A program made the position numbers and the translations under genes. The notes under the pieces were generated by a model. It worked only from the letters and a program-made list of their open reading frames with translations, did no database searches and had not been told where the DNA came from. A stretch of 64,000 bases of DNA from contig PNKH01000024.1 in assembly GCA_013822345.1 (NCBI GenBank), forward strand, positions 1-64,000, in the 5' to 3' direction. Shown piece by piece: positions 1 through 64,000 of this stretch. The stretch is from Isosphaera sp. (GTDB lineage Bacteria; Planctomycetota; Planctomycetia; Gemmatales; Gemmataceae). Each line of letters starts with the position of its first letter. Positions within the stretch are counted from its first letter, which is position 1.

Positions 1-2249
1 GGCAGGAGGTGAAGCCGGCGGTCAGCCTGCCGCTCACCCGGGTCGTCCTGTTCAACAGCGGCGTCGGGTACTTCAGCCGCAGCGGCGAGGTGACCGACGA
101 CGCCCGGGTCGACCTCTCCTTCCAGGAGCAGGACATCAACGACCTGCTGAAGAGCATGGTCCTTGAGGACTTCGGCAAGGGCCGGATCGCCGCCGTCTCC
201 TACGACAGCCGCGAGCCGATCGCCCGCACCCTCGCCAGCTACGCCGTCAACCTCGACGGCAGCCCGACGTTCGCCGGGATCGTGTCGCAGCTGCGCGGCG
301 AAAAGGTCGAGGTGGTGACGACGCCCGGGGCGGCGAACCAGCCGGGCAAGCTGACCGGGACGATCGTTGGGGTGGAAACGCAGAAGGTGCCGGCCGGGCA
401 GACGACGGTCGACGCCCAGGTGCTGAACCTGTGGTGCGCCGAGGGGCTGCGGGCGGTGAAGCTCGCCGAGGTGCAGCAACTGCGGTTCTCCAACCCGCAC
501 GTCGAGGCCGAGTTCCGCCGGGCGCTCGACACCCTGGCCCTGTCCCACGACTCGCAGAAGAAGGCGGTCAGCCTGCACTTCGCCGGCGACGGCAAGCGGA
601 AGGTGCAGGTCGGGTACGTGATCGAGGCCCCGATCTGGAAGACGAGCTACCGCCTGGTGCTCGACGCCGACGGCAAGCAGAAGCCGCACCTGCAGGGGTG
701 GGCGCTGGTCGAGAACCCGACCGACGAGGACTGGGCCGGGGTGAAGATGGCCCTGGTCAGCGGGCGGCCGATCAGCTTCAAGATGGACCTGTACGACCCG
801 ATCTTCGTGCCGCGGCCGACGGTCGAGCCGGAGCTGTTCGCGTCGCTCCGCCCGGTCACCTACCGCGGCGACTTCGGCAAAGACGTTCCGATGGAGGTGA
901 ACAAGGCCGAGATCGCGAGCATCAAGAACCTAATGAAAGAGCAGGAAGGCCTCCGCGCTCGGACTCAGGCCGCGGGTGAGTTCCAGTTTGGGGCCTCGTT
1001 CAACACTGACGGTGGAGCCGTGACCCGCTCGCAGCAGGCCGCCCAGGACTCGGCCATCCTGGGTGGGGCGTTGGGAGGGGTCGCGGCCGAGAAGAGGCTG
1101 CGGGAACTCGCCGAGCAGTGGGGGTCGCTGCCGGCGGACCAGCGGGCACGGCTCAAGGCCGATGTCACCGGCGCCATCCCGGGGAAGTACAAGGACTCGG
1201 TCAACGAGTATTTCCGGTCGCTCGACCGGGTGCACGGGTACGCCCGGATCGAGACCGGCTCGGTGGCTGCGGCGGCGACCGGCGGGGCCCTCGGCGACCA
1301 CTTCCAGTACACGATCGACCACCCGGTGACGCTCGGGCGGCAGAAGAGCGCGATGCTGCCGATCGCCGGGAAGGACATCGAGGGGCAGAAGGTCAGCATC
1401 TACAACCCGGCCGTCCAGCGGACCCACCCGCTCCTGGGCCTGAAGTTCAAGAACACCTCCGGCGCCCACCTGAACCAGGGCCCGGTCACCGTGTTCGAGG
1501 GCAGCGTGTATGCGGGTGACACCCGCGTGCTCGACGTGCAGCCGAACGAAGAACGCCTGGTCAGCTACGCCATCGACCTCGGGACCGAGGTCGACCCGCA
1601 GACCGGCCCCGGCACGCAGAAGATCACCAGCGTGAAGGCGGTCAAGGGGATCGTCACGACGAAGACGCTGGTGACCGAGGAGAAGAAGTACAAGGTCGTC
1701 AACCGGTCGCAGACCGACCGGACGCTCCTGATCGAGCACCCGAACCGCACGAGCCAACAGTTCAAGCTGGTCGACACCGAGAAGCCGGCGGAGGAGACGC
1801 CCGAGTTCCTCCGGTTCCAGACCCCGGTCAAGGCCGGGGAGACGAAGACGTTCACCGTCAAGGAGGAGAAGGAGCTGGCCGCGTCGGTCGCGCTGACGAA
1901 CAACGCCGACGACATGGTCCGGTACTTCGTCAGCCTGGCCGAGGCGAGCCCAGGGCTGAAGGCGAAGCTACAGGACGCGCTGCGGATCAAGGCGGACTGG
2001 GACGCCACCCGCCGCGACCTGGCCCAGGTGCAGGCGGACCTGAGCCGGCTGACCGCCGACCAGGACCGGATCCGGAAGAACCTGCGGGAGACCCCGAAGG
2101 AGGCGGAGGTGTACGCCACCTACCTGAAGAAGCTGTCCGACCAGGAGAAGGAGATCGACGGGCTGACCGCCCGGCAGAAGGGGCTGATGGACGACGAGTT
2201 CAAGGCCCGGAAGAAGTACGAGGACTACCTGGCCAACCTCTCCGACTGA
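1..2249 (+). CDS. DUF4139 domain-containing protein (5' end probably outside window)
   Basis: The frame is open to the left edge. The first start in view is a GTG at position 9 whose only Shine-Dalgarno-like bases touch it, so the true start, perhaps with a signal peptide, is probably upstream. The hallmark of DUF4139 is visible: VENPTDEDWAGVK followed by LVSGRPISF at about residues 235-262 counted from position 9. An N-terminal stretch LTRVVLFNSGVGYF is also typical of planctomycete members. The last 80 or so residues are charged and heptad-like (repeated LSRLTADQ, EKEIDGL), suggesting a coiled coil. The biochemical role of the family is not known. The stop codon touches a large palindrome that may end transcription. 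Confidence 0.85.
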   Translation, partial: QEVKPAVSLPLTRVVLFNSGVGYFSRSGEVTDDARVDLSFQEQDINDLLKSMVLEDFGKGRIAAVSYDSREPIARTLASYAVNLDGSPTFAGIVSQLRGEKVEVVTTPGAANQPGKLTGTIVGVETQKVPAGQTTVDAQVLNLWCAEGLRAVKLAEVQQLRFSNPHVEAEFRRALDTLALSHDSQKKAVSLHFAGDGKRKVQVGYVIEAPIWKTSYRLVLDADGKQKPHLQGWALVENPTDEDWAGVKMALVSGRPISFKMDLYDPIFVPRPTVEPELFASLRPVTYRGDFGKDVPMEVNKAEIASIKNLMKEQEGLRARTQAAGEFQFGASFNTDGGAVTRSQQAAQDSAILGGALGGVAAEKRLRELAEQWGSLPADQRARLKADVTGAIPGKYKDSVNEYFRSLDRVHGYARIETGSVAAAATGGALGDHFQYTIDHPVTLGRQKSAMLPIAGKDIEGQKVSIYNPAVQRTHPLLGLKFKNTSGAHLNQGPVTVFEGSVYAGDTRVLDVQPNEERLVSYAIDLGTEVDPQTGPGTQKITSVKAVKGIVTTKTLVTEEKKYKVVNRSQTDRTLLIEHPNRTSQQFKLVDTEKPAEETPEFLRFQTPVKAGETKTFTVKEEKELAASVALTNNADDMVRYFVSLAEASPGLKAKLQDALRIKADWDATRRDLAQVQADLSRLTADQDRIRKNLRETPKEAEVYATYLKKLSDQEKEIDGLTARQKGLMDDEFKARKKYEDYLANLSD

Positions 2250-2368
2250 GAGACCGTTCCGGAAGGGGCGGGAGGGCGAGGCTCCGGCCGAGCCGCCGGC
2301 CTTCTCCGGGCCGCCGACCTCCGGCTCGGCGGGAGCCTCGCCCTCCCACCCCTTCCGGAACGGTCTCT
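2249..2368. repeat. Long near-perfect intergenic palindrome
   Basis: The left arm, starting AGAGACCGTTCCGGAAGGGG, is matched by its reverse complement ending at 2368. The pairing continues through GGGCGAGGCTC and into GCCGAGCCG with only two or so mismatches over more than 50 bases, leaving a short central loop. It overlaps the last base of the upstream stop codon. It shares the core GGGAGGGCGAGG with the palindrome at 3002-3051, so the two belong to one repeat family. It could act as a terminator, although it has no U-tract. Confidence 0.85.
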
Positions 2369-2431
2369 GACACGACCCCGCGGCCCGGGTGGCACGGGTC
2401 TCCCGACCCGTGCCACCCGCGGCTGGTCGGG

Positions 2432-2809
2432 TCAGATCGCGTGCTGCTTGAGCAGGGCGTCGAACTCCGGGCAGGTCTTCTTCGCCGACTTCTTCAGGTC
2501 GATCAGGAACGCCTTCTCCATGTCGTCGACCTTCCCGTCCGCCAGGATGAACTTCTGCAGCCAGTTCGTCTCCTGGACGTCGATGTCCCCGTCCGCCAGG
2601 ATCGCCTTCTTCACCACCTCGAACACGAACGTGTGGAACTTCGCCACCGCCTTCGGGGCGCTGTTCCGCAGGTCCACCAGGAACTCCGCCTCGCTCTTGT
2701 TGATCACCCCGTCGGCCAGGAACTCCTTCTTGATCAGCTCCGCCTCCTTCTCCTCGATGTACCCGTCGGCCAGGATCAGGGCCTTGGACAGCCGCTTCCA
2801 GTCCGCCAT
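2432..2809 (-). CDS. TerB-like small acidic repeat protein
   Basis: This 125-residue protein is built of four copies of a unit of about 27 residues, each containing ADG followed by two hydrophobic or acidic residues and a helix: LADGYIEEKEAEL, LADGVINKSEAEF, LADGDIDVQETNW and LADGKVDDMEKAF. The pattern resembles TerB-like helical domains, where the acidic loop can bind metal; that function is inferred. No signal peptide is seen, so it is probably cytoplasmic. The ATG is preceded by GAGGAGACC, a good ribosome site. It stands alone between palindromes. Confidence 0.75.
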   Translation of the reverse strand: MADWKRLSKALILADGYIEEKEAELIKKEFLADGVINKSEAEFLVDLRNSAPKAVAKFHTFVFEVVKKAILADGDIDVQETNWLQKFILADGKVDDMEKAFLIDLKKSAKKTCPEFDALLKQHAI

Positions 2810-2923
2810 GGCGGTCTCCTCTCGGGTGTCGGGGGTCTCCCGGACACTCTACCACCGCCGCCCGCCGTTTCCACCCGCCGCGGCGCGAACCCGACCCCCG
2901 CCCCGGCCGTCCCTCCCCACACC

Positions 2924-2991
2924 GACGCCGGCCGACGGTCGGGCGGCCGCCTGCAAAGCGACCGCGGCGGGTTCGACTCCCGACGGCGCCT
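2924..2991 (+). pseudogene. Degenerate tRNA-Cys(GCA)-like sequence
   Basis: A 68-base stretch folds like a tRNA. The acceptor arms GACGCCG and CGGCGCC pair at six of seven positions. The anticodon loop is CTGCAAA (anticodon GCA, cysteine) between GCCGC and GCGAC with one mismatch. The T arm is GCGGG-TTCGACT-CCCGA with one mismatch, followed by discriminator T. Linker bases 8 and 9 before the D arm are missing, and each of three stems carries one mismatch. It may therefore be a decayed tRNA or an attachment-site remnant rather than a working gene. No CCA is encoded. Confidence 0.4.
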
Positions 2992-3001
2992 CTGACAACA
3001 C

Positions 3002-3051
3002 GGGAGGGCGAGGCCCCCGCCGAGCCGGCTCGGCGGGGGCCTCGCCCTCCC
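3002..3051. repeat. Perfect loopless palindrome, GAGGC family
   Basis: Two perfect 25-base arms (GGGAGGGCGAGGCCCCCGCC and onward) meet without a loop. The core is shared with the larger palindrome at 2249-2368. It sits 13 bases beyond the stop codon of the EF-hand gene on the minus strand and could form a terminator hairpin for it. Confidence 0.85.
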
Positions 3052-3064
3052 CTTCGTCGCGTCA

Positions 3065-4849
3065 CTACTTCTCGCCGGCCGGGCGGGTCTTCTTGTCGTA
3101 CTCCTCCGCCTCGGCCAGGCTGATCAGGGCGTCCCCGTCCGCGTCGACCGCGTCGAACTCGGCCTTACTCCCCAGGAACTCGGACCGGGACACGTCCCCG
3201 TCCGCGTTCCGGTCCATCCGCCGGAACCACACCGGCCCGGCCTGCGGCACCCGCACCTGGTTCGGGTTCTGCACGTACCGCGGGTCGACCTGCTGGGCCG
3301 CGTAGAACCGCTCCTGCGGCCGGGTCAGCCGGAGCGACACGACCGGCAGGATCGCCGCCCGGGTCACCACCTCCCCGCCGCCCGGCTCCAGGGCGACCAG
3401 CCGGTCCCACGCCGTCCGCAACTCCCGCACCCCGAGCTTCCCGTCCCGGTTCTCGTCCAGCAACTGGAACAGGGTCGGGGTCTGGACCGCCGGGGCGACC
3501 GCCAGGGCGAGCGGCCGGAACGTCTCCTGCAGGTCGAGGTACGCGTCCAGCTCGGCCGCCGTCAGCTTCCCGTCCGCGTCCGCGTCGGCCGGGTCGAACA
3601 GCAGCCGGAGGGCCTGGTACTGGACCGCGTTCGCCCCGGTCAGGTCCTTCTCGACGACGTGCCCCTTCCCCCCCGCCGCCTGGTTGAACAGCCCCCGGAA
3701 CTGGTTCCGCAGCGGCGGCGGCTGGTACGCCTGAACAGGGGCGACGGCCCAGAACTCGACCGGCTGCCGGCCAGTCCGGACGACCACCCGGCCGGGGTCC
3801 ACCCGCCGCAGGCCGAACCCGCGGGCGGCCACGTCCTCCCGGTCGGTCGTGACCTCGGCCCGGCAGTCGGCCGCGGTCGGCCCGAGGGAGATGGTCACCT
3901 CCAGGTCCGGCGGGCCGGTCCGCCACGCGTCCAACTCCTCCCCGTCGAGCTTCCCGTTCCCGTCCCGGTCGAGGCGGGCGAACGTCCCGTCGTCGAACCC
4001 GGCCTCGGCCCGGGTCAGGTCGAAGTCCTTGTCCGCGTCGTACCGCTGGATCACCTGTTGGGTGAGCGTGCCGGGGACCCGCCCCGGCTCGTAGGTGAAC
4101 ACCGTCCGGGCGGCGAGCCCGCGGGCCGGCGGCGGCGGCACCCCTCCCACCTCGACCTGGACCGGGCGGCGGACGCCCCGCGGGTCGAACGGGTTCGGCA
4201 CCAACTCGGCCTGGCTCAGGCACTCGTCCTCGTCCGCGTCCCGGGTCGCCAGCAGCCCCTCGACCGCCCTCACCTCGGCCTTGGTCAGGTTCCCGTCCCC
4301 GTCCGCGTCCATCAGCTTGAACAGCGCCTCGGTCGCGGCCGCCCCGGCCGGATTCTCGTCCTGGGCCGGGAACCGGCCGAGCAGCGCCGCGGCCGACATC
4401 CGGTAGTACGCGCCGTACTCGGCGAAGTCGACCCGCCCGTCCCGGTCGGCGTCGAGCCGGTCGACCGACGGCCGGTCGGACGGGGTCGGCTGGTAGTACC
4501 CGTTCTGGAGGAGGAGCCGCAGGCCGGTGTCGGAGAACGCGTTCCCGACCTCGGTCGGGCCGAGGAACCCGTCCCGGTCGCGGTCGAAGTGGGCGAACGC
4601 GGCCCGGAGCCGGTCCCGCCACGCCTCGCCCAGGGTCTTGTCCCCGACCCGCACCGTCAGCCGGACGCGGACCGGGCGGTGCGGGGCGAGGACGACGACC
4701 TCCTGCGCGTCGGGGACGAGCGGGACGTACCCGGCCCGCGGGGCGGGGGCGGCGGCCGGGGCCGCCGGCCGCGGGACCGGGGCGACATCGGCGGCGGCGA
4801 CCGCGCCGGCCAGGGCGAGGAGCGCCAGGGGTGCGAATGCGCGGTTCAC
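3065..4849 (-). CDS. Secreted multi-EF-hand protein
   Basis: This protein of 594 residues carries about ten calcium-loop motifs. Examples are DRDRDGFLG, DADRDGRVDF, DADGDGNLTKAE, DADKDFDLTRAE, DRDGNGKLDGEE, DADADGKLTAAE, DENRDGKLG and DRNADGDVSRSE. The N-terminus (GTG start, then NRAFAPLALLALAGAVAAA) is a signal peptide, so it is exported and probably binds calcium. The GTG is chosen because it overlaps the upstream DUF1501 stop as GTGA, implying translational coupling. Planctomycetes often encode EF-hand proteins beside DUF1501/DUF1549 pairs; the joint role is unknown. The much longer open frame upstream is only an overlap with the DUF1501 gene. Confidence 0.85.
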   Translation of the reverse strand: MNRAFAPLALLALAGAVAAADVAPVPRPAAPAAAPAPRAGYVPLVPDAQEVVVLAPHRPVRVRLTVRVGDKTLGEAWRDRLRAAFAHFDRDRDGFLGPTEVGNAFSDTGLRLLLQNGYYQPTPSDRPSVDRLDADRDGRVDFAEYGAYYRMSAAALLGRFPAQDENPAGAAATEALFKLMDADGDGNLTKAEVRAVEGLLATRDADEDECLSQAELVPNPFDPRGVRRPVQVEVGGVPPPPARGLAARTVFTYEPGRVPGTLTQQVIQRYDADKDFDLTRAEAGFDDGTFARLDRDGNGKLDGEELDAWRTGPPDLEVTISLGPTAADCRAEVTTDREDVAARGFGLRRVDPGRVVVRTGRQPVEFWAVAPVQAYQPPPLRNQFRGLFNQAAGGKGHVVEKDLTGANAVQYQALRLLFDPADADADGKLTAAELDAYLDLQETFRPLALAVAPAVQTPTLFQLLDENRDGKLGVRELRTAWDRLVALEPGGGEVVTRAAILPVVSLRLTRPQERFYAAQQVDPRYVQNPNQVRVPQAGPVWFRRMDRNADGDVSRSEFLGSKAEFDAVDADGDALISLAEAEEYDKKTRPAGEK

Positions 4850-6171
4850 GCCACCACCTCCGTCACCGGGTCGCACGGCTTGTCCACGATCCGGATCGGC
4901 CGGCCGACGTTCGACGGGTTCGTCTTCTCGTAGTCGATCCCGAGGGCCAGGCACAGCGTCGCCAGCATGTCCCGGGTGGCGGTCGGCCGCTCCTCGACCG
5001 TGGTCCCGTCCTTGCTCGTCTTCCCGACCGCCTGCCCGCCCTTGATCCCGCCGCCGGCCAGCACCGTGCTCCAGGCGTTCGGGTAGTGGTCCCGGCCGCG
5101 GCCCTGGTTGATCTTCGGGGTGCGGCCGAACTCGCCCATCCAGACGACGGTGGTGGTGTCGAGCAGGCCACGGTCCTTCAGGTCGTCCATCAGGGCGCCC
5201 CAGGCGGCGTCCAGGGTGCCGCACAGGTTCTTCACCAGCTCGAAGTTGTTCCCGTGGGTGTCCCAGTTGCCGAGCGTCACCTCGACGAACGGCACCCCCT
5301 TCTCGACCAGCCGGCGGGCCAGCAGGCACCCCTGGCCGAACAGGTTGCGGCCGTACTTGTCCCGGGTCTCGGCCTTCTCGGTGGTCAGGTCGAACACCTT
5401 CCCGCCCTCGGACTTCATCAGCCGGACGGCCCGGTCGTAGGCGGCGGCGTGGCTCCTGGCGACCGGCCCGGGGCGGCCGGCGGCGAAGTCCTCCTGCATC
5501 CCGCGGAGCAGGTCGAGCCGCGCGGCGGCGGTCGCCTCGTCGATCGCCCTCGGCCGCTCCAGGTCGGCGACCTTGAGGGCGTCGTCGATCCCGTTCCCGT
5601 TCGGGTTGTTGAAGTTCTGGTTCTCGCCGACGACGAGCGGGGCGTGGACCGGGCCGAGGAACCCGGGGCCGAACGCCTCCTGGGAGAAGAACCGCTGCGG
5701 GGCGATGCTGATGAAGTTCGGCAACTCGGCCGCCGGGTCGCCGAGCTCCTTCGACACCAGCGCCCCGACGCTCGGGTACTGGATGCCGGCGGCCCCGGGG
5801 AGCTGGCCGGTCCGCATCAGGTAGGTGCCGCGGCCGTGGTCGCCCTCCTTGGTGGACATGCCGCGGAGGACGGCGAGGCGGTCGCCGTGCCTGGCGATCT
5901 TCGGCAGGTGCTCGCCGATCATCAGCCCGGGGGCGGCCTCGATCTCCTTGTACGGCCCGCCGTTCTCGTGCCCGACCTTCAGGTCCCACAGGTCGATGGT
6001 GCTCGGCCCGCCGTTCATCCACAGCAGGACGCACGACCGCTTCGGCTTCTTCTTCGCGTCCTCGGCGGCGGCCGCCAGCCGGCCCATCCAGCCGGACATC
6101 GACACGGCCGTGCTGACCGCCCCGACGCGGAGCAGTTGCCGGCGCGACAGCAGGGAATCGAGCGAAGGCAT
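4846..6171 (-). CDS. DUF1501 domain-containing protein, Tat-exported
   Basis: This protein of 441 residues has a twin-arginine signal at its N-terminus (LLSRRQLLRVGAVSTAVSM), so it is probably exported folded. The DUF1501 signature LLWMNGGPSTIDLWDLK follows directly. Later motifs FGRTPKINQGRGRDHYP and GNWDTHGNNF are also typical. The family is related to alkaline-phosphatase and sulfatase folds, and its reaction is not established. The ATG at 6171 is chosen because the longer frame adds low-complexity residues from a palindrome. The stop overlaps the EF-hand gene start. The partner DUF1549/DUF1553 gene lies upstream on the same strand beyond the palindrome. Confidence 0.9.
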   Translation of the reverse strand: MPSLDSLLSRRQLLRVGAVSTAVSMSGWMGRLAAAAEDAKKKPKRSCVLLWMNGGPSTIDLWDLKVGHENGGPYKEIEAAPGLMIGEHLPKIARHGDRLAVLRGMSTKEGDHGRGTYLMRTGQLPGAAGIQYPSVGALVSKELGDPAAELPNFISIAPQRFFSQEAFGPGFLGPVHAPLVVGENQNFNNPNGNGIDDALKVADLERPRAIDEATAAARLDLLRGMQEDFAAGRPGPVARSHAAAYDRAVRLMKSEGGKVFDLTTEKAETRDKYGRNLFGQGCLLARRLVEKGVPFVEVTLGNWDTHGNNFELVKNLCGTLDAAWGALMDDLKDRGLLDTTTVVWMGEFGRTPKINQGRGRDHYPNAWSTVLAGGGIKGGQAVGKTSKDGTTVEERPTATRDMLATLCLALGIDYEKTNPSNVGRPIRIVDKPCDPVTEVVA

Positions 6172-6214
6172 GGGAAGCTCCGTGCGGAACGTGATGGGGG
6201 AGTGGTTCGGGCCT

Positions 6215-6319
6215 GGTAGGGTGGGCCGAGGTCCGCTTCGGACCGAGTCCCACCGTCTTCCCACCCGGAAACCGGGCGGTGGGACTCGCCGGCGAAACGC
6301 CGGCTCGGCCCACCCTACC
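6215..6319. repeat. Nested palindrome between DUF1501 and DUF1549 genes
   Basis: The outer arms GGTAGGGTGGGCCGAG and CTCGGCCCACCCTACC are perfect. Inside lie a second pair (AGTCCCACCG and CGGTGGGACT) and a small hairpin CCGGCGAAACGCCGG. The element lies in the 161-base gap of a same-strand gene pair, upstream of the DUF1501 start. It may attenuate or process the transcript, or may only be a repeat. Confidence 0.8.
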
Positions 6320-6332
6320 CGCTACCCGCGGT

Positions 6333-7976
6333 TCAGTGGTTGAACAGGAACTCCGGGCTGTTCAGCAGCACCCAGAACACGTCGGCGAGGGCCTTCTTCT
6401 TGTCCCCGGTCGCCCCGCCGCGGTCGACGTAGCTGGCGAACACCTCAAGCTCCTCCGGGGCCGGCCCGCGGGCGAACGCGGCGAGGAACAGGGCGCTCAC
6501 CCGCTGCTCGGTCGACCACCCGGGCACGTCGGCGATCGCCCCGAGCACCTCCCCCTTCTCGATGCTCGTCACGTCCGTGACGAACCGGCCGTTCATCAGC
6601 ATCAGGGCCTGGAGGATGGTGGTGCTCGCCTCGGTCACCCGCTCGTTCGTCGCGAACCGGGTCAGGAACTGGCTCCGCGGGTTGTCCGGCTGGGCGTTGA
6701 ACCCGAACCGGTAGTCCCGCATGTACCCCGGCTCCCGGTGCCCGGTGGCGGCGACCAGGGAGTCGAACAGTTGGGCCGGGGTCAGCCCCTTCAGGCTCAT
6801 CCGGGCGAACCGCCGCGGGTCGGCCTGGCTCGGGTGGGTCAGCTTGCTCGACAGCCCGTACGCCTTCGACCGGGTGATGCCGCGGATCAGCGCCCGGTTG
6901 TCGAACCCGGCGGCGGCGAACGCCCGGCCGAGGTCCTCGAGCAGCTGCGGGTGGCTCGGCGGGTTGTCCGCCCCCGGCTCGTCGACCGGGTCCTGGATGC
7001 CGAACCCGAAGAAGTGGGCCCACATCCGGTTCGCCATGTTCTTGGCGAAGAACGGGTTGTCCCGCCGGGTGAGCCAGTCGGCCAGCTCCTGCCGGGGGCT
7101 GCGGTCGGCGGTCCACTCCGGGCTGGTGCCGTCGAAGAACCGGGCCTCGACCGTCTTGTCCGTGTTCGGGATGCCGAGCGTGTTCTTGAGGCCGGGCCGC
7201 GGCGGGGCGGGCGGGCCGACGGCCCCGGGGCGGGGGGCGGTGGTCTCGTTCAGCTCGGCGAAGAACGCGGCGAACTCCCAGAACTGCTCCCGGGTGTACG
7301 GGGCGAACGGGTGGTCGTGGCACTGGGCGCACTCCAGCTTCACCCCGACGAACAGCCGGCTGGCGGCGCTGCCGAGGTTCTCCGCCCGGGCCTCGTTCGC
7401 CTGGTAGAACCCGACCAGGGTGGCGGCCTCCGGGTCGGTCGGGTCGGCCGGCTGGACGAACCGGAACTGCCGGTTCTGGGCGTTCACCGTGAACCGGATG
7501 GTCAGGATCCGGCGGACCACCTCGTCGGCCGGGGTGTTGTCCCGGAACCGGGTCCGGAGCCAGTTCTCGAACTGGAACCCGGCGTTGGCGAACTGGTTGG
7601 TCATGGTCTGCGGCAGCCACGCCGCCCGGGTGACGGCGGCGAGGTGCCCGGCGTACCCCGGGAGGGTCATCAGCCGGTCGACCAGGGCGGCCCGCTTGTT
7701 CGGGGACGGGTCGTCGAGGAACGCCCGGGTCTCGGCCACCTTCGGGGCCCGGCCGACCAGGTCGAGGTAGACCCGGCGGACGAACTCGGCGTCGCCGGCC
7801 GGGTCGGCCGGGCGGACCCCGCGGGCGGCCCAGTCGGCGGCGAGGTGGCGGTCGATGAGGGCGGCGATGGCGTCGGCCGGGTCGGCCTTCGGCTTGGGGG
7901 CGGGGGCCGGCTCGGCGGCCGTTGCGGGGGCGGCCAGGGCGGCCAGGGCGACGGCGGCCCGGATGAAGGCGGACAT
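6333..7976 (-). CDS. DUF1549 and DUF1553 domain-containing protein
   Basis: This protein of 547 residues has a signal peptide (MSAFIRAAVALAALAAPATA). An N-terminal DUF1549 domain follows, with FVRRVYLDLVGRAP and the strongly conserved CAQCHDHPFAPYTREQF. The C-terminal DUF1553 domain has ANRMWAHFFGFGIQDPVDE, NPPSHPQLLEDLG and LMLMNGRFV. In planctomycetes these proteins are large exported proteins paired with DUF1501, often linked to cytochrome-type domains; this copy is short and lacks a separate heme domain. CAQCH fits a c-type heme motif, so heme binding is possible but unproven. It heads the minus-strand cluster. Confidence 0.9.
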   Translation of the reverse strand: MSAFIRAAVALAALAAPATAAEPAPAPKPKADPADAIAALIDRHLAADWAARGVRPADPAGDAEFVRRVYLDLVGRAPKVAETRAFLDDPSPNKRAALVDRLMTLPGYAGHLAAVTRAAWLPQTMTNQFANAGFQFENWLRTRFRDNTPADEVVRRILTIRFTVNAQNRQFRFVQPADPTDPEAATLVGFYQANEARAENLGSAASRLFVGVKLECAQCHDHPFAPYTREQFWEFAAFFAELNETTAPRPGAVGPPAPPRPGLKNTLGIPNTDKTVEARFFDGTSPEWTADRSPRQELADWLTRRDNPFFAKNMANRMWAHFFGFGIQDPVDEPGADNPPSHPQLLEDLGRAFAAAGFDNRALIRGITRSKAYGLSSKLTHPSQADPRRFARMSLKGLTPAQLFDSLVAATGHREPGYMRDYRFGFNAQPDNPRSQFLTRFATNERVTEASTTILQALMLMNGRFVTDVTSIEKGEVLGAIADVPGWSTEQRVSALFLAAFARGPAPEELEVFASYVDRGGATGDKKKALADVFWVLLNSPEFLFNH

Positions 7977-8082
7977 GGTGCTCTCGCTCCCGTCGGGGGA
8001 CGGTCTGGCGGTCTGGAGAGGAAGACGGGCCGCTCACCCGATCCTAACGCGCCGATCTGTAACGGGCGACAACCACCCGTTT

Positions 8083-8125
8083 CGCCGCTCGCGGCGTTGC
8101 GCTCCTCGCAACGCCGCGAGCGGCG
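8083..8125. repeat. Palindrome of the CCGCTnGCGGCGTTGCG family, copy 1
   Basis: The arms CGCCGCTCGCGGCGTTGCG and CGCAACGCCGCGAGCGGCG are perfect around the loop CTCCT. Related hairpins occur at 12629-12670 and 42945-42991. It lies just beyond the end of the TIGR03067 gene. Confidence 0.85.
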
Positions 8126-8132
8126 GCACGGT

Positions 8133-8597
8133 TCAGTTCTTCTCCCGCTTCAGGGTGACGACCGCCACACCGGAGTCCTTCGGGGACTCGAACTTGACCG
8201 GCCGCCCCTTCCCCTCGACGAGGTGCAGGGCCATGACCAGCGTGTCCCCGTCGATCTTGTACACCGCCTCGTACAGCGTTCCCTTGCCGACGACCCCGGG
8301 CACGTCCGCCACGGCCTTGAGGTCGAGGCACTTCGGGTCGGTGGACGGGTCGAGGGCCGGGATCCCGAACACCTCCTGGTCGCCGAGCAGGACCTTGCGG
8401 CCCTTGAACGTGAGAAACACGTCGGCCCCGTCCCGCGTCACCTCCTCGTCCTTGTCGTTGACGACGAGCCGGACCGCCTTCCACTTCCCGTCGAGCTGCT
8501 TCAACTCCTTCTTCGCCGCCTCCGACAGTTCCTTCTCCTTGTCCTCGGCCGGGGCGGCCGGGACGGCCAGGCACAGTGCGGCGAGCGTGGCGAGCAT
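8133..8597 (-). CDS. TIGR03067 domain-containing secreted protein
   Basis: This protein of 154 residues starts with a signal peptide (MLATLAALCLAVPAAPAED). The core matches TIGR03067: an opening LDGKWKAVRLVVNDKD, a middle FKGRKVLL, then DPSTDPKCLDLKAV and a closing KFESPKDSGVAVVTLKRE. These small beta-rich proteins are expanded in planctomycetes and other large-genome bacteria, and no function is known. It is a single gene with its own start, divergent from the TPR peptidase gene. Confidence 0.88.
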   Translation of the reverse strand: MLATLAALCLAVPAAPAEDKEKELSEAAKKELKQLDGKWKAVRLVVNDKDEEVTRDGADVFLTFKGRKVLLGDQEVFGIPALDPSTDPKCLDLKAVADVPGVVGKGTLYEAVYKIDGDTLVMALHLVEGKGRPVKFESPKDSGVAVVTLKREKN

Positions 8598-8694
8598 GCG
8601 GTTCCCCTCCCGGGCGGTTGTGCATCTTGACGCCGGCCGCTTGCGGGCGTTTCACCGGCCCGGTACGGTGAACCCACCCCGCGAGGCCCCGCTC

Positions 8695-11325
8695 ATGGTA
8701 CTGCTGCTGACCGCCGTTCTCGCCGCCCCGCCGCAGTCCGACTACCCGGCCCTGCGGCAGCGGCTCCTCCGCGGGAACACCGCCGAGGCCAGGACCGGGT
8801 ACGCCGCCCTCCTCAAGGGCGACAAGCCGGCGGCCGCAGCGTTCGCCGGCCTGGCCGCCGTCCACCGGGCGGAGGGCGACTACCCGGACGCCCTCGACGT
8901 GCTCGCCGCCGGCCTCAAAGTTCACCCCGCCGACCCAGCCCTGCTCGCCCGCCGGGCCGACCTCCACTTCCTCCTCGGCCGGTGGGACGAGGCCCTGGCC
9001 GACGCCGACGCCGCGGTCAAGGCCCAGGACGGGAACCTCCTCGCCCGGTGGGTCCGCGCCCGGGTCTTGCGCGACCGCGGCGACCTCCCCGCCGCCGACA
9101 AGGAGGTGCGGTGGGTGGTCAAGGCGTACACCGACGCCAGCAACGCCGACAAGGACATCACCGACCCGGACGCCCTGCTCGTCGTCGCCCAGGCCGGGGC
9201 CGAGAACGCCCGGTGGAACAACAAGCCGCAGCAGTTCAAGTTCATCCTCGACGAGGTGCTCGGGGACGCGGTCAAGCACGACCCGGACTTCTGGCCGGCG
9301 GAGGCGTTCGCCGGCCGGCTGCTGCTCGAGAAGCACAACCGGGCGGACGCCGCCGACGCGTTCGACAAGGCCCTCAAGGTCAACCCGAAGGCGGTCGAGG
9401 CGTTGGTCGGGAAGGGTCTGTTCGCCCTCGCCGACCTCGACGCGGTGACCGCCGGCCGGCTCGCCGACCAGGCCCTGAAGGCGAACCCGCGGCACCCGGA
9501 GGCGCTGCGGCTCAAGGCCGACGCCCGGCTCGCCGAGGGCGACCCGGCCGCGGCCGAGCGGCACCTGCTGGCGGCGAAGCTGGTGAACCCGCGCGACGAG
9601 CCGACCCTGGCCCGGCTCGCCGCCCTGAAGTACCTGGCCCGGAAGTCCGCCGCCGTCGTCGAGGCGGAGAAGGAAGTCCTCGCGTTCTGCCCGAAGCCCG
9701 GGGTGTTCTACTCCGAACTGGCCGAGGTGCTCGCCGCCCGGAAGCAGTACGACGCCGCCGAGGGGTACTTCCGCAAGGCCGCCGAGCTGCGGCCGGACCT
9801 GTCCGCCCCGCGGGCCGGGCTCGGTCTGTTGTTCATGCAGCTCGGCCGGGAGGCCGAGGCGAAGGTGCAGCTCGACGCGGCACTGAAGGCCGACCCGTTC
9901 CACGTCCGGGTGTCGAACGCCCTGCTGGTGCTCAAGCACCTCGCCGGGTACGCCACCGCCGAGACGCCGCACTTCGTCATCAAGTACGACGCCAAGGCCG
10001 ACGCCGCGTTCGCCGCGTGGCTCGCCGACTACCTGGAGGAGTGGTACGCCGAGTTTGCGGAACTGTACGGGGCGGCGCCGCCGGGGAAGCTGCTGGTCGA
10101 GGTGTTCGCCACCCGGGAGATGTTCAGCGGCCGGGTGCTGTCGCTGCCGGGGCTGCCGGGCGCCGCCCAGGGGGCGAGCACCGGCCCGCTCATCGCCATC
10201 CCGTCCCCGAAGGTCGACGGCGGGAACAGGCCGTACAACTGGGCCGTCGTCGCCCGGCACGAGCTGACCCACGCCTTCAACCTGACCCAGACCGGGTTCC
10301 TCGTGCCGATCTGGCTGACCGAGGGCCTGGCGGTCCGGGCCGAGCGGTCCCGGCGGTTCGACGCCACCCTGCCGCTGCTCCGCGACCGCCTCGCCGACGG
10401 CACCGCGTTCGACCTCGACACCATCGGCCGCGGGTATCACAACTTCGGCAGCCCGGCGGACGTGATGCTCGCGTACCACCAGGGGTCGCTGTACGTCGAG
10501 TTCATCGAGAAGGATCACGGCCGGGAGGCGATCGGGAAGCTGCTGGAGGCGTTCAAGCTCGGGCTCGGCGTCGGGGACGCGATCCGGCGGGCGTGCGGGG
10601 TCGAGAAGGAGGCGTTCGAGGCGAAGTACCGCGAGTTCGTGCGCGACAAGGTGAAGGGCCTGCCGCGGGTCGAAAAGGCGGTGCCGTTCGCGGAGCTGGA
10701 GGCGGCCCACAAGAAGGACCCGGGCGACCCGGCGGTGGCGGCGAAGCTGGCGGCGGAGTACCTGCGGCGCGGCAAGCCGGACGACGCCCGGAAGCTGGCC
10801 GACGCCGCCCTGGCGAAGGAGAAGGGGCACCCGGCCGCGGCGCTGGTGAAGGCCCGGGTGCTGCAGCGGGACAAGGACGTGCCGGCGGCCCGGGCGGTGC
10901 TGGAGGAGGCGGCGAAGGCGAACCCGGAGGACGTGCGGGTGTGGTCCGCGCTCGGGAAGCTGAACCTCGACGCGAACGAGCCCGACCAGGCCGCCGAGGC
11001 GTTCGAGGCGGCGCGGGGACTGGCCCCGGCCGAGCCGGACGTGTTGGACGCGCTGGCGAAGATCTACGCCGCGAAGAAGGCGCCGGGGAAGCTGGTGCCG
11101 GTGCTGGCCGAGGTCGCCGCCCGGGCGCCGGACAACGTCTCGGTGCGGCTCCGCCTGGCGAAGCAGCACGCGGAGAACGGCACGCACCCGAAGGCCGAGT
11201 ACTGGGCGCGCGAGGCGCTGTTCGTGGACGTGGGGAACGGCGAGGCCCGGGAGATGCTGGTCGCCGCGCTGAAGGCGCAAGGGAAGGACGCCGAGGCGGA
11301 GCGGGTCGAGAAGCGGTACCGGTGA
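8695..11325 (+). CDS. TPR protein with a peptidase MA-type metalloprotease domain
   Basis: This protein of 876 residues has three parts. Residues 1-420 are tetratricopeptide repeats (for example ALDVLAAGLKVHPADPALLA and YFRKAAELRPDLSAPRAGLG). A gluzincin protease domain follows with HELTH at 522-526 and a downstream glutamate in LTEGLAVRAE near 543, the expected third zinc ligand. More TPR repeats run from about 670 to the end. The ATG at 8695 is followed by a short hydrophobic segment (VLLLTAVLAAPP) that may be a signal peptide. The frame is open further upstream but there runs antisense to the TIGR03067 gene. It probably cleaves a bound protein substrate outside the cytoplasm; the substrate is unknown. 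Confidence 0.85.
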   Translation: MVLLLTAVLAAPPQSDYPALRQRLLRGNTAEARTGYAALLKGDKPAAAAFAGLAAVHRAEGDYPDALDVLAAGLKVHPADPALLARRADLHFLLGRWDEALADADAAVKAQDGNLLARWVRARVLRDRGDLPAADKEVRWVVKAYTDASNADKDITDPDALLVVAQAGAENARWNNKPQQFKFILDEVLGDAVKHDPDFWPAEAFAGRLLLEKHNRADAADAFDKALKVNPKAVEALVGKGLFALADLDAVTAGRLADQALKANPRHPEALRLKADARLAEGDPAAAERHLLAAKLVNPRDEPTLARLAALKYLARKSAAVVEAEKEVLAFCPKPGVFYSELAEVLAARKQYDAAEGYFRKAAELRPDLSAPRAGLGLLFMQLGREAEAKVQLDAALKADPFHVRVSNALLVLKHLAGYATAETPHFVIKYDAKADAAFAAWLADYLEEWYAEFAELYGAAPPGKLLVEVFATREMFSGRVLSLPGLPGAAQGASTGPLIAIPSPKVDGGNRPYNWAVVARHELTHAFNLTQTGFLVPIWLTEGLAVRAERSRRFDATLPLLRDRLADGTAFDLDTIGRGYHNFGSPADVMLAYHQGSLYVEFIEKDHGREAIGKLLEAFKLGLGVGDAIRRACGVEKEAFEAKYREFVRDKVKGLPRVEKAVPFAELEAAHKKDPGDPAVAAKLAAEYLRRGKPDDARKLADAALAKEKGHPAAALVKARVLQRDKDVPAARAVLEEAAKANPEDVRVWSALGKLNLDANEPDQAAEAFEAARGLAPAEPDVLDALAKIYAAKKAPGKLVPVLAEVAARAPDNVSVRLRLAKQHAENGTHPKAEYWAREALFVDVGNGEAREMLVAALKAQGKDAEAERVEKRYR

Positions 11326-11334
11326 CCCGTTCGC

Positions 11335-11386
11335 CCCCGGTTAGCGACGCGCCGAAGACGCTCTTCGGCGCGTCGCTAACCCGGGG
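11335..11386. terminator. Palindrome between convergent genes, probable bidirectional terminator
   Basis: The arms GGTTAGCGACGCGCCGAAGA and TCTTCGGCGCGTCGCTAACC are perfect around a three-base loop. The hairpin fills the space between the stops of two convergent genes. It has no U-tract on either strand. Confidence 0.7.
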
Positions 11387-11743
11387 TCACACCCGCCGGT
11401 CGCGGGCCCGGTCGAACCCGGCCCAGACCGCGTCCCGGACCGCCTCCCACGGCGGCCGCCCCTTCTCCGACGCCCACTCCGCCCGCACCTCCGCCTCCGC
11501 CTCCGGGAACGACCGGCCGGCGTGCCGCCCCTCCGCCCCGACCCCGAACCGGAACCCGGCGGCCCGGCGGCCGTCCGCGTCGTCCGTTCCGGCCAGGTAG
11601 TCGCGGACCCACCCGGCGACGGTGTCCGGGCCGGCCAGCTCGCCGATCCCCTTCCCGTCCTTCGACCCCGGCACCCCGCCGACCGCCTGCATCATCGGCA
11701 GCCGGTCGTCGTCCCGGACCGGAGACACCTCGTCGGCCCCCAT
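11387..11743 (-). CDS. Hypothetical protein, 118 residues
   Basis: I do not recognise this protein. It is charged and soluble with no signal peptide or membrane segment. It contains GPDTVAGWVRDYLAGTDD and a C-terminal amphipathic stretch (PWEAVRDAVWAGFDRARD). Third-position GC is as high as in the neighbours, and a GGGAGG ribosome site lies about six bases before the ATG, so coding is likely. Its stop abuts a palindrome, and the divergent alpha/beta hydrolase starts 77 bases away. Confidence 0.65.
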   Translation of the reverse strand: MGADEVSPVRDDDRLPMMQAVGGVPGSKDGKGIGELAGPDTVAGWVRDYLAGTDDADGRRAAGFRFGVGAEGRHAGRSFPEAEAEVRAEWASEKGRPPWEAVRDAVWAGFDRARDRRV

Positions 11744-11820
11744 CGGTCGCCCTCCCGTGTGGCGGTGAACCGCTGCCGCGGCATCCGTATCATACCCGGA
11801 GGAACCCGGGGGACCCGAAC

Positions 11821-12615
11821 ATGACGCTCGACCTGCCCGGCCGCGGAGCGGTGGCGTACGACGACGCGGGGGCCGGCCTTCCCGTGGTGCTGCTCCACGC
11901 GTTCCCGTTCGACCGCGGGATGTGGCAGCCGCAGCTCGGGCCGCTGTCCGCCGCCGGGTTCCGCGTCCTCGCCCCCGACCTCCCCGGGTTCGGCGGGTCG
12001 GCCCCCGGCCCGGACCCGTTCACCGTCGACGGCGCGGCCGACTTCGTGGCCGCCTTCCTGGACTGGCTGAAGGTCGACCGGGCGGTGGTCGGCGGGCTGT
12101 CGATGGGCGGGTACGTGGCGCTGGCGTTCGCCCGCCGGCACCCGGGCCGGCTGGCCGGCCTGGTCCTGGCCGACACCCGCGCCGCCCCGGAGGACGACAC
12201 CGGCCGGGCGGCCCGGGATCAAGCGGTGGCGGCGGTCGAGAAGGACGGGCCGGCGAAGTTCGGCGAGGGGATGCTGGCGAAGGTGCTCAGCGACCACACC
12301 CGGGAGGCGAACCCGGCGGCGGTGGAGCTCGCCCGGACCGTGGTCACCCGGCAGGCGGCGGCGACCGTGGTCGCCGGGCTCCGCGCCCTCCGCGACCGCC
12401 CGGACGCGGCCCCGGGCCTGGCGGCGGTCGCGGTCCCGACGCTGGTGCTGGTCGGGGAGCACGACGCGGTCACCCCGCCGCTGAACGCGGCCCGGCTGGC
12501 CGGGTCGGTCCGGGGGAGCGAACTGCTCCACGTCCCCGGGGCCGGGCACCTGAGCAACCTGGAGAACCCGGCCGAGTTCAACCGGGCGGTGGTCGCGTTC
12601 CTGCGGAAGGTTTAG
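11821..12615 (+). CDS. Alpha/beta hydrolase
   Basis: This 264-residue protein is a compact alpha/beta hydrolase. The oxyanion region LLHAFPFDRGMW is near residues 25-36. The nucleophile elbow GLSMGGYVAL has Ser94. A candidate acid, Asp215, lies in VLVGEHDAVTP, and the catalytic histidine is His243 in GAGHLSNLENP. The order is that of the 3-oxoadipate enol-lactonase and pimeloyl-esterase type, but the substrate cannot be told. No signal peptide is present. A GGAGGAACC ribosome site lies just upstream. No pathway neighbour is found, so it is annotated to fold only. Confidence 0.88.
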   Translation: MTLDLPGRGAVAYDDAGAGLPVVLLHAFPFDRGMWQPQLGPLSAAGFRVLAPDLPGFGGSAPGPDPFTVDGAADFVAAFLDWLKVDRAVVGGLSMGGYVALAFARRHPGRLAGLVLADTRAAPEDDTGRAARDQAVAAVEKDGPAKFGEGMLAKVLSDHTREANPAAVELARTVVTRQAAATVVAGLRALRDRPDAAPGLAAVAVPTLVLVGEHDAVTPPLNAARLAGSVRGSELLHVPGAGHLSNLENPAEFNRAVVAFLRKV

Positions 12616-12628
12616 TGCGGGTGTGCCG

Positions 12629-12670
12629 TCCGCCGCTTGCGGCGTCGCCCGCGACGCCGCAAGCGGCGGA
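12629..12670. terminator. Palindrome between convergent genes, CCGCTTGCGGCG family copy 2
   Basis: Perfect 20-base arms (TCCGCCGCTTGCGGCGTCGC and its complement) meet around CC. It sits between the convergent hydrolase and methyltransferase stops and could terminate both. Related copies are at 8083-8125 and 42945-42991. Confidence 0.75.
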
Positions 12671-12674
12671 ACGG

Positions 12675-13529
12675 TTACCGCCGGGCCAGGAACAGCGTCG
12701 TCAGGAACGTCAGCTCGGCGTCCGGGCGGCGGAACACCCCGTCGGGGGCGGCCGGGTCGGCGTACCGGTCGAACGCGGCCAGGTGCTCCGGCAGGAGGTG
12801 CGGGGCGACGAAGTCGCGCGTCTCCCGCAGGTGGCGGAGGAGGAACCCGACCACCGCCGGCGGGAACGGGGCCGCCCGGTCGGCCGCGACCGTCTTCTTC
12901 CCGCGCGGGGTCAGCCCGGCCGACCGGAACAGCTTCAGCATCCGTCGGCCCGGGGCCAGTTTCGTCGCCGACCCGTACTTCGCCCGGGCCGCGGCCGCCG
13001 TCGCGCCCTGCACCGCCAGCTCCAGGTCGACCGGCCAGTTCACCAGCACCCGGTGGTACTCGTCGTCCTCCAGCACCCCGACCACCCCGCCCGGCCTGGT
13101 CACCCGCCGCACCTCGGCCAGCGCCACCGCCGGGTCGTCCAGGCTGATCAGGCTGCGGGCGCACCAGACCGCGTCGAACGCGGCGGGGTCGAACGGCAGC
13201 CGGTACACGTCGGCCTTGACGAACTCGGTCGGGGCGACCCGGGTGAGGCGGGCGAACCGCCGCCGGGCCCGGGCCAGGAAGGCGTCCGACAGGTCGGCGG
13301 CGACGACCTTCCCCTGCGGGAACAGCCGGCGGGCCAGGCCGGCGGAGTAGAACCCGTCGCCGCACGGCACGTCCAGGACGGTGTCGCGCGGCCCGAGCGG
13401 GAGGGCCCGGGCCGCCCGCCGGAGCTCCCGGCCGAACGCCCGGTGGGTGGCCCGGAGGGTGGCCTCGTAGGCGGGGAGGCGGGTGCCGTCCGCCGCGTCG
13501 TCGGGAGTCTCGGTCGGCGTCGCGGGCAT
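12675..13529 (-). CDS. Class I SAM-dependent methyltransferase
   Basis: This protein of 284 residues has motif [17 protein letters not shown], motif [14 protein letters not shown], and a post-motif region [16 protein letters not shown] followed by [19 protein letters not shown]. That is the UbiE/MenG-like small-molecule arrangement. The C-terminal half ([18 protein letters not shown], then [14 protein letters not shown]) looks like a lid that binds substrate. No substrate can be assigned. The inner ATG at 13529 is preferred because the longer frame adds low-complexity residues. Confidence 0.85.
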
Positions 13530-13654
13530 GGGATCTCGGTCGGTCGGGGTGGGGACGCGGGTGGTGGTGCACCCGGCGTGCCGGTTTGGCACCCGGTGTG
13601 CATCGCATCAGCCGACGCGGGGCGATCCGTCCCGCACCTCCACGGAGCGCGACC

Positions 13655-14068
13655 ATGCCCATCCTGACCAAGCCGGCGTTCGGCCCGCAGACGGCCCTCG
13701 TCTACGTCACCGTCGGCGCCCTGGCCCTGGCGTGGACCACCGTCTGGTACTTCACCCTCGCCACCGACCCGCTCCCCCCGGTCACCCGGTTCCTCCTCGT
13801 CGGGCTGATCGCGACCGGGGTGATCTTCATCACCCTCGGGTTCCTGCTCGGGCCGATCGGCCGGGCCGCCCGCCAGGCCGAACTGCCGCCGGCCGAGGCG
13901 ATCCGCCACGAGGCCGACATCCAGAAGGCCGCCGCCGCGGCCCAGCCGGCCGCCCCGCCGGCCCCGGCCACCCCCGCCGCCCCGGTCGCGGTGGCCCCGC
14001 CGGCGGCCGCCCCGGCCGCCCCGGCCGTCCCGCCGGGGGCGGTGCTGGCCCAGCCGAACGCCCGCTGA
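13655..14068 (+). CDS. Small membrane protein with Ala/Pro-rich tail
   Basis: I do not recognise this 137-residue protein. Two membrane helices are clear: [19 protein letters not shown] at about 14-34 and [20 protein letters not shown] at about 46-66. A polar helix and a tail of Ala, Pro and Val follow. The ATG at 13655 is chosen because it directly precedes a globular start, and the longer frame is antisense to the methyltransferase 5' end. It is divergent from that gene. It is probably an inner-membrane protein of unknown role. Confidence 0.7.
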
Positions 14069-14139
14069 GCCGCCGTCCCTCGCCGCGGCGCGACCGCCCC
14101 CGGACACCCGGGGGTGGTTTCGTTTTGCCGCGGCCCGGG

Positions 14140-14145
14140 TACAAT
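14140..14145 (+). promoter_or_regulatory. Candidate -10 element TACAAT
   Basis: TACAAT lies 37 bases before the ATG of the isomerase-like gene in otherwise GC-rich spacer. No convincing -35 is seen. Similar TANAAT hexamers recur before other genes here. Confidence 0.4.
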
Positions 14146-14181
14146 CGGCGGTGCCGTCCCGTCACCGCCCCGGAGTACCCG

Positions 14182-15132
14182 ATGCCGCTCTCCCGCCGCG
14201 AGTTCCTCGCCCGCTCGGCCGCCGTCGCCGGCGTCGCCGCCGCGCCCGGGTTCGCCCCCGCCGAGTCCCGGCCGCCCCCGCTGTTCGAGATCTCGCTCGC
14301 CCAGTGGTCGCACAACAAGGCGTTCTTCGGCCGGCCCGGGGTCGAAAAGAAGGACCCGCTGAAGTTCGCCGAGATCACCCGGAAGGATTACGGCATCCCG
14401 GGGGTCGAGTACGTGAACCAGTTCTACATGGAGAAGAAGAAGGACGAGGCGTACCTGAAGGACCTGAAGAAGGTGGCGGACGACAACTCCGTGCGGAGCG
14501 TGCTGATCATGTGCGACCGGGAGGGGAACCTCGGCGACCCGGACGAGAAGAAGCGGGCGGCGGCGGTGGACAACCACAAGCGGTGGGCGGAGTGGGCGAA
14601 GTTCCTCGGCTGCCACTCGATCCGGGTGAACGCGGCGAGCGACTGGGCGAAAGGGTTCGAGGAGACTCAAAAGTTGGCCGCCGACGGCCTCCGCAAGCTC
14701 GGCGAGTTCACCGACACCCTGGGGCTGGACACGATCGTCGAGAACCACGGCGGGCTGTCGAGCCACGGGGCCTGGCTGGCCGGGGTGATGAAGCTGGCCG
14801 GCCACAAGCGGGTCGGCACCCTGCCGGACTTCGGGAACTTCCGGATCGGCAAGGTGGCGGCGGTGAAGGAGGAGGTGTACGACCGGTACAAGGGGGTGGA
14901 CGAGCTGATGCCGTTCGCCAAGGGGGTGTCGGCGAAGTCGCACGACTTCGACGACAAGGGGAACGAGGTCCACACCGACTACCGGAAGATGCTCGACATC
15001 GTGTGCAAGAAGCACGGGTACAAGGGGTACATCGGGATCGAGTACGAGGGGGGCAAGATCCCCGAGGCGGAGGGGATCCGGGCGACGAAGAAGCTGCTCG
15101 AGGCCGTCCGGGGCGAACTGGAGAAGAGTTGA
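14182..15132 (+). CDS. Tat-exported sugar phosphate isomerase/epimerase-like TIM barrel
   Basis: This protein of 316 residues begins with a twin-arginine signal ([19 protein letters not shown]). The rest resembles the AP-endonuclease-2/xylose-isomerase-like TIM barrel: [50 protein letters not shown] and [12 protein letters not shown]. Metal ligands would be the acidic and histidine residues in ENHGG, DFGNF and EYEGG. Exported members are common in planctomycetes and act on unknown sugars. It appears to be transcribed alone from the TACAAT element. Confidence 0.88.
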
Positions 15133-15220
15133 GGTAGAATGACGCGTCCGCCGGGGGGGGGCGCCCGCGGGCCCGCCGACGCCCGCCAGGGGTTGCGGCC
15201 CCGCCCGAGGCGGGCGGTGC

Positions 15221-15308
15221 CTCCACCCCTGGCTACCCTCGGTCGCCGCTCCGCGGCTACACGGCTCGTAGCCCCGGTAGGGGCGTCTGAGGGTAGCCAG
15301 GGGTGGAG
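15221..15308. repeat. Palindromic repeat with GGCTACCCTC arms
   Basis: Perfect arms CTCCACCCCTGGCTACCCTC and its complement bracket an inner region that also folds back (CGCGGCTAC with GTAGCCCCG). It occupies most of the gap before the FmdB-like gene, whose ATG lies 62 bases further on. It is probably a dispersed repeat. Confidence 0.75.
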
Positions 15309-15369
15309 CGCGGCGCAACCCCCGGCGGGCCTACGGCGGAGCGCCGGACCGCCCCTGCGGAGCCTTCAC

Positions 15370-15663
15370 ATGCCCCTGTACGTCTACGAGGTCGTCCTCC
15401 CCGACGGGACCGGCGGGGAGCGGTTCGAGCACTTCCAGAAGATGGCCGACGCCTCCCTCACCACGCACCCCGAGACCGGCGAGCCGGTCCGCCGCGTGAT
15501 TTCCGAGCCGAGCGCCCCGCGCGCCTGGACCGACGCCCAGGGCAAGGCCGCCACGTCCGACGCGAACCTGGCCGCGAAGGGGTTCACGAAGTACGTCAAG
15601 ACCGGCGACGGCCGGTACGAGAAGACGGCCGGGAAAGGCCCGAAGCAGATCCGCCGCAAGTAG
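15370..15663 (+). CDS. FmdB-like protein lacking zinc-ribbon cysteines
   Basis: This 97-residue protein follows the FmdB layout: an MPLYVYEV opening, FEHFQKMADASLTTHPETGEPVR in two parts, then RRVISEP. Ordinary FmdB proteins have two CxxC pairs that hold zinc. Here those positions read LPDGTG and HPETG, and the protein contains no cysteine at all. It therefore cannot form the usual ribbon. The lysine-rich tail (GKGPKQIRRK) could bind nucleic acid, which is a guess. The ATG at 15370 gives the family-typical start. MsrB follows 40 bases downstream and may share its transcript. Confidence 0.7.
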   Translation: MPLYVYEVVLPDGTGGERFEHFQKMADASLTTHPETGEPVRRVISEPSAPRAWTDAQGKAATSDANLAAKGFTKYVKTGDGRYEKTAGKGPKQIRRK

Positions 15664-15702
15664 CCCGAATCCGGCCCCACCCTCTTGTCCTCCAACGGTT
15701 GC

Positions 15703-16230
15703 ATGCGATCCGCATCGCGAAGCGTGTTGCCGGTGCTGGCGGCGGTGGCCGGCCTCGGGGCGGTGTTCGCCCTGTGGCACGGCGGGGCGCCGGCGGTGCC
15801 GGAACGGGAGGGGAAGCCGGTGGGCGGGCAGAAGGTCGTGAAGACGGACGCCGAGTGGCGGGAGCAGCTGACCCCGGAGCAGTACCGGGTGACCCGCTGC
15901 GCCGGGACCGAGTGCGCGTTCCGGAACCCGTACGCGGACGAGAAGCGGGACGGGGTGTACCACTGCGTGTGCTGCGGCCAGCCGCTGTTCGACGCGGCGG
16001 CGAAGTTCGACTCCGGGACCGGGTGGCCGAGCTTCTGGCAGCCGGTCGCGGCGGACAACGTGTCGACCCGGGTGGACCGCGGCTGGATGGGGGTGCGGAC
16101 GGAGGTGGTGTGCAGCCGGTGCGACGCCCACCTCGGGCACGTGTTCCCGGACGGCCCGCGGCCGACCGGGCTGCGGTACTGCATGAACTCCGCGGCGCTG
16201 AAGCTGGAGCCGCGCGGCGAGGCGAAGTAG
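15703..16230 (+). CDS. msrB: Peptide-methionine (R)-S-oxide reductase, exported
   Basis: This protein of 175 residues has a signal or anchor ([19 protein letters not shown]), so it repairs oxidised methionine outside the cytoplasm. The MsrB fold is clear: [15 protein letters not shown], the zinc pairs CVCCGQ and [10 protein letters not shown], and [11 protein letters not shown]. The catalytic cysteine is in [10 protein letters not shown] further cysteine pair in TRCAGTEC may provide the resolving cysteine. A TTG start 18 bases upstream is possible, but the ATG gives a cleaner signal peptide. Confidence 0.92.
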
Positions 16231-16272
16231 CCGTCGGGTGCGGGTAGCCGGGCGGATGTCTCCGTAGGCCAA

Positions 16273-16445
16273 CCCCTCACCCGCCGGCGAAGCGCCGGCG
16301 ACCTCTCCCCAGCGGGGAGAGGTGGGGCCGATGCGGCCCCTCCCCAGCTACCCGACCCGGACAGCTACCGAGAAGGCCGGAGAGCCCCACCTCTCCCCGC
16401 TGGGGAGAGGTCGACGCCGGCGCTTCGCCGGCGGCGGGTGAGGGG
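16273..16445. repeat. Large inverted repeat, CCTCTCCCC family copy 1
   Basis: The arms run CCCCTCACCCGCCGGCGAAG and onward, including ACCTCTCCCC, to CCCCACCTCTCCCCGCTGGG and onward to GGGTGAGGGG. Each arm also folds on itself around AGCGGGGAGAGGT. A second copy with the same order and a similar centre lies at 22846-23017. This is a widespread kind of bacterial dispersed repeat. Confidence 0.85.
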
Positions 16446-16472
16446 CGCCACCTGCCGCGAAGTCACGTCCGC

Positions 16473-16736
16473 CTACACCATCTCCCACGGCTCGCGCTTC
16501 CGCCGCGCCACCCTGGTCGCCTTCGCCGACTCCCGCAGGTACTGCCACACCGCGAACCCGACGAACCCGACCCCGCCGGTCGCGACCACCCATTTCATCT
16601 GCTCGTCCCGAGCCTCCCGGGCGGCGACCGCCGCCGGGTCCTCCTTGACCGCGCACCGCGGGGTCCGTCACCCGGCCTTGGCGTCGGCGGGCGACCAGAC
16701 GAGGGCGGCGAGGAAGGCGAGGGCGAACGGTTTCAT
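16473..16736 (-). CDS. Small membrane ORF interrupted by one in-frame TGA
   Basis: From the ATG at 16736 the frame reads a signal-like MKPFALAFLAALVWSPADAKAG, given here as 12 plus 10 residues (MKPFALAFLAAL, VWSPADAKAG), and then TGA as codon 23. The same frame continues for 64 more codons of convincing protein: RTPRCAVKEDPAAVAAREAR, then a membrane helix (WVVATGGVGFVGFAVWQYL) and a basic tail ending EPWEMV. Third-position GC stays high on both sides. Either the TGA is read through (selenocysteine is one possibility), or the gene is broken, or translation restarts at the ATG in DEQMKW. I do not know the family. Confidence 0.5.
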
Positions 16737-16842
16737 GGGTCGGCTCAACGGCTCGGGGGTGCGGCGGCCGGGGTCGGCCGGCGGGTGTACAACACTAGCA
16801 CCGGCCGCCCGCCGAGACGCCACGCACCACGAGGTCCCCGCC

Positions 16843-18300
16843 ATGTCCGCCGCCTCCCCGCCGGTCAAGAACCGCCAGCTCTTCATCGACGGCCAGTGGT
16901 GCGACTCCGCGTCCGGCAAGCGGCTCGCGGTCGAGAACCCGGCGACCGAGGAGACGATCGCCGAGGTCAGCAGCGGCACCCGGGCCGACTGCGCCCGGGC
17001 CGTGGCCGCCGCCGCCGAGGCGATGAAGTCGTGGATGAAGTCCACCCCGTACGACCGGGCGAAGGTGCTGAAGAAGACCGCCGACCTGATGCGCGAGCGG
17101 GCCGACGCCCTCGCCCGCACCATGACCATGGAACAAGGGAAGCCGGTCCCCGAGGCGAAGGCCGAGATCCTGCACTCCGCCGACACGTTCGAGTGGTTCG
17201 CGGAAGAAGGCAAGCGGGCGTACGGCCAGGTCATCCCGCCGACCAACCCGGCGAAGCGGCACCTGACCCTCAAGCACCCGGTCGGCGTCGTCGGGGCGAT
17301 CGGGCCGTGGAACTTCCCGGTCACGCTGCAGGCCCGCAAGATCGCCCCGGCGCTGGCCGCCGGCTGCACCATCGTCTGCAAGCCGGCCAGCCAGACCCCG
17401 CTGTCCCTGATCGGCGTCTTCGAGTGCCTCATCGACGCCGGGCTGCCGAAGGGCGTCGCCAACCTCGTCATCGGCCCGGCCGGCGAGATCGCCGACGAGT
17501 TCATGGGCAACGAGGCGGTGCGGAAGATCAGCTTCACCGGGTCGACCGCGGTCGGCAAGCACCTGATGCGGCAGGCGGCCGACCACGTCAAGCGGCTGAG
17601 CCTGGAGCTCGGCGGGCACGCCCCGTTCGTCGTCTTCCCGGACGCCGACCCGGAGGTGGTGGCGAAGGCGGCGGTACTCGGCAAGTTCCGGAACAACGGG
17701 CAGGTGTGCATCAGCCCGAGCCGGTTCTTCGTCCACGCCGACGTCCGGAAGCGGTTCACCGAGGTGGCGGTGGAGGAGGCGAAGAAGCTGAAGCTGGGGA
17801 ACGGCCTCGACGACGGCGTGGTGGTCGGGCCGATGTTCGAGCGGAAGGCGATGGAGAACACCGCCGCCCTGATCCAGGACGCGACCGCCAAGGGGGCGAA
17901 GTGCCTGACCGGCGGCGGCCGGTCGAAGACCTTCGACAAGGGGTACTTCTTCGAGCCGACGGTGCTGAGCGGGCTGACCCCGGACGCGAAGATCCTGACC
18001 GAGGAGCCGTTCGCCCCGGTCATGCCGGTCCTCGACTTCAGCAAGATCGACGACGTGATCGCCGCCGCGAACAACACGAAGTACGGCCTCGCCGCCTACG
18101 TGTTCACCAACGACCTGAGCGTCGCCTGGCGGATGGCGGAGGGGGTCGAGGCCGGGATCATCGGGGTGAACGACCCGGTCCCGGCGACCCCGCAGTGCCC
18201 GTTCGGCGGGATGAAGGAGTCGGGGATGGGCCGGGAGCTGGCCCACGAGGGGCTGGAGGCGTACCTGGAGACGAAGTACGTGTCGCTGATGCTGCGGTGA
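16843..18300 (+). CDS. NAD(P)-dependent aldehyde dehydrogenase (succinate-semialdehyde type)
   Basis: This protein of 485 residues has the full ALDH fold. The cofactor motif is [16 protein letters not shown], the glycine motif [12 protein letters not shown], the general base Glu255 is in LELGGHAP, and the nucleophile Cys289 is in [12 protein letters not shown]. The C-terminal [20 protein letters not shown] motif is typical of succinate-semialdehyde and related dehydrogenases. The exact aldehyde is not certain. It is a single cytoplasmic enzyme, and its stop is followed by a 31-base-arm palindrome that separates it from aconitase. Confidence 0.92.
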
Positions 18301-18309
18301 GTCGCCGCG

Positions 18310-18377
18310 CCGTCCGAGCCGGACGCGTGGGCGACGGGTCCACCTCGACCCGTCGCCCACGCGTCCGGCTCGGACGG
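18310..18377. terminator. Perfect palindrome with 31-base arms
   Basis: The arms CCGTCCGAGCCGGACGCGTG and onward to GACGGGTC, with their complement, flank a six-base loop. It begins 10 bases after the dehydrogenase stop and ends just before the aconitase -10 element. It could terminate the upstream transcript, although no U-tract follows. Confidence 0.65.
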
Positions 18378-18382
18378 GCCCA

Positions 18383-18388
18383 TACAAT
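18383..18388 (+). promoter_or_regulatory. Candidate -10 element TACAAT for aconitase
   Basis: TACAAT lies 42 bases before the aconitase ATG, directly after the palindrome. The -35 region would fall inside the palindrome arm and is not recognisable. Confidence 0.4.
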
Positions 18389-18430
18389 ACCCCACTCATC
18401 CGCACCGCCCTCCCCGGGGGTCCTCCGGCC

Positions 18431-21199
18431 ATGCCCGACAGCCTCAACAGCTTCAACAGCCTCGCCTCCCTGACCGTCGGCGGGAAGCCGTACACCATCC
18501 ACCGCCTCGCCGCCGTCGAGGCGGTCCACCCGCAGGCCAAGAAGCTCCCGTACTCGCTCAAGGTGCTGCTCGAGAACCTCCTCCGGAACGAGAACAACCT
18601 GAGCGTCCGGAAGGCCGACATCGACGCCCTCGCCCTGTGGCAGCCGAAGGCCGAGCCGGCGACCGAGATCAACTACACCCCGGCCCGGGTCCTGATGCAG
18701 GACTTCACCGGGGTGCCGTGCGTCGTCGACCTGGCCGCCATGCGGGACGCGATGAAGGCCCTCGGCGGCGACCCGGCCCGGATCAACCCGCTCGTCCCGG
18801 TCGAGCTGGTCATCGACCACTCCGTCCAGGTGGACGAGTACGGCACCGCCCGGGCGTTCGCCGACAACGTCCACCTGGAGTACGAGCGGAACCAGGAGCG
18901 GTACGCCTTCCTCCGGTGGGGCCAGAAGGCGTTCCGCAACTTCGAGGTCGTCCCCCCCGGGACCGGCATCTGCCACCAGGTGAACCTCGAGTTCCTGGCC
19001 CGCAGCGTGTTCGTCGACCCGCAGGGCCGGGCCTACCCGGACACCCTCGTCGGGACCGACAGCCACACCACCATGATCAACGGCCTCGGGGTGCTCGGGT
19101 GGGGCGTCGGCGGGATCGAGGCCGAGGCGGCGATGCTCGGCCAGCCGGTGTCGATGCTGATCCCGCAGGTGGTCGGGTTCAAGCTGTCCGGGAGGCTGAG
19201 GGAGGGGGCGACCGCGACCGACCTGGTGCTGACCGTCACCCAGATGCTGCGGAAGAAGGGGGTGGTCGGGAAGTTCGTCGAGTTCTACGGCCCGGGGCTG
19301 GCCCACCTGCCGCTGGCCGACCGGGCGACGATCGCGAACATGGCCCCGGAGTACGGGGCGACCTGCGGCATCTTCCCGGTCGACGCCGAGACCCTGCGGT
19401 TCCTGGAGCTGACCGGCCGGCCGCCGGAGCTGGTGGCCCTGGCCGAGGCGTACTACCGGGAGCAGGGGATGTTCCACGACGCGAACACCCCGGACGCCGC
19501 CTACTCCGACACCCTCGAGCTCGACCTCGCCACCGTCGAGCCGAGCCTGGCCGGGCCGAGCCGGCCGCAGGACCGGGTGCCGCTCCAGAAGATGAAGGCG
19601 GCGTTCGCCGAGGCCCTGCCGAAGCTGAGGACGGCGGCCCAGGGGCGGCCGCCGGCCGGGGTCCCGCTCCCGGTGGTGGCGGCCGGCACCACCCCGACGG
19701 CGGAGGCGTTCGCCCCCAAGCCCGGGGCCGGGGAGGTGGACCCGCTGGCCGCCGGCCAGCTCACCCACGGGTCGGTGGTGATCGCCGCCATCACCAGCTG
19801 CACCAACACCTCGAACCCGTCGGTCATGCTGGCCGCCGGGGTGCTGGCGAGGAAGGCGGCGGCCCGCGGGCTGCAGACCAGGCCGTGGGTGAAGACCAGT
19901 CTCGCACCGGGGTCCCAGGTGGTCACCGCGTACCTCGCCGACGCCGGCGTCCTCCCGGAGCTGGAGAAGCTCCGGTTCCACGTCGTCGGGTACGGGTGCA
20001 CCACCTGCATCGGGAACAGCGGCCCGCTCCCGGAGGCGGTGTCGAAGGAGATCCACGACGAGGGGCTGGTGGTGTCGGCCGTGCTGTCCGGGAACCGGAA
20101 CTTCGAGGGCCGGGTCCACCCGGAGGTGCGGGCGAACTACCTCGCCAGCCCGCCCCTGGTCGTCGCCTACGCCCTGGCCGGGCGGGTCGACATCGACTGG
20201 GAGGCCGAGCCGATCGACACCGGGAGCGACGGCCGGCCGGTGTACCTGCGGGACATCTGGCCGACCCACGAGGAGGTGACCGAGGCGATCACGAAGTCGG
20301 TCCGGCGGGAGGCGTTCGAGCGGACCTACCGGTCGGTGTACGACGGGAGCGCCGAGTGGAAGGCCCTGCGGGTGCCGACCGGCGACCTGTACGCCTGGGA
20401 CGCGTCCTCGACGTACATCGCCAACCCGCCGTACTTCCGCGGCATGGGGATCGACCCGCCCCCGGTGTCCGAGGTCACCGGGGCCCGGGTGCTGGCGGTG
20501 CTCGGGGACAGCATCACCACCGACCACATCTCCCCGGCCGGGAACATCAAGAAGGACTCCCCGGCCGGGAAGTACCTGATGGCCCACGGGGTGGAGCCGA
20601 AGGACTTCAACCAGTACGGGGCGCGGCGCGGGCACCACGAGGTGATGATGCGGGGGACGTTCGCGAACGTCCGGCTGAAGAACCAGCTCGTCCCGGGGGT
20701 GGAGGGCGGGTTCACCCGGCACCTGCCGGCCGGCCCGCAGACCAGCATCTACGAGGCGTCGACGGCGTACCAGAAGGACGGGGTGCCGCTGGTGGTGCTG
20801 GCCGGGAAGGAGTACGGGTCGGGGTCGAGCCGGGACTGGGCGGCGAAGGGGACGAACCTGCTCGGGGTGAAGGCGGTGGTGGCCGAGAGCTACGAGCGGA
20901 TCCACCGCAGCAACCTGGTCGGGATGGGGGTGCTGCCGCTGCAGTTCAAGGTCGGGGAGGGGGTGGCCGCGCTGGGGCTGACCGGCGAGGAGGTGTTCGA
21001 CGTCGGCGGGCTGGTGGACGGGCTGAAGACCAACTTCGCCGGGGCCGCCAAGGAGTTGACGGTGACCGCGACGCGGGCCGACGGGACGACGGTCGCGTTC
21101 AAGGCGGTCTGCCGGATCGACACCCCGCAGGAGGTTCTGTACTATCTCCACGGCGGCATCCTGCCGTACGTCCTGCGGCAGCTGCTCGCGGCCCAGTGA
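18431..21199 (+). CDS. acnA: Aconitate hydratase A
   Basis: This 922-residue enzyme interconverts citrate and isocitrate in the TCA cycle. The AcnA/IRP1 order is complete: [20 protein letters not shown], then the 4Fe-4S ligands Cys457 (SCTNTSNPS) and Cys523/Cys526 ([12 protein letters not shown]), and the C-terminal swivel domain with [13 protein letters not shown]. The N-terminal [17 protein letters not shown] is typical of AcnA rather than AcnB. A linker of about 40 residues around 395-440 is Ala/Pro-rich. It is cytoplasmic, and its promoter seems to be the TACAAT element after the palindrome. Confidence 0.95.
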
Positions 21200-21231
21200 C
21201 CCCGACCCCCTCACCCGTACCGAGTCGCCCG

Positions 21232-22122
21232 ATGTCTGAAGCGCTCAAGGCGGTGTCCGCCGGTTTCAAGCTGGTCTACATCGGCCTGATCCTGGTCGTC
21301 CTGGCGGTGGTCATCGGCATCGTCGGCGGCATGGTGGTCGGGGCGGGGGCGGCCGGGGGTGGCGGCGCCGCGGCGGTCGGCGCCGGCTCCGGCCTGGAGC
21401 TGGCGGTGGGCGGGCTCAGCCTGGTCGGGATCGTCGTCGGGCTGATCGGCCGGTTCAAGTGCCTGGCGGTCCCGACCGAGGCCGGGTCGGCCCGGCCGAT
21501 GATCGTGGTGTCGGTCGCCCTGGAGGTGGTCAGCCTGCTGATCGCCCTGATGTTCCTGCTGAACGAGTTCTCCCCGTTCCTCCCGCTCCAGGTGGCGGCG
21601 GTGGCCGGGCTCTCGCGGCTGGCGATGGAGCTGACGGCGAGCATCCTGTTCCTGCTGTTCACCAAGGAGACGGCCCTGTACGTGCGGAAGCCGGCCCTGG
21701 CGGGCACCGCCATGTCGGTCCTGTGGCTGATGGTGACGACCCTCGTCCTGTTCGTCGTCTCCATCGTCATCGTGCTCGGCAGCGTGTTCGCCGCGGCCCA
21801 GGCCGGCGGGCCCCGGGCGGCGGACGGGGCCGTCGGCGGGGCGTGCGTCGGGCTGATCGTGATGCTCGTCGGGCTGGTCGTCGGGCTGGTCACCCTGATC
21901 CGGTACGCCAACCTCCTGATCGCCATGAGCAACGCCACCCTGGCGTTCGCCCGGCGCGGGGGGGCCGACTACGACGACGACGAGTACGACCGGCCGCGGG
22001 CCCGCCGCCGGGACGAGGACGACGAGGACGACGACCGGCCGCGCGGCCGGCGGCGGGACCGGGAGGACGACGAGGACGACGACCGGGACGACGACCGCGG
22101 CCGGCCGTGGGACCGCCGGTGA
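21232..22122 (+). CDS. Multi-pass membrane protein with Asp/Arg-rich tail
   Basis: This protein of 296 residues has about six hydrophobic helices, including LVYIGLILVVLAVVIGIVGG near 15-35 and others at 65-80, 98-118, 128-148, 168-190 and 205-225. It ends in a low-complexity tail of about 50 residues of alternating acidic and arginine blocks (DDDEYDRPRARRRDEDDEDD). Such tails occur on many planctomycete membrane proteins of unknown function. It starts 32 bases after the aconitase stop and could be cotranscribed with it. No transport motif is recognised. Confidence 0.75.
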   Translation: MSEALKAVSAGFKLVYIGLILVVLAVVIGIVGGMVVGAGAAGGGGAAAVGAGSGLELAVGGLSLVGIVVGLIGRFKCLAVPTEAGSARPMIVVSVALEVVSLLIALMFLLNEFSPFLPLQVAAVAGLSRLAMELTASILFLLFTKETALYVRKPALAGTAMSVLWLMVTTLVLFVVSIVIVLGSVFAAAQAGGPRAADGAVGGACVGLIVMLVGLVVGLVTLIRYANLLIAMSNATLAFARRGGADYDDDEYDRPRARRRDEDDEDDDRPRGRRRDREDDEDDDRDDDRGRPWDRR

Positions 22123-22143
22123 CGCACCCGGGCGGGCGCCGGG

Positions 22144-22782
22144 TCACCCCCCGGCGACCCGCCCGTTCTCGACCCGCAGGACGAGTTCCCCCAACTCCCC
22201 CGTCTCGGCCCGGCTGTGGGTGACGTGCAGGACCGTGGTGTCCCGCGCGTCCCGGACCCGGCGGAGCACCTCCACCAGCCGCCCGCGGGTGTCCTCGTCG
22301 ACCGCGTTCAGCGGCTCGTCGAGCAGCAGCACCGGCGGGCGGGACGCGAGCGCCCGGCCGAGCGCCGCCCGCTGGGCCTCCCCGCCGCTGAGCCCGACCG
22401 CCCGCCGCGGCAGCAGCCCGGTGATGCCGAGCGCGTCGGCCAGCTCGGCGACCCGCCCCTCGACCTCGGCCCGCGGCGCCGCCCGGACGGTCAGGGCGAA
22501 GGCCAGGTTCTCCCACACCGTCATCGCCGGGAACAGGACGGCGTCCTGCGGGACGTACCCGACGTTCCGGGCCGCCGGCGGCAGCGCGGTCACGTCCCGG
22601 CCGGCGAGGACGACCCGGCCGGCGCGCGGCCGGCGGAGGCCGGCGACGACTTCGAGCAGGGTGGTCTTGCCGCACCCGGTCGGCCCGGTGAGGACGGCGT
22701 AGGCCCCGGCCGGGACCGCGAACGCGACGCCGTCGAGGGCGAACGCCCCCTGCCGGACTGACAGCCCCTCGACCGCGATCAC
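22144..22782 (-). CDS. modC: ABC transporter ATP-binding protein, molybdate type
   Basis: This protein of 212 residues has Walker A GPTGCGKTT, signature LSGGEAQRAALGRAL, Walker B VLLLDEPLNAVD and a switch histidine in VLHVTHSRAE. The GTG start is chosen because GGAGG lies five bases before it and the protein then opens directly with VIAVEGLSVRQG. It lacks the C-terminal TOBE domain of full-length ModC. It should power the permease and binding protein encoded further upstream on the same strand. A 460-base block of palindromes lies between it and modB, so it may need its own promoter. Confidence 0.8.
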   Translation of the reverse strand: MIAVEGLSVRQGAFALDGVAFAVPAGAYAVLTGPTGCGKTTLLEVVAGLRRPRAGRVVLAGRDVTALPPAARNVGYVPQDAVLFPAMTVWENLAFALTVRAAPRAEVEGRVAELADALGITGLLPRRAVGLSGGEAQRAALGRALASRPPVLLLDEPLNAVDEDTRGRLVEVLRRVRDARDTTVLHVTHSRAETGELGELVLRVENGRVAGG

Positions 22783-22845
22783 GGGCACCTCCAAGGAACT
22801 GACCCCGTGTGCGGGATCGGCGCCCGGGTGATTCGGGAGGTGGCT

Positions 22846-23017
22846 CCCCCTCACCCGCCGGCGGGACGCCGGCGGCCTCTCCCCGGCGGGGAGAGGTGGG
22901 GCTCATGCCGCCCCTCTTCAGGTCACCGACCCGGGGACGGACCGAGGCGGCCAGCCACCCCCACCTCTCCCCGCTGGGGAGAGGTCGGCCCGGCGCCTCG
23001 CCGGGCCGGGTGAGGGG
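22846..23017. repeat. Large inverted repeat, CCTCTCCCC family copy 2
   Basis: The arms CCCCCTCACCCGCCGGCGGG and GGGCCGGGTGAGGGG, each with ACCTCTCCCC-type inner hairpins, mirror those at 16273-16445. The centres of both copies contain an ACCCGACCCGG-like or ACCGACCCGG core. It lies in the modB-modC gap. Confidence 0.85.
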
Positions 23018-23038
23018 AGACCACCTCCCATGGAATTC

Positions 23039-23185
23039 CAGGGCCGTTCGGTGTGGGGGGTGGGGTGGGTGTCACCCGCTCCCTGACGGTCGCGGTTCGC
23101 CGTGCGCCGAGGCGAACCGCGACCGTCAGGGAGCGGGTGCGATCTCGCTCAGACCGCCCACACACGCCCACACCGAACGGCCCTG
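23039..23185. repeat. Outer 19-base inverted repeat enclosing another palindrome
   Basis: The perfect arms CAGGGCCGTTCGGTGTGGG (23039-23057) and CCCACACCGAACGGCCCTG (23167-23185) flank the 29-base-arm palindrome at 23073-23139. The arrangement looks like one palindromic element inside the loop of another. Confidence 0.8.
23073..23139. repeat. 29-base-unit palindrome, copy 1 (CACCC outside)
   Basis: The arms CACCCGCTCCCTGACGGTCG and onward to GGTTCGCC, with their exact complement, surround a nine-base loop. The same 29-base unit forms palindromes at 30555-30616 and 53704-53772, but there the GGCGAACC end is outermost. Confidence 0.9.
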
Positions 23186-23242
23186 CGTGTAATCCGAGCC
23201 GCCACCCTGTACGGCCCAGCCGACCGGTCGTCTCGACCGTGC

Positions 23243-24043
23243 TCACCCGGCCCCGCGCAGCCCGGCCGCCCGGGCGGCGGCCAGGCCGACCACCGCCACC
23301 CCGACCATCAGGAACGACACCGCCACCGCCGCCCCCAGGTCGCCGGCCGACAGCTCCAGGAACACGCTCGTCGACAGCACCTCGGTCCGCATCCGGGTCG
23401 CCCCGCAGAACACCAGGATCGGCCCGAACTCCCCGACCGCCCGGGCCCACGCCACCGTGAACGCCGCCAGCACCCCGCGCCGCGCCGCCGGCAGCGTCAC
23501 CCGCCAGAACGCCCTCCCGCGCGAGCACCCGAGCGTCCGGGCCACGTCCTCGGCCCGCGGGTCGAGGGCGTCGAACGCCACCCGCATGGTCCGGACGGCG
23601 AACGCCGCCGACGCCGCGAACTGCGCCAGCACCACCCCGGCGACGGCGTAGGTGACCGGGAACGCGGCCCGCTGGAACCACGCCCCGGGGGCCGTCTGGA
23701 ACAGGATCAAGAGGCTCAGCCCGATCACCAGCGGCGGGAGCACGATCGGGATGTCGACCAGGAGTTCGACCACCGGCCGGCCGGGGAACCGGGTCCGCGA
23801 CAGGAGGTACCCGAGCGGCACCGCCACCCACGCCGACAGGATCGCCGCCGCGGACGAGCTGAGGAGGCTGAGCCAGACGGCGGCGCGGATCTGCGGGGAG
23901 GCGAGCGCCCGGCCGAGGTCGCCGGCCGAGGTGTACGTGGCGTCGGCGACCAGCAGGGCGACGATCAGCCCGACGTACAAGGCGCCGAGCAGGCCGAGGG
24001 CGAGGTAGAACGGAGCGTCGGAGGTGCGGCGCGGGGCGGTCAC
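23243..24043 (-). CDS. modB: ABC transporter permease, molybdate type
   Basis: This protein of 266 residues has about six membrane helices (for example FYLALGLLGALYVGLIVALL near 12-31) and the cytoplasmic EAA-like loop ARTLGCSRGRAFWRVTLPAA that contacts the ATPase. LSTSVFLELSAGDLGAAVAV near the end is typical of ModB/CysT permeases. It overlaps modA by four bases. It should pass molybdate, tungstate or a similar oxyanion across the inner membrane; specificity rests on the partner binding protein. The ATPase gene is displaced by palindromes. Confidence 0.85.
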   Translation of the reverse strand: MTAPRRTSDAPFYLALGLLGALYVGLIVALLVADATYTSAGDLGRALASPQIRAAVWLSLLSSSAAAILSAWVAVPLGYLLSRTRFPGRPVVELLVDIPIVLPPLVIGLSLLILFQTAPGAWFQRAAFPVTYAVAGVVLAQFAASAAFAVRTMRVAFDALDPRAEDVARTLGCSRGRAFWRVTLPAARRGVLAAFTVAWARAVGEFGPILVFCGATRMRTEVLSTSVFLELSAGDLGAAVAVSFLMVGVAVVGLAAARAAGLRGAG

Positions 24044-24831
24044 GGCGCCCCCCCGACGCGGAACCCGGCGTCACGGAACCGGGCGAGCCCCGGACCGGCC
24101 GTCGCGTACCGGGCGAACCGGGCGGCGGCGTCCGGGTCGCGGGACTGGGTCAGCACCGCCACCACGATCCGCCCCTCGACGCCGGCCAACTCCGGGACGG
24201 TGAGCACCGCCTGGCCGCGGTACGCCGGGGCGGCCGCGACCGCGTCCCACACCACCGCCGCGTCCGCGGCCCCGGCCTTCGCCGCGTTCGCCGCCTCGGT
24301 CACCGTCCCCACGTCCACCACCCGCGGCCGCAGCGCCGACCAGTTCCCGGTCGCGGCGAGGTGGTCGCGGGCCAACTTCCCGACCGCCGCCGCCGGGTTC
24401 GGCACCGCCACCCGCACCCCCGACCGCACAAGGTCCGCCCACCCGCCGACGCCGGCCGGGTTCCCCGGGGCCAGGAGTACCACCGCCCGGACGCGGGCGA
24501 CCGGGAACGACTCCGCGACCAGGCCGAGGTCGCGGGCCTGGCGGACGTAGCTGTCGTCGGCCGGGGCGAACAGGTCGGCCGGCTCGACCGGGCTGGGGAA
24601 CCGCACCTTCGTGAGCAGGTCTTCCGACGGCCCGTACCGCAGCTCGACCCGCACCCCGGTCTCGCGCTCGTAGTCGGCGGCGACCGCTTCGAGCGGGAGC
24701 CGGACGGTCGGGGCGGCGTACACGACGAGCGGGCGGTCGCTCGCCTCGCGCCACCACAGGGCGAAGACCAGGCCGGCGAGGACGAGCAGGGAGCCGGCGG
24801 CGAACGGGGCCGGCGAGGCGGTCCGGAACAC
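24040..24831 (-). CDS. modA: Molybdate/tungstate-type substrate-binding protein
   Basis: This protein of 263 residues has an N-terminal membrane anchor or signal (GSLLVLAGLVFALWW) and then a ModA-like binding fold. It opens with LVVYAAPTVRLPLEAVAADY, continues with GPSEDLLTKV and DLFAPADDSYV, and includes the hinge VRAVVLLAPGNPAG and AAVVWDAVAAAP. ModA proteins bind oxyanions between two lobes in the periplasm. Whether the ligand is molybdate, tungstate or sulfate cannot be read from sequence. It heads the minus-strand unit, and modB overlaps its end. Confidence 0.82.
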   Translation of the reverse strand: MFRTASPAPFAAGSLLVLAGLVFALWWREASDRPLVVYAAPTVRLPLEAVAADYERETGVRVELRYGPSEDLLTKVRFPSPVEPADLFAPADDSYVRQARDLGLVAESFPVARVRAVVLLAPGNPAGVGGWADLVRSGVRVAVPNPAAAVGKLARDHLAATGNWSALRPRVVDVGTVTEAANAAKAGAADAAVVWDAVAAAPAYRGQAVLTVPELAGVEGRIVVAVLTQSRDPDAAARFARYATAGPGLARFRDAGFRVGGAP

Positions 24832-24852
24832 GCCACCTCCGCGCGCGGGCGG

Positions 24853-25569
24853 CTACGAGGGGTCCGCCGCGCGGCCGCGCCGCCGGCCGAGCAGCCCGGC
24901 CCCGGCCGCGGCGAGCAGGGCCAGCGAGCCCGGCTCCGGGACCGGGGCGGGGATGACGAAGAAGTTGCCGAAGAACTCCCGGTCGGCGAGCCCGCCGGTC
25001 GGGGTCGCGTTCTGCGGCCCGCCGACCACCTCGACCAACTCGACCCGGTCGAACCGGGTGGTGGAGGAGAACCCGACGAACTGGACGACCGGGGCGGCGG
25101 GAAGCGTAGCCGACAGGGCGGTGAAGGTGAACTCGTCGACCGGAGCCGGGCCGCCGCCGGCGAACAGGCGGACGCGGAACTCCGACGTGCCGCTCCCGAA
25201 CGCCGCCGCGTTGATCGAGGCGATCCCGAACCCGAACGCGGTCGTGCCCCCGGCCACGTCGACGGTGATGTTCGACAGGTTCTGCGCGTTCCCCACCCCC
25301 AGCTCGGAGAAGAACGGGATGCTGACATCGTTGCTCACCCCGAGTTGGGTCACCCCCTCCCCGCGGCTGAACGTCAGCGGCCCCGCCACGAGCGGGCCGA
25401 GCGTCACCCCCGAGAACGGGGCGTTGATCGGCCCGGCCGCGCCGGTCGCCGCCACGAAGTCGGCCTGGGAGGAGAAGACGATCACGGCCGCCCGGGCGGG
25501 GACCGGGTCGGCGGCGGCCGCCGCGGCGGCGAGGCACAGGAGGGCGATCCGTCGGGCGCGGGCGGTCAT
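24853..25569 (-). CDS. PEP-CTERM sorting domain-containing secreted protein
   Basis: This protein of 238 residues has a signal peptide (RIALLCLAAAAAAADPVPA) and ends with a PEP-CTERM tail: the VPEPGSLALLAAAGAGLLG motif and helix, then RRRGR. Such tails are cut by an exosortase; no exosortase is in this window. The middle is a beta-rich domain with DFVAATGAAGPINAPFSG and FGFGIASINAAAFGSGTSEF, as in many planctomycete and verrucomicrobial surface proteins. Function is unknown. It is 21 bases upstream of modA on the same strand, but a functional link is doubtful. Confidence 0.85.
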   Translation of the reverse strand: MTARARRIALLCLAAAAAAADPVPARAAVIVFSSQADFVAATGAAGPINAPFSGVTLGPLVAGPLTFSRGEGVTQLGVSNDVSIPFFSELGVGNAQNLSNITVDVAGGTTAFGFGIASINAAAFGSGTSEFRVRLFAGGGPAPVDEFTFTALSATLPAAPVVQFVGFSSTTRFDRVELVEVVGGPQNATPTGGLADREFFGNFFVIPAPVPEPGSLALLAAAGAGLLGRRRGRAADPS

Positions 25570-25647
25570 GGACGCGGGCTCCGGAGGGTTAGCTCGTCAG
25601 CCCAGATTGTCCCCGCCCCGCCCGGCCCCGTCAACCGTCCGCCCGGG

Positions 25648-26901
25648 TCACGCCGGGACGGCGACGGCCTCGGCCGCGGGAAGCGGCACCTCCCGGGCGA
25701 GGTCGGCCAGGGCCGCGAGCAGCCCGTCGACGGCCGCCGGCGGGTGGTTCGCGTTCACCTGCACCCGCAACACCCCGGCCCCGTGCGGGACCGCCGGGAA
25801 CACCACCGACTGGACGTAGTACCCGGCGTCGAACAGGAACCGCCCGGCCCGCAGCGTCGCGTCCTCCCCGCCGACCCGCACCGACACGATCGGCACCCGC
25901 CCGCCGAGGACCGTCAGCCCGAGTCCCTCGGCCCCCGAAATGAGCCGGCGGACGTTCGCGTCCAGGGCGGCCCGCAGCCGCGGGTACTCCGGCGACTCGA
26001 TCACGTCGAGGGCGGCGCACACCGCCACCAAGTACGGCGGCGGGACCGGGCCTCCGAACAGCAGCGGGTTCGACCGCAGTTTGAGCACGTCCACCGCGGA
26101 CTTGGTTCCGGCGACGAACCCGCCGAGGCACGACACCGCCTTCGACAGCGACCCGACGACCAGCGTGTTGTCGTACCCGCCGAGGGCGTCGCGGACGGTG
26201 CCCCGGCCGCGGGTCCCGAGGACCCCGGTGCCGTGGGCGTCGTCCACGTACAGGAACCCGTCGTGGCCGCGGGCGACGGCCTGCAGTTGCTGCAGCGGCG
26301 GCAGCGCCCCGCTCATGCTGTACACGCCGTCGACGGCGACGACCGCGTGGCGGAACGGGCGGAGGCCGTGGAGGGTGCGGTCGAGGTCGGCCGGGTCGTT
26401 GTGGGCGAACTTCGCCGTCCGCACCCCGCGGGCCTTCGCCAGCCGGGCGCCCTCCTCGATCGAGTTGTGGGCGTGCTGGTCGGACGCGATCACGTCGTGC
26501 CGGGTGGCCAGGGCCGGCAGGGCCCCGGCGTTGGCCAGTGTGACGGACGGGTAGATGACGGCGTCCTCGGCCCCGAGCCAGGCGGCGACCCGGGCCTCGG
26601 CCTCGCGCTGCGGGGCGACGCTCGAGAACGCCCGGCTGGTGCCGTTGTGGGTGCCCCAGTCGCGCACCCCGCGGGCGACCGCGTCGACCACCGCCGGGTG
26701 CTGGTCGAGGCCGAGGAAGCTGTCGGACCCGAAGTTCCGCACCCACCGCCCGCCGACGCGGACCATGCGGTCCGGGCCGACCGCCTCGACCGTCAGGTCC
26801 TTGAGGAACAGGTCCGGGGCGTCGTCGAGTAAGCGCCGGAAGAGGCGGGTGAGGCCGGTCCGGGCGAGCGAACCGACCAGGCGGTGGAGCGGGTCGGACA
26901 T
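25648..26901 (-). CDS. PLP-dependent aminotransferase of the KBL/AONS/SPT family
   Basis: This protein of 417 residues belongs to the alpha-oxoamine synthase fold: NFGSDSFLGLDQHPAV near the start, the histidine in DQHAHNSIEEG, VYSMSGALPPL, the PLP-binding aspartate in LYVDDAHGTGVLG, and the Schiff-base lysine in VVGSLSKAVSCLGGFV. Members condense an amino acid with an acyl-CoA (2-amino-3-ketobutyrate ligase, 8-amino-7-oxononanoate synthase, serine palmitoyltransferase). There is no biotin or sphingolipid neighbour to choose between them. The ATG at 26901 avoids an unlikely N-terminal extension. Confidence 0.85.
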   Translation of the reverse strand: MSDPLHRLVGSLARTGLTRLFRRLLDDAPDLFLKDLTVEAVGPDRMVRVGGRWVRNFGSDSFLGLDQHPAVVDAVARGVRDWGTHNGTSRAFSSVAPQREAEARVAAWLGAEDAVIYPSVTLANAGALPALATRHDVIASDQHAHNSIEEGARLAKARGVRTAKFAHNDPADLDRTLHGLRPFRHAVVAVDGVYSMSGALPPLQQLQAVARGHDGFLYVDDAHGTGVLGTRGRGTVRDALGGYDNTLVVGSLSKAVSCLGGFVAGTKSAVDVLKLRSNPLLFGGPVPPPYLVAVCAALDVIESPEYPRLRAALDANVRRLISGAEGLGLTVLGGRVPIVSVRVGGEDATLRAGRFLFDAGYYVQSVVFPAVPHGAGVLRVQVNANHPPAAVDGLLAALADLAREVPLPAAEAVAVPA

Positions 26902-27050
26902 GGGAAACCCTGTGCGCGGGACGGTCGGTCCCGAAAAGTTATCGGCCGGCCGGGCGGGGTGGTTGCACCGGATGTGCGGTAGAGGACACAAGCGGAGAAT
27001 AGCTCACCGGCCGGGACTTGCGCCGCGGGAGGGTGGGAAAGCTGGGGCGT

Positions 27051-27155
27051 GGCCCCGCGTGAGCCGGCCGAGACTGCAACCCGACCCGGTACGCGGCGGA
27101 GGCCCGCAGTTGCCGGCGCAGTTCTGCGGGCTCCTCGGCCCGCTCACGCGGGGCC
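27051..27155. repeat. Palindrome overlapping the end of the LarA-like gene
   Basis: The arms GGCCCCGCGTGAGC and GCTCACGCGGGGCC are perfect. An inner pair CCCGCAG and CTGCGGG adds a second hairpin. The right arm spans the stop codon and last residues (SHGPA) of the LarA-like gene, so the repeat has been used as coding sequence. Confidence 0.65.
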
Positions 27156-28454
27156 GTGCGAGCCGTTCCGCCGGCCGCGGACGCTGTGCGGGAACAGCTT
27201 CTCCTGCACCAGGTTCCCGGCCGCGTCGAACGGCAGCGGCTGCGGGCCGCCGACCAGCTGGAGGTGCGGGTTCGCCCGCGCCTCCGCCGCTAGCGTCGCC
27301 GACACCCACAACTCCGCCACCTCCAGCGTGTTCGGCACCACGCAGAACTTCAACTCCTCCGCCACCGGCTGCCAGCACGTCTCCACGCAGTTCGCGATCA
27401 CCTCGCGGTCGGTGTCGAACCCGAGCGGCAGCTTACTCCGCCACAGGAACCGGGCCGTCAGGTTGTTCATCCGGAACGGCCCCTGGTCGATCGACGCCAA
27501 TGCCCGGTTCGTCGTCAGGTCGGCGATGCCGATCCCGGTCGCGTTCCCGTGGCTCTCCGGGGACACGTCCAGCACCCCCATCCGCGTCACCCGCGGCTCG
27601 TTCGTCTCCGCCTCCGGGCTCGCCTCGATCAGCATCCGACCGACGACGTTCGGGTCCATCCCCGCCCCGCTGTAATTCTTCCCGCACTCCCCGACGATCA
27701 GCACGTCGAGCGCCGGGAACGGGATCCGGCCCATCAGTCGGCGGGCCTCCTCCAGCAGCGGCGGCTCGCGGTCGTACAGGTCGTCGCGGTCCACGACCTC
27801 CAGCTTCGCCGTCTCCTCGTTCGCGTTCTCCAGGATCGCCAGCCCGCCGAGGAACGGCGTCTTCTCCAGGATCACCTTCCCCGACTCCGGCAGCATGTCG
27901 CGCAGCCCGCGGGTCCCGAAGCTGTGCACCTGGTCCGCCCCGTGCCGCTTCCCCAGCCCGATCACCAGCATCTTCAGGACGCCGCTCTCGAACCGGCCGC
28001 GGAAGTCGGTGTGCGGCTTCACCCGCGACACCGTCACCACCCCGTCCGCGGCCAGCGCGTTCCGGTCCCACCACACCGGCTGGCCCCACGAGTTGGTGCC
28101 GATCGCGGTCGCATCCATGTCGGTGACGACGCGAACCCCGAGGTGCGCCTCGTCGATGTCGTAGCTGGCGAGGAGTTCGCGCTGGCCGTGCGGGGTCGCC
28201 CCGCCGTGCGACCCCATCGCGGCGACGACGAACGGGTCCGCCCCCAACTCCTTGAGGGCGTCGATCGTCGCCTTCGCGATCGTCAGGTATTTCTTGATGC
28301 CGCGGCTCCCGCACCCGACCGCGATTCGCATCCCGGGCTTGATGCGCGTGGCGGTTTTCGACGCGAGCCACTGGCGGCGGACCTCGCCGGCGACATCGGC
28401 GACGGTCGGCTGCGGGGCGGTCTGGCGGACGAGCTGGACGTGCGGGATGTCCAC
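27144..28454 (-). CDS. LarA-like nickel-dependent racemase domain protein
   Basis: This protein of 436 residues resembles the lactate racemase (LarA, DUF2088) family. It has IAVGCGSRGIKKY near the N-terminus, then FVVAAMGSHGGATPHGQREL, a substrate-region GVVTVSRVKPHTDFRG, and VGECGKNYSGAGMDP. LarA uses a nickel-pincer cofactor to racemise 2-hydroxyacids. Members of this longer group act on varied or unknown hydroxyacids, so lactate is not implied. It lacks a signal peptide. No cofactor-synthesis genes (larB, larC, larE) are nearby. Confidence 0.75.
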   Translation of the reverse strand: MDIPHVQLVRQTAPQPTVADVAGEVRRQWLASKTATRIKPGMRIAVGCGSRGIKKYLTIAKATIDALKELGADPFVVAAMGSHGGATPHGQRELLASYDIDEAHLGVRVVTDMDATAIGTNSWGQPVWWDRNALAADGVVTVSRVKPHTDFRGRFESGVLKMLVIGLGKRHGADQVHSFGTRGLRDMLPESGKVILEKTPFLGGLAILENANEETAKLEVVDRDDLYDREPPLLEEARRLMGRIPFPALDVLIVGECGKNYSGAGMDPNVVGRMLIEASPEAETNEPRVTRMGVLDVSPESHGNATGIGIADLTTNRALASIDQGPFRMNNLTARFLWRSKLPLGFDTDREVIANCVETCWQPVAEELKFCVVPNTLEVAELWVSATLAAEARANPHLQLVGGPQPLPFDAAGNLVQEKLFPHSVRGRRNGSHGPA

Positions 28455-28476
28455 GGGAGCCTCGGGAATGAATGGG

Positions 28477-28563
28477 CGTTTAGCCGCGACGCGGAGTCCT
28501 CGGAGCGGAGCGCGGGCGCATGACTCGCGCTCCGCTCCGAGGACTCCGCGTCGCGGCTAAACG
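28477..28563. terminator. Perfect palindrome with 38-base arms between two genes
   Basis: The arms CGTTTAGCCGCGACGCGGAG and onward to GGAGCGCG, with their exact complement, surround an 11-base loop. It lies between the M28 peptidase stop and the LarA-like start, both on the minus strand. It may terminate the first or be a dispersed repeat. Confidence 0.65.
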
Positions 28564-28575
28564 GGGTGAGCGGAT

Positions 28576-30459
28576 CTACTCCGGGATCAGCTTCAGCGTC
28601 ACCTTCTGGCCCTTCCGGAGGACCACCACCTCGACCGCGGTCCCGGCCTTCTGCCCGCCCATCGCGGTCATGTACCCGCCGATGTTCTTCACCGGCTTCC
28701 CGCCGATCTCGACGATCACGTCCCCGTCCTTCACCCCGCCCTTCTCCGCCGCCCCGCCCGGCGACACGCCCTCGACCAGCACACCGCCGTCCGGGTCCTC
28801 GTAGTTCCCCGGCCGGATCCCGAGCCGCGGTCCGGCCGGCCGGGCGGTCGAGGCCCGCGGGTCCGTCGGGTCGCTCCACGGGTCGCGCGTCGCCTGGTAC
28901 TTCGGCTTGTCCCGGGTCGTCAGGTCGTCGAGCAGCACCTGCACGAAGTCGGTCACCTTCTTCATCCCCGGGACGTTGATCTTCTCCGGCACGTCCGTCG
29001 GCCGGTGGTACTCGCCGTGCGTCCCGGTGTACAGGAACAGGACCGGCACCTTCTTCCGGTAGAACGAGTCGTGGTCGCTCGGGCCGGTCCCGGCGGCCAG
29101 CTTGTTCAGCCTGAAGTCGGCCGACTTCGCGGCGCGGTCGACCAGGTCGTTGAACCCCGGCGCGGTCCCGGTCCCGTACACCACCAACCGGTCCTTCTTC
29201 CCCCAGATCCCGAGCCAGTCGGCCGGGACGGCCGTCACCCGCCCGATCATGTCCATGTTGACCATCGCGGCCGTCGCGTCGAGCGGGAACAGCGGCTCCT
29301 TGCAGTAGTGGATCGACCCGTACAGCCCGCGCTCCTCGCCGGAGAACGCGACGAACACCAGGCGGCGGCCCTGCCGGTCCCTCACCGCCCCGTACCGGCG
29401 GGCCAGCTCCATCAGCCCGGCGGTGCCGCTCGCGTTGTCGTCCGCCCCGTAGTGGACCTTGCCCCGCGCCGCCGCCCCGCCGAGGCTGCCGAAGTTCCCG
29501 TACCCGATGTGGTCGTAGTGCGCCCCGATCACCACCGTCTCGCCGGCCAGCGGCCCGTTCCCCTCCAGCACCCCGACCACGTTCTTGCACTTGTACTCCG
29601 TCTTCTCCGTCGTCACCCGGGCGTCCGCCTTCACCCCGGCCAATTCGAACGACCGCGGTTTCAGGTCGCCGTCGATCGCGGCCTCGAGTTCCTTCAGTGA
29701 CTTCGACGGCCCGGCGGCGAACAGGGCGTCGACCACCTCCCGCTTGGCGAACAGCACCGGGATCGGGGCCGGGGTGGTGCCGACGGCGTGGTTGGCGAAC
29801 TGCGGGATCGGGTCGCGGGTGCCGGCCGACTCGGAGTCGTTGACGACCACGAGCGCCGCCGCCTTGTGCGCGACCGCGTTGTCGATCTTCGCCTGGAACG
29901 GGGCGAACGCGCTCTCGTCCGGGGACGGGGCGGTGGTGTCGAACCGCTTCTCCCCCTTGACCCCGGCCCGCGGCGTCTTCCGCAGGATCACCACCACCTT
30001 CCCTGAAACGTCGAGCCCGTCGTAGTCGTCATACTTGAGGGCGGGGGCGGTGATCCCGTACCCGGCGAACACCACCCCGCCGGCCGCCTTCGCCGTCGGG
30101 CTGAACCCCATCGGGTTGTAGTCGGTGCCGAGCTTCAGCTCCTTCGGGGCGCCGGGGCCGGTCAGCGCGAACGAGGTCGGCTGGCCGAGCTTCGCCGACG
30201 CGGTCACGGTGAACGGCTGGAAGTACGAGCCGTCCTTGCCGGCCGGCTTCAGCCCGGCCTCCTTGAACGCCGCCGCGACGTGGTCGGCCGCCTTCTCGAT
30301 CCCCTTGGTGTCGATCCCGCGGCCCTCGCACTCCGGCCCGGCGAGGAAGAACACGTCCTTCCGCATCCGCTCCAGGACCGGGTCGTCGAACGGCTTCTGG
30401 GCGGCGGCCGGCACCGCCAGGGCGAGGAGGAGGCAGGCCGGGATCAGGCGCGGGACCAT
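28576..30459 (-). CDS. M28 family metallopeptidase with PA and PDZ domains
   Basis: This protein of 627 residues has a signal peptide (RLIPACLLLALAVPAAAQ). A protease-associated domain spans about 130-260. The M28 zinc-aminopeptidase core follows, with ligands in GAHYDHIG (about 314), GADDNASG (about 336), SGEERGLYG (about 375), NMDMIG (about 400) and GEYHRPTDVP (about 486). A C-terminal PDZ domain (GVSPGGAAEKGGVKDGDVIV) closes the protein. It probably removes N-terminal residues from peptides outside the cytoplasm, with PDZ for substrate capture. A gene downstream is separated by a perfect palindrome. Confidence 0.92.
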   Translation of the reverse strand: MVPRLIPACLLLALAVPAAAQKPFDDPVLERMRKDVFFLAGPECEGRGIDTKGIEKAADHVAAAFKEAGLKPAGKDGSYFQPFTVTASAKLGQPTSFALTGPGAPKELKLGTDYNPMGFSPTAKAAGGVVFAGYGITAPALKYDDYDGLDVSGKVVVILRKTPRAGVKGEKRFDTTAPSPDESAFAPFQAKIDNAVAHKAAALVVVNDSESAGTRDPIPQFANHAVGTTPAPIPVLFAKREVVDALFAAGPSKSLKELEAAIDGDLKPRSFELAGVKADARVTTEKTEYKCKNVVGVLEGNGPLAGETVVIGAHYDHIGYGNFGSLGGAAARGKVHYGADDNASGTAGLMELARRYGAVRDRQGRRLVFVAFSGEERGLYGSIHYCKEPLFPLDATAAMVNMDMIGRVTAVPADWLGIWGKKDRLVVYGTGTAPGFNDLVDRAAKSADFRLNKLAAGTGPSDHDSFYRKKVPVLFLYTGTHGEYHRPTDVPEKINVPGMKKVTDFVQVLLDDLTTRDKPKYQATRDPWSDPTDPRASTARPAGPRLGIRPGNYEDPDGGVLVEGVSPGGAAEKGGVKDGDVIVEIGGKPVKNIGGYMTAMGGQKAGTAVEVVVLRKGQKVTLKLIPE

Positions 30460-30554
30460 GCGGGAACCTTGTGGGGTGGGCGGGCTCGGGGGCGGGGCAC
30501 GGAACGGTTATTATGCCGCGCCGGCGCAACCCGGGACAAGGGCCCGCGCTTCTC

Positions 30555-30616
30555 GGCGAACCGCGACCGTCAGGGAGCGGGTGATGTCACCCGCTCCCTG
30601 ACGGTCGCGGTTCGCC
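30555..30616. repeat. 29-base-unit palindrome, copy 2 (GGCGAACC outside)
   Basis: The arms GGCGAACCGCGACCGTCAGG and onward to GCGGGTG, with their exact complement, surround the four-base loop ATGT. Compared with the copy at 23073-23139 the unit is turned inside out. Confidence 0.9.
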
Positions 30617-30696
30617 CGGAGGGCCGCGGAAAAACTTCCCGAAGAAATTCCCGAACCGCGCGAACCTGGGTGTAAGGGCTGTCGTCTGAGAGGTGT

Positions 30697-30726
30697 CACC
30701 GGCCGGGGGTTCGCCCCCGGCCGGTG
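30697..30726. terminator. GC hairpin with TTCG loop
   Basis: Arms CACCGGCCGGGGG and CCCCCGGCCGGTG close on the very stable loop TTCG. No U-tract follows. It lies upstream of the promoter at 30752 and may insulate it. Confidence 0.5.
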
Positions 30727-30751
30727 TCAACCCGGGTGGCGACGCGGCCGG

Positions 30752-30780
30752 TTGCGGTTCGGTTCGGGCGGTGATACAAT
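30752..30780 (+). promoter_or_regulatory. Candidate sigma70-type promoter TTGCGG-N17-TACAAT
   Basis: TTGCGG and TACAAT are separated by 17 bases. Transcription would start near 30787 and leave a leader of about 150 bases before the ATG at 30935, which could hold a regulatory structure. No known riboswitch is recognised. Confidence 0.5.
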
Positions 30781-30934
30781 CACCCGTCCGTGACCGGCAG
30801 GAGCCGCCCGCGTCCCGATGTTGTTTCCGTAACCCGTTTCACCCCCAACCGTTCGAGATGACCTCCTAACTTCACCCTCGGGTGCGACTCTCCAGCGAGA
30901 GCAACCACCCTCACCGTCCGTCGGAGGTGCTGCG

Positions 30935-31393
30935 ATGGCCACGACCCTGAAGACCCTGGTGCGGAAGACCGTGACGGTGACCAGCGCGAAGCTGGCCACC
31001 CCGGCCGATCGCATCGGTCTGGGGCTCGTCGCGTTCGACGCCTACCCGGCGGACCCCCTGTCCCCCAATCCGGCGCCAGTCCAGGCCCGGGTTCGGCGGG
31101 GGATGTCCGCGGCGCAGCTGCGCGAGCAGATGCGGGCGGGCGAACCCGACGGGCCCCCGGCCGGTACGGCCGCCGGATGTCCCAGTGCCCCTGGTCTCAC
31201 GGCTGGCCGGTCGGTCGCGTGCCGCATCCCCCCGTTCGCGGGGTGGCGGCTACGGACGACAGACCGGACCGACTGCCCCCGCGACACCCGCCACGACGAC
31301 CGCCTCGGCCGCGACTGCCAATCGCCCGACCGGTCCGGTGGCAAATGGGTCGCGACACGGGCCTTCGGTCCGGTGGCGTCAGCCGGGAAGTGA
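30935..31393 (+). CDS. Unrecognised ORF of 152 residues, possibly frameshifted
   Basis: The ATG has a good ribosome site (CGGAGG, seven bases before) and follows a promoter-like sequence. The first 75 or so codons have high third-position GC and plausible protein (TLKTLVRKTVTVTSAKLATP, then GMSAAQLREQMRAG). Beyond that the codon pattern weakens, with Cys and Arg increasing. Another frame (ending after 31400) takes over with a Pro/Thr/Ala-rich stretch (TAPATPATTTASAATANRP). This could be a frameshift or the true end of coding. I do not recognise any family. Confidence 0.4.
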   Translation: MATTLKTLVRKTVTVTSAKLATPADRIGLGLVAFDAYPADPLSPNPAPVQARVRRGMSAAQLREQMRAGEPDGPPAGTAAGCPSAPGLTAGRSVACRIPPFAGWRLRTTDRTDCPRDTRHDDRLGRDCQSPDRSGGKWVATRAFGPVASAGK

Positions 31394-31867
31394 GGTGAAC
31401 CCTGGCTTAACCGAACCCTGAACGCGCGGATCGTCAGCAGGCGCCCGGCACCCCCGGGCGCGGAGCAGCAACCCGTGTCAGCGTTTCGTTAGGCGAAGGT
31501 TCACGACCAGGAATCGATCAACCACGCTGGTCCCTGACCTCTGTCGGTTGGCGTCGCCGGGTAACACGGTGCGCCGGTGCCCACGGGCAGACGAAGCTCC
31601 TCTCGGCTTCAGTCGCCCCGGGATCACCGCCGTCGCATGTGCCGCCGGGCGCCACACCGCCCCCGCGTCAGGACACGCCGCACGGCTCGCGTCACGAGCC
31701 GCCCCGAAGCCTGTCTCTTGAGGGACGGGCGCCTGAGGGGTGGCGACGCCGGGTCGCCGGTCATTGGGAGACGTCGGCCCCCCTCCACTGATCCGGGGCG
31801 GGCCGCCTCCCGGCCGGGCGAGCGGGCCAGCCAGCCGCACACGGGATCGGGACAGGAACCCACCATC
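31394..31867 (+). other. 474-base stretch with no gene called
   Basis: I see no convincing coding frame here. It contains a small hairpin GGCGCCCGG-CACCC-CCGGGCGC at about 31440-31462. The rest is leader sequence of somewhat lower GC before the sigma factor, with no recognised RNA family. The open frame running into the sigma gene has Arg/Pro/Ser-rich translation unlike protein. Confidence 0.5.
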
Positions 31868-32464
31868 ATGAGCTGGAGCGAGATCACCGTTCTGGTCGAG
31901 AAGGCGAAGGCCGGCGACCGGGCGGCGTACGGGGAGCTGGTCGTCCGGTTCCAGAGCAGCGTCTACGCGATGGCGCTGGGCCGGGTCCGGGACCCGCTGG
32001 AGGCGCAGGAGCTGGCGCAGGACGTGTTCGTCCACGCCATGCGGAAGCTGCCGCAGCTGCGGGACCCGCGGTGCTTCGCCGGGTGGCTGCGGCGGATCAC
32101 CGCCCGGATGGCGATCAACCGGCTGACCCGGCGGGGCCCGCTGTTCGGGGCCGACCCGGAGCTGCTGGACGCGGTCGCCGCCCACGGGCGGAGCCCGGAC
32201 GCGGCGCTGGAGGTGGGCGAGGCGGTCGAGCAGCTGAAGGCGGGGCTGGCCCTGCTGAAGCCGCTGGACCGGGCGACCCTGGAGGCGTTCTACATCCGGG
32301 GCCGGAGCCTGAAGCAGATCGCCCGGGAGTTCGAGGTCCCGACCGGGACCGTGAAGCGGCGGCTGCACGTCGCCCGGCAGCGGCTGCGGGAGGTGCTGGA
32401 GGGGATCGACCCGGGCCTGGCGGAGCGGTTCGCCGGGCTGTCGGGCGAGCTGGCGGCGGTGTGA
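31868..32464 (+). CDS. ECF-type RNA polymerase sigma factor
   Basis: This protein of 198 residues has sigma region 2 at about 20-85 (YGELVVRFQSSVYAMALGRV, then LAQDVFVHAMRKLPQL and FAGWLRRITARMAINRL). Region 4 lies at about 130-185 (LDRATLEAFYIRGRSLKQIA, then FEVPTGTVKRRLHVARQRLR). It should direct polymerase to a small regulon. No anti-sigma factor lies next to it, so control must come from elsewhere. The ATG at 31868 begins a typical ECF N-terminus. Two hairpins, the second a canonical terminator, follow the stop. Confidence 0.92.
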   Translation: MSWSEITVLVEKAKAGDRAAYGELVVRFQSSVYAMALGRVRDPLEAQELAQDVFVHAMRKLPQLRDPRCFAGWLRRITARMAINRLTRRGPLFGADPELLDAVAAHGRSPDAALEVGEAVEQLKAGLALLKPLDRATLEAFYIRGRSLKQIAREFEVPTGTVKRRLHVARQRLREVLEGIDPGLAERFAGLSGELAAV

Positions 32465-32471
32465 CAACCCC

Positions 32472-32496
32472 CGAGCCCCGGGCGGACCGGGGCTCG
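32472..32496 (+). repeat. Small hairpin after the sigma factor gene
   Basis: CGAGCCCCG and CGGGGCTCG pair around seven bases, eight bases after the stop codon. It precedes the stronger terminator and may stabilise the 3' end. Confidence 0.5.
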
Positions 32497-32521
32497 CGAC
32501 CCACGACCGATCCCGTGAACG

Positions 32522-32559
32522 CGAACGCCGGCGGGGCGACCCGCCGGCGTTCGTCTTTT
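32522..32559 (+). terminator. Rho-independent terminator after the sigma factor gene
   Basis: CGAACGCCGGCGGG and CCCGCCGGCGTTCG form a perfect 14-base stem with the GCGA tetraloop, followed by TCTTTT. It separates the sigma factor from the desaturase transcript. Confidence 0.85.
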
Positions 32560-32671
32560 CATGTTTCCGGGAGGGCCCCGGCCAGAATCCGGCCGGCGGC
32601 CGTCCGTTACCAGTGGACCCCGTCCGGAAGCCCCGAGCCCGCCCGATGCGGGCGATACCCCCGAGTCCCGA

Positions 32672-33607
32672 GTGCCGACACCCGTCGCCGCGTCCCCGCC
32701 CCCGGTCGTGCCGCCCCGCGCCCCCCTCGTCGCCCGCCTGGCGACCCTCGCCGCGGTCGTGGTGCCCATGCTCGGGCTGGCGGCCGCCCCGCTCCTGCTC
32801 TGGGGGTGGGGGTTCGGGTGGGTCGAGTTCGGGCTCCTGGTCGGGATGTACGCCCTGACCGCCCTGGGCGTGACCGTCGGGTTCCACCGGCACTTCACCC
32901 ACCGGAGCTTCGAGACCAACCCGGTGGTCCGGTTCGTCCTGGCCGCGCTCGGGTCGATGGCGGTGCAGGGGTCGGTGCTGAAGTGGGTGGCGCTGCACCG
33001 CCGGCACCACCAGCACAGCGACACCCCGGACGACCCGCACTCCCCGCACCACCGGGGGCGTGGGCTGTGGGGCGTCGTCCGCGGGTTCTGGCACTCCCAC
33101 ATCGGGTGGGCCTTCCGGGCGGACCCGCCGGGGCTGGACCGGTACGTGACGGACCTGCGGCGGAGCGCGGCCGTCCGGGCGGCGAGCGCCCTGTTCCCGG
33201 TCTGGATCGTCCTGGGGCTGGCGGTCCCGGCGGTCCTGGGCGGGCTGCTGACCGGGAGCTGGGCCGGGGTGCTGCTCGGGTTCGTCTGGGGCGGCCTGGT
33301 CCGCATCTTCCTGGTGCACCACGTGACGTGGAGCGTGAACTCGGTCTGCCACCTGTGGGGCCGGCGGCCGTACCCGGACAAGGACCACAGCCGGAACAAC
33401 TTCCTGTTCGGGGTGCTGGCGATGGGGGAGGGGTGGCACAACAACCACCACGCCTTCCCGACCTCGGCCCGGCACGGGCTGAAGTGGTGGCAGGTGGACG
33501 CCAGCTACTACGTCATCCGGCTGCTCGCCCTCGTCGGGCTGGCGTGGGAGGTGCGCGGCGCCCGGGGGGCGGGGGGTGCGGCGCCCGCCGCCGCCGCCCC
33601 GGCCTGA
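32672..33607 (+). CDS. Membrane fatty acid desaturase (acyl-CoA/acyl-lipid delta-9 type)
   Basis: This protein of 311 residues has the three histidine boxes of di-iron desaturases: HRHFTH, HRRHHQH and HNNHH (in GEGWHNNHHAFP). These sit between paired membrane helices (WVEFGLLVGMYALTALGVTV; FPVWIVLGLAVPAVLGGLL). It should introduce a double bond into a saturated acyl chain in the inner membrane. The GTG start at 32672 is chosen because the earlier ATG at 32561 lies directly against the upstream terminator and would add a low-complexity leader. That choice is not certain. The tail is Ala/Gly-rich. Confidence 0.88.
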   Translation: MPTPVAASPPPVVPPRAPLVARLATLAAVVVPMLGLAAAPLLLWGWGFGWVEFGLLVGMYALTALGVTVGFHRHFTHRSFETNPVVRFVLAALGSMAVQGSVLKWVALHRRHHQHSDTPDDPHSPHHRGRGLWGVVRGFWHSHIGWAFRADPPGLDRYVTDLRRSAAVRAASALFPVWIVLGLAVPAVLGGLLTGSWAGVLLGFVWGGLVRIFLVHHVTWSVNSVCHLWGRRPYPDKDHSRNNFLFGVLAMGEGWHNNHHAFPTSARHGLKWWQVDASYYVIRLLALVGLAWEVRGARGAGGAAPAAAAPA

Positions 33608-33838
33608 ATCCGCGGCCCGGGGGTATCGGCGGGCCGCGCGCCGGGTTACGATGGGTTGGTCGATCGATCCGATCCCGATGCCTCCCCCTTCCCAAGACCC
33701 GGTCTTCGGATCCGGCAGTCATCCCGCGGGTCCGCCCGAGACTTCCTGCCGCCGGCGCCCTCGGGGTGTCGGCCGGGGTCCCCCGGCCGCGCGCGGCGGG
33801 CGGGGGGTGTTCCCAGCCCTTCCACTGGAGACGGTGCG

Positions 33839-34291
33839 ATGAGTACGACGCAGGTCGGCGACCGGGTCCGTGCCCACTACACGAAGCGGCTCGCGAACGG
33901 GGTGGTCCGTTCGTCGCGCGCCCGGGGCGGGGCGCCGCTGGAGGTGACCGTCGGCTCCCCGCACCCCCGGCTGGCGGGGCTCGGGTCCCGGCTGGTGGGG
34001 GTGGCCGAGGGGCAGACGGTGACGGCCCACGTGCCGGCCGAGGAGGCGTTCGGGGCGCACGACCCGGCCCGGGTCCGGCGGGTCGACCGGGCCCGGTTCG
34101 CGCGGGACGAGCCGCTGGTGGTCGGCGGGCAGGCGCGGATGCGGCTGGGCGGGGGCCGGACCCGCCCGGTCCGGGTGGTGGAGGTACTCGACCGGGTGGT
34201 GGTGGTGGACACCAACCACCCGTGGTGCGGGCAGTCGGTCGAGCTGGAGGTGGAGCTGGTCGCCATCCTCGCCCCGGCCGGCGGGGCGTGA
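33839..34291 (+). CDS. FKBP-type peptidyl-prolyl isomerase, SlyD-like
   Basis: This protein of 150 residues fits the SlyD subgroup of FKBPs, with an IF-domain insertion in the middle: VGDRVRAHYTKRLANGVV, LEVTVGSPHPRLAGLGSRLV, GMSEGQ-like GVAEGQTVTAHVPAEEAFG, then VVDTNHPWCGQSVELEVEL, which equals the family DFNHPLAGK segment. It catalyses proline isomerisation and assists folding in the cytoplasm. The usual His-rich metal-binding tail of E. coli SlyD is absent. The ATG has a GGAGACGGTGCG leader. Confidence 0.88.
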   Translation: MSTTQVGDRVRAHYTKRLANGVVRSSRARGGAPLEVTVGSPHPRLAGLGSRLVGVAEGQTVTAHVPAEEAFGAHDPARVRRVDRARFARDEPLVVGGQARMRLGGGRTRPVRVVEVLDRVVVVDTNHPWCGQSVELEVELVAILAPAGGA

Positions 34292-34316
34292 GGCCGACGC
34301 CGGGGCGCGACGGGGG

Positions 34317-34337
34317 CGCCGGCGGGACCCGCCGGCG
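34317..34337 (+). terminator. GC hairpin after the FKBP gene
   Basis: CGCCGGCGGG is followed by a base and CCCGCCGGCG, giving a tight stem with the same core as the terminator at 32522. Only a short T-poor tail (TTCC) follows, so termination would be weak or Rho-assisted. Confidence 0.45.
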
Positions 34338-34388
34338 TTCCGCCCTGCCGCCCGCCGGGGTAGGATGTCGGCAAGGGGGACCGCACCG

Positions 34389-35114
34389 ATGCCGCTCCGC
34401 GACCACTTCCGCCCGCCGCTGCTGAACAACCCGAACGCCGAGAGCATCAACGCGACTTGGGCGACGATGCTGCTCCAGCGGCTGAACGCGACCACCCTCA
34501 CGGACGGGTACCGGGCCGAGCAGGAGGTGTACGCCGGCCCGCGGGTGACGATCGACCTCGGCACCCTCGAGCGGCAGCCGACCAACGGCCACCCGGCGGC
34601 CGGCGGGGGCGGCGTAGCGGTCGCGACCCGACGGTACGCCCCGCCGGCGGTGCTCGCCGGGGATGTCTCGTTCGCCGACGCCGCCCTGTTCGAGATCCGC
34701 GTCCTGACCGACGACGGGCGGGTCGCCGCCGCGATCGAACTGGTCAGCCGGTCGAACAAGGACCGGCCCGACTCTCGACGGGCGTTCGCGGTGCGCTGCG
34801 CGAGTTACCTCCAGGCCGGCGTCTCGGTGGCCTTCGTCGATCCGGTCACCGGCCGGCGGGCCGATCTGCACTCCGAACTGGTCCGCCTTCTCGACCTGCC
34901 AGAATCCCTCCATTGGGCGTCACCGGACGGGATCGCGGCCGTGTCCTACCGGATGGCGGTGGGTGGCGAAACGGGTCGGCTGGAAGTCTGGCCCGTGGGG
35001 TTGGCGATCGGAAGCCCGCTCCCCGAAGTGCCACTCTGGCTGGCGCCCGACGTGGCCGTACCGCTCGACCTGGAGGCGACCTACGAGGCCGCCTGGGCCT
35101 GCCACCGCCGGTGA
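34389..35114 (+). CDS. DUF4058-like protein
   Basis: This protein of 241 residues opens with MPLRDHFRPP, a start common to a large planctomycete group annotated as DUF4058. The core FEIRVLTDDGRVAAAIELVS followed by SNKDRPDSRRAF and YLQAGVSVAFVDPVTG resembles a PD-(D/E)XK nuclease-type core as in Uma2 proteins. A nuclease role is an inference from the fold only. No signal peptide is seen. The ATG at 34389 is preferred to one 24 bases upstream. Codon use after about 34700 is slightly less GC-rich than its neighbours. Confidence 0.65.
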   Translation: MPLRDHFRPPLLNNPNAESINATWATMLLQRLNATTLTDGYRAEQEVYAGPRVTIDLGTLERQPTNGHPAAGGGGVAVATRRYAPPAVLAGDVSFADAALFEIRVLTDDGRVAAAIELVSRSNKDRPDSRRAFAVRCASYLQAGVSVAFVDPVTGRRADLHSELVRLLDLPESLHWASPDGIAAVSYRMAVGGETGRLEVWPVGLAIGSPLPEVPLWLAPDVAVPLDLEATYEAAWACHRR

Positions 35115-35119
35115 GGACG

Positions 35120-35329
35120 TCACCCCGATGGGTCGACGGACCCCAACCGGATCGCGGCCGTCGGGCAGACGAGTTCGCACGCCGCGCACGACACGCAGTC
35201 CAGCGGCCGCGGCAGCCACGGGAGTCGGCCCGCCACCGCCAGGCACGCCGTCGGGCAGACCGCCACGCAGTCCCCGCACCCCGTGCAGCGGGCCGCGTCC
35301 AGCACCGGCAGCTCCACCTCCCCGCTCAT
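35120..35329 (-). CDS. 2[4Fe-4S] ferredoxin
   Basis: This 69-residue protein carries two complete cluster motifs, CTGCGDCVAVCP and CVSCAACELVCP, so it should hold two 4Fe-4S clusters and carry electrons in the cytoplasm. The spacing matches the short bacterial ferredoxins, with a longer loop (GRLPWLPRPLD) between the motifs. Its ATG overlaps the stop of the pseudo-receiver gene upstream by four bases, so the two are coupled. It is the last gene of a three-gene unit with a regulator, which is an unusual setting for a ferredoxin. Confidence 0.9.
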   Translation of the reverse strand: MSGEVELPVLDAARCTGCGDCVAVCPTACLAVAGRLPWLPRPLDCVSCAACELVCPTAAIRLGSVDPSG

Positions 35330-35784
35330 CCGTCCCCGTCCTCGTCGGCCAGGTCGATCACCCCGCCCGCCGCCTCACCGCCCGTCGTCCGCCGCACCGC
35401 CGCCGCCATCAGCCCGCTCACCACGTCCTCCAACACCGGCCGGGTCAGCGGCGGGAACAGCACGCACCGCGCCCCGAGGTCGAGCACCGCCGCCGCCCAC
35501 GCCGCCCGCCCCGCGTCCGGCAGCTTCGCGTCCGCCACCCCCACCGCCGGCACGTCCGGGGCCAGCCGGCGGGCGTCGGCGATCAGCCCGAGCGGGCCGG
35601 CCGCGTCGCCCCCCGGGTCGAACTGCACCAGCAGCACCGCCGGCCCGCCCGCCCGCACCAGTGACAACGCGCTGTCAGTCGTCCGCGGCGCCCGGACCAG
35701 CCACCGGCTCTCGGCGGCCAGGTCGCGCAGCTGCTTCGCGACCCACCCGTCCGACTCCAGCACGACCACCCGCGGGTGCTTCAC
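35326..35784 (-). CDS. Receiver-like (pseudo-receiver) protein
   Basis: This protein of 152 residues resembles a response-regulator receiver. Strand 1 is RVVVLESDGWVAKQL, strand 3 PAVLLVQFDPGGD, strand 4 VPAVGVADAKLP, and strand 5 CVLFPPLTRPVLEDVV. The usual lysine before proline after strand 5 is replaced (FPPL), and the strand 1 acidic pair is reduced to ESD, so phosphorylation is doubtful. It has no output domain. The GTG start overlaps the stop of the upstream AAA regulator, and its own stop overlaps the ferredoxin ATG. It probably senses or relays by protein contact, an inference. Confidence 0.6.
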   Translation of the reverse strand: MKHPRVVVLESDGWVAKQLRDLAAESRWLVRAPRTTDSALSLVRAGGPAVLLVQFDPGGDAAGPLGLIADARRLAPDVPAVGVADAKLPDAGRAAWAAAVLDLGARCVLFPPLTRPVLEDVVSGLMAAAVRRTTGGEAAGGVIDLADEDGDG

Positions 35785-37121
35785 GCGGTCCCTCCGGTCG
35801 CTGACGCCCCCGGCTCGCCGGGCTTCACGATCCCCAGCGCCTCCAGGCGCCGGCCGAGCCGCGCCCGGAACACCCCGAGCAACTCCGCCGCCCGCGTCTG
35901 GTTGTCGCCCGCCCGCCGCAGCGCCAGCCCGATCAGCCGGCGCTCCACCGCCTCCAGGATCGGGTCGAGGGTGATCGGCCGCGGGGCGACCGCCGGCGGG
36001 ACGATCCCGGCCCGCACCCGGAACTCCCGCGGCAGGTGCTCGACCTTCACCGCCCCGCCGCCCGCGGCGGCCGTCGCCCCGCGGAGCACGTCGGCCAGCT
36101 CGCGCAGGTTCCCGGGCCACGGCTGGGCCGCGAGCAGGTCGAGCGCCGCCGGGTCGAGCACCAGCCCCGGAAACCACCGGGCGACGAACCGCGGCAGGTC
36201 GGCGAACCGGTCGCGCAGCGGCGGCACCGGCAGCTCGAGCACCGACAGGTTCGTGTGGAAGACCGGGACCAGCTTCCCGGCGGCGACCGCCGCGGCGGCC
36301 GTGGTCGTCGACCCGCACACCAGCCGCGGGCCGTTCTCGGCGAACAGGTCGGCGAGCCGCTGCTGCAGGTCGCGCGGCAGCGCCGCCGGGTCCTTCAGGT
36401 AGACCGTGCCGACGTGCCCGGTGTCCGCGACCCCGCCGTGCCCGAACAGCAGGCTCTCGACCAGGTACGGCTGAAGCCCGGCGCAGTCGACGGCGACGAA
36501 CGCCCGGTCGCGGCTCGCCCCGGCGTGGTGGATCACCCGGGCCGCCGTCTCCTTCCCGGACCCGGGCTCGCCGACCAGCCACACCGGGACGCCGGGCGAG
36601 TTCGCGGCGTGCCGGAGCAGTCCGACGAACCGCCGCGTCGCGGGGGACGGGCCGGCGAACAGGTCGGGGGTGTAGTGGGTGGCGTGCCTGGCCCGCAGCG
36701 CGGCGACGGCCGGGGGGACGGCGCGGGCGGCGGCCGGGGCCGGTTCGCCGACGACCGCGATGAAGCCGACCATGGCGTCGGCGCCGGCGAGCGGGACGAA
36801 GGTGATGTCCCACCACGGCGGGCCGGCGCGGGCGGTCGGCGGCGGGCGGCGGGCGGTGTCGGGCCGGCCGGCGCGGGCCTCGGGCGTCGGGGCGAGGGCG
36901 GCCGCGAGCGGGGTGCCGTGCCGGCGGCCGGAGCAGACCATCCCGGCCGCGTCGTCCAGTTTCACCCCGGTCAGTTCTTCCCACGCGGCGTTGGCGAACC
37001 GAAGCCGGCGGCCTTTCCCGAGCACGAACACCGGCGTGGTCGACTGCTGGAAGAACGCCCGCCAGGCGAACGACTCGGACCCGGGCGGCCGACCCGGGCG
37101 GTTCGGCGGGGTGTCGGGCAT
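35781..37121 (-). CDS. PAS-AAA-Fis regulator lacking the GAFTGA loop
   Basis: This protein of 446 residues has an N-terminal PAS domain (about 22-130: FFQQSTTPVFVLGKGRRLRF, then AAWEELTGV). A sigma54-activator-type AAA domain follows with Walker A GEPGSGKE near 182, LFGHGG, and RDRFADLPRFVARWF. A Fis-type helix-turn-helix ends it (NQTRAAELLGVFRARLGRRL). The loop that contacts sigma54 (GAFTGA) is replaced by VADTGHV, so it probably cannot open sigma54 promoters and may regulate otherwise. The Walker B region (TVYLKDPAALP) is also altered. The ATG at 37121 gives a globular start. It heads the unit with the pseudo-receiver and ferredoxin. Confidence 0.8.
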   Translation of the reverse strand: MPDTPPNRPGRPPGSESFAWRAFFQQSTTPVFVLGKGRRLRFANAAWEELTGVKLDDAAGMVCSGRRHGTPLAAALAPTPEARAGRPDTARRPPPTARAGPPWWDITFVPLAGADAMVGFIAVVGEPAPAAARAVPPAVAALRARHATHYTPDLFAGPSPATRRFVGLLRHAANSPGVPVWLVGEPGSGKETAARVIHHAGASRDRAFVAVDCAGLQPYLVESLLFGHGGVADTGHVGTVYLKDPAALPRDLQQRLADLFAENGPRLVCGSTTTAAAAVAAGKLVPVFHTNLSVLELPVPPLRDRFADLPRFVARWFPGLVLDPAALDLLAAQPWPGNLRELADVLRGATAAAGGGAVKVEHLPREFRVRAGIVPPAVAPRPITLDPILEAVERRLIGLALRRAGDNQTRAAELLGVFRARLGRRLEALGIVKPGEPGASATGGTA

Positions 37122-37195
37122 CGTCGGGACCCCTCGCGGCGCGGACCGGTTCATCGTACCCGAACTTGCCCTTTTTTTCCCCGCCCCGGCGGGCT

Positions 37196-37201
37196 TATAG
37201 T
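37196..37201 (+). promoter_or_regulatory. Candidate -10 element TATAGT
   Basis: TATAGT lies about 59 bases before the start of the Pro/Glu-rich protein. No good -35 at 17 bases is seen. It is in the shared spacer with the divergent AAA regulator. Confidence 0.35.
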
Positions 37202-37259
37202 CTCCCCGCGGCGCCCCGCGCCGTCGCCACAGCAGGATGCCGGCCGCGGAAGGATGCGC

Positions 37260-38018
37260 ATGGCGACCGCCCCGAGCCCGAACGACCTGACCCGGCAGCA
37301 GCTCGACGAGCTCGACGCGCTGCTCCAGCGGATGCTGTCGCTCCCGGCCGCCCCGCCCGGCGGGTTCCCGCCGCCGGGGCCCGCCCCGATCGTCCTCCCC
37401 CCGGTCCCGGTCGCCCGCCCGGCGTACATCCCGCCGCCGCCGGCCCCGGCCCCGGTCGTCGTGCCGCCCGTCCTCGCCCCGGCCCGCCGTCCGGACCCGC
37501 CCGCCCCGGTGGTCCCCGCCCCGCGGCTGCTCCCCGTGCCGGAGCCGGAACCCGAGCCGGCCCGCGAGCCGGAGCCCCGCGCCTCCTGGTACGAGCCGCC
37601 CACGGCGGACGAGCGGCCGGCGGCCGTCCGGCCCGCGCCGGAGCCCGAGGCCGAGCCGATCCCCGAGGCGGAGCCGGAAGCCGAGCCGCTCGCCGAGGCG
37701 CTCCCCGACCCGGAACCGGAGCGGCGACCGGCCCCTACCCCGCGCCCGCAGCCGCGCCCGGCCCCCGTGCCGGCCGCCACGGTCGTTCCCCAGTCCCCCG
37801 TCCCCGACCCCCCGTCCGCGAACCCGCTGGTCCTGTTCAACCGGGGGCTGAACGGCGTGCTCGGGGCGCTCGGGCTGCCGGGGCGGGTCGCCCGGTCCGG
37901 GTTCGTGAAGAACCTGTTCGGCCTCGCCGGGCTGGGGTTGCTCGCGTACACCGGGGCGAAGGTGGCCGAGGCCCACGGGTGGGTTCTGCTGCCGTTCCCC
38001 CTCCCTTGGCCCCGCTGA
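37260..38018 (+). CDS. Pro/Glu-rich protein with C-terminal membrane helix
   Basis: This protein of 252 residues opens with a helical LTRQQLDELDALLQRMLSLP, followed by about 150 residues rich in Pro, Ala, Glu and Arg (PEPEPEPAREPEPR). It ends with a conserved-looking NPLVLFNRGLNGVLGALGLP and a membrane helix (FGLAGLGLLAYTGAKVAEA). It is probably tail-anchored with a long extended linker. I do not know the family. Two in-frame ATGs (37254 and 37260) are possible; the second sits at good distance from GGAAGGA. Confidence 0.65.
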   Translation: MATAPSPNDLTRQQLDELDALLQRMLSLPAAPPGGFPPPGPAPIVLPPVPVARPAYIPPPPAPAPVVVPPVLAPARRPDPPAPVVPAPRLLPVPEPEPEPAREPEPRASWYEPPTADERPAAVRPAPEPEAEPIPEAEPEAEPLAEALPDPEPERRPAPTPRPQPRPAPVPAATVVPQSPVPDPPSANPLVLFNRGLNGVLGALGLPGRVARSGFVKNLFGLAGLGLLAYTGAKVAEAHGWVLLPFPLPWPR

Positions 38019-38029
38019 GCGGCCGTCCG

Positions 38030-38035
38030 TATAAT
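38030..38035 (+). promoter_or_regulatory. Candidate -10 element TATAAT
   Basis: A consensus TATAAT lies about 70 bases before the DUF6677-like gene, 12 bases after the previous stop. It would serve the two-gene unit that follows. Confidence 0.5.
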
Positions 38036-38103
38036 CCCCGGATCGCGAAATCCCAGGCGGCGGTCGGCGAAGTACCCGACGTGCCGGTTCGCTGTTCCTC
38101 CGG

Positions 38104-38763
38104 GTGGACCCCCCGCCGATGGCACCCCCCGAGCCGCCGCCCCTCCCGCCGGTCAAACTCGACTTCCCCGCCGCCCTCCTCAGCTACCTGGTCCCCGGCC
38201 TCGGGCAGGTGTACCAGGGGCGGGTCGGGAAGGGGCTGCTGTTCTTCGCCGGGCTGTACCTGTTGTTCTTCTACGGGATGGCGATGGGGCAGTGGCGGAA
38301 CGTCTGGCTCCCGGACCCGGCCGAGCTGCCGGACATGGAGGTCCGCGGGGTGCGGCTCGGCGGGTGGGTGAAGGCGGTGGCGTACCGCCCGCAGTTCCTC
38401 GCCCAGTTCTGGATCGGGACGGCGGCGTGGCCGGCGGTCACCCAGTACGCCCTGTACGACCGGGGGAAGGACGAGGGGCCGGTGTTCGGGACGTTCCAGC
38501 GGGCCCCGACCGAGGCCGAGCTGAACGACCTGCAGCGGCGCGGGTCGAAGCGGTGGGACCTGGGGTGGGTGTACACCGTGATCGCCGGGGTGCTGAACCT
38601 GCTGGTGATCTACGACGCCCTCGCCGGGCCGATGTTCCGTGACCCGCCGAAGGAGGCCGAGGCCCCGGACGACGGCCCCGCCGCGGCCCCGCCGCCCGCC
38701 GACCCGCCGGTGCCGCCCGACTTCGTCCCGCTGCCCGCCAGCCCGGAAGGGAGGACGCCGTGA
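38104..38763 (+). CDS. DUF6677-like membrane protein
   Basis: This protein of 219 residues has LLSYLVPGLGQVYQGRVGKG followed by FFAGLYLLFFYGMAMGQW, a TM2-like pair of helices. Further hydrophobic segments lie at about 98-112 and 160-178 (WVYTVIAGVLNLLVIYDAL). The pattern fits planctomycete proteins annotated DUF6677, of unknown function. The tail is Pro/Ala-rich. The GTG at 38104 is used, though an ATG at 38119 is as likely. Its stop overlaps the start of the next small membrane protein as GTGA. Confidence 0.65.
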   Translation: MDPPPMAPPEPPPLPPVKLDFPAALLSYLVPGLGQVYQGRVGKGLLFFAGLYLLFFYGMAMGQWRNVWLPDPAELPDMEVRGVRLGGWVKAVAYRPQFLAQFWIGTAAWPAVTQYALYDRGKDEGPVFGTFQRAPTEAELNDLQRRGSKRWDLGWVYTVIAGVLNLLVIYDALAGPMFRDPPKEAEAPDDGPAAAPPPADPPVPPDFVPLPASPEGRTP

Positions 38764-38957
38764 CCGCCGCCCTCCTGGCCGTCGGCATCTACTGGGACCT
38801 GCCGGTCCTGCTGGTGGTCGTCAGCCTCGTGTACGCCGCCACCCGCCACGACCGGTGGGACAAGATCGTGTCCGAGGCACTCGGGTGGGGCCTGCGGATC
38901 ACCCTGTTCCTGTCCGCCATCGGCCTGGTCCTGTACCTCCTGTCGACGTACCTGTAA
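38760..38957 (+). CDS. Small two-helix membrane protein
   Basis: This 65-residue protein has helices GIYWDLPVLLVVVSLVYAAT and ITLFLSAIGLVLYLLSTYL, linked by a charged loop (RHDRWDKIVSEALGWG). The GTG start overlaps the previous stop, so the two are translated together and may form one membrane assembly. Function is unknown. Confidence 0.7.
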   Translation: MTAALLAVGIYWDLPVLLVVVSLVYAATRHDRWDKIVSEALGWGLRITLFLSAIGLVLYLLSTYL

Positions 38958-39144
38958 CCGGCGAGATCGCCGCCGCGGCCGGCCGATACCGCGAACGCGA
39001 TCTCAGCCGTGAGCCAGCAGAATCCTGGCCCGCGGCCGGCTACGGACATTCTCGCGCGGACTCGTAGAACCTATATTCCTCACCATTCCACCCGTCCGGT
39101 GACGAGAAAAAGAAACGGACCAACAGCGCCCCCACAATACCGAC

Positions 39145-40446
39145 ATGAATAACCGACCCCCTCCAGTCCCGACGGCGAAGGAACGCTGGGAGGCGATCGG
39201 CGTCGCCGCGACGGTTTCTGCGCCGGCGTACCACTTGTTCCTCGGAGACGTGCGGTCGGTCCTTGCCGCTCTCCCGCCCTCCTCGATCGATACCTGCCTG
39301 ACCTCCCCACCATACTGGAGCGTTCGGGACTACGGCCACCCGGACCAGATGGGTCTGGAGGACGAACTGAACGAGTACGTCAGCGGAATGGTGCGGGTGT
39401 TCCAAGAGGTCCGCAGGGTACTGACCGACCGCGGTACGGCGTGGCTGAATATCGGCGACTGCTACTACCACGGGGCAGGGACGGTTGACGGCAAGCCGCC
39501 GGCGACCGGGTGGAAGCGGAACAAGCAGTTGTGCCTCGTCCCTTTCCGGCTGGCGATCGCGCTCCAAGAAGACGGTTGGTGGGTCCGAAACGCGGTCGTC
39601 TGGCACAAGCCTAACGCCATGCCGGCGAGCGTCCGGGACCGGCTGACGAACGCTTGGGAGCCGGTGTTCCTGTTGGCCAAGGCCGAGCGGTACCACTTCG
39701 ACTTGGATGCCGTCCGGGTCCCCCACCAGACCGACGACGGGAACGAGCGGCGACGGGCCGAGCGGGGTCGCGCGGACGGGAAGGCGAAAGGTAACGATGA
39801 CCTCCGGCGGTGGCTGAACTCCCCCCGCCACCGGGCGACGATCGACGGGCTGCGGGAAGTCCGACGGCGACCGAACGTTCCGGACTGCGTGGAGCTGGCC
39901 GCCTACCTCCGGAAGGCGGCCGGGCGGAAGGGTGTGGACATCTATTGGGTCGCCGAGCAACTCGGGCTGCCGTACGAGCGGACCCGGCACTACTTTCGGA
40001 CCGACCGGATGGGATCCCGGCTCCCCCCGGAGGATGTGTGGGAGCGGCTGAAAGAGTTGCTGGACTTGGATACCGAATACGACGACGCCATGTCCGTCGA
40101 GGTCGGGGACAACGTGTTCCGGAACCACCCGAACGGCCGAAACCCGGGGGACGTGCAATCCGTCACTCTGTCCGGGTCATCCCAGGAACACTTCGCCACG
40201 ATGCCGATGGGGCTGGCCGACTGGGCCCTCAAGGCCACCCTCCCGGCCGGTGGTATCTGTCTCGATCCGTTCATGGGGAGCGGCACGACCGGGATCGCGG
40301 CCCTCCGGGCCGGCGGCCGGTTTGTCGGGGTCGATGTCCGGGAAGACTTCCTGACTCACTTCGTCCGCTGGGCCCGGTCGGGCGGACGGCGGGAGCGGAA
40401 CGGCAAGCCTGGCCCGCCGCAGCCGGCCCTGTTCGACGCCGGGTGA
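39145..40446 (+). CDS. Type II DNA N4-cytosine methyltransferase, beta class (SfiI-type system)
   Basis: This protein of 433 residues has the catalytic motif TSPPYW at 53-58 and the SAM motif DPFMGSGTTG at 374-383. Motif IV before motif I defines the beta class, and SPPY indicates N4-cytosine methylation. The middle (about 195-340) is the target-recognition part and contains a helix-turn-helix-like IYWVAEQLGLPYERTRHYF. It is convergent with the SfiI-like endonuclease, nine bases apart at the stops, so it should protect that enzyme's sites. Codon use is less GC-rich than the neighbours, suggesting transfer. Confidence 0.9.
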   Translation: MNNRPPPVPTAKERWEAIGVAATVSAPAYHLFLGDVRSVLAALPPSSIDTCLTSPPYWSVRDYGHPDQMGLEDELNEYVSGMVRVFQEVRRVLTDRGTAWLNIGDCYYHGAGTVDGKPPATGWKRNKQLCLVPFRLAIALQEDGWWVRNAVVWHKPNAMPASVRDRLTNAWEPVFLLAKAERYHFDLDAVRVPHQTDDGNERRRAERGRADGKAKGNDDLRRWLNSPRHRATIDGLREVRRRPNVPDCVELAAYLRKAAGRKGVDIYWVAEQLGLPYERTRHYFRTDRMGSRLPPEDVWERLKELLDLDTEYDDAMSVEVGDNVFRNHPNGRNPGDVQSVTLSGSSQEHFATMPMGLADWALKATLPAGGICLDPFMGSGTTGIAALRAGGRFVGVDVREDFLTHFVRWARSGGRRERNGKPGPPQPALFDAG

Positions 40447-40455
40447 GTTCCGGCC

Positions 40456-41265
40456 CTACCGCCCGATGAACTCGAACGGCGAATCCACCGCCGCCTGACC
40501 CGGTGGGGCGTCCCGCCAAGTCGGGACTGTGTACCCGCCCGGGCCGCCGTACCGCAGCACCTGTAGCCGCCACGGGCACATCGCCCGGAGCCGCCCGAGG
40601 TAGACGCGGATGCGGGGCTCCTCGCCCCGGGCCGGCGAGTGTTTCCCCTGACCGAAGAACGTAACACCCGGGTCGGGGTTGTACCGCGGTTTGAGCCGCT
40701 GGTGAGGGAGCTGGATGAGGTAGATCGCGCTCGAAGTGCGGTACGGCGGCGCCGCCGCCCCGGCGACGGCCGAGTAGTGGAACAAGATGAAGGCCGAGGT
40801 CGAAACGGCGACCAGATCGGCCCCGGAGTGGGCCCGGATCGGCAGATGCGGCGGGACGCCGGCCGTCAACCGGCCGACAGTCCCGGACTTGGTGGCGAAC
40901 TCGGCATCCATCGGGAGCTGGGACTGTTGCAGCGTGATCCGGTTGTGTTCCGTCGAGGCCTTGGCGTCGACGAGTAGTGCCTGTGGGAGTAAGCCTTCCG
41001 GTGTCGGCATCCACCGGACCCGCTTGTAATCGATGAACCCGGCGAACCGCTTGTTGATCGGATAGCACTCGGCGACTTCGAGGGCGTACTGGACGATGTC
41101 TTCGGCCAGGACGATCACCTCGGTTTCGCTCGGAGCCGGTGTGTGCTCGAAGATGTCCTTCGCCTCGCGGGAATACTCCTGCACCGCCTGGACGACCATA
41201 CGGAGCGTCTGCTTTTCCAGCCGCTCCAGTTGGTCCAGATCGAGTAGCCGGTAGTCCTGAATCAT
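40456..41265 (-). CDS. SfiI-type type II restriction endonuclease
   Basis: This protein of 269 residues closely resembles SfiI as I remember it, in length and in long blocks: the opening QDYR, EKQTLR, EVIVLAEDI, YPIN-RFAGFIDYKRVRW, LLVDAKAST, QSQLPMDAEF, KPRYNPDP, and FFGQGKHSPARGE. The catalytic residues Asp79, Asp100 and Lys102 fall at the numbers reported for SfiI. SfiI cuts GGCCNNNNNGGCC as a tetramer bound to two sites; this enzyme may share that site. The ATG at 41265 has AAGGAG eight bases before it. GC is lower than the flanks. Confidence 0.88.
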   Translation of the reverse strand: MIQDYRLLDLDQLERLEKQTLRMVVQAVQEYSREAKDIFEHTPAPSETEVIVLAEDIVQYALEVAECYPINKRFAGFIDYKRVRWMPTPEGLLPQALLVDAKASTEHNRITLQQSQLPMDAEFATKSGTVGRLTAGVPPHLPIRAHSGADLVAVSTSAFILFHYSAVAGAAAPPYRTSSAIYLIQLPHQRLKPRYNPDPGVTFFGQGKHSPARGEEPRIRVYLGRLRAMCPWRLQVLRYGGPGGYTVPTWRDAPPGQAAVDSPFEFIGR

Positions 41266-41290
41266 TGGGCGCACTCCTTGCCTGTGCGGC

Positions 41291-42316
41291 TCACCCCCGC
41301 TTCCGCTCGACGTACTTCTTCGGCTCCGGCTCGGCCACGATCCGCAGCAACTCGGCCACGATGTCGTCGCTCGTCTTCCCCTCCGCCTGCGCCTGGAAGT
41401 TCGCGCTCACCCGGTGCCGCAGGACCGGCGCCGCCGCCTTCTTCACGTCGTCCACCGCCACGCTCGGCCGGCCGTCCATCGCGGCGAACGCCTGGCCGGC
41501 CTGCGCCAGGAAGATCCCGGCCCGCGGCCCCGCCCCCCAGTCCACCAGCCGCTTGATCATGTCCGGGGCGGACGGGTCCCTCGGCCGGGTCGCCCGGACC
41601 AGCTTGACGATGAAGTCGGTCACGAACCCCGGCACCTCGATCTTCTTCACCAGCTTCTGCCACGCGGTGATCCGCTCCCCGGTCAGCACCCGGGTCAGCT
41701 CCGGCTTGTCCCCCTTGGTCGACATCGACACGATCAGCTTCTCGTCCTCGGCCTGCGGGTAGTCGACCTTGACGTTGAACATGAACCGGTCGAGCTGGGC
41801 CTCCGGCAGGGGGTACGTCCCCTCCTGCTCGATCGGGTTCTGGGTGGCGATGACGAAGAACGGCTCCGGCAGCTTCATCGTCTCCTGCCCGGCGGTCACC
41901 TGCCGCTCCTGCATCGCCTCCAGGAGCGCCGCCTGGGTCTTCGGCGGGGTGCGGTTGATCTCGTCGGCCAGCACCACGTTGGCGAAGATCGGCCCGCGGA
42001 CGAACCGGAACTCCCGCCGCCCGTCGGCCGTCTCGTCCAGAATGGTGGTGCCGGTGATGTCGGACGGCATCAGGTCCGGGGTGAACTGGACCCGCTTGAA
42101 GGTGACGTTCAGGATCTGGGCGACGGAGCTGACCATGAGGGTCTTGGCCAGCCCGGGGACGCCGACCAGCAGGCAGTGGCCGCGGGTGAACACGGCGGCG
42201 AGCACCTGCTCGATCACCTCGGCCTGGCCGACCACGACGCGGCGGAGCTGGTCGAGCATGGCCGCCCGGTCGGCGGCGAACTGGTTCAGGTACTCGGTGA
42301 ACTTGTCGGTGGACAC
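41291..42316 (-). CDS. MoxR family AAA ATPase
   Basis: This protein of 341 residues has the MoxR order: VVVGQAEVIEQVL, Walker A GVPGLAKT, TPDLMPSDITGT, Walker B VVLADEINRTPPKTQAALLE, sensor 1 IATQNPIEQEGTYPLPEAQL, arginine finger DRFMF, and a C-terminal lid DWGAGPRAGIFLAQAGQAFA. MoxR proteins act as chaperones for enzyme activation, usually beside DUF58 and von Willebrand A proteins. Here no such partner follows: the restriction gene begins 25 bases downstream on the same strand. The partners may be elsewhere. Confidence 0.93.
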   Translation of the reverse strand: MSTDKFTEYLNQFAADRAAMLDQLRRVVVGQAEVIEQVLAAVFTRGHCLLVGVPGLAKTLMVSSVAQILNVTFKRVQFTPDLMPSDITGTTILDETADGRREFRFVRGPIFANVVLADEINRTPPKTQAALLEAMQERQVTAGQETMKLPEPFFVIATQNPIEQEGTYPLPEAQLDRFMFNVKVDYPQAEDEKLIVSMSTKGDKPELTRVLTGERITAWQKLVKKIEVPGFVTDFIVKLVRATRPRDPSAPDMIKRLVDWGAGPRAGIFLAQAGQAFAAMDGRPSVAVDDVKKAAAPVLRHRVSANFQAQAEGKTSDDIVAELLRIVAEPEPKKYVERKRG

Positions 42317-42434
42317 CGGCGGCCCTCGGGTGCGGGGAGCGGTACGCCCATTTTACCGACCGCCCGGCCCGGCGTAGCGGAACGCCCGTCCGCCAGTTAC
42401 CCTGACCGCACCGCCCCCCCGCCGGAGCCCACCC

Positions 42435-42941
42435 GTGCGCGTCACCTGCCCGGCCTGCCAGGCCCCGTTCCGCGTCCCGGACGAGCCGGCGGACGCCCCG
42501 CCGCGGTGCCCGAACTGCGAGGCCGAGTACGTCCCGCCGCGGGTCCCGTGGTGGAACCCGGCCGCGGAACCCGACCCGATCCCTGCGCCCCGGAGCCGGG
42601 CGCTGACGATCGCCGGGTGGCTCCACTTCCTGCCCGCGGCCGGGGGGTTCTGCGTAGCGTTCGCGGCGGCGGACGTGGTCGCCCGGTTCGGGGCCGAGCC
42701 CGGGTTCGGGTACGCCGGGGTGGCGGTCGGGCTGGTTCTGGCGGTCGCCTGGCTGCTGTCCGGGATCGGGGTGCTGATGCGGGCCGGGTTCGCCCGGTGG
42801 ACCGCCCTCGGGCTGTCGGCGCTGTGGGCGGTCGGGGGGCTGATGGGGGCCGGGACCAACCCGGTCGGGGCGGCGGTCACGCTGCTGGCGGTCGGGTTCG
42901 TGTGGGCCGCGGTCATCACCTGCTGGAACGAGTTCGGCTAG
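42435..42941 (+). CDS. Zinc-ribbon membrane protein
   Basis: This protein of 168 residues starts with an MJ0042-like zinc ribbon (VTCPACQAPFRVP, then PPRCPNCEAEYVP). A Trp/Pro-rich linker and four membrane helices follow (about 58-76, 88-110, 118-137 and 140-160). Such proteins are common in planctomycetes and myxobacteria; their role is unknown, perhaps redox or protein contact. It is divergent from moxR and ends just before a palindrome. Confidence 0.78.
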   Translation: MRVTCPACQAPFRVPDEPADAPPRCPNCEAEYVPPRVPWWNPAAEPDPIPAPRSRALTIAGWLHFLPAAGGFCVAFAAADVVARFGAEPGFGYAGVAVGLVLAVAWLLSGIGVLMRAGFARWTALGLSALWAVGGLMGAGTNPVGAAVTLLAVGFVWAAVITCWNEFG

Positions 42942-42944
42942 GGT

Positions 42945-42991
42945 CGCCGCTTGCGGCGTTGCGGGCCCCGTCCGCAACGCCGCGAGCGGCG
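42945..42991. terminator. Palindrome between convergent genes, CCGCTTGCGGCG family copy 3
   Basis: The arms CGCCGCTTGCGGCGTTGCGG and CCGCAACGCCGCGAGCGGCG pair with one mismatch around seven bases. It lies between two convergent stops, so it may terminate both. It matches the arms at 8083-8125 closely. Confidence 0.75.
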
Positions 42992-42996
42992 GCCGG

Positions 42997-43938
<942 letters not shown>

Positions 43939-43976
43939 GGCGGCGGACCGGGATGAGGATTTTGCGGAAAGTGCGG

Positions 43977-44008
43977 TTGACAGCCCGCGGCGTGCCGCTC
44001 AGTATAGT
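43977..44008 (+). promoter_or_regulatory. Candidate promoter TTGACA with TATAGT
   Basis: A consensus TTGACA (43977-43982) is followed by TATAGT at 44003-44008. The spacer of 20 bases is long; an alternative -10 (AGTATA at 44001) would give 18. The region has little coding character. Confidence 0.45.
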
Positions 44009-44010
44009 GC

Positions 44011-44081
44011 CTAAGTTCTGCCTCTTCTCTGTTCCGGCCCCACCGTTCGGAGGCGCAAGCCGAAGGACGGTGGGGTTTTTT
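44011..44081 (+). ncRNA. Candidate small RNA ending in an intrinsic terminator
   Basis: About 70 bases lie between the promoter-like TTGACA/TATAGT and a clear terminator. The transcript has a pyrimidine-rich leader (CTAAGTTCTGCCTCTTCTCT) followed by the hairpin, and contains no ORF. It matches no RNA family that I know. It could be a small regulatory RNA, or the leader of the MMPL gene that ends early. Confidence 0.4.
44038..44081 (+). terminator. Rho-independent terminator
   Basis: CCCCACCG pairs with CGGTGGGG, and TTCGG with CCGAA, around the loop AGGCGCAAG, with a small bulge. Six T residues follow. It is one of the best intrinsic terminators in the window, yet no coding gene on this strand ends before it. 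Confidence 0.85.
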
Positions 44082-44109
44082 CGTCGGCACACCGCTCCCG
44101 CCAAGAATC

Positions 44110-44192
44110 AGCCACGGATGGACACGGATGAAACACGGATCAGAGTAAAACTCTGGTTCTGATCCGTGTTTCATCCGTGTCCATCCGTGGCT
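44110..44192. repeat. Low-GC perfect palindrome with 35-base arms
   Basis: The arms AGCCACGGATGGACACGGAT and onward to CACGGATCAGA, with their exact complement, enclose a 13-base loop with its own CAGAG/CTCTG pair. The composition is much lower in GC than the flanks. Translations of this repeat (HPWL, RMDTDET) appear as spurious peptides in many genomes, as I recall, so it is probably a widespread repeat. Confidence 0.85.
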
Positions 44193-44288
44193 CTGTCTTT
44201 CTTCCGTCGAACTCGCCCTTGTGCCGCCCGCCCGGATCGCCGATAACCCGGCGACGTTCGCGGACGTGCTCCGTGGTGAAGGACCGCC

Positions 44289-46955
44289 ATGCGCTCGGAG
44301 AGCCGACCCGACATCCTCGCCCGGGCCGTGGCCGGGGCCGTCGCCCGGGTCGCCCGCCGCCCCCGGGCGGTCCTCGCCGCCGCCCTCGCCCTCACCGCCG
44401 CGTCCGTCGCCGTCGCCTGCTTCCGGCTCGGGTACCACACCCAGCGGAACGATCTGCTGGCCGCCGACAAGCCGTGCCAGCAGCGGTGGCAGAAGTACCT
44501 CGACGCGTTCGGGGACGACGACGACCTGGTGGTCGTGGCCGAGGGCGCCGACCCGGCCCGGATGGCGGCCGCCCTCGACGCCGTCGCCGACGGCCTGCAG
44601 CGACGGCCCGACCTGTTCGACCGCGTCTTCCACAAGGTGGACCTCGGCCCGCTCCGCGACCGGGCGATCCTGCACCTCCCCGCGGACGAACTCGACGCGG
44701 TCGCGGCCCGGGTCGGGCGGATGGAGCCGCTCCTCGGCCCACTCGGTCCGGTGGCCTGGCGGATGCTGTCGGTCCAGTCGCTGGTCGGGAACGCGACCGC
44801 CGACCCCGACCTACAGGCGCAGCTCCCGGCGGTCCTCGCGGCGGCGGCCGCGACCGTCCGCGACCCGGCGGCGTACCGCAACCCGTGGGCGGTGTCGGCC
44901 GGCGGGCGGGAGGCGCTGGCCGCCCCGCGGTACTTCTTCACCCCGGACGGGTCGCTCGCCCTCTTGACGTGCCGGCCGCGGACGGCGGCCGGCACGTTCA
45001 CGCCAGCGAAGGAGGCGAACGCGGCGGCGCGGGCGGTGCTGGCCGAGGTCGGCCCGCGGTTCCCCGGGGTGGCCCTCGGGCTGACCGGGCTGCCGGTCCT
45101 CGAGACCGACGAGATGGAGCTGTCGGAGGCGGACTCGGTCCGGGCGTCGTGGCTGGCCCTGCTCGGGGTCGCGGCCCTGTACGCGGTCGTCTACCGCGGG
45201 CCGCGGTATCCGCTCCTCACGGTCGGCACCCTGGTCGTCGGGACGCTCTGGGCGCTCGGGTGGGCGACGGTCACGGTCGGGCACCTGAACATCCTGTCGG
45301 CGGCGTTCGCGGTGATGCTGATCGGGCTCGGTGACTACGGGGTGTTGTGGGTCGCCCGGTACGACGACGCCCGGGGGCGCGGCCTGGCGGTGGACGACGC
45401 GCTGCAGGAAACGGCGCTGCGGGCCGGGCCGAGCATCCTGACCGTGGCGGCGACGACCGGGCTGGCGTTCTTCGCGGTGACGCTGGCCGACTTCAAGGCG
45501 GTCGCTGAACTCGGGTGGATCGCCGGGAGCGGGGTGCTGCTGTGCGCCGCGAGCTGCGTCCTGCTGATGCCGGCGCTGCTCGTCCTGACCGACCGCCGCG
45601 AGTCGGTCGCGGTGCCCGCCACCGTCCCGTTCCCGTCGGCGTTCCTTCCCGGACTGTCGCACCGCCCGCGCCTGGTGTTGGCGGCCGGCGCGGTGCTGAT
45701 CGCGGCCGGGGCGGTGTTCGCCGGCGGGCTGCGGTACGACCACAACCTGTTGAACCTCCAGCCGCGCGGCCTCGACTCGGTCGTGTGGGAGCACAAGCTG
45801 ATCGACCGGGCGGCCGGGGCGACGTGGGACGCCCTGAGCGTCGCCAGGACCCGCGACGAAGCCCTCGACCTGAAGCGGCGGTACGAGGCGTTGCCGGAGG
45901 TCGGGCGGGTGGTCGAGGTGGCGTCGCTGGTGCCGTCGGACCAGGACCGGAAGTTGCCCGTCGTCCGCGCGATCCACGACCGGCTCGCGAAGTTGCCGCC
46001 GGCGGACGCCCTTCCCGCCCCGGCCGGGTCGGACCCGGCGGCGGTGCGCGACCTGGCGGCGACGGTGGCGGCGCGGGCCGGCCCCGGCACCCCGCTCGCC
46101 GACGCGGCCGACGCCCTCCGTGCGGCGCTCGACGAAGTCCCGGACGCGGCCGACCGGCTCCGCCACTTCGACCGCCGGCTGGCCGCCGACCTCGCTGCCG
46201 AGTTGGACCACCTGCGGGCGGTGTCGCACCCGGTCCCGATCACCGAAGGCGACGTGCCGGCGGAGCTGCGGGAGCGGTACCGGGGGGCGAACGGCGAGTA
46301 CCTGGTGCGGGCGTTCGCCCGGGACAGCCTGTGGGACTACGCCGCCCTCGGGCGGTTCACGGCCGCGGCCGCCGGGGTCGACCCGGAGGCGACCGGGAAG
46401 GCGTTCCGGACGCGGGAGGGGCTGCGGCAGATGAAGGCCGGGTTCGAGCGGGCGGCGCTGTACGCCCTGGCCGCGATCGTGGCGGTGCTGCTGCTCGACC
46501 TGCAACGGGTCGGGGACCTGGCCCTGGCGCTGCTGCCGCTGGCGGCCGGGGTGGTGCTGACGCTCGGGGCGATGGGGGTGTGCGGGGTACCGCTGAACCC
46601 GGCGAACATGATCGCGTTGCCGCTGGTCGTCGGGGTGGGGGTGGACAACGGGGTGCACGTGCTACACGACCACCGCGGGCGGGACCGGCGGCGGGCGTAC
46701 CGGCTCGGGTCGGCGACCGGGCGCGGGGTGCTGGTCGCGGCGCTGACGACGGTGCTGGGGTTCGGGACGCTGATGACCGCCCGCCACCAGGGGATGGCGA
46801 GTCTGGGGCTGGCGCTGACCCTCGGGGTGGCGTTCTGCATGGCCGCGGCGCTGGTGCTGCTGCCGGCGGTGTTGCACCTGCTCGACCGTCGGCGGCTCCG
46901 CCGCGCGGCGGCCGCCCCGGTCACCGCGCCGCGGGAGCTGGCGGCCGCGGCGTGA
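44289..46955 (+). CDS. MMPL/RND family exporter, hopanoid-transporter (HpnN) like
   Basis: This protein of 888 residues has two halves, each with an initial helix, a large external domain and a helix bundle. In the first bundle: LLGVAALYAVVYRGPRYPLL and LNILSAAFAVMLIGLGDYG, the D-Y/G motif of MMPL proteins. In the second: NPANMIALPLVVGVGVDNGV and TTVLGFGTLMTARHQGMAS. It should export a lipid using the proton gradient; HpnN moves hopanoids to the outer membrane. No hopanoid gene is adjacent, so the substrate is open. Its ATG follows the palindrome by 97 bases. Confidence 0.85.
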   Translation: MRSESRPDILARAVAGAVARVARRPRAVLAAALALTAASVAVACFRLGYHTQRNDLLAADKPCQQRWQKYLDAFGDDDDLVVVAEGADPARMAAALDAVADGLQRRPDLFDRVFHKVDLGPLRDRAILHLPADELDAVAARVGRMEPLLGPLGPVAWRMLSVQSLVGNATADPDLQAQLPAVLAAAAATVRDPAAYRNPWAVSAGGREALAAPRYFFTPDGSLALLTCRPRTAAGTFTPAKEANAAARAVLAEVGPRFPGVALGLTGLPVLETDEMELSEADSVRASWLALLGVAALYAVVYRGPRYPLLTVGTLVVGTLWALGWATVTVGHLNILSAAFAVMLIGLGDYGVLWVARYDDARGRGLAVDDALQETALRAGPSILTVAATTGLAFFAVTLADFKAVAELGWIAGSGVLLCAASCVLLMPALLVLTDRRESVAVPATVPFPSAFLPGLSHRPRLVLAAGAVLIAAGAVFAGGLRYDHNLLNLQPRGLDSVVWEHKLIDRAAGATWDALSVARTRDEALDLKRRYEALPEVGRVVEVASLVPSDQDRKLPVVRAIHDRLAKLPPADALPAPAGSDPAAVRDLAATVAARAGPGTPLADAADALRAALDEVPDAADRLRHFDRRLAADLAAELDHLRAVSHPVPITEGDVPAELRERYRGANGEYLVRAFARDSLWDYAALGRFTAAAAGVDPEATGKAFRTREGLRQMKAGFERAALYALAAIVAVLLLDLQRVGDLALALLPLAAGVVLTLGAMGVCGVPLNPANMIALPLVVGVGVDNGVHVLHDHRGRDRRRAYRLGSATGRGVLVAALTTVLGFGTLMTARHQGMASLGLALTLGVAFCMAAALVLLPAVLHLLDRRRLRRAAAAPVTAPRELAAAA

Positions 46956-46959
46956 CGGA

Positions 46960-47736
46960 TCACGGCCCGGCCGGCCTGGCCCGGGCCATCTCCTCCTTCA
47001 GCCGGGCGAGTTCGGCCTCCGCGAGGGCCGCCCGCCGCTCGGCCTCGGTCAGCTTCCCCTGGGCGTCCTGGAGCGCCTGCTGGCTCGCCGCGAGCTGATC
47101 CTTGACCGCCGTCAGTTGGCGGAGCAGGTCGCCGGGGAGCGGCAGCAGCTCGCCGCGGAACCAGTACCGCGCCCACCCGTCGAGCAGGGCCGTCTCCAGC
47201 TCGAGCTCCGGGATCGCGTACCGCCCGGCCTCGTTCGGGTACACCGTCCGGTACTTCCCGTCCCGGAGGTGGAACAGGGTCAGTTCGTCCGCGTCCGGGT
47301 AGAAGACGAGGTAGTACGGGACCTTCAGGTCCTGCTCGTACTTGTTGTAGCTCACCACGTAGTCCTTCCGCTCGCTGTGCTTCGACACGTACTCGAGCAC
47401 CAAGAGCGGGCCGACCGGCTGGAGCGGGGTGGCGAAGTTGGTGAACGCCCGGATCGGCTCCGGGTGGACGACCACCATGTTGTCCGGGACGACCTGGCCG
47501 GGCTTGTCCGGGTCCTCCCCGGACCGCGGGTACTGCACCAGCAGCTCGTTGAAGCACTGCACGTCCGGCCGCAGCGCGTGGATCAGGTCGAAGCTCTCCA
47601 GGGTGATCTTCCGCTGGGTCGACTGCGGGGTGGCTTCCATGAAGTGCTCCGGCGGCAGCGACCGCAGATACCGGTCGGCGGCGTAGTCGTACAGGAGCTT
47701 GGTACGGCCCCGGTCGAACGTCGTGTCCGTGCTCAT
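46960..47736 (-). CDS. Uma2 family protein with coiled-coil tail
   Basis: This protein of 258 residues has the Uma2 (DUF820) PD-(D/E)XK-like core: DVQCFNELLVQYP, DNMVVVHPEP, GPLLVLEYVSKHSERKDYVV, then YYLVFYPDADELTLFHLRDG. The C-terminal 50 residues form a coiled coil (AASQQALQDAQGKLTEAERR). The fold suggests a nuclease, but biological roles of the greatly expanded family are unknown. Cytoplasmic. It faces the MMPL gene with a four-base gap at the convergent stops. Confidence 0.85.
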   Translation of the reverse strand: MSTDTTFDRGRTKLLYDYAADRYLRSLPPEHFMEATPQSTQRKITLESFDLIHALRPDVQCFNELLVQYPRSGEDPDKPGQVVPDNMVVVHPEPIRAFTNFATPLQPVGPLLVLEYVSKHSERKDYVVSYNKYEQDLKVPYYLVFYPDADELTLFHLRDGKYRTVYPNEAGRYAIPELELETALLDGWARYWFRGELLPLPGDLLRQLTAVKDQLAASQQALQDAQGKLTEAERRAALAEAELARLKEEMARARPAGP

Positions 47737-47804
47737 CGGTCACCTCGGGAACGGCGTGCGCCGGAAGTGTACCGCCCGGCGGGCGGGCGGGGAATGCGAG
47801 CCGG

Positions 47805-49388
47805 TCACCCGTACCGCAGGGCGTCGATCGGGTGGACCCGGGCGGCCCGGCGGGCCGGGTAGTACGCCGCCGCGGTCGTCACCAGCACCGCGAACCCGAC
47901 CGCCCCGACCCACAGCCACGGCGGGAACGCGAACACCGTCGGGGTGGTCAGCACCTCCGCCCCCATCTGCTGCTGCATGACCCCCCGCACCCAGGCGTCG
48001 GCCGGGACCGCCAGCCCCAGCGCCAGCCCGAACCCGACCGCCCCGCCGACCAGCCCGACGAACGCCCCCTCCGCCAGGAACATCCCGAGCACCTGGCCGC
48101 GCGTCGCCCCGACCGCCCGCAGCACCCCGATCTCCCGCGTCCGCTCCACCACCGTCGTCACCAGCGTGTTCGTGATCCCCACCCCGGCCACGAACAGCGC
48201 GATCAGGGCGAACAGGTTCAGCCCCATCGCGATCAGCGTCACCTCCCGCTTCGCCCCGGCGAACCACTTCGCCGCCGACACCGACCGGTACCCCATCGCC
48301 TCGATCGCCGCGGCCGTTCCCGACAGGTCTCCGCCCGGCCGGACCCGCACGTCCGCCCCGAACACCTCCCCGTTCCGCGCCCACGGCAACCGGGCGAACA
48401 ACTCGACCCCGGACGGCGGGAGGAACAAGTGCGCCTGGGTCAGCTCCCACGCGGCCAGCGGGCCGGCCTCCTTCCGGTCCGCCCGGGTCAGCACCCGCAC
48501 CACCCCGCACACCCGGTACTCGCCCGCCGCCGTCGCCCCCGAATCCCACGGCCGGTCGTCGGCCGGGTCCGGCTTCGCCGTTAGCAGCCGGTCGAGTTCG
48601 GCCCGCTCCGCCGGGGTGAGGTCGAAGACGGCGAGCTTCGCGGGGAGTGCGGCCGCGACCTTCTCCAGGGCGGCCCCCTGGGCGGCGGTCAGCTCGTCCC
48701 CGGGGAGCCGGCCGGTGAGCGCCCGGGCCAGCGCCAGGGGCGGGGCGTGCTTGACCCCGCCGACCTCCACCCGGACGACCAGGCCGAGCACCCGTTCCAG
48801 CTCCGCGTCGTCCCCGCGGCCGAGGTCGTACAGGGCGAGTTCGGACAGCACCACCTCGTCCGCGGCCTCCGGGAGCCGGCCGGAGAGGAGCCGGGGGCGG
48901 ATGTCGGCGAGCGGCCCGCTGACGGCGGTCACCGGGTTCGGCTTGCCGGCCGCGCCGGCGGTGACCCGGGCGTCGGCGGTGCGGAACGTCCGCACCTCGA
49001 CCACCTCCGGGAGGGCGGCGATGGCGGCGAGCTTGTCGGGGGTGAGCGGGACCGGCGGCCGCCGCCGGCGGGCCGAGACGTACCGGTCGACCAGGGCCTC
49101 GCGGAGGCGGTCGCGGCGGTCGGCCGACACGTCCCCGCGGACGGCGACCTTGTCGGGCGGCACGTCGGCCGGGTCGACCGGCGGCTCGTCGACGTACACG
49201 TTGACCCGCCAGAACTCGGGCCGGCTCTGGAACTCGTGGTCGACGAACGCTCGGAGGCCGAGGCCAAGGGCCAGGCTGAATGCCAGGGCGCAGGTGCCGA
49301 CCGTCACCCCGACCAGGGTAAGGGCGGTCCGGACCTTCTGCCGCCACAGCCCGCCGAGGGCGAACCGGGTCAACTCGCGGGCGGTCAT
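47805..49388 (-). CDS. FtsX-like/MacB-type ABC transporter permease
   Basis: This protein of 527 residues has an N-terminal helix (TALTLVGVTVGTCALAFSLA) and a large periplasmic domain (about 45-390). Three C-terminal helices follow, the first with LIALFVAGVGITNTLVTTVV and then the RTREIGVLRAVGATRGQVLG motif and FLAEGAFVGLVGGAVGFGLA. It matches the FtsX/MacB fold, which powers extraction or signalling across the membrane. The partner ATPase gene is not adjacent on either side. The ATG at 49388 is chosen because the protein opens with TARELTRFALGGLWRQK, the usual start. Confidence 0.85.
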   Translation of the reverse strand: MTARELTRFALGGLWRQKVRTALTLVGVTVGTCALAFSLALGLGLRAFVDHEFQSRPEFWRVNVYVDEPPVDPADVPPDKVAVRGDVSADRRDRLREALVDRYVSARRRRPPVPLTPDKLAAIAALPEVVEVRTFRTADARVTAGAAGKPNPVTAVSGPLADIRPRLLSGRLPEAADEVVLSELALYDLGRGDDAELERVLGLVVRVEVGGVKHAPPLALARALTGRLPGDELTAAQGAALEKVAAALPAKLAVFDLTPAERAELDRLLTAKPDPADDRPWDSGATAAGEYRVCGVVRVLTRADRKEAGPLAAWELTQAHLFLPPSGVELFARLPWARNGEVFGADVRVRPGGDLSGTAAAIEAMGYRSVSAAKWFAGAKREVTLIAMGLNLFALIALFVAGVGITNTLVTTVVERTREIGVLRAVGATRGQVLGMFLAEGAFVGLVGGAVGFGLALGLAVPADAWVRGVMQQQMGAEVLTTPTVFAFPPWLWVGAVGFAVLVTTAAAYYPARRAARVHPIDALRYG

Positions 49389-49618
49389 GGGGCGCCTCCG
49401 GGGGTGATGAACAGATACGGACGGCGGCCCGGCCCGACCGTTCCACGGCCCCCGTGGGTGCCGCCCCGGTGGGATTCCGAGGGTGGGGGATTGCGACCGC
49501 CCACCGGCCCGGGTAGGCTTCGCGTGAGCCCAACCAGGATCAACTCGGGCGCGTGACTCGGTCCGGCCGGTCGGCCGCGACGACGACCCGAACACCACCC
49601 GTTCCGAAGGAGCCGACC

Positions 49619-50983
49619 ATGTCGTTGCGCTGCCGTTGGTCTCTCGCCGCCGCAACCGCCGCGGCCCTCACCGGGGTCGGGCTGACCGGGTCGGCCGCCG
49701 ACGAAGAGTTCCCGGCGCTGGTCAAGCGCCTCCAGGGAGAGAAGCCGAAGTTCGCGGACCGGCAGCAGAAGCTGCTGGCCGAGCGGTACGACCTCGCCGA
49801 CCGGGCGGCCAAGGGCGCGACCATGTCGCGCGGCAAGCCGGTCCAGGGCGGGGTGCGGGTCAAGCTGCCCGCGGGGACGACGTGGGAGTCGCTGGCCGCC
49901 ATGACCCCGGACCAGGTCCGGGAGAAGGGGGCGTGGCCGGCCGGGTTCCTGCCGCTGCCGCACCCGCACCACGAGGCCGGCGGCATGATCTTCCCGCGGT
50001 TCGCCATCGACGACACGAAGAAGCAGACCGACCGCGATGTCTCCCGGTTCGACCTCGACCACGACTTCGACGCCCACAAGCACCTCCTGCCCGAGTTCCC
50101 GGCCGCGATCTTCCTGACCACCCGCCCGGACCTGGGCGACGTGTCGAAGGGGCAGCTGGTCACGTCCGACAACTTCGAGCGGCTGTTCAAGCACATCCTG
50201 AACCCGAAGCAGTTGGAGGGGCTGCGGCTGCTGGTGACGCCGTTCCCGCAGCAGCAGTTCAACGCGACGGAGGACCGCCGCAGCCTGAAGGCGTCGCTCG
50301 GGGTGGCGTGCTTCGACTGCCACGCGAACGGGCACACGAACGCGGCCACCCACACGGTCGGGGACATCCGGCCGAACGAGCACCGGCACCGGATCGACAC
50401 CCCGTCGCTGCGGGGGGTGAACGTGCAGCGGCTGTTCGGGTCGCAGCGGGCGCTGAAGACGGTGGAGGACTTCACCGAGTTCGAGCAGCGGGCGGCGTAC
50501 TTCGACGGGATCCCGGCGGACGCGGCCCGGAAGGGGACGAACGTGCTGGACCGGGGGAGCCAGGTCCACTTCATGGGCGAGTTCCAGGCGCTGCTGGACT
50601 TCCCGCCGGCCCCGAAGCTGGACGTGTTCGGCAAGCTGGACCCGGCGAAGGCGACCGACAGCGAGAAGCGCGGCCAGGACGTGTTCTTCGGGAAGGGGCG
50701 GTGCGCGACGTGTCACATCCCGCCGTACTACACCGACAACCAGATGCACAACCTGAAGGTGGAGCGGTTCTTCAAGGAGGTGACGGTGAACGGTCGGAAG
50801 GCGTCGGCGGACGGGCCGATCAAGACGTTCCCGCTGCGGGGGATCAAGGACTCGCCGCCGTACCTGCACGACGACCGGTGCCTGACGCTGGACGACACGG
50901 TGGAGTTCTTCAACCTGGTGCTGGGGCTGAAGCTGACGGCGGAGGAGAAGGCGGACCTCGTGGCGTTCCTGCTCGCCCTGTAG
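49619..50983 (+). CDS. Exported di-heme cytochrome c-type protein
   Basis: This protein of 454 residues has a signal peptide (LAAATAAALTGVGLTGSAA) and two CxxCH heme motifs: CFDCH near 236 and CATCH near 364. The second is followed by HIPPYYTDNQMHNLKVERF and KTFPLRGIKDSPPYLHD, as in MauG/di-heme peroxidase C-terminal domains. Planctomycete proteins of this type are sometimes called cytochrome B6. It probably carries electrons in the periplasm. The ATG at 49619 has GAAGGAG eight bases before it. It is divergent from the FtsX-like gene. Confidence 0.82.
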   Translation: MSLRCRWSLAAATAAALTGVGLTGSAADEEFPALVKRLQGEKPKFADRQQKLLAERYDLADRAAKGATMSRGKPVQGGVRVKLPAGTTWESLAAMTPDQVREKGAWPAGFLPLPHPHHEAGGMIFPRFAIDDTKKQTDRDVSRFDLDHDFDAHKHLLPEFPAAIFLTTRPDLGDVSKGQLVTSDNFERLFKHILNPKQLEGLRLLVTPFPQQQFNATEDRRSLKASLGVACFDCHANGHTNAATHTVGDIRPNEHRHRIDTPSLRGVNVQRLFGSQRALKTVEDFTEFEQRAAYFDGIPADAARKGTNVLDRGSQVHFMGEFQALLDFPPAPKLDVFGKLDPAKATDSEKRGQDVFFGKGRCATCHIPPYYTDNQMHNLKVERFFKEVTVNGRKASADGPIKTFPLRGIKDSPPYLHDDRCLTLDDTVEFFNLVLGLKLTAEEKADLVAFLLAL

Positions 50984-51309
50984 CCGCCGGCGCCGGACCG
51001 ACCGCCGCCGGCTGCGGCGGGTCCCGGCCTGCCGCCCACGAGACCGGGTGCCGACCGGGTGAGGGTCGAGTCGGCCTCGGTTACGCGCGGCGGGTGGGGC
51101 GGGCTTGTCAGGGTCACGGCCCGTCGCCTGAAGTGCGCTGGCGGGTACTTGCGTCCGACGTTCGGGTTGGTTACCAGCGCGCGTGAGGTTGACCGGCGGA
51201 TCGAGTCCGCGTGAGGGGTGCCTACCGGCACCCCTCACGCGCAGCACGTATCAAGCTAACCACAAGTTCGGCGGCGAAGCGATCGTGGTCCCGCGTTCGA
51301 GGAGTGCCA
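50984..51309 (+). other. 326-base stretch with no gene, one hairpin
   Basis: I see no convincing coding sequence here. The only structure is the perfect 15-base-arm palindrome at 51208-51241. The region marks a change from very high GC to the more moderate composition of the following gene. Confidence 0.5.
51208..51241. repeat. Perfect palindrome with 15-base arms
   Basis: CGCGTGAGGGGTGCC and GGCACCCCTCACGCG pair around TACC. It lies 69 bases before the WRWC-repeat gene, near the left edge of a foreign-looking patch. Confidence 0.75.
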
Positions 51310-52098
51310 ATGCCTCATCAGCACCTCTGGCGATGGTGTGGAAGGTGTCAGGGGCTCGTGTACGCTGGCCATCCTAACCAGGGCGTGTGCCCCGTAGGAG
51401 GGGAACACAATCACATCGTCAGCTTCAACTACGAGATGCTTCACGACGAGCCGTTTGCTTTCGGGCAACCGGACTGGCGGTGGTGTCGGAAGTGTCAAGG
51501 ACTGGCTTACGCCGGCGATGCGTCGGACACCCCCGTACCGGGCCCTTGTCCCGCTGGCGGTCTGCATGACCACACTGGGAGTTTCGATTACATCCTCGCC
51601 CACGACCAAGCCCCGGGCTCCGGCGAGGCGAATTGGCGGTGGTGCAGGAAGTGCCAAGGGCTGGCCTTCGCGGGCAACGGCGGACCTGGCGCGTGTCCAG
51701 CCGGGGACCAGCACGACCACTCCACGAGCTTCGACTACATCTTATTCCCCGGACCGATCAGCGCGTTCCGGCTCGAGATCACGAATAACGGCCGCCCGGG
51801 ACAGGCGACGGACGGCGGGGCTGTCGAGGTGACCAACCGATCGGGACAGGCCGCCGTTCTGGTCGCGGGCACACTGGCGGTCTACGTCGCCCCGGAATCG
51901 CCCATGTGGGTCGAGCCGATCGTCCCAAGTCTACCCGCGTCCGTAACAGTGTGGAAGGACCGCCGGGACGGTACGTCCACCCAAGTCGATCAAATCGACC
52001 TCACCATTGGCGACGCCACGGAGGGCGGCTACGAGTTGATGACGGACGGGCGAGTGGACATACCGGGTGGGCGCGAGCGGGGCCGCCGAACCAGGTAG
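51310..52098 (+). CDS. Protein with three WRWC-CQGL-CPxG repeats
   Basis: This protein of 262 residues holds three units of about 43 residues. Each reads WRWCxxCQGLxxAG, then a variable loop with CP(V/A)G and an H(N/D)H, then SFxY. The Cys and His positions (C..C, C, H, H) suggest a small zinc-binding unit. The C-terminal half is a different beta-rich domain (RLEITNNGRPGQATDGG, then LVAGTLAVYVAP). Similar repeats occur in proteins of actinobacteria and others, as I recall, without a known function. GC is visibly lower than the flanks. The ATG has a GGAGTGCCA leader. The stop is eight bases from an IS110 remnant. Confidence 0.75.
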   Translation: MPHQHLWRWCGRCQGLVYAGHPNQGVCPVGGEHNHIVSFNYEMLHDEPFAFGQPDWRWCRKCQGLAYAGDASDTPVPGPCPAGGLHDHTGSFDYILAHDQAPGSGEANWRWCRKCQGLAFAGNGGPGACPAGDQHDHSTSFDYILFPGPISAFRLEITNNGRPGQATDGGAVEVTNRSGQAAVLVAGTLAVYVAPESPMWVEPIVPSLPASVTVWKDRRDGTSTQVDQIDLTIGDATEGGYELMTDGRVDIPGGRERGRRTR

Positions 52099-52105
52099 CG
52101 TGGTG

Positions 52106-52390
<285 letters not shown>

Positions 52391-52461
52391 TTACCCCCGG
52401 CGGGTACAAGTACCCACCACCTCACCACGTCGGTTCGCCGGCCCGGACACGAGAGGGCACC

Positions 52462-53223
52462 ATGCTCACGCGGCACGCGGGGATCGCCGGGCTGTTCGCG
52501 GCACCGATCGTCCTGCTCGCCCTCGGCCTCCCCGGCCGGACCGAGCCGCAGGACAAGCCGCCGAAGGACGCCAAGGCCGACAAGGACGGCCCGTGGACCG
52601 AGTCGTTCCCGGTCGAGCCGGGCGAGCTCGGGCCGACCGGCCGCAACCCGTACTTCATCCTCGAACCCGGCTACGTCCTCGTCCTCCGCAAGGGGAACGA
52701 GGAACTCACCGTCACCGTCCTCGACGAGACCAAGAAGGTCGACGGGGTCGAGACCCGCGTCGTCGAGGAGCGGGAGACGAAGAACGGCAAGCTGGTCGAG
52801 GTGTCGCGGAACTTCTTCGCCATCAGCAAGCGGACCAACAGCGTCTACTACTTCGGCGAGGAGGTCGACATCTACGACCCGACCGGGACCAAGGTCGTCG
52901 CCCACGACGGGGCCTGGCTGTCCGGCGTCAAGGGGGCGAAGTTCGGGCTGATGATGCCCGGCACCCCGCTCGTCGGCGGCCGGTACTACAACGAGATCGC
53001 CCCCGACGTGGCCCTCGACCGGTCCGTCATCGTCAGCGTCACCGAGACGGTCGAGACGATCGCCGGCACGTTCAAGAACTGCGTCAAGGTCGAGGAGACG
53101 ACCCCGCTCGAGCCGGACGCCAAGGAGTACAAGTACTACGCCCCCGGGGTCGGGCTGGTGAACGACGACAAGGCGGAGCTGGTGAAGTACGGGAAGGTCG
53201 AGCAACCCAAGAAGAAGGAGTGA
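52462..53223 (+). CDS. Secreted hypothetical protein
   Basis: I do not recognise this 253-residue protein. It has a signal peptide (GLFAAPIVLLALGLPGRTE) and then a beta-rich domain: FILEPGYVLVLRKGNEELTV, then ETKNGKLVEVSRNFFAISKR and VGGRYYNEIAPDVALDRSVI. The final YYAPGVGLVNDDKAELVKYG resembles lipoprotein-like domains in planctomycetes that end in APGVGLV. The ATG at 52462 is preceded by GAGAGGGCACC. A PepSY-like gene follows three bases after the stop and is probably cotranscribed. Confidence 0.75.
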   Translation: MLTRHAGIAGLFAAPIVLLALGLPGRTEPQDKPPKDAKADKDGPWTESFPVEPGELGPTGRNPYFILEPGYVLVLRKGNEELTVTVLDETKKVDGVETRVVEERETKNGKLVEVSRNFFAISKRTNSVYYFGEEVDIYDPTGTKVVAHDGAWLSGVKGAKFGLMMPGTPLVGGRYYNEIAPDVALDRSVIVSVTETVETIAGTFKNCVKVEETTPLEPDAKEYKYYAPGVGLVNDDKAELVKYGKVEQPKKKE

Positions 53224-53226
53224 CCC

Positions 53227-53691
53227 GTGAGCGCGCCTCTCTCGCCCCGCAAGTGCCTGGCCCTGTTCCTGGCCGTGCCGGTCGCGGCCGGCCTCGCCGC
53301 CGCCGGCGTCCGCGTGAAGCTGGAAGACGTGCCGAAGCCGGCCGTCAAGGCCGTCCAGGACCGGTTCCCGAAGGCCACCATCCGGTACGCCGACCGGGAG
53401 ACCGACGGCACCTACGAGCTGGCGATCAAGGACGGCGAGAAGCTCCTCGACGTCGGCGTCACCGCCGAGGGCAAGCTGCTGAACGTCAAGGAGGAGGTCG
53501 CCGCGGACAAGCTGCCGAAGGCCGTCACGGACGGGCTGGAGAAGAAGCACGCGGGGGCGAAGGTCGTCGAGGCCGAGAAGGTGATCGTGATCGACGGGAA
53601 GAAGGAGAAGACCACCTACGAGCTGAAGGTGAAGGCCGACGGGAAGACGTTCGAGGTGGTGGTCGGCGAGGACGGCAAGGTCGTCGAGTGA
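53227..53691 (+). CDS. PepSY-like periplasmic protein
   Basis: This protein of 154 residues has a signal peptide (LALFLAVPVAAGLAAAG). Two PepSY-like units follow: LEDVPKPAVKAVQDRFPKAT with YELAIKDGEKLLDVGV and KLLNVKEE, then LPKAVTDGLEKKHAGAK with TYELKVKADGKTFEVVV. PepSY-like domains often bind or inhibit other proteins in the periplasm; the partner is unknown. It starts with GTG three bases after the previous gene and is followed by a 29-base-unit palindrome. Confidence 0.8.
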   Translation: MSAPLSPRKCLALFLAVPVAAGLAAAGVRVKLEDVPKPAVKAVQDRFPKATIRYADRETDGTYELAIKDGEKLLDVGVTAEGKLLNVKEEVAADKLPKAVTDGLEKKHAGAKVVEAEKVIVIDGKKEKTTYELKVKADGKTFEVVVGEDGKVVE

Positions 53692-53703
53692 GCGGAGAGT
53701 CCG

Positions 53704-53772
53704 GGCGAACCGCGACCGTCAGGGAGCGGGTGTCGGGGTGCGACACCCGCTCCCTGACGGTCGCGGTTCGCC
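53704..53772. repeat. 29-base-unit palindrome, copy 3 (GGCGAACC outside)
   Basis: The arms GGCGAACCGCGACCGTCAGG and onward to GCGGGTG, with their exact complement, surround an 11-base loop with a short TCG/CGA pair. It sits between the convergent PepSY-like and following genes. Confidence 0.9.
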
Positions 53773-53794
53773 CGGCACCCGGCCGCCCGCCGGG

Positions 53795-54610
53795 TCATTT
53801 CTTCGGCATCAGCCCGAGCAGCTTGTCCAGCGCGACCTTCACCTCGCGGGTGCCGGCCGCCTTCAGCACCGCCGCGTTCGCCTTCGCCAGCAAGTCGCCC
53901 TCCAGGTCCGGGGCGACCGCCTTCACCGTCCGCAGCACCAGGTCGCCGACCGTCCGGGCCGCCTCCCCGTCCAGCCCGGCGGTGTGGTCCACCACCACGT
54001 CGTCGTAGAAGATCTTGGCGTCCGTCGCCTTGATCGTCAGCACCACGTCCGGGAACAGCGACCCCGGCTTCGGCTCCGGCCGGGAGGTCACCTCCGCCTT
54101 CAGCACCAGCCCGGCCTTGCAGTGCGCCCGCGTCTCCCCGGCGTACAGCCGGTTCCCGAGCCGCCACAGCTGGTTCTCCATCCGGATGTCCACCCGCTCG
54201 GCCGCGATCGCCACCGTCACGTTCACCTTGTCCGGGGCGGGGTGGGTCAGCTCGGTGACCGCGATGGCCACCTTGTCCGGGTCCGGGATGCGGACGGTGA
54301 CCCGCCGCCACAGCCCGTGGTTGACCACCTCCGGGACCGGCTCGGTCCAGTTGCGGAACCCGAGCCGCTCGCGCTGGTAGACGGTCACCCGGTTGCCCCA
54401 GTTGTGGCCGGCGGTGGTGAGCGGGTCGGGGATCTTCTTGCCGAACTGCTCGCGGAGGAACTTCGCCAGCGCCTCCGCCTCGGCCGGGTCGGTCTTCAGC
54501 GCTTCGGCCTTGGCCGCCGGCGGCGGGAGCTGCGGGAGTTGCTTGGGGTCGGCCGCGCCGGCGAAGGCGGCGACCCCGGCGGCGAGTGCGAGCGCGGCGG
54601 CACGGGTCAC
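53795..54610 (-). CDS. Secreted hypothetical protein
   Basis: I do not recognise this 271-residue protein. It has a signal peptide (AAALALAAGVAAFAGAADPK). A mostly beta domain follows: NRVTVYQRERLGFRNWTEPV, MENQLWRLGNRLYAGETRAH, GSLFPDVVLTIKATDAKIFY, then a helical C-terminus (LEGDLLAKANAAVLKAAG). Third-position GC is high, so it is a real gene. It is followed by the palindrome and preceded by the DUF1559-like gene on the same strand. Confidence 0.75.
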   Translation of the reverse strand: MTRAAALALAAGVAAFAGAADPKQLPQLPPPAAKAEALKTDPAEAEALAKFLREQFGKKIPDPLTTAGHNWGNRVTVYQRERLGFRNWTEPVPEVVNHGLWRRVTVRIPDPDKVAIAVTELTHPAPDKVNVTVAIAAERVDIRMENQLWRLGNRLYAGETRAHCKAGLVLKAEVTSRPEPKPGSLFPDVVLTIKATDAKIFYDDVVVDHTAGLDGEAARTVGDLVLRTVKAVAPDLEGDLLAKANAAVLKAAGTREVKVALDKLLGLMPKK

Positions 54611-54660
54611 GGCGGGTCCTCCTTGCGGAACGTGCGGGTCGCACCGGCTTGCGCGGGCGG

Positions 54661-55503
54661 TCAGTCCTTGATCCCGGCGGCCTTGCGGAGGGCCTGGGTG
54701 TCCACCTTGGGCGGGAGGTCGGCGACCGCCTCGCCGCCGTTGCGGGTGATCAGCGCCCGGATCAACTTCTCGTCCGTCCCGCTCTTGACGAACCGGACGG
54801 TGCCGTCGGCGAACGCGGCGTAGAACCCGTCCGGGAACAGCCCGCCGAGCTTCGGAAGCGGCTTGGCCGGGTCATAGACCAGTTCGTCCGGCTTCGGCCA
54901 CGGCACCGCCTCCCCGGCCTCGACGACCAGGATGGTCTTGTCCGGCCCGTCGGGGAAGTCGTTCTTTGCAACCCGCGCGCCCGGCTCGAACGCCGCCCCG
55001 TTGCCGACGAACACCCGGTAGAAGGTGTGCCACGGCTCCGCGGCCTTTCCGGGCGCCTCGCACGTGTACGGGCGCAGCGGCAGGTCCTTCAGCCCGGGCC
55101 GGTCCCAGCCCGCCCCGGCGGCCGGCGGGTACTTGTCCCCGCACAGCCCGAAGTACACCTCCCGCTCCCGGCCCGGCTGGGTGTCGTGGCTCACCCGCGG
55201 CAGGACGTGCGCCCGCCAGCTGAGCCCGGGGGGCAACTTGGGGCCCCCGACCGGCGGGGCCTCGATCCCCCGCTGCTCGAACTCCGCCCCGTCGGCCGGC
55301 GGGTACAGGTCGCCGTTGCTGTCGGCCACCGACTCCAGCCCGAGGGCGATGATCTGCAAGTCGAGTGCCACCCGGAGGCGGGCCTTGGCCTCCTCCTTGG
55401 TCAGCCCCGCGCCGGTGACGGCCGGGTCGCCCTTCGGCCCGCACCCGGGCGCGCCGACGAGCAGCACCAGCACCCCGACCGACCCGAGTCGTACCTTCTT
55501 CAC
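54661..55503 (-). CDS. DUF1559-like lipoprotein
   Basis: This protein of 280 residues has a lipoprotein signal (LGSVGVLVLLVGAPGCGP with lipid-anchor Cys21). The rest follows the DUF1559 pattern of planctomycetes: LSWRAHVLPRV, then FYRVFVGNGAAFEPG, and the conserved end ILVVEAGEAVPWPKPDELVY, DPAKPLPKLGG and AFADGTVRFV. Canonical DUF1559 proteins carry a pilin-like N-terminal methylation signal instead; here it is replaced by a lipoprotein signal. Function is unknown. Confidence 0.8.
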   Translation of the reverse strand: MKKVRLGSVGVLVLLVGAPGCGPKGDPAVTGAGLTKEEAKARLRVALDLQIIALGLESVADSNGDLYPPADGAEFEQRGIEAPPVGGPKLPPGLSWRAHVLPRVSHDTQPGREREVYFGLCGDKYPPAAGAGWDRPGLKDLPLRPYTCEAPGKAAEPWHTFYRVFVGNGAAFEPGARVAKNDFPDGPDKTILVVEAGEAVPWPKPDELVYDPAKPLPKLGGLFPDGFYAAFADGTVRFVKSGTDEKLIRALITRNGGEAVADLPPKVDTQALRKAAGIKD

Positions 55504-55522
55504 GTCGGGCCCCCGCGAAGGA

Positions 55523-56449
55523 TCACGCCGCCTGGTTGAGCGTCCGGATGATGTACTCCCGCACGTCGGCGACGGCGACGCCGGTGGCCACCCGGGCGTT
55601 CGGCCCGCCGGCCGGGGTCGGGCGGGCGTCGACCACCGTCATGCCGCGGGTCAGCTCGCCCCTCGTCTCCACGTCCACCAGGTGCGGCTCGCTCGACACC
55701 GCCCCGGGCACCGCCACCGCCGCCACCCCGAGCACGTCCTTCAGGTGGAACCCCTCGATCCCGTACAGGTTCGAGCTCGCCCGGATCCCGAACGGCACGA
55801 TCTTCCTCAGGAACTGGCAGGTCCGCGAGTCCGGGTTCGGCAGCTCCAGGAGGTCGGTCGGGGAGAAGATCAACTTGCGGGTCACGTCGAGCGGGATCAG
55901 CAGCGGGTGCAGTTCGGCATGGAACACGCGATCGGCGGCGTCCGGGTCGAGGTGGACGTGGAACTCGGCCACCGGGCCGGCGTTCCCCGGCTCCCGCCAG
56001 CACCCGCCGACGATCACCGTCTGGTCGAGCACCGCCGGCAGGGCCGGGTCGCGGTCGAGGGCGGCGGCCAGGGTGGTGAGCGGGCCGAGGTTGACGACCG
56101 TCACCTGCCGCGGGTGCTCGTGGGCGAGTTCGCACAGCACCTTGTCGGCCGGGTGGAGGGTGTGGCGGGTGGCCGACGGGAAGGTGACGCCGCCGAGCCC
56201 GCCGGGGCCGTGGAGGGCCTGGCCGTCGGCGTCGTACCGGGCCGGCAGCGCGGCGGCGAGCTTCGGCCACTTCGGCGGGTCGAGGACGTCGATCAGGGTG
56301 TGGGCGTTGGCGGTGGCCTGCTCGGCCGGGACGTTCCCGGGGGTGGGGAGGAGGCCGACCACGTCGAGGTTCGGGTCGCTCAGGGCCAGGGCGACGGCGA
56401 ACGCCGTGTCGATCCCCGGGTCGGCGACGATGATGACCTTGCGCGGCAT
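55523..56449 (-). CDS. Nucleoside hydrolase-like protein with altered calcium motif
   Basis: This protein of 308 residues matches the inosine-uridine nucleoside hydrolase fold: VIIVADPGIDTAFAVALALS, LHGPGGLGG, VTVVNLGPLTTLAAALDRDP, IVGGCWREPGNAGPVAEFHV and PLDVTRKLIF. The usual calcium-binding opening DTDPGIDDA here reads VADPGIDTA, so two of the acidic ligands (first and last) are gone. It may be inactive or have a changed metal site. It probably hydrolyses ribonucleosides if active. No signal peptide is seen. Confidence 0.8.
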   Translation of the reverse strand: MPRKVIIVADPGIDTAFAVALALSDPNLDVVGLLPTPGNVPAEQATANAHTLIDVLDPPKWPKLAAALPARYDADGQALHGPGGLGGVTFPSATRHTLHPADKVLCELAHEHPRQVTVVNLGPLTTLAAALDRDPALPAVLDQTVIVGGCWREPGNAGPVAEFHVHLDPDAADRVFHAELHPLLIPLDVTRKLIFSPTDLLELPNPDSRTCQFLRKIVPFGIRASSNLYGIEGFHLKDVLGVAAVAVPGAVSSEPHLVDVETRGELTRGMTVVDARPTPAGGPNARVATGVAVADVREYIIRTLNQAA

Positions 56450-56661
56450 GGCTCCCAGCTGGTCGTGTCGGGCGACCGCCGCATTCTACCCGAGATCCCC
56501 CGGCGGCGGCACCCGCGAACCGCCCGCGAACCGTCGTCCGGCGGCGGCGTTCCGAGGCCCGCGAGTCCGTCAGAAGGGGGCCGGCGGCGGGTGCCGGGCC
56601 GGGGTGCGTCCGATAACACGGTGAGGTCGCCCGTTCGCCCGCAACCTGACGGGGATCCTTG

Positions 56662-57219
56662 ATGCGGTTTCGCTGTGTGCTCGCCGCCCTCGCCCTGACG
56701 ACCGTCGCGGCCGGGTCGGAGGCCGGCCCGCTCCGCCGCTCCCGGCCGGTCTACCAACCCTCCTACCAGCCGGCCCAGCCGGCACCCGCCTTCGCGCCGC
56801 CCGCGGTCTCGCCCGCCGGCGGGTTCGTCACCGCCCCGCCCGTCGTGCCCGCCGAGTTCGTGAGTTACTCCCCGGCGCCGGCCTACACCGACGCCGGCGG
56901 GCCGGCCAGCGACGGGCTGGACGAGGTGAACGCCAGGCGCGCCGCCCGCGGGCTGCGGCCGTTCGTCCGCGACGAGGGGCTGGCGCAGGCCGCGCGGGCG
57001 TGTGCGGAGTTCCGCGCGGCCAACGGGCTGTTCGGCCACACCGCGAACGACTTCGCGTTCGTGCCGCCGGGGACGTTCGCCAGCTCCGCCGGGTGCGCCG
57101 CGTACCCGGCCGGGTACGGCTGGATGAGCTGCTGCGTGTACGACAACCACACCTACGCCGGCGCGGCGTGGGTGACCGGCCGTGACGGCCGGCGCTACAT
57201 GCACCTGTTCGTCCGGTAG
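56662..57219 (+). CDS. CAP (SCP-like) domain secreted protein
   Basis: This protein of 185 residues has a signal peptide (CVLAALALTTVAAGSEAGPL), a Pro/Ala-rich linker (about 25-85), and a CAP domain: LDEVNARRAARGLRPFVRD, LAQAARACAEFRAANGLFGH, and the closing YDNHTYAGAAWVTGRDGRRY. The histidine in LFGHT and the acidic residue in CAEFR are usual cavity positions. CAP proteins bind ligands or lipids outside the cell. The ATG at 56662 follows GGGGATCCTTG. It is a single gene. Confidence 0.85.
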   Translation: MRFRCVLAALALTTVAAGSEAGPLRRSRPVYQPSYQPAQPAPAFAPPAVSPAGGFVTAPPVVPAEFVSYSPAPAYTDAGGPASDGLDEVNARRAARGLRPFVRDEGLAQAARACAEFRAANGLFGHTANDFAFVPPGTFASSAGCAAYPAGYGWMSCCVYDNHTYAGAAWVTGRDGRRYMHLFVR

Positions 57220-57244
57220 CCCTTGGGGTCGAGGCGGACCGGGG

Positions 57245-57374
57245 TCAGGCGGCGCGGGTCAGCCCCTCCAGCACCGCCCGCCGCTTGCCGGCCGCCAGCG
57301 CCGCCTCGACCCGCTCGACCCCGTCTCGCAACGTCTGGACCGCCTCCGCCTACAGGGCCGCGGCCGTGTTCGCC
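57245..57374 (-). pseudogene. Decayed second copy of the trpD 3' end
   Basis: The minus strand reads ANTAAAL, a TAG stop, then AEAVQTLRDGVERVEAALAA and GKRRAVLEGLTRAA before TGA. The intact trpD ends ANAAAALWAAEAVGTLREGV, ERAEAALDAGKPRAVLEQLV and RG. The two stretches align along their length, but this copy has a stop in place of Trp plus further changes. Together with the real trpD end at 58019 it flanks the toxin-antitoxin pair. Confidence 0.8.
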
Positions 57375-57403
57375 GGGCGGCCGCGCTGACCGGGTCCGTT
57401 GCT

Positions 57404-57790
57404 TCACCACAGCCGGGTGACGCCGTAGAGGTCGAAGGCGGCGTCCGCGCCGACGACCGGGATGCCTTCGACCAGCGCCTGGGCGATCAGGAGGCGGTCG
57501 AACGGATCCTTATGGTGGTCGGGCAAACCCGCCTGGCGGTCCGCGTACTCGACGGTGACGGGAATGATGTCGAGCTTCAGGTCGGCGATCGCCCGCTCCA
57601 TCCACTGCCGGTACGGCAGCGACAGGATGAGCTTCCCCAGCCCGAACTTGATCGCCAGTTCCCACACGGTCGCGGCGCTCAACAGGCGGTTGTTGGCCGG
57701 CTCCCGGATCGCCGCCGACGCCGCGGTGCTCAACTTGGCCGGGTCGTCGGCCGCCCACAACAGGGTGTGCGTGTCGAGCAGCAGTCTCAC
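57404..57790 (-). CDS. Type II toxin, PIN domain (VapC-like)
   Basis: This protein of 128 residues is a PIN-domain ribonuclease: Asp6 in LLLDTHTLLWA, Glu44 in SAATVWELAIK and Asp98 in DPFDRLLIAQAL are the metal-binding acids, all present. It should cleave RNA when free of its antitoxin. The GTG start overlaps the antitoxin stop by four bases, which ties the two in translation. Codon use is less GC-biased than nearby genes. The stop is followed by the decayed trpD end. Confidence 0.88.
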   Translation of the reverse strand: MRLLLDTHTLLWAADDPAKLSTAASAAIREPANNRLLSAATVWELAIKFGLGKLILSLPYRQWMERAIADLKLDIIPVTVEYADRQAGLPDHHKDPFDRLLIAQALVEGIPVVGADAAFDLYGVTRLW

Positions 57791-58014
57791 CGCAGGTACT
57801 CTTCGAAGCCGTCGGGGATCGCGTCGAAGTCCGCCGCGACTGCCAGAACCGTCCCCTTCAGCGTCCCGAGGCGCGGGGCCTCGCGGGGCGGGGTCGCCCG
57901 GATGGCGGCCACCGGCGTGCCGCCGCGGGTCAGCACGACCTCTTCGCCCGGCGCCAACCGGTCGATGATCTCGGCCAGCCGAGTCTGAGCCTCCTCCACG
58001 GTGACCGTCGCCAT
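57787..58014 (-). CDS. Type II antitoxin, Phd/YefM family
   Basis: This 75-residue protein opens with a Phd/YefM DNA-binding half (TVEEAQTRLAEIIDRLAPGE, then VVLTRGGTPVAAI). The C-terminal half (LAVAADFDAIPDGFEEYLR) should wrap the toxin and block its active site. It probably represses its own operon with the toxin. It begins four bases after the trpD stop, and the trpD end (AGGGGG) supplies its ribosome site, so it depends on trpD transcription or an internal promoter. Confidence 0.88.
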   Translation of the reverse strand: MATVTVEEAQTRLAEIIDRLAPGEEVVLTRGGTPVAAIRATPPREAPRLGTLKGTVLAVAADFDAIPDGFEEYLR

Positions 58015-58018
58015 CGCG

Positions 58019-59053
58019 CTACCCCCTGACGAGTTGTTCCAGCACCGCCCGCGGCTTCCCGGCGTCCAGCGCCGCCTCGGCCCGCTCGACCCCCTCCCGC
58101 AGGGTGCCGACCGCCTCCGCCGCCCACAGCGCCGCGGCCGCGTTCGCCAGCACGATCCGTCGGGCCGGGCCGTCCTTCCCGTCGAGCACCCCGCGGACGG
58201 TCGCCGCGCTCTCCGCCGGGCTCGCCGCCTGAATCTCCCGCGGCGACACCGCCCCCAGCCCGAACTCGGCCGGGTGCCACTCCCGGCTGTCGTACTCCCG
58301 GCCGCGGACCACCCGGACCATCGTCGGGGCGGACAGGCTGACCTCGTCCAGCCCGTCGGCGCTGCACACCAGCACCGCCTGGCGGGTGCCCAGCGCCGCG
58401 ATCGCCCCGGCCAGCGGGTCGAGCAGCTCCGGCTTCCCGACCCCGAGCAACTGGTACGGGGCGCCGGCCGGGTTGGCGAGCGGGCCGAGCAGGTTGAACA
58501 GGGTCCGCACCCCGAGCTTGCGGCGGAGCACGGCGACGTGGGCCATCCCGCGGTGGAACTGCGGGGCGAAGCAGAACGCGAACCCGGCCCGGTCCAGGCA
58601 CCGCTGGGCCCACTCCGGCCCTGCCTCGATCGGCACCCCCAGCTCCCGCAGCACGTCGGCGCTGCCGGTCTTCCCGGACACCGCCCGGTTCCCGTGCTTC
58701 ACCACCGGCACCCCGGCCCCGGCCGCCACCAGGGCGGCCGCGGTCGAGATGTTGAACGTCCCGCTGTCGTCCCCGCCGGTCCCGCAGGTGTCGAGGACCG
58801 GGCCGGACACCGGGACGAGCCGGACCATCTGCTCGCGCAGGACCAGGGCGGCGGCGGCGACTTCGTCGCCGGTCTCCCCCTTCATCCGGAGGGCGGTGAG
58901 GAAGGCGGCCCCGCGGGCGTCGTCCACCCGCCCGGCGACGAGGTCGCGGACCGCCTCGGTCACCCGCCCCGGGGGCAGGTCCCGGCCGGCGAGGAGCTGC
59001 GGGAACAGCTCGGGGAACCAGGTCGGCGGCGTCAGGTCCACGCGGCACCGCAC
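58019..59053 (-). CDS. trpD: Anthranilate phosphoribosyltransferase
   Basis: This protein of 344 residues catalyses transfer of phosphoribose to anthranilate in tryptophan synthesis. The family motifs are complete: the PRPP loop CGTGGDDSGTFNIST, VVKHGNRAVSGKTGSADVL, and FCFAPQFHRGMAHVAVLRRK with LFNLLGPLANPAGAPYQ. It is in the cytoplasm. No other trp gene is in the window. The antitoxin follows four bases after the stop, and the lexA gene is divergent beyond a 193-base spacer. Confidence 0.95.
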   Translation of the reverse strand: MRCRVDLTPPTWFPELFPQLLAGRDLPPGRVTEAVRDLVAGRVDDARGAAFLTALRMKGETGDEVAAAALVLREQMVRLVPVSGPVLDTCGTGGDDSGTFNISTAAALVAAGAGVPVVKHGNRAVSGKTGSADVLRELGVPIEAGPEWAQRCLDRAGFAFCFAPQFHRGMAHVAVLRRKLGVRTLFNLLGPLANPAGAPYQLLGVGKPELLDPLAGAIAALGTRQAVLVCSADGLDEVSLSAPTMVRVVRGREYDSREWHPAEFGLGAVSPREIQAASPAESAATVRGVLDGKDGPARRIVLANAAAALWAAEAVGTLREGVERAEAALDAGKPRAVLEQLVRG

Positions 59054-59141
59054 GGGATGGTCGGGAGGGGGTCCCGTCGAATCCTATCCGAACGGCAGGG
59101 AAAGTGGCAATTTCACTCTTTCTTTCCGGGCGGGCGTATCT

Positions 59142-59147
59142 TATACT
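59142..59147 (+). promoter_or_regulatory. Candidate -10 element TATACT of lexA
   Basis: TATACT lies 99 bases before the lexA ATG in an AT-richer patch of the trpD-lexA spacer. A -35 at 17 bases is poor (TTTCTT). The start of transcription would fall in the palindrome at 59153. Confidence 0.45.
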
Positions 59148-59152
59148 CCCAT

Positions 59153-59170
59153 ACATCGGTGGACAGATGT
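59153..59170. promoter_or_regulatory. Candidate LexA operator ACATC-N8-GATGT
   Basis: A perfect five-base inverted repeat with an eight-base centre begins five bases after the -10 element. LexA proteins usually repress their own genes through such palindromes near the start site. The motif of planctomycete LexA is not known to me, so this is inferred from position and symmetry. Confidence 0.4.
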
Positions 59171-59246
59171 GGCAATCTGGGCGGGTCCGGCCGACTCTGC
59201 CGGCCCGCCCGCCGCACCGCCCCTACCCCCGCCGGAGCACGTCACC

Positions 59247-59876
59247 ATGGGCGAGCACCCGCCGCTGACCGACAAGCAGGAGAAGATCTACAACTTCATC
59301 CGCCGGCACATCGAGACCAAGGGGTTCCCGCCGGCCATCCGGGACATCTGCGACGAGTTCGGCATCTCGTCCCCGAACGGGGTGATGTGCCACCTGAAGG
59401 CGCTGCAGAAGAAGGGGTACATCAACCGGGTGGAGAAGCGGGACAACCAGCAGCGGGCGCAGGCCCGCGGGATCACCATCCCGGGGGTGTCGGCCGGCGG
59501 GTTCAGCCTGCCACTGCGGGGCGTGGTGGCGGCCGGCCGGGCGATCGAGGCGGAGGAGCAGGACGAGCGGCTGGAGCTGCGGGAGCTGTTCAGCGGGGAC
59601 GACGTGTTCGCGGTCAAGGTCCGCGGCGACTCGATGATCGACGGCCAGATCGCGAACGGGGACTACGTGGTGATCCGCAAGGCGGAGACGTGCGAGAACG
59701 GGGAGAAGGTCGTCGCGATGGTCGAGAAGGCGATGACCCTGAAGAAGTACTACCGGCGGAAGAACGAGATCCAGCTCCACCCGATGAACAGCGCGATGGA
59801 GCCGATCGTGGTCGACCCGAGCCGGCAGGACGTGCACATCCTCGGGGTGCTGGCCGGCGTCATCCGGAAGTGCTGA
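59247..59876 (+). CDS. lexA: LexA repressor, SOS response
   Basis: This protein of 209 residues has an N-terminal winged helix (LTDKQEKIYNFIRRHIETKG, then IRDICDEFGISSPNGVMCHL) and a C-terminal S24 peptidase domain. The self-cleavage site is Ala96-Gly97 in GVVAAGRAI, the nucleophile is Ser129 in RGDSMIDGQI, and the lysine is Lys166 in MTLKKYY. On DNA damage RecA filaments trigger cleavage and release the SOS genes. The ATG at 59247 is preceded by GGAGCACGTCACC. It is divergent from trpD. Confidence 0.95.
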   Translation: MGEHPPLTDKQEKIYNFIRRHIETKGFPPAIRDICDEFGISSPNGVMCHLKALQKKGYINRVEKRDNQQRAQARGITIPGVSAGGFSLPLRGVVAAGRAIEAEEQDERLELRELFSGDDVFAVKVRGDSMIDGQIANGDYVVIRKAETCENGEKVVAMVEKAMTLKKYYRRKNEIQLHPMNSAMEPIVVDPSRQDVHILGVLAGVIRKC

Positions 59877-59899
59877 CCCGGGGCGGGGGGCACGACGCC

Positions 59900-60598
59900 C
59901 TACTTCCGCCCCTTCTTGCCCGGCTTCTTCGCCGGGGCCCGCTTCTCGAACAACTTCGCCACCGGCACCGCGAACCCCGGCAGCACGTCCCCGCCGTCGA
60001 GCGTGTCCGCCGCGGTCAGCGTCTTCATCCGCTTCGCGCTCGCCCGCGGGTACACGTCCACCTCCCGCCGCTCCGGGTCCACGTACCACACCAGCCTCAC
60101 CTTCGCCTTCGCGTACTCCCGCAGCCTCACGTCCATCTCCCCGACCGAGTTGCCCGGGCTCAGCACCTCGACCGCCAGGTCCGGCGGGTACTCCAGGAAC
60201 GCCCCGGCCGGGTTCTCGATCTCGTCCGGGTCGTCGACGCTGTCCCACCGGATGAACGACACGTCGGGTTGCCGAACCAAGTCCGGGCCCAGCCGGATGG
60301 GTCCCCTTGCACCCGCCGCCAGCCCGACGTTGTGTTCGACGAGGAACGTGCCGATCGCCGTAGCGAGTCGGGCGCCGACCGTCGCCCGACCCCAGCCACA
60401 AACCTTGAGGACGAGCACCCCATCGACCAGTTCGACCGGCCACCCACGGGTGATGCCGCCGTCGAGCAGGTCTCGCGCCGTCGCGGTGCCGGGGGCGGGG
60501 AGCGAAAGGATGCGGGCCTCGGGTACGTGACCCAGCCGGGCCTGCACGTCGGCAAGGGTGCGGAACTTCGGCTTCGGCCGCGAGGCGGGGGCCGGCAT
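59900..60598 (-). CDS. Uma2 family protein
   Basis: This protein of 232 residues has a full Uma2 core: VELVDGVLVLKVCGWGRATV, then LVRQPDVSFIRWDSV, PPDLAVEVLSPGNSVGEMDV, RLREYAKAKVRLVWYVDPER and REVDVYPRASA. The acidic and lysine positions of the PD-(D/E)XK-like motif (DLAVEVLSP with REYAKAK) are present. It ends in a lysine-rich tail (AKKPGKKGRK). The role of this expanded family is unknown. Convergent with lexA. Confidence 0.9.
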   Translation of the reverse strand: MPAPASRPKPKFRTLADVQARLGHVPEARILSLPAPGTATARDLLDGGITRGWPVELVDGVLVLKVCGWGRATVGARLATAIGTFLVEHNVGLAAGARGPIRLGPDLVRQPDVSFIRWDSVDDPDEIENPAGAFLEYPPDLAVEVLSPGNSVGEMDVRLREYAKAKVRLVWYVDPERREVDVYPRASAKRMKTLTAADTLDGGDVLPGFAVPVAKLFEKRAPAKKPGKKGRK

Positions 60599-60752
60599 GC
60601 GGGGTCTCCGTGCGGGACCGAATTGTGCCGCGACCGGCGCGCGGACGCAACCTCAGCGCAGGCCCGTAACGCTGGGGTAACGTTCCGCCGACCCGTGGTT
60701 GAACCCCGGCGGCCGCCGGCCTACGTTGGGGGCGCCATCCCGGAGGCCGACC

Positions 60753-61574
60753 ATGACCCCGCTCACCGCCGTACTCCTCCTCGCCGCCGTGCCCGCCCGC
60801 CTGCCCGACGGCAAGGCCCCCGACGCCGTCACCTTCGCCTTCGGCCACCCGTTCGGGCCGCGCGGTACGCTCACCGTCACCTCCGCCGGGAAGGTCGGCT
60901 ACCGCGAGGTGCTGAACCCGCCGATGGGCGCGGCGGACCGGGTCCACGCCGCGGAGTGGGACATCCCGAAGGCCGAGGCGGCGGCCCTGCTCGCCGGGCT
61001 GGTCGGCGACGGCCTGCTCGACCTCCCGGCCCGCGTCCGCCACACCCCCGACACCAGGTTCACCGTCGCGTCCGGCCGGTGGCGGATGTACCTGCACGCC
61101 GACCCGGTGCCGGAGAAGTTGATGGCGCGCCTCCTGCCGCTCCTTGAGAAGGCGCACCCCGCCCGGTGGAAGCCGAAGCCCGCCCCGGCCGCGGACGAGC
61201 CGGCCGTGACGGCGTTCGAGTGGACGCTCGTCGAGAAGCCGGGCGGGCCGGAGGTGCTGTTCCGCCTCGCCCGGCACGGGACGGCGAGTTACTTCCGCAA
61301 GCGGGCGGCGAACGACCCGGAGGGGGCCGGGAACGACGTGTCCGAGGTGTGGTCGGTCGGCGCGAAGGAGGCGGCGGCCCTGCTCGACGCCCTGGCCGCC
61401 GCCGGGGCGCTCGACCTGGCGGACGGCGACGGCCGGTACCCGAGCCACCACGTCCAGGCGTTCGCCGGGAAGTGGACGCTGGAGTCGCACCCGAAGGAAA
61501 TGCCCGACGCGGTCCTGAAGCTGCTCCGCCCGCTGTTTGAGCACGCCGACCCGGCGCACTGGAAGAAGCCGTGA
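60753..61574 (+). CDS. Secreted hypothetical protein with two similar halves
   Basis: I do not recognise this 273-residue protein. The first residues (PLTAVLLLAAVPARLPDG) look like a signal peptide. Two halves share a pattern: in the first, DAVTFAFGHPFGPRGTLTVT, then WDIPKAEAAALLAGLVGDGL and PLLEKAHPARWKP; in the second, TAFEWTLVEKPGGPEVLFRL, WSVGAKEAAALLDALAAAGA and PLFEHADPAHWKKP. Thus an internal duplication is likely. Function is unknown. The ATG has a GGAGGCCGACC leader. Confidence 0.75.
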   Translation: MTPLTAVLLLAAVPARLPDGKAPDAVTFAFGHPFGPRGTLTVTSAGKVGYREVLNPPMGAADRVHAAEWDIPKAEAAALLAGLVGDGLLDLPARVRHTPDTRFTVASGRWRMYLHADPVPEKLMARLLPLLEKAHPARWKPKPAPAADEPAVTAFEWTLVEKPGGPEVLFRLARHGTASYFRKRAANDPEGAGNDVSEVWSVGAKEAAALLDALAAAGALDLADGDGRYPSHHVQAFAGKWTLESHPKEMPDAVLKLLRPLFEHADPAHWKKP

Positions 61575-61580
61575 CCGGCG

Positions 61581-62882
61581 TCACGGCCCGGCCGGCGGGA
61601 ACCGGACCTCGACCGCGGCGGTCCGCACCACCCCCGACCACACCGGCGGCCGCGCCCGCCCCGCCGGGTCGATCCGGTCCTCGGCCACCTTCACCTTCTC
61701 CCGCATCCCGGTCGGCAGCTCTAGCCGCCCCGACGTGACCAGCACCGACAACCGGCCGGTCCCTTCCACCTCGCACGCCTCCCGCCACCCGGCCGGCAGC
61801 CGGGCCTCGACCGTCAGCGGCGTCACCCACTCCTCGGCCCCCAACTGCCCCAGCGCCTTCTGCTGCTTCTCCAGCGCCACCGCCACCCGGTCCTCGCCCG
61901 GGACATCGAGCTGAAGGTGCAGTTCGGGCAGGGCGGCGAACCGCACCCGCTCGAACTTCGGCCCGGCCCGCAGCGTCACCACCGCCCGGTCGCCCTCCCG
62001 GTACGGCCGCCACTCGAGCGCCGCCTCCACCACCCCGTCGGCCGACGGGATCGCGCGGACATCCGGGGCGTACACCCCGGCGTGCCCGACCCCCAGGGCG
62101 GCCGCCACGTCCCCGGCGTACACCTGTTCCAGGCCGACCTCCCGCCACACCACCGGCCGGCCGGCCGCCCCGGGCCGCTCGTCCCCGTCGCCGGCCGGCG
62201 ACAGGCGGAAGTAGTGGGAGGTGACGGGCCTCGCCGCGGGCCGGGCCGGGAGGTCGGACCTGGTCACGGTGAACCGCACCGGGGCCGACCGGAACCGGTC
62301 GTACGACCAGTCCACCTCGTACTCGCCGGGCCGCAGCGGCTTGCCGGCGACACGGGCCAGGTCCGCCCGGGCCACGTAGTACCCGTCCCCGGGGACGTCC
62401 ACCAGCGACCCGCCGCCGCAGTTCGTCGCGTGGCTGATCCCCTCCAGCACCGACTCCCCGGTCGCCCGGTCGCGGACGTCGAACCCGCACCCGCCGCCGT
62501 GGAACATGGGGTACGGTTCGGAGAAGTCGGGGCGGGAGTGGAGGCCGAGCACCGCCGGCCGGTTGTTCCGCAGCACCAGGTACGCGGGGATCGGCTCCGC
62601 CTCCCTGAACGCCGCCCACGGCATGTGGACGGCCACGTCGTACCGGTTCGCCGGCCGCGGGGCGGCGCCGGGCTTCTCCACCTCCTTCGGCTCGTCGACC
62701 TCCCGCCGCCGCTCGCGCCGGTCCCGGTCGGGGACCGGCCGGGAGTCGAACCGGACCTTCTCCAGGTCGGCGCGGGAGAGCAGACCGTTCGACCCGAACT
62801 CGGGCCGCACGTCCCGCGGGACCGGGGCCGCGATGGCGGCCGGAAGCAGGGCGGCGAACACCAGCGGCGGCAGGCGGGACAT
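61581..62882 (-). CDS. Secreted hypothetical protein
   Basis: I do not recognise this 433-residue protein. It has a signal peptide (LPPLVFAALLPAAIAAPVPR). An Arg/Asp/Glu-rich segment follows (VPDRDRRERRREVDE), then a beta-rich region with YDVAVHMPWAAFREAEPIPA, YLVLRNNRPAVLGLHSRPDF and GGGCGFDVRDRATGESVLEG. A second half contains RVRFAALPELHLQLDVPGED. The two cysteines in GGGCGF and HATNCGGG may pair. It is convergent with the preceding gene and 19 bases downstream of the S46 peptidase. Confidence 0.7.
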   Translation of the reverse strand: MSRLPPLVFAALLPAAIAAPVPRDVRPEFGSNGLLSRADLEKVRFDSRPVPDRDRRERRREVDEPKEVEKPGAAPRPANRYDVAVHMPWAAFREAEPIPAYLVLRNNRPAVLGLHSRPDFSEPYPMFHGGGCGFDVRDRATGESVLEGISHATNCGGGSLVDVPGDGYYVARADLARVAGKPLRPGEYEVDWSYDRFRSAPVRFTVTRSDLPARPAARPVTSHYFRLSPAGDGDERPGAAGRPVVWREVGLEQVYAGDVAAALGVGHAGVYAPDVRAIPSADGVVEAALEWRPYREGDRAVVTLRAGPKFERVRFAALPELHLQLDVPGEDRVAVALEKQQKALGQLGAEEWVTPLTVEARLPAGWREACEVEGTGRLSVLVTSGRLELPTGMREKVKVAEDRIDPAGRARPPVWSGVVRTAAVEVRFPPAGP

Positions 62883-62901
62883 GGGCGGCTCCGGACGCGG
62901 G

Positions 62902-64000
62902 TCACTTCCCCGTCAGTTCTTTGACGAGCGGGGCGGCCGGGTACAACTTCCGCAGCGCCTCCAGGACCGCCCTCGAGTGGACCGCGATGTGCCGGGCCTG
63001 GACGTCCGTGTACACGAAGTTCCGCACCAGGCCGTGCCGGTTCCGGTCGAAGTTCACCCCGACCAGCTCGCCGGCCCGGTTCAGCACCGGACTGCCGCTG
63101 TTCCCGCCGATCGTGTCGGCGGTCGAGACGAAGTTGAACGGGGTGGCGGGGTCGAGCTTGTCCTTGCCGTCGAGCCACCGCTTCGGGAGGTCGAACGGCT
63201 CCCGCCCGCCGAGCGCCGCGTGCTTCTCGAACGCCTGCCCGAAGGTGGTGTGGAACGGCAGCTTCTCGTCCCTCCCGACCTCGTACCCCTTCACCGTCCC
63301 GAACGCCAGCCGGAGGGTGAACGTCGCGTCCGGGGCGACGGACTTCCCGAGCGTCAGGAACCGGGCCTCGGCGATCGCGGCGTACGCCCGCCGCTCCGGT
63401 TCCTCGACCTCCGTCTCATACCGCGTGCGCAACTTCCGCGCCTCCGCGTCCACCGCCTTCGCGAGCAGGATCATCGGGTCCTTGCTCTCGTCGACCGCCT
63501 TCTTCCCGCCGTCCACGAGCCGCTTCCGCTCGGCCGGGTCGGACAGTTTCGTGCGGGACACCAGGCCCTCGGCTCGCTGTGCGGGGTTCGCGCCGCCGAA
63601 CACGTCCCGCCCGAGGACGACGTCCATGACCGGGTGCTCGCCACCCAAGTTCTCCGCGAGGAACGTGAGCGAGGCCGTCAGCTTCGCCTTCTCGAGTTCC
63701 GGGTAGATCGGGGCCGGGCTGAACAGCGAGAACTTGAGCGAGTCGAGGTTCGAGTCGCGGTACTCGCGGAGCCGGTCGGCCGACGGCTTCGGCAGCTCGT
63801 CGGCCAGCCGCACGATGTGCCGGGCGGTCGAGAAGAGCGGCGAGAAGAACGCGTGGCCGGCCTCGAGCAAAGCGTGTTCCTTCTCGAACGCGGCGTACTT
63901 CTTCTGGATCGCGGCGACTTCCTCGATCGCCCCGAACAGCGCCCACCCGGCTTTCTGCCTCGGGTTCTTGTCCGTGAAGTGCGGGCGGGTTTCGAACGGC
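62902..64000 (-). CDS. S46 family serine peptidase (partial, 5' end outside window)
   Basis: The 366 or so residues in view form the C-terminal part of an S46 (dipeptidyl-peptidase 7/11-like) enzyme. The chymotrypsin-type catalytic serine is in GGNSGSPVLNRAGELVGVNF; FNFVSTADTIGGNSGS is the family signature. A helical lid region is seen at the start (FSPAPIYPELEKAKLTASLT). S46 enzymes release dipeptides in the periplasm. The protein continues past the right edge: the frame stays open to position 64000. A closing IAVHSRAVLEALRKLYPAAP is typical. Confidence 0.9.
   Translation of the reverse strand, partial: PFETRPHFTDKNPRQKAGWALFGAIEEVAAIQKKYAAFEKEHALLEAGHAFFSPLFSTARHIVRLADELPKPSADRLREYRDSNLDSLKFSLFSPAPIYPELEKAKLTASLTFLAENLGGEHPVMDVVLGRDVFGGANPAQRAEGLVSRTKLSDPAERKRLVDGGKKAVDESKDPMILLAKAVDAEARKLRTRYETEVEEPERRAYAAIAEARFLTLGKSVAPDATFTLRLAFGTVKGYEVGRDEKLPFHTTFGQAFEKHAALGGREPFDLPKRWLDGKDKLDPATPFNFVSTADTIGGNSGSPVLNRAGELVGVNFDRNRHGLVRNFVYTDVQARHIAVHSRAVLEALRKLYPAAPLVKELTGK

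Follow-up and report, generated by a model that had tools for sequence, protein, structure and literature searches.

What process is served by three overlapping genes that encode a descendant of the sigma54 activators, a receiver-like protein and a ferredoxin? The question is raised by a 64,000-nucleotide stretch of the Isosphaera sp. contig PNKH01000024.1 (order Gemmatales), referred to here as the window, in which three open reading frames, REG, then MID, then FDX, lie on the minus strand between 37121 and 35120. A sequence-only reading of this DNA had proposed a redox-sensing or redox-driven control module, encoded by three genes with stop-to-start overlaps of about four bases. The overlaps were confirmed: the REG stop and MID start share GTGA (35784-35781), and the MID stop and FDX start share ATGA (35329-35326). 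Coordinates of the genes and of their main features are collected in Table 1. No conserved motif was found in the DNA upstream of REG, where 300 bases at 13 congeneric loci did not align. Elsewhere in the window, a gene for aconitase, an iron-sulfur enzyme (18431-21199, plus strand; Pfam Aconitase, E = 1e-167), lies about 14 kb from the three genes. A PIN-domain gene and a preceding Phd/YefM-like gene with overlapping ends (57404-58014, minus strand) are likely to form a toxin-antitoxin pair, the Phd/YefM-like antitoxin scoring just below the Pfam cut-off.

Table 1. Positions in the window of REG, MID and FDX and of the features discussed in the text.
Feature	Position	Strand	Description and basis
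REG	35781..37121	-	ATG start, 446 aa; PAS, degenerate AAA and Fis-type HTH regulator; AF2 mean pLDDT 88.7; class-wide orthologues
MID	35326..35784	-	GTG start, 152 aa; stand-alone pseudo-receiver; AF2 (beta-alpha)5 fold; Foldseek receivers
FDX	35120..35329	-	ATG start, 69 aa; 2[4Fe-4S] ferredoxin; Pfam Fer4_7 1e-11; eight ligand cysteines and C29
Intergenic region, REG to divergent gene at ~37262	37122..37261	.	Presumed promoter
REG PAS domain, ~residues 18-124	36750..37070	-	Pfam PAS_8 and predicted fold
REG Walker A, GEPGSGK, intact	36552..36572	-	Sequence
REG site of deleted L1/GAFTGA loop, FGHGGVADTGHVGT	36405..36446	-	Profile alignment
REG degenerate Walker B, VYLKDP (canonical LFLDE)	36387..36404	-	Sequence
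REG arginine-finger segment without arginines, FHTNLSV	36240..36260	-	Comparison with ZraR FRQDLYYRLNV
REG Fis-type helix-turn-helix core	35829..35897	-	Pfam HTH_8
MID acceptor segment, LLVQFD	35617..35634	-	Gln at receiver phospho-Asp position
MID C-terminal tail, VIDLADED	35338..35361	-	Conserved short motif, 15/15 congeneric MIDs examined

Analysis of REG by Pfam identified the domains PAS_8, Sigma54_activ_2, AAA_lid_14 and HTH_8, and no others. In Foldseek comparisons its AF2 model resembled NtrX, ZraR, FleQ and PspF, with Brucella NtrX as the top match. Features of the bacterial enhancer-binding proteins (bEBPs) retained by REG include the homologous AAA fold, the Walker A motif and the Fis-type helix-turn-helix, as determined by Pfam, PDB profile and Foldseek, and residues A412, L415, R419 and R425 of the helix-turn-helix were invariant across 37 REG sequences. 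A GxxC cysteine of the PAS domain (C63) was conserved in at least 90% of the REG alignment. LOV domains carry NCRFLQ; the window reads VCSGRR, and LOV-type photosensing through this cysteine was rejected. A cluster-binding site of its own, as in the Rrf2- or DeoR-type proteins IscR and SufR, was sought in REG, and Pfam recognised no cluster-binding domain.

The first gene had been described as sigma54-activator-like, without GAFTGA, and with the loop replaced by VADTGHV. The likeness and the absence of the motif held, but the loop is deleted rather than replaced: in profile alignment with ZraR, the stretch of loop L1 that carries GAFTGA faces a 12-position gap in REG. The motif was absent from all REG orthologues examined. 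Walker B Asp-Glu is changed to Lys-Asp (YLKD) in the window protein and is degenerate in most orthologues, a minority keeping an Asp-acid pair. Walker A, in the REG proteins of group f6, is commonly GPxGSGR, with arginine often in place of lysine (f3, f4, f6, f7 and the like are group codes). REG thus has the anatomy of a GAFTGA-less bEBP, with an NtrC-type AAA domain and a Fis HTH from which the L1/GAFTGA segment is deleted. Because the Walker B Asp-Glu and the arginine fingers are also lost, REG is probably a pseudo-ATPase.

The origin of this deletion was examined with a tree built on the AAA and HTH parts of the proteins, from which columns less than 60% filled, and with them the loop itself, were dropped. 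REG orthologues and same-class paralogues were sorted into those with and those without GAFTGA, the paralogues having been picked on their profile scores ahead of any inspection for the motif. The 64 proteins without GAFTGA and the 19 with it were split across one branch, with an SH-aLRT of 100. As judged from this tree, the loss of GAFTGA is that of one lineage. Two PAS-containing paralogues from f3 and f6 genomes (L144 and L145) keep both GAFTGA and LFLDE and are possible intact sisters of REG.

MID had no match in Pfam or NCBIfam. The AF2 model, made from 26 homologues, displayed a (beta-alpha)5 receiver fold (pLDDT 92.1), and its best PDB matches by Foldseek were response-regulator receivers (E = 3e-7). 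Across 41 MID homologues, 19 from the order and 22 from group f6, the phospho-acceptor column was never Asp. It was mostly Gln or Lys in the order (also Arg and a few others) and mostly Glu in f6. The column of the conserved receiver Lys was mostly Pro in the order and Ser or Gly in f6, and was never Lys. The second gene is receiver-like and without the lysine, as had been claimed, and the phospho-acceptor aspartate is missing too. MID is, on its predicted fold and these two columns, a receiver incapable of phosphorylation. Several f6 homologues (L042, L110, L118, L038 and others) share a similar IWxRLPW-type C-terminal tail, unlike the VIDLADEE tail of the genus.

The third gene had been read as a 2[4Fe-4S] ferredoxin, and the Pfam 4Fe-4S dicluster match and eight ligand cysteines agree. 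FDX contains two CxxCxxCxxxC motifs, from which it is predicted to bind two [4Fe-4S] clusters. All eight ligand cysteines are present in the window and in nearly all order members; C18 was replaced in two order homologues and four outside it. An extra cysteine, C29, was conserved. In this FDX may resemble Azotobacter ferredoxin I, which has an extra cysteine near a cluster. The records closest to FDX by alignment search came from Gemmata, Fimbriiglobus, Limnoglobus and other Gemmatales. In genome G037 there is an additional copy of FDX, accompanied by the remnant of a MID gene, at the end of a contig (L082, 4107-4448).

Conservation was then followed through 102 genomes of the order, with orthologues called by score gap against background. 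REG was found in 71, MID in 71 and FDX in 66; all three occurred in 63 genomes and none in 28, counts that shared descent makes less than independent and in which some absences may stem from incomplete assemblies. REG and MID were present together in 70 of the 71 REG genomes, unlinked cases included, seven genomes having both without FDX and one having REG alone. The three genes were contiguous in 44 genomes, REG and MID in 55, and MID and FDX in 57. A neighbourhood not conserved in relatives would have told against the proposed module; the three-gene order was instead found in f1 and in f2, the two families of the order. The arrangement is not a product of chance: within the genus, MID and FDX matches were ~48-82% identical (tblastn), almost every locus had the same gene order, and most had the four-base MID-FDX overlap. 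Over the loci measured, this overlap was kept at 15 of 22, compared with 7 of 24 for REG-MID, and in 12 genomes MID and FDX were paired far from REG. The MID-FDX coupling is the tightest in the module. Co-transcription of all three genes is not required, since MID-FDX lies far from REG in about a dozen genomes of the order. Mrp was not found near the module at any locus examined in the order. Among unlinked FDX or MID-FDX loci of the order, no partner recurred beyond a DUF6677 gene near REG and, in a few genomes, a kinase-domain gene near FDX. The DUF6677 gene is at 38104-38763 (plus strand) in the window, and repeatedly adjoins REG within the order (also at L046, L047, L049 and L056).

Orthologues of REG recur across the class. 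The best REG-like matches from the rest of the phylum retain GAFTGA and were excluded. In group f6, a gene for Mrp/ApbC was downstream of REG on the same strand in 26 of 37 REG genomes, with the Mrp P-loop domain 0.8-1.3 kb from REG. Mrp/ApbC is single-copy in those genomes, and the chance probability of the linkage was ~4e-74 for idealised independent genomes, a figure that ignores shared descent. An iterative profile search placed a MID homologue directly downstream of REG at 20 of 28 f6 loci, Mrp being the gene that follows. Several f6 REG loci, like those of f4 and f8, had no iron-sulfur neighbour. In group f3, REG occurred with genes for an S24-type HTH protein, SufT/DUF59, a Rieske protein and a rhodanese at ~20 loci, and a conserved run of rhodanese, Rieske, SufT, S24-type HTH, REG and LpxB was seen at many (L031, L032, L035, L085-L104, L125-L130). 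REG genes of f4 and f8 (L037, L040, L041, L160-L165) had no MID, Mrp or SufT neighbours. FDX homologues were found directly upstream of Mrp in f4 and f7, with no MID or REG alongside, save in one f7 genome where FDX is fused behind a weakly MID-like domain and is directly followed by Mrp. In f5, an FDX homologue overlaps an ApbE gene, and another homologue lies ~2 kb from a class-V aminotransferase gene that reads like a cysteine desulfurase. The idea of a redox control module is strengthened in part by these data, in that relatives of REG and FDX recur near Mrp/ApbC, SufT, Rieske and rhodanese genes, and is weakened in its reliance on the ferredoxin. FDX is not essential to the module, because REG and MID persist in seven genomes that lack it and f6 has Mrp instead.

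The recurrence of FDX, Mrp, SufT, Rieske and rhodanese genes in these neighbourhoods suggests that the process served is iron-sulfur or redox homeostasis. We give about an even chance to a module for such homeostasis in which a dead REG acts on sigma70-type promoters, MID serves as an adaptor in trans, and FDX or Mrp conveys iron-sulfur status. A REG oligomer would bind DNA through its Fis-type domain. As the GAFTGA loop, Walker B and arginine fingers are lost, the most likely action of REG is to bind DNA and control promoters of the sigma70 type, probably including that of its own operon. GAFTGA-less relatives argue for the same promoter type: the NtrC proteins of Caulobacter and Rhodobacter, NtrX and VpsR are without the motif, and members of this group regulate sigma70 promoters (PMC10274813). 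MID would act in trans on REG as a protein-protein adaptor, taking the part that a fused receiver plays in NtrC/NtrX-type proteins. The gene after MID, FDX in the order of the window and Mrp/ApbC in f6, would supply or report iron-sulfur status, and its cluster-loaded or reduced product may bind MID and so alter the action of REG. A MID-FDX contact is favoured by the tight coupling, by the pairing of the two genes when REG is elsewhere and by the single fusion. The loss of FDX where REG and MID are kept favours FDX as a target or dispensable partner. Also counting against the proposal are the genome with REG alone, the REG loci of f4, f8 and part of f6 that have no iron-sulfur neighbour, the MID-FDX pairs far from REG, the absence of Mrp near the module at the order loci examined and the lack of a conserved motif upstream of REG; the fusion occurs in a single genome, and its MID-like part matches weakly. 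It is possible, though we hold it to be somewhat unlikely, that the arrangement amounts to a class-wide system in which an ATPase-dead REG is governed by a detached, non-phosphorylatable receiver with input from an iron-sulfur protein (ferredoxin or Mrp), resembling a two-component system in which occupancy by clusters or electrons takes the place of phosphate.

Several other explanations bear on the same data. The one with most weight is a plain autoregulated operon, in which REG and its co-regulator MID control the gene behind them (FDX or Mrp). FDX would here be a regulated electron carrier, for instance for cluster assembly, with no sensing role, and the signal would enter through PAS or MID. 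Genes for regulators are frequently located upstream of their targets, and it would fit this arrangement that the third gene varies (FDX in f1 and f2, Mrp in f6), that it can be lost with REG and MID retained, and that FDX lies beside Mrp in f4 and f7 without MID or REG, apart from the weak f7 fusion. The coupling of MID to FDX is, however, tighter than that of REG to MID, and the pair persists with REG elsewhere in 12 genomes, which would be odd for a mere target. We regard such an operon as a serious contender of lesser likelihood. It is more doubtful that redox state is sensed by MID, through a bound quinone or other ligand, and relayed to REG, with FDX or Mrp in an LdpA-like role. The predicted receiver fold without a phospho-acceptor would suit this role, and the pseudo-receivers of cyanobacterial CikA and KaiA provide a precedent, as both proteins bind analogues of quinone and are purified together with LdpA, an iron-sulfur protein (PMC6378743), but searches of Pfam and NCBIfam found no sequence relation of MID to the clock pseudo-receivers.

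Two further readings would remove the need for a module of this kind. Were the gene order neutral synteny without functional meaning, broken linkage in part of the order and the differing gene sets of f6 and f3 would be readily understood. Against this, REG and MID are co-present in nearly every REG genome even where unlinked, the f6 linkage to a single-copy Mrp is far beyond chance on the idealised estimate given above, and different iron-sulfur genes recur across groups. This leaves neutral synteny with a slim probability. That REG is a normal sigma54 activator whose loop is unusual would be compatible with the AAA-domain homology and the Walker A kept in the window, but not with the loss of GAFTGA, Walker B Asp-Glu and arginine fingers, nor with a separate lineage whose same-class paralogues keep GAFTGA, and we accord this explanation practically no probability. 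Normal activation of sigma54 promoters, which would have spoken against the sequence-only reading, is not what the REG sequence predicts, as it lacks the sigma54-remodelling features; that REG works as an ordinary sigma54 activator is very unlikely.

The preferred reading, an iron-sulfur or redox module built on REG, MID and FDX or Mrp, has relatives among known systems, each sharing a part. By protein type, the nearest are the GAFTGA-less NtrC-family regulators, which like REG combine an NtrC-type AAA domain with a Fis-type DNA-binding domain and have no GAFTGA segment in L1. Their receiver is fused, and aspartyl phosphorylation matters for both the Caulobacter and the Rhodobacter NtrC. REG instead carries a PAS domain and has iron-sulfur neighbours; its receiver is a separate protein that cannot be phosphorylated, and both the Walker B Asp-Glu and the arginine fingers are gone. 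By gene content, the nearest is the ORP system of Desulfovibrio, comprising the enhancer-binding protein DVU2106, MrpORP and Orp3/Orp4 (PMC6345978, PMC3897727), in which an enhancer-binding protein gene accompanies an Mrp/NBP35 carrier and [4Fe-4S] ferredoxin-motif proteins. The Desulfovibrio regulator is a working sigma54 activator; the planctomycete REG is without GAFTGA, has a pseudo-receiver and adjoins Mrp only in f6. By process, IscR and SufR are closest, being dedicated iron-sulfur regulators encoded with iron-sulfur biogenesis genes (PMC8593673). They belong to other protein families and hold the cluster themselves, while in the REG module sensing would sit in FDX or Mrp. By pairing, the likeness is to CikA/KaiA and LdpA, a pseudo-receiver and an iron-sulfur protein in redox input (PMC6378743), although CikA and KaiA are clock proteins with fused pseudo-receivers and MID stands alone. 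None of these systems has the whole combination, and no published description of the REG-MID-FDX combination was found in the open-licence literature.

The class-wide association of REG with iron-sulfur genes suggests an undescribed coupling of iron-sulfur or redox status to gene control. The module is directly testable in Gemmata-like bacteria, consisting of three small genes that are present or absent together. If the proposal is true, these bacteria would have another way to read iron-sulfur status, through an enhancer-binding protein with a dead motor and a receiver blind to phosphate, both linked to a ferredoxin or Mrp, and the catalytically dead sigma54-type regulators, a lineage found across the class, would gain a purpose.
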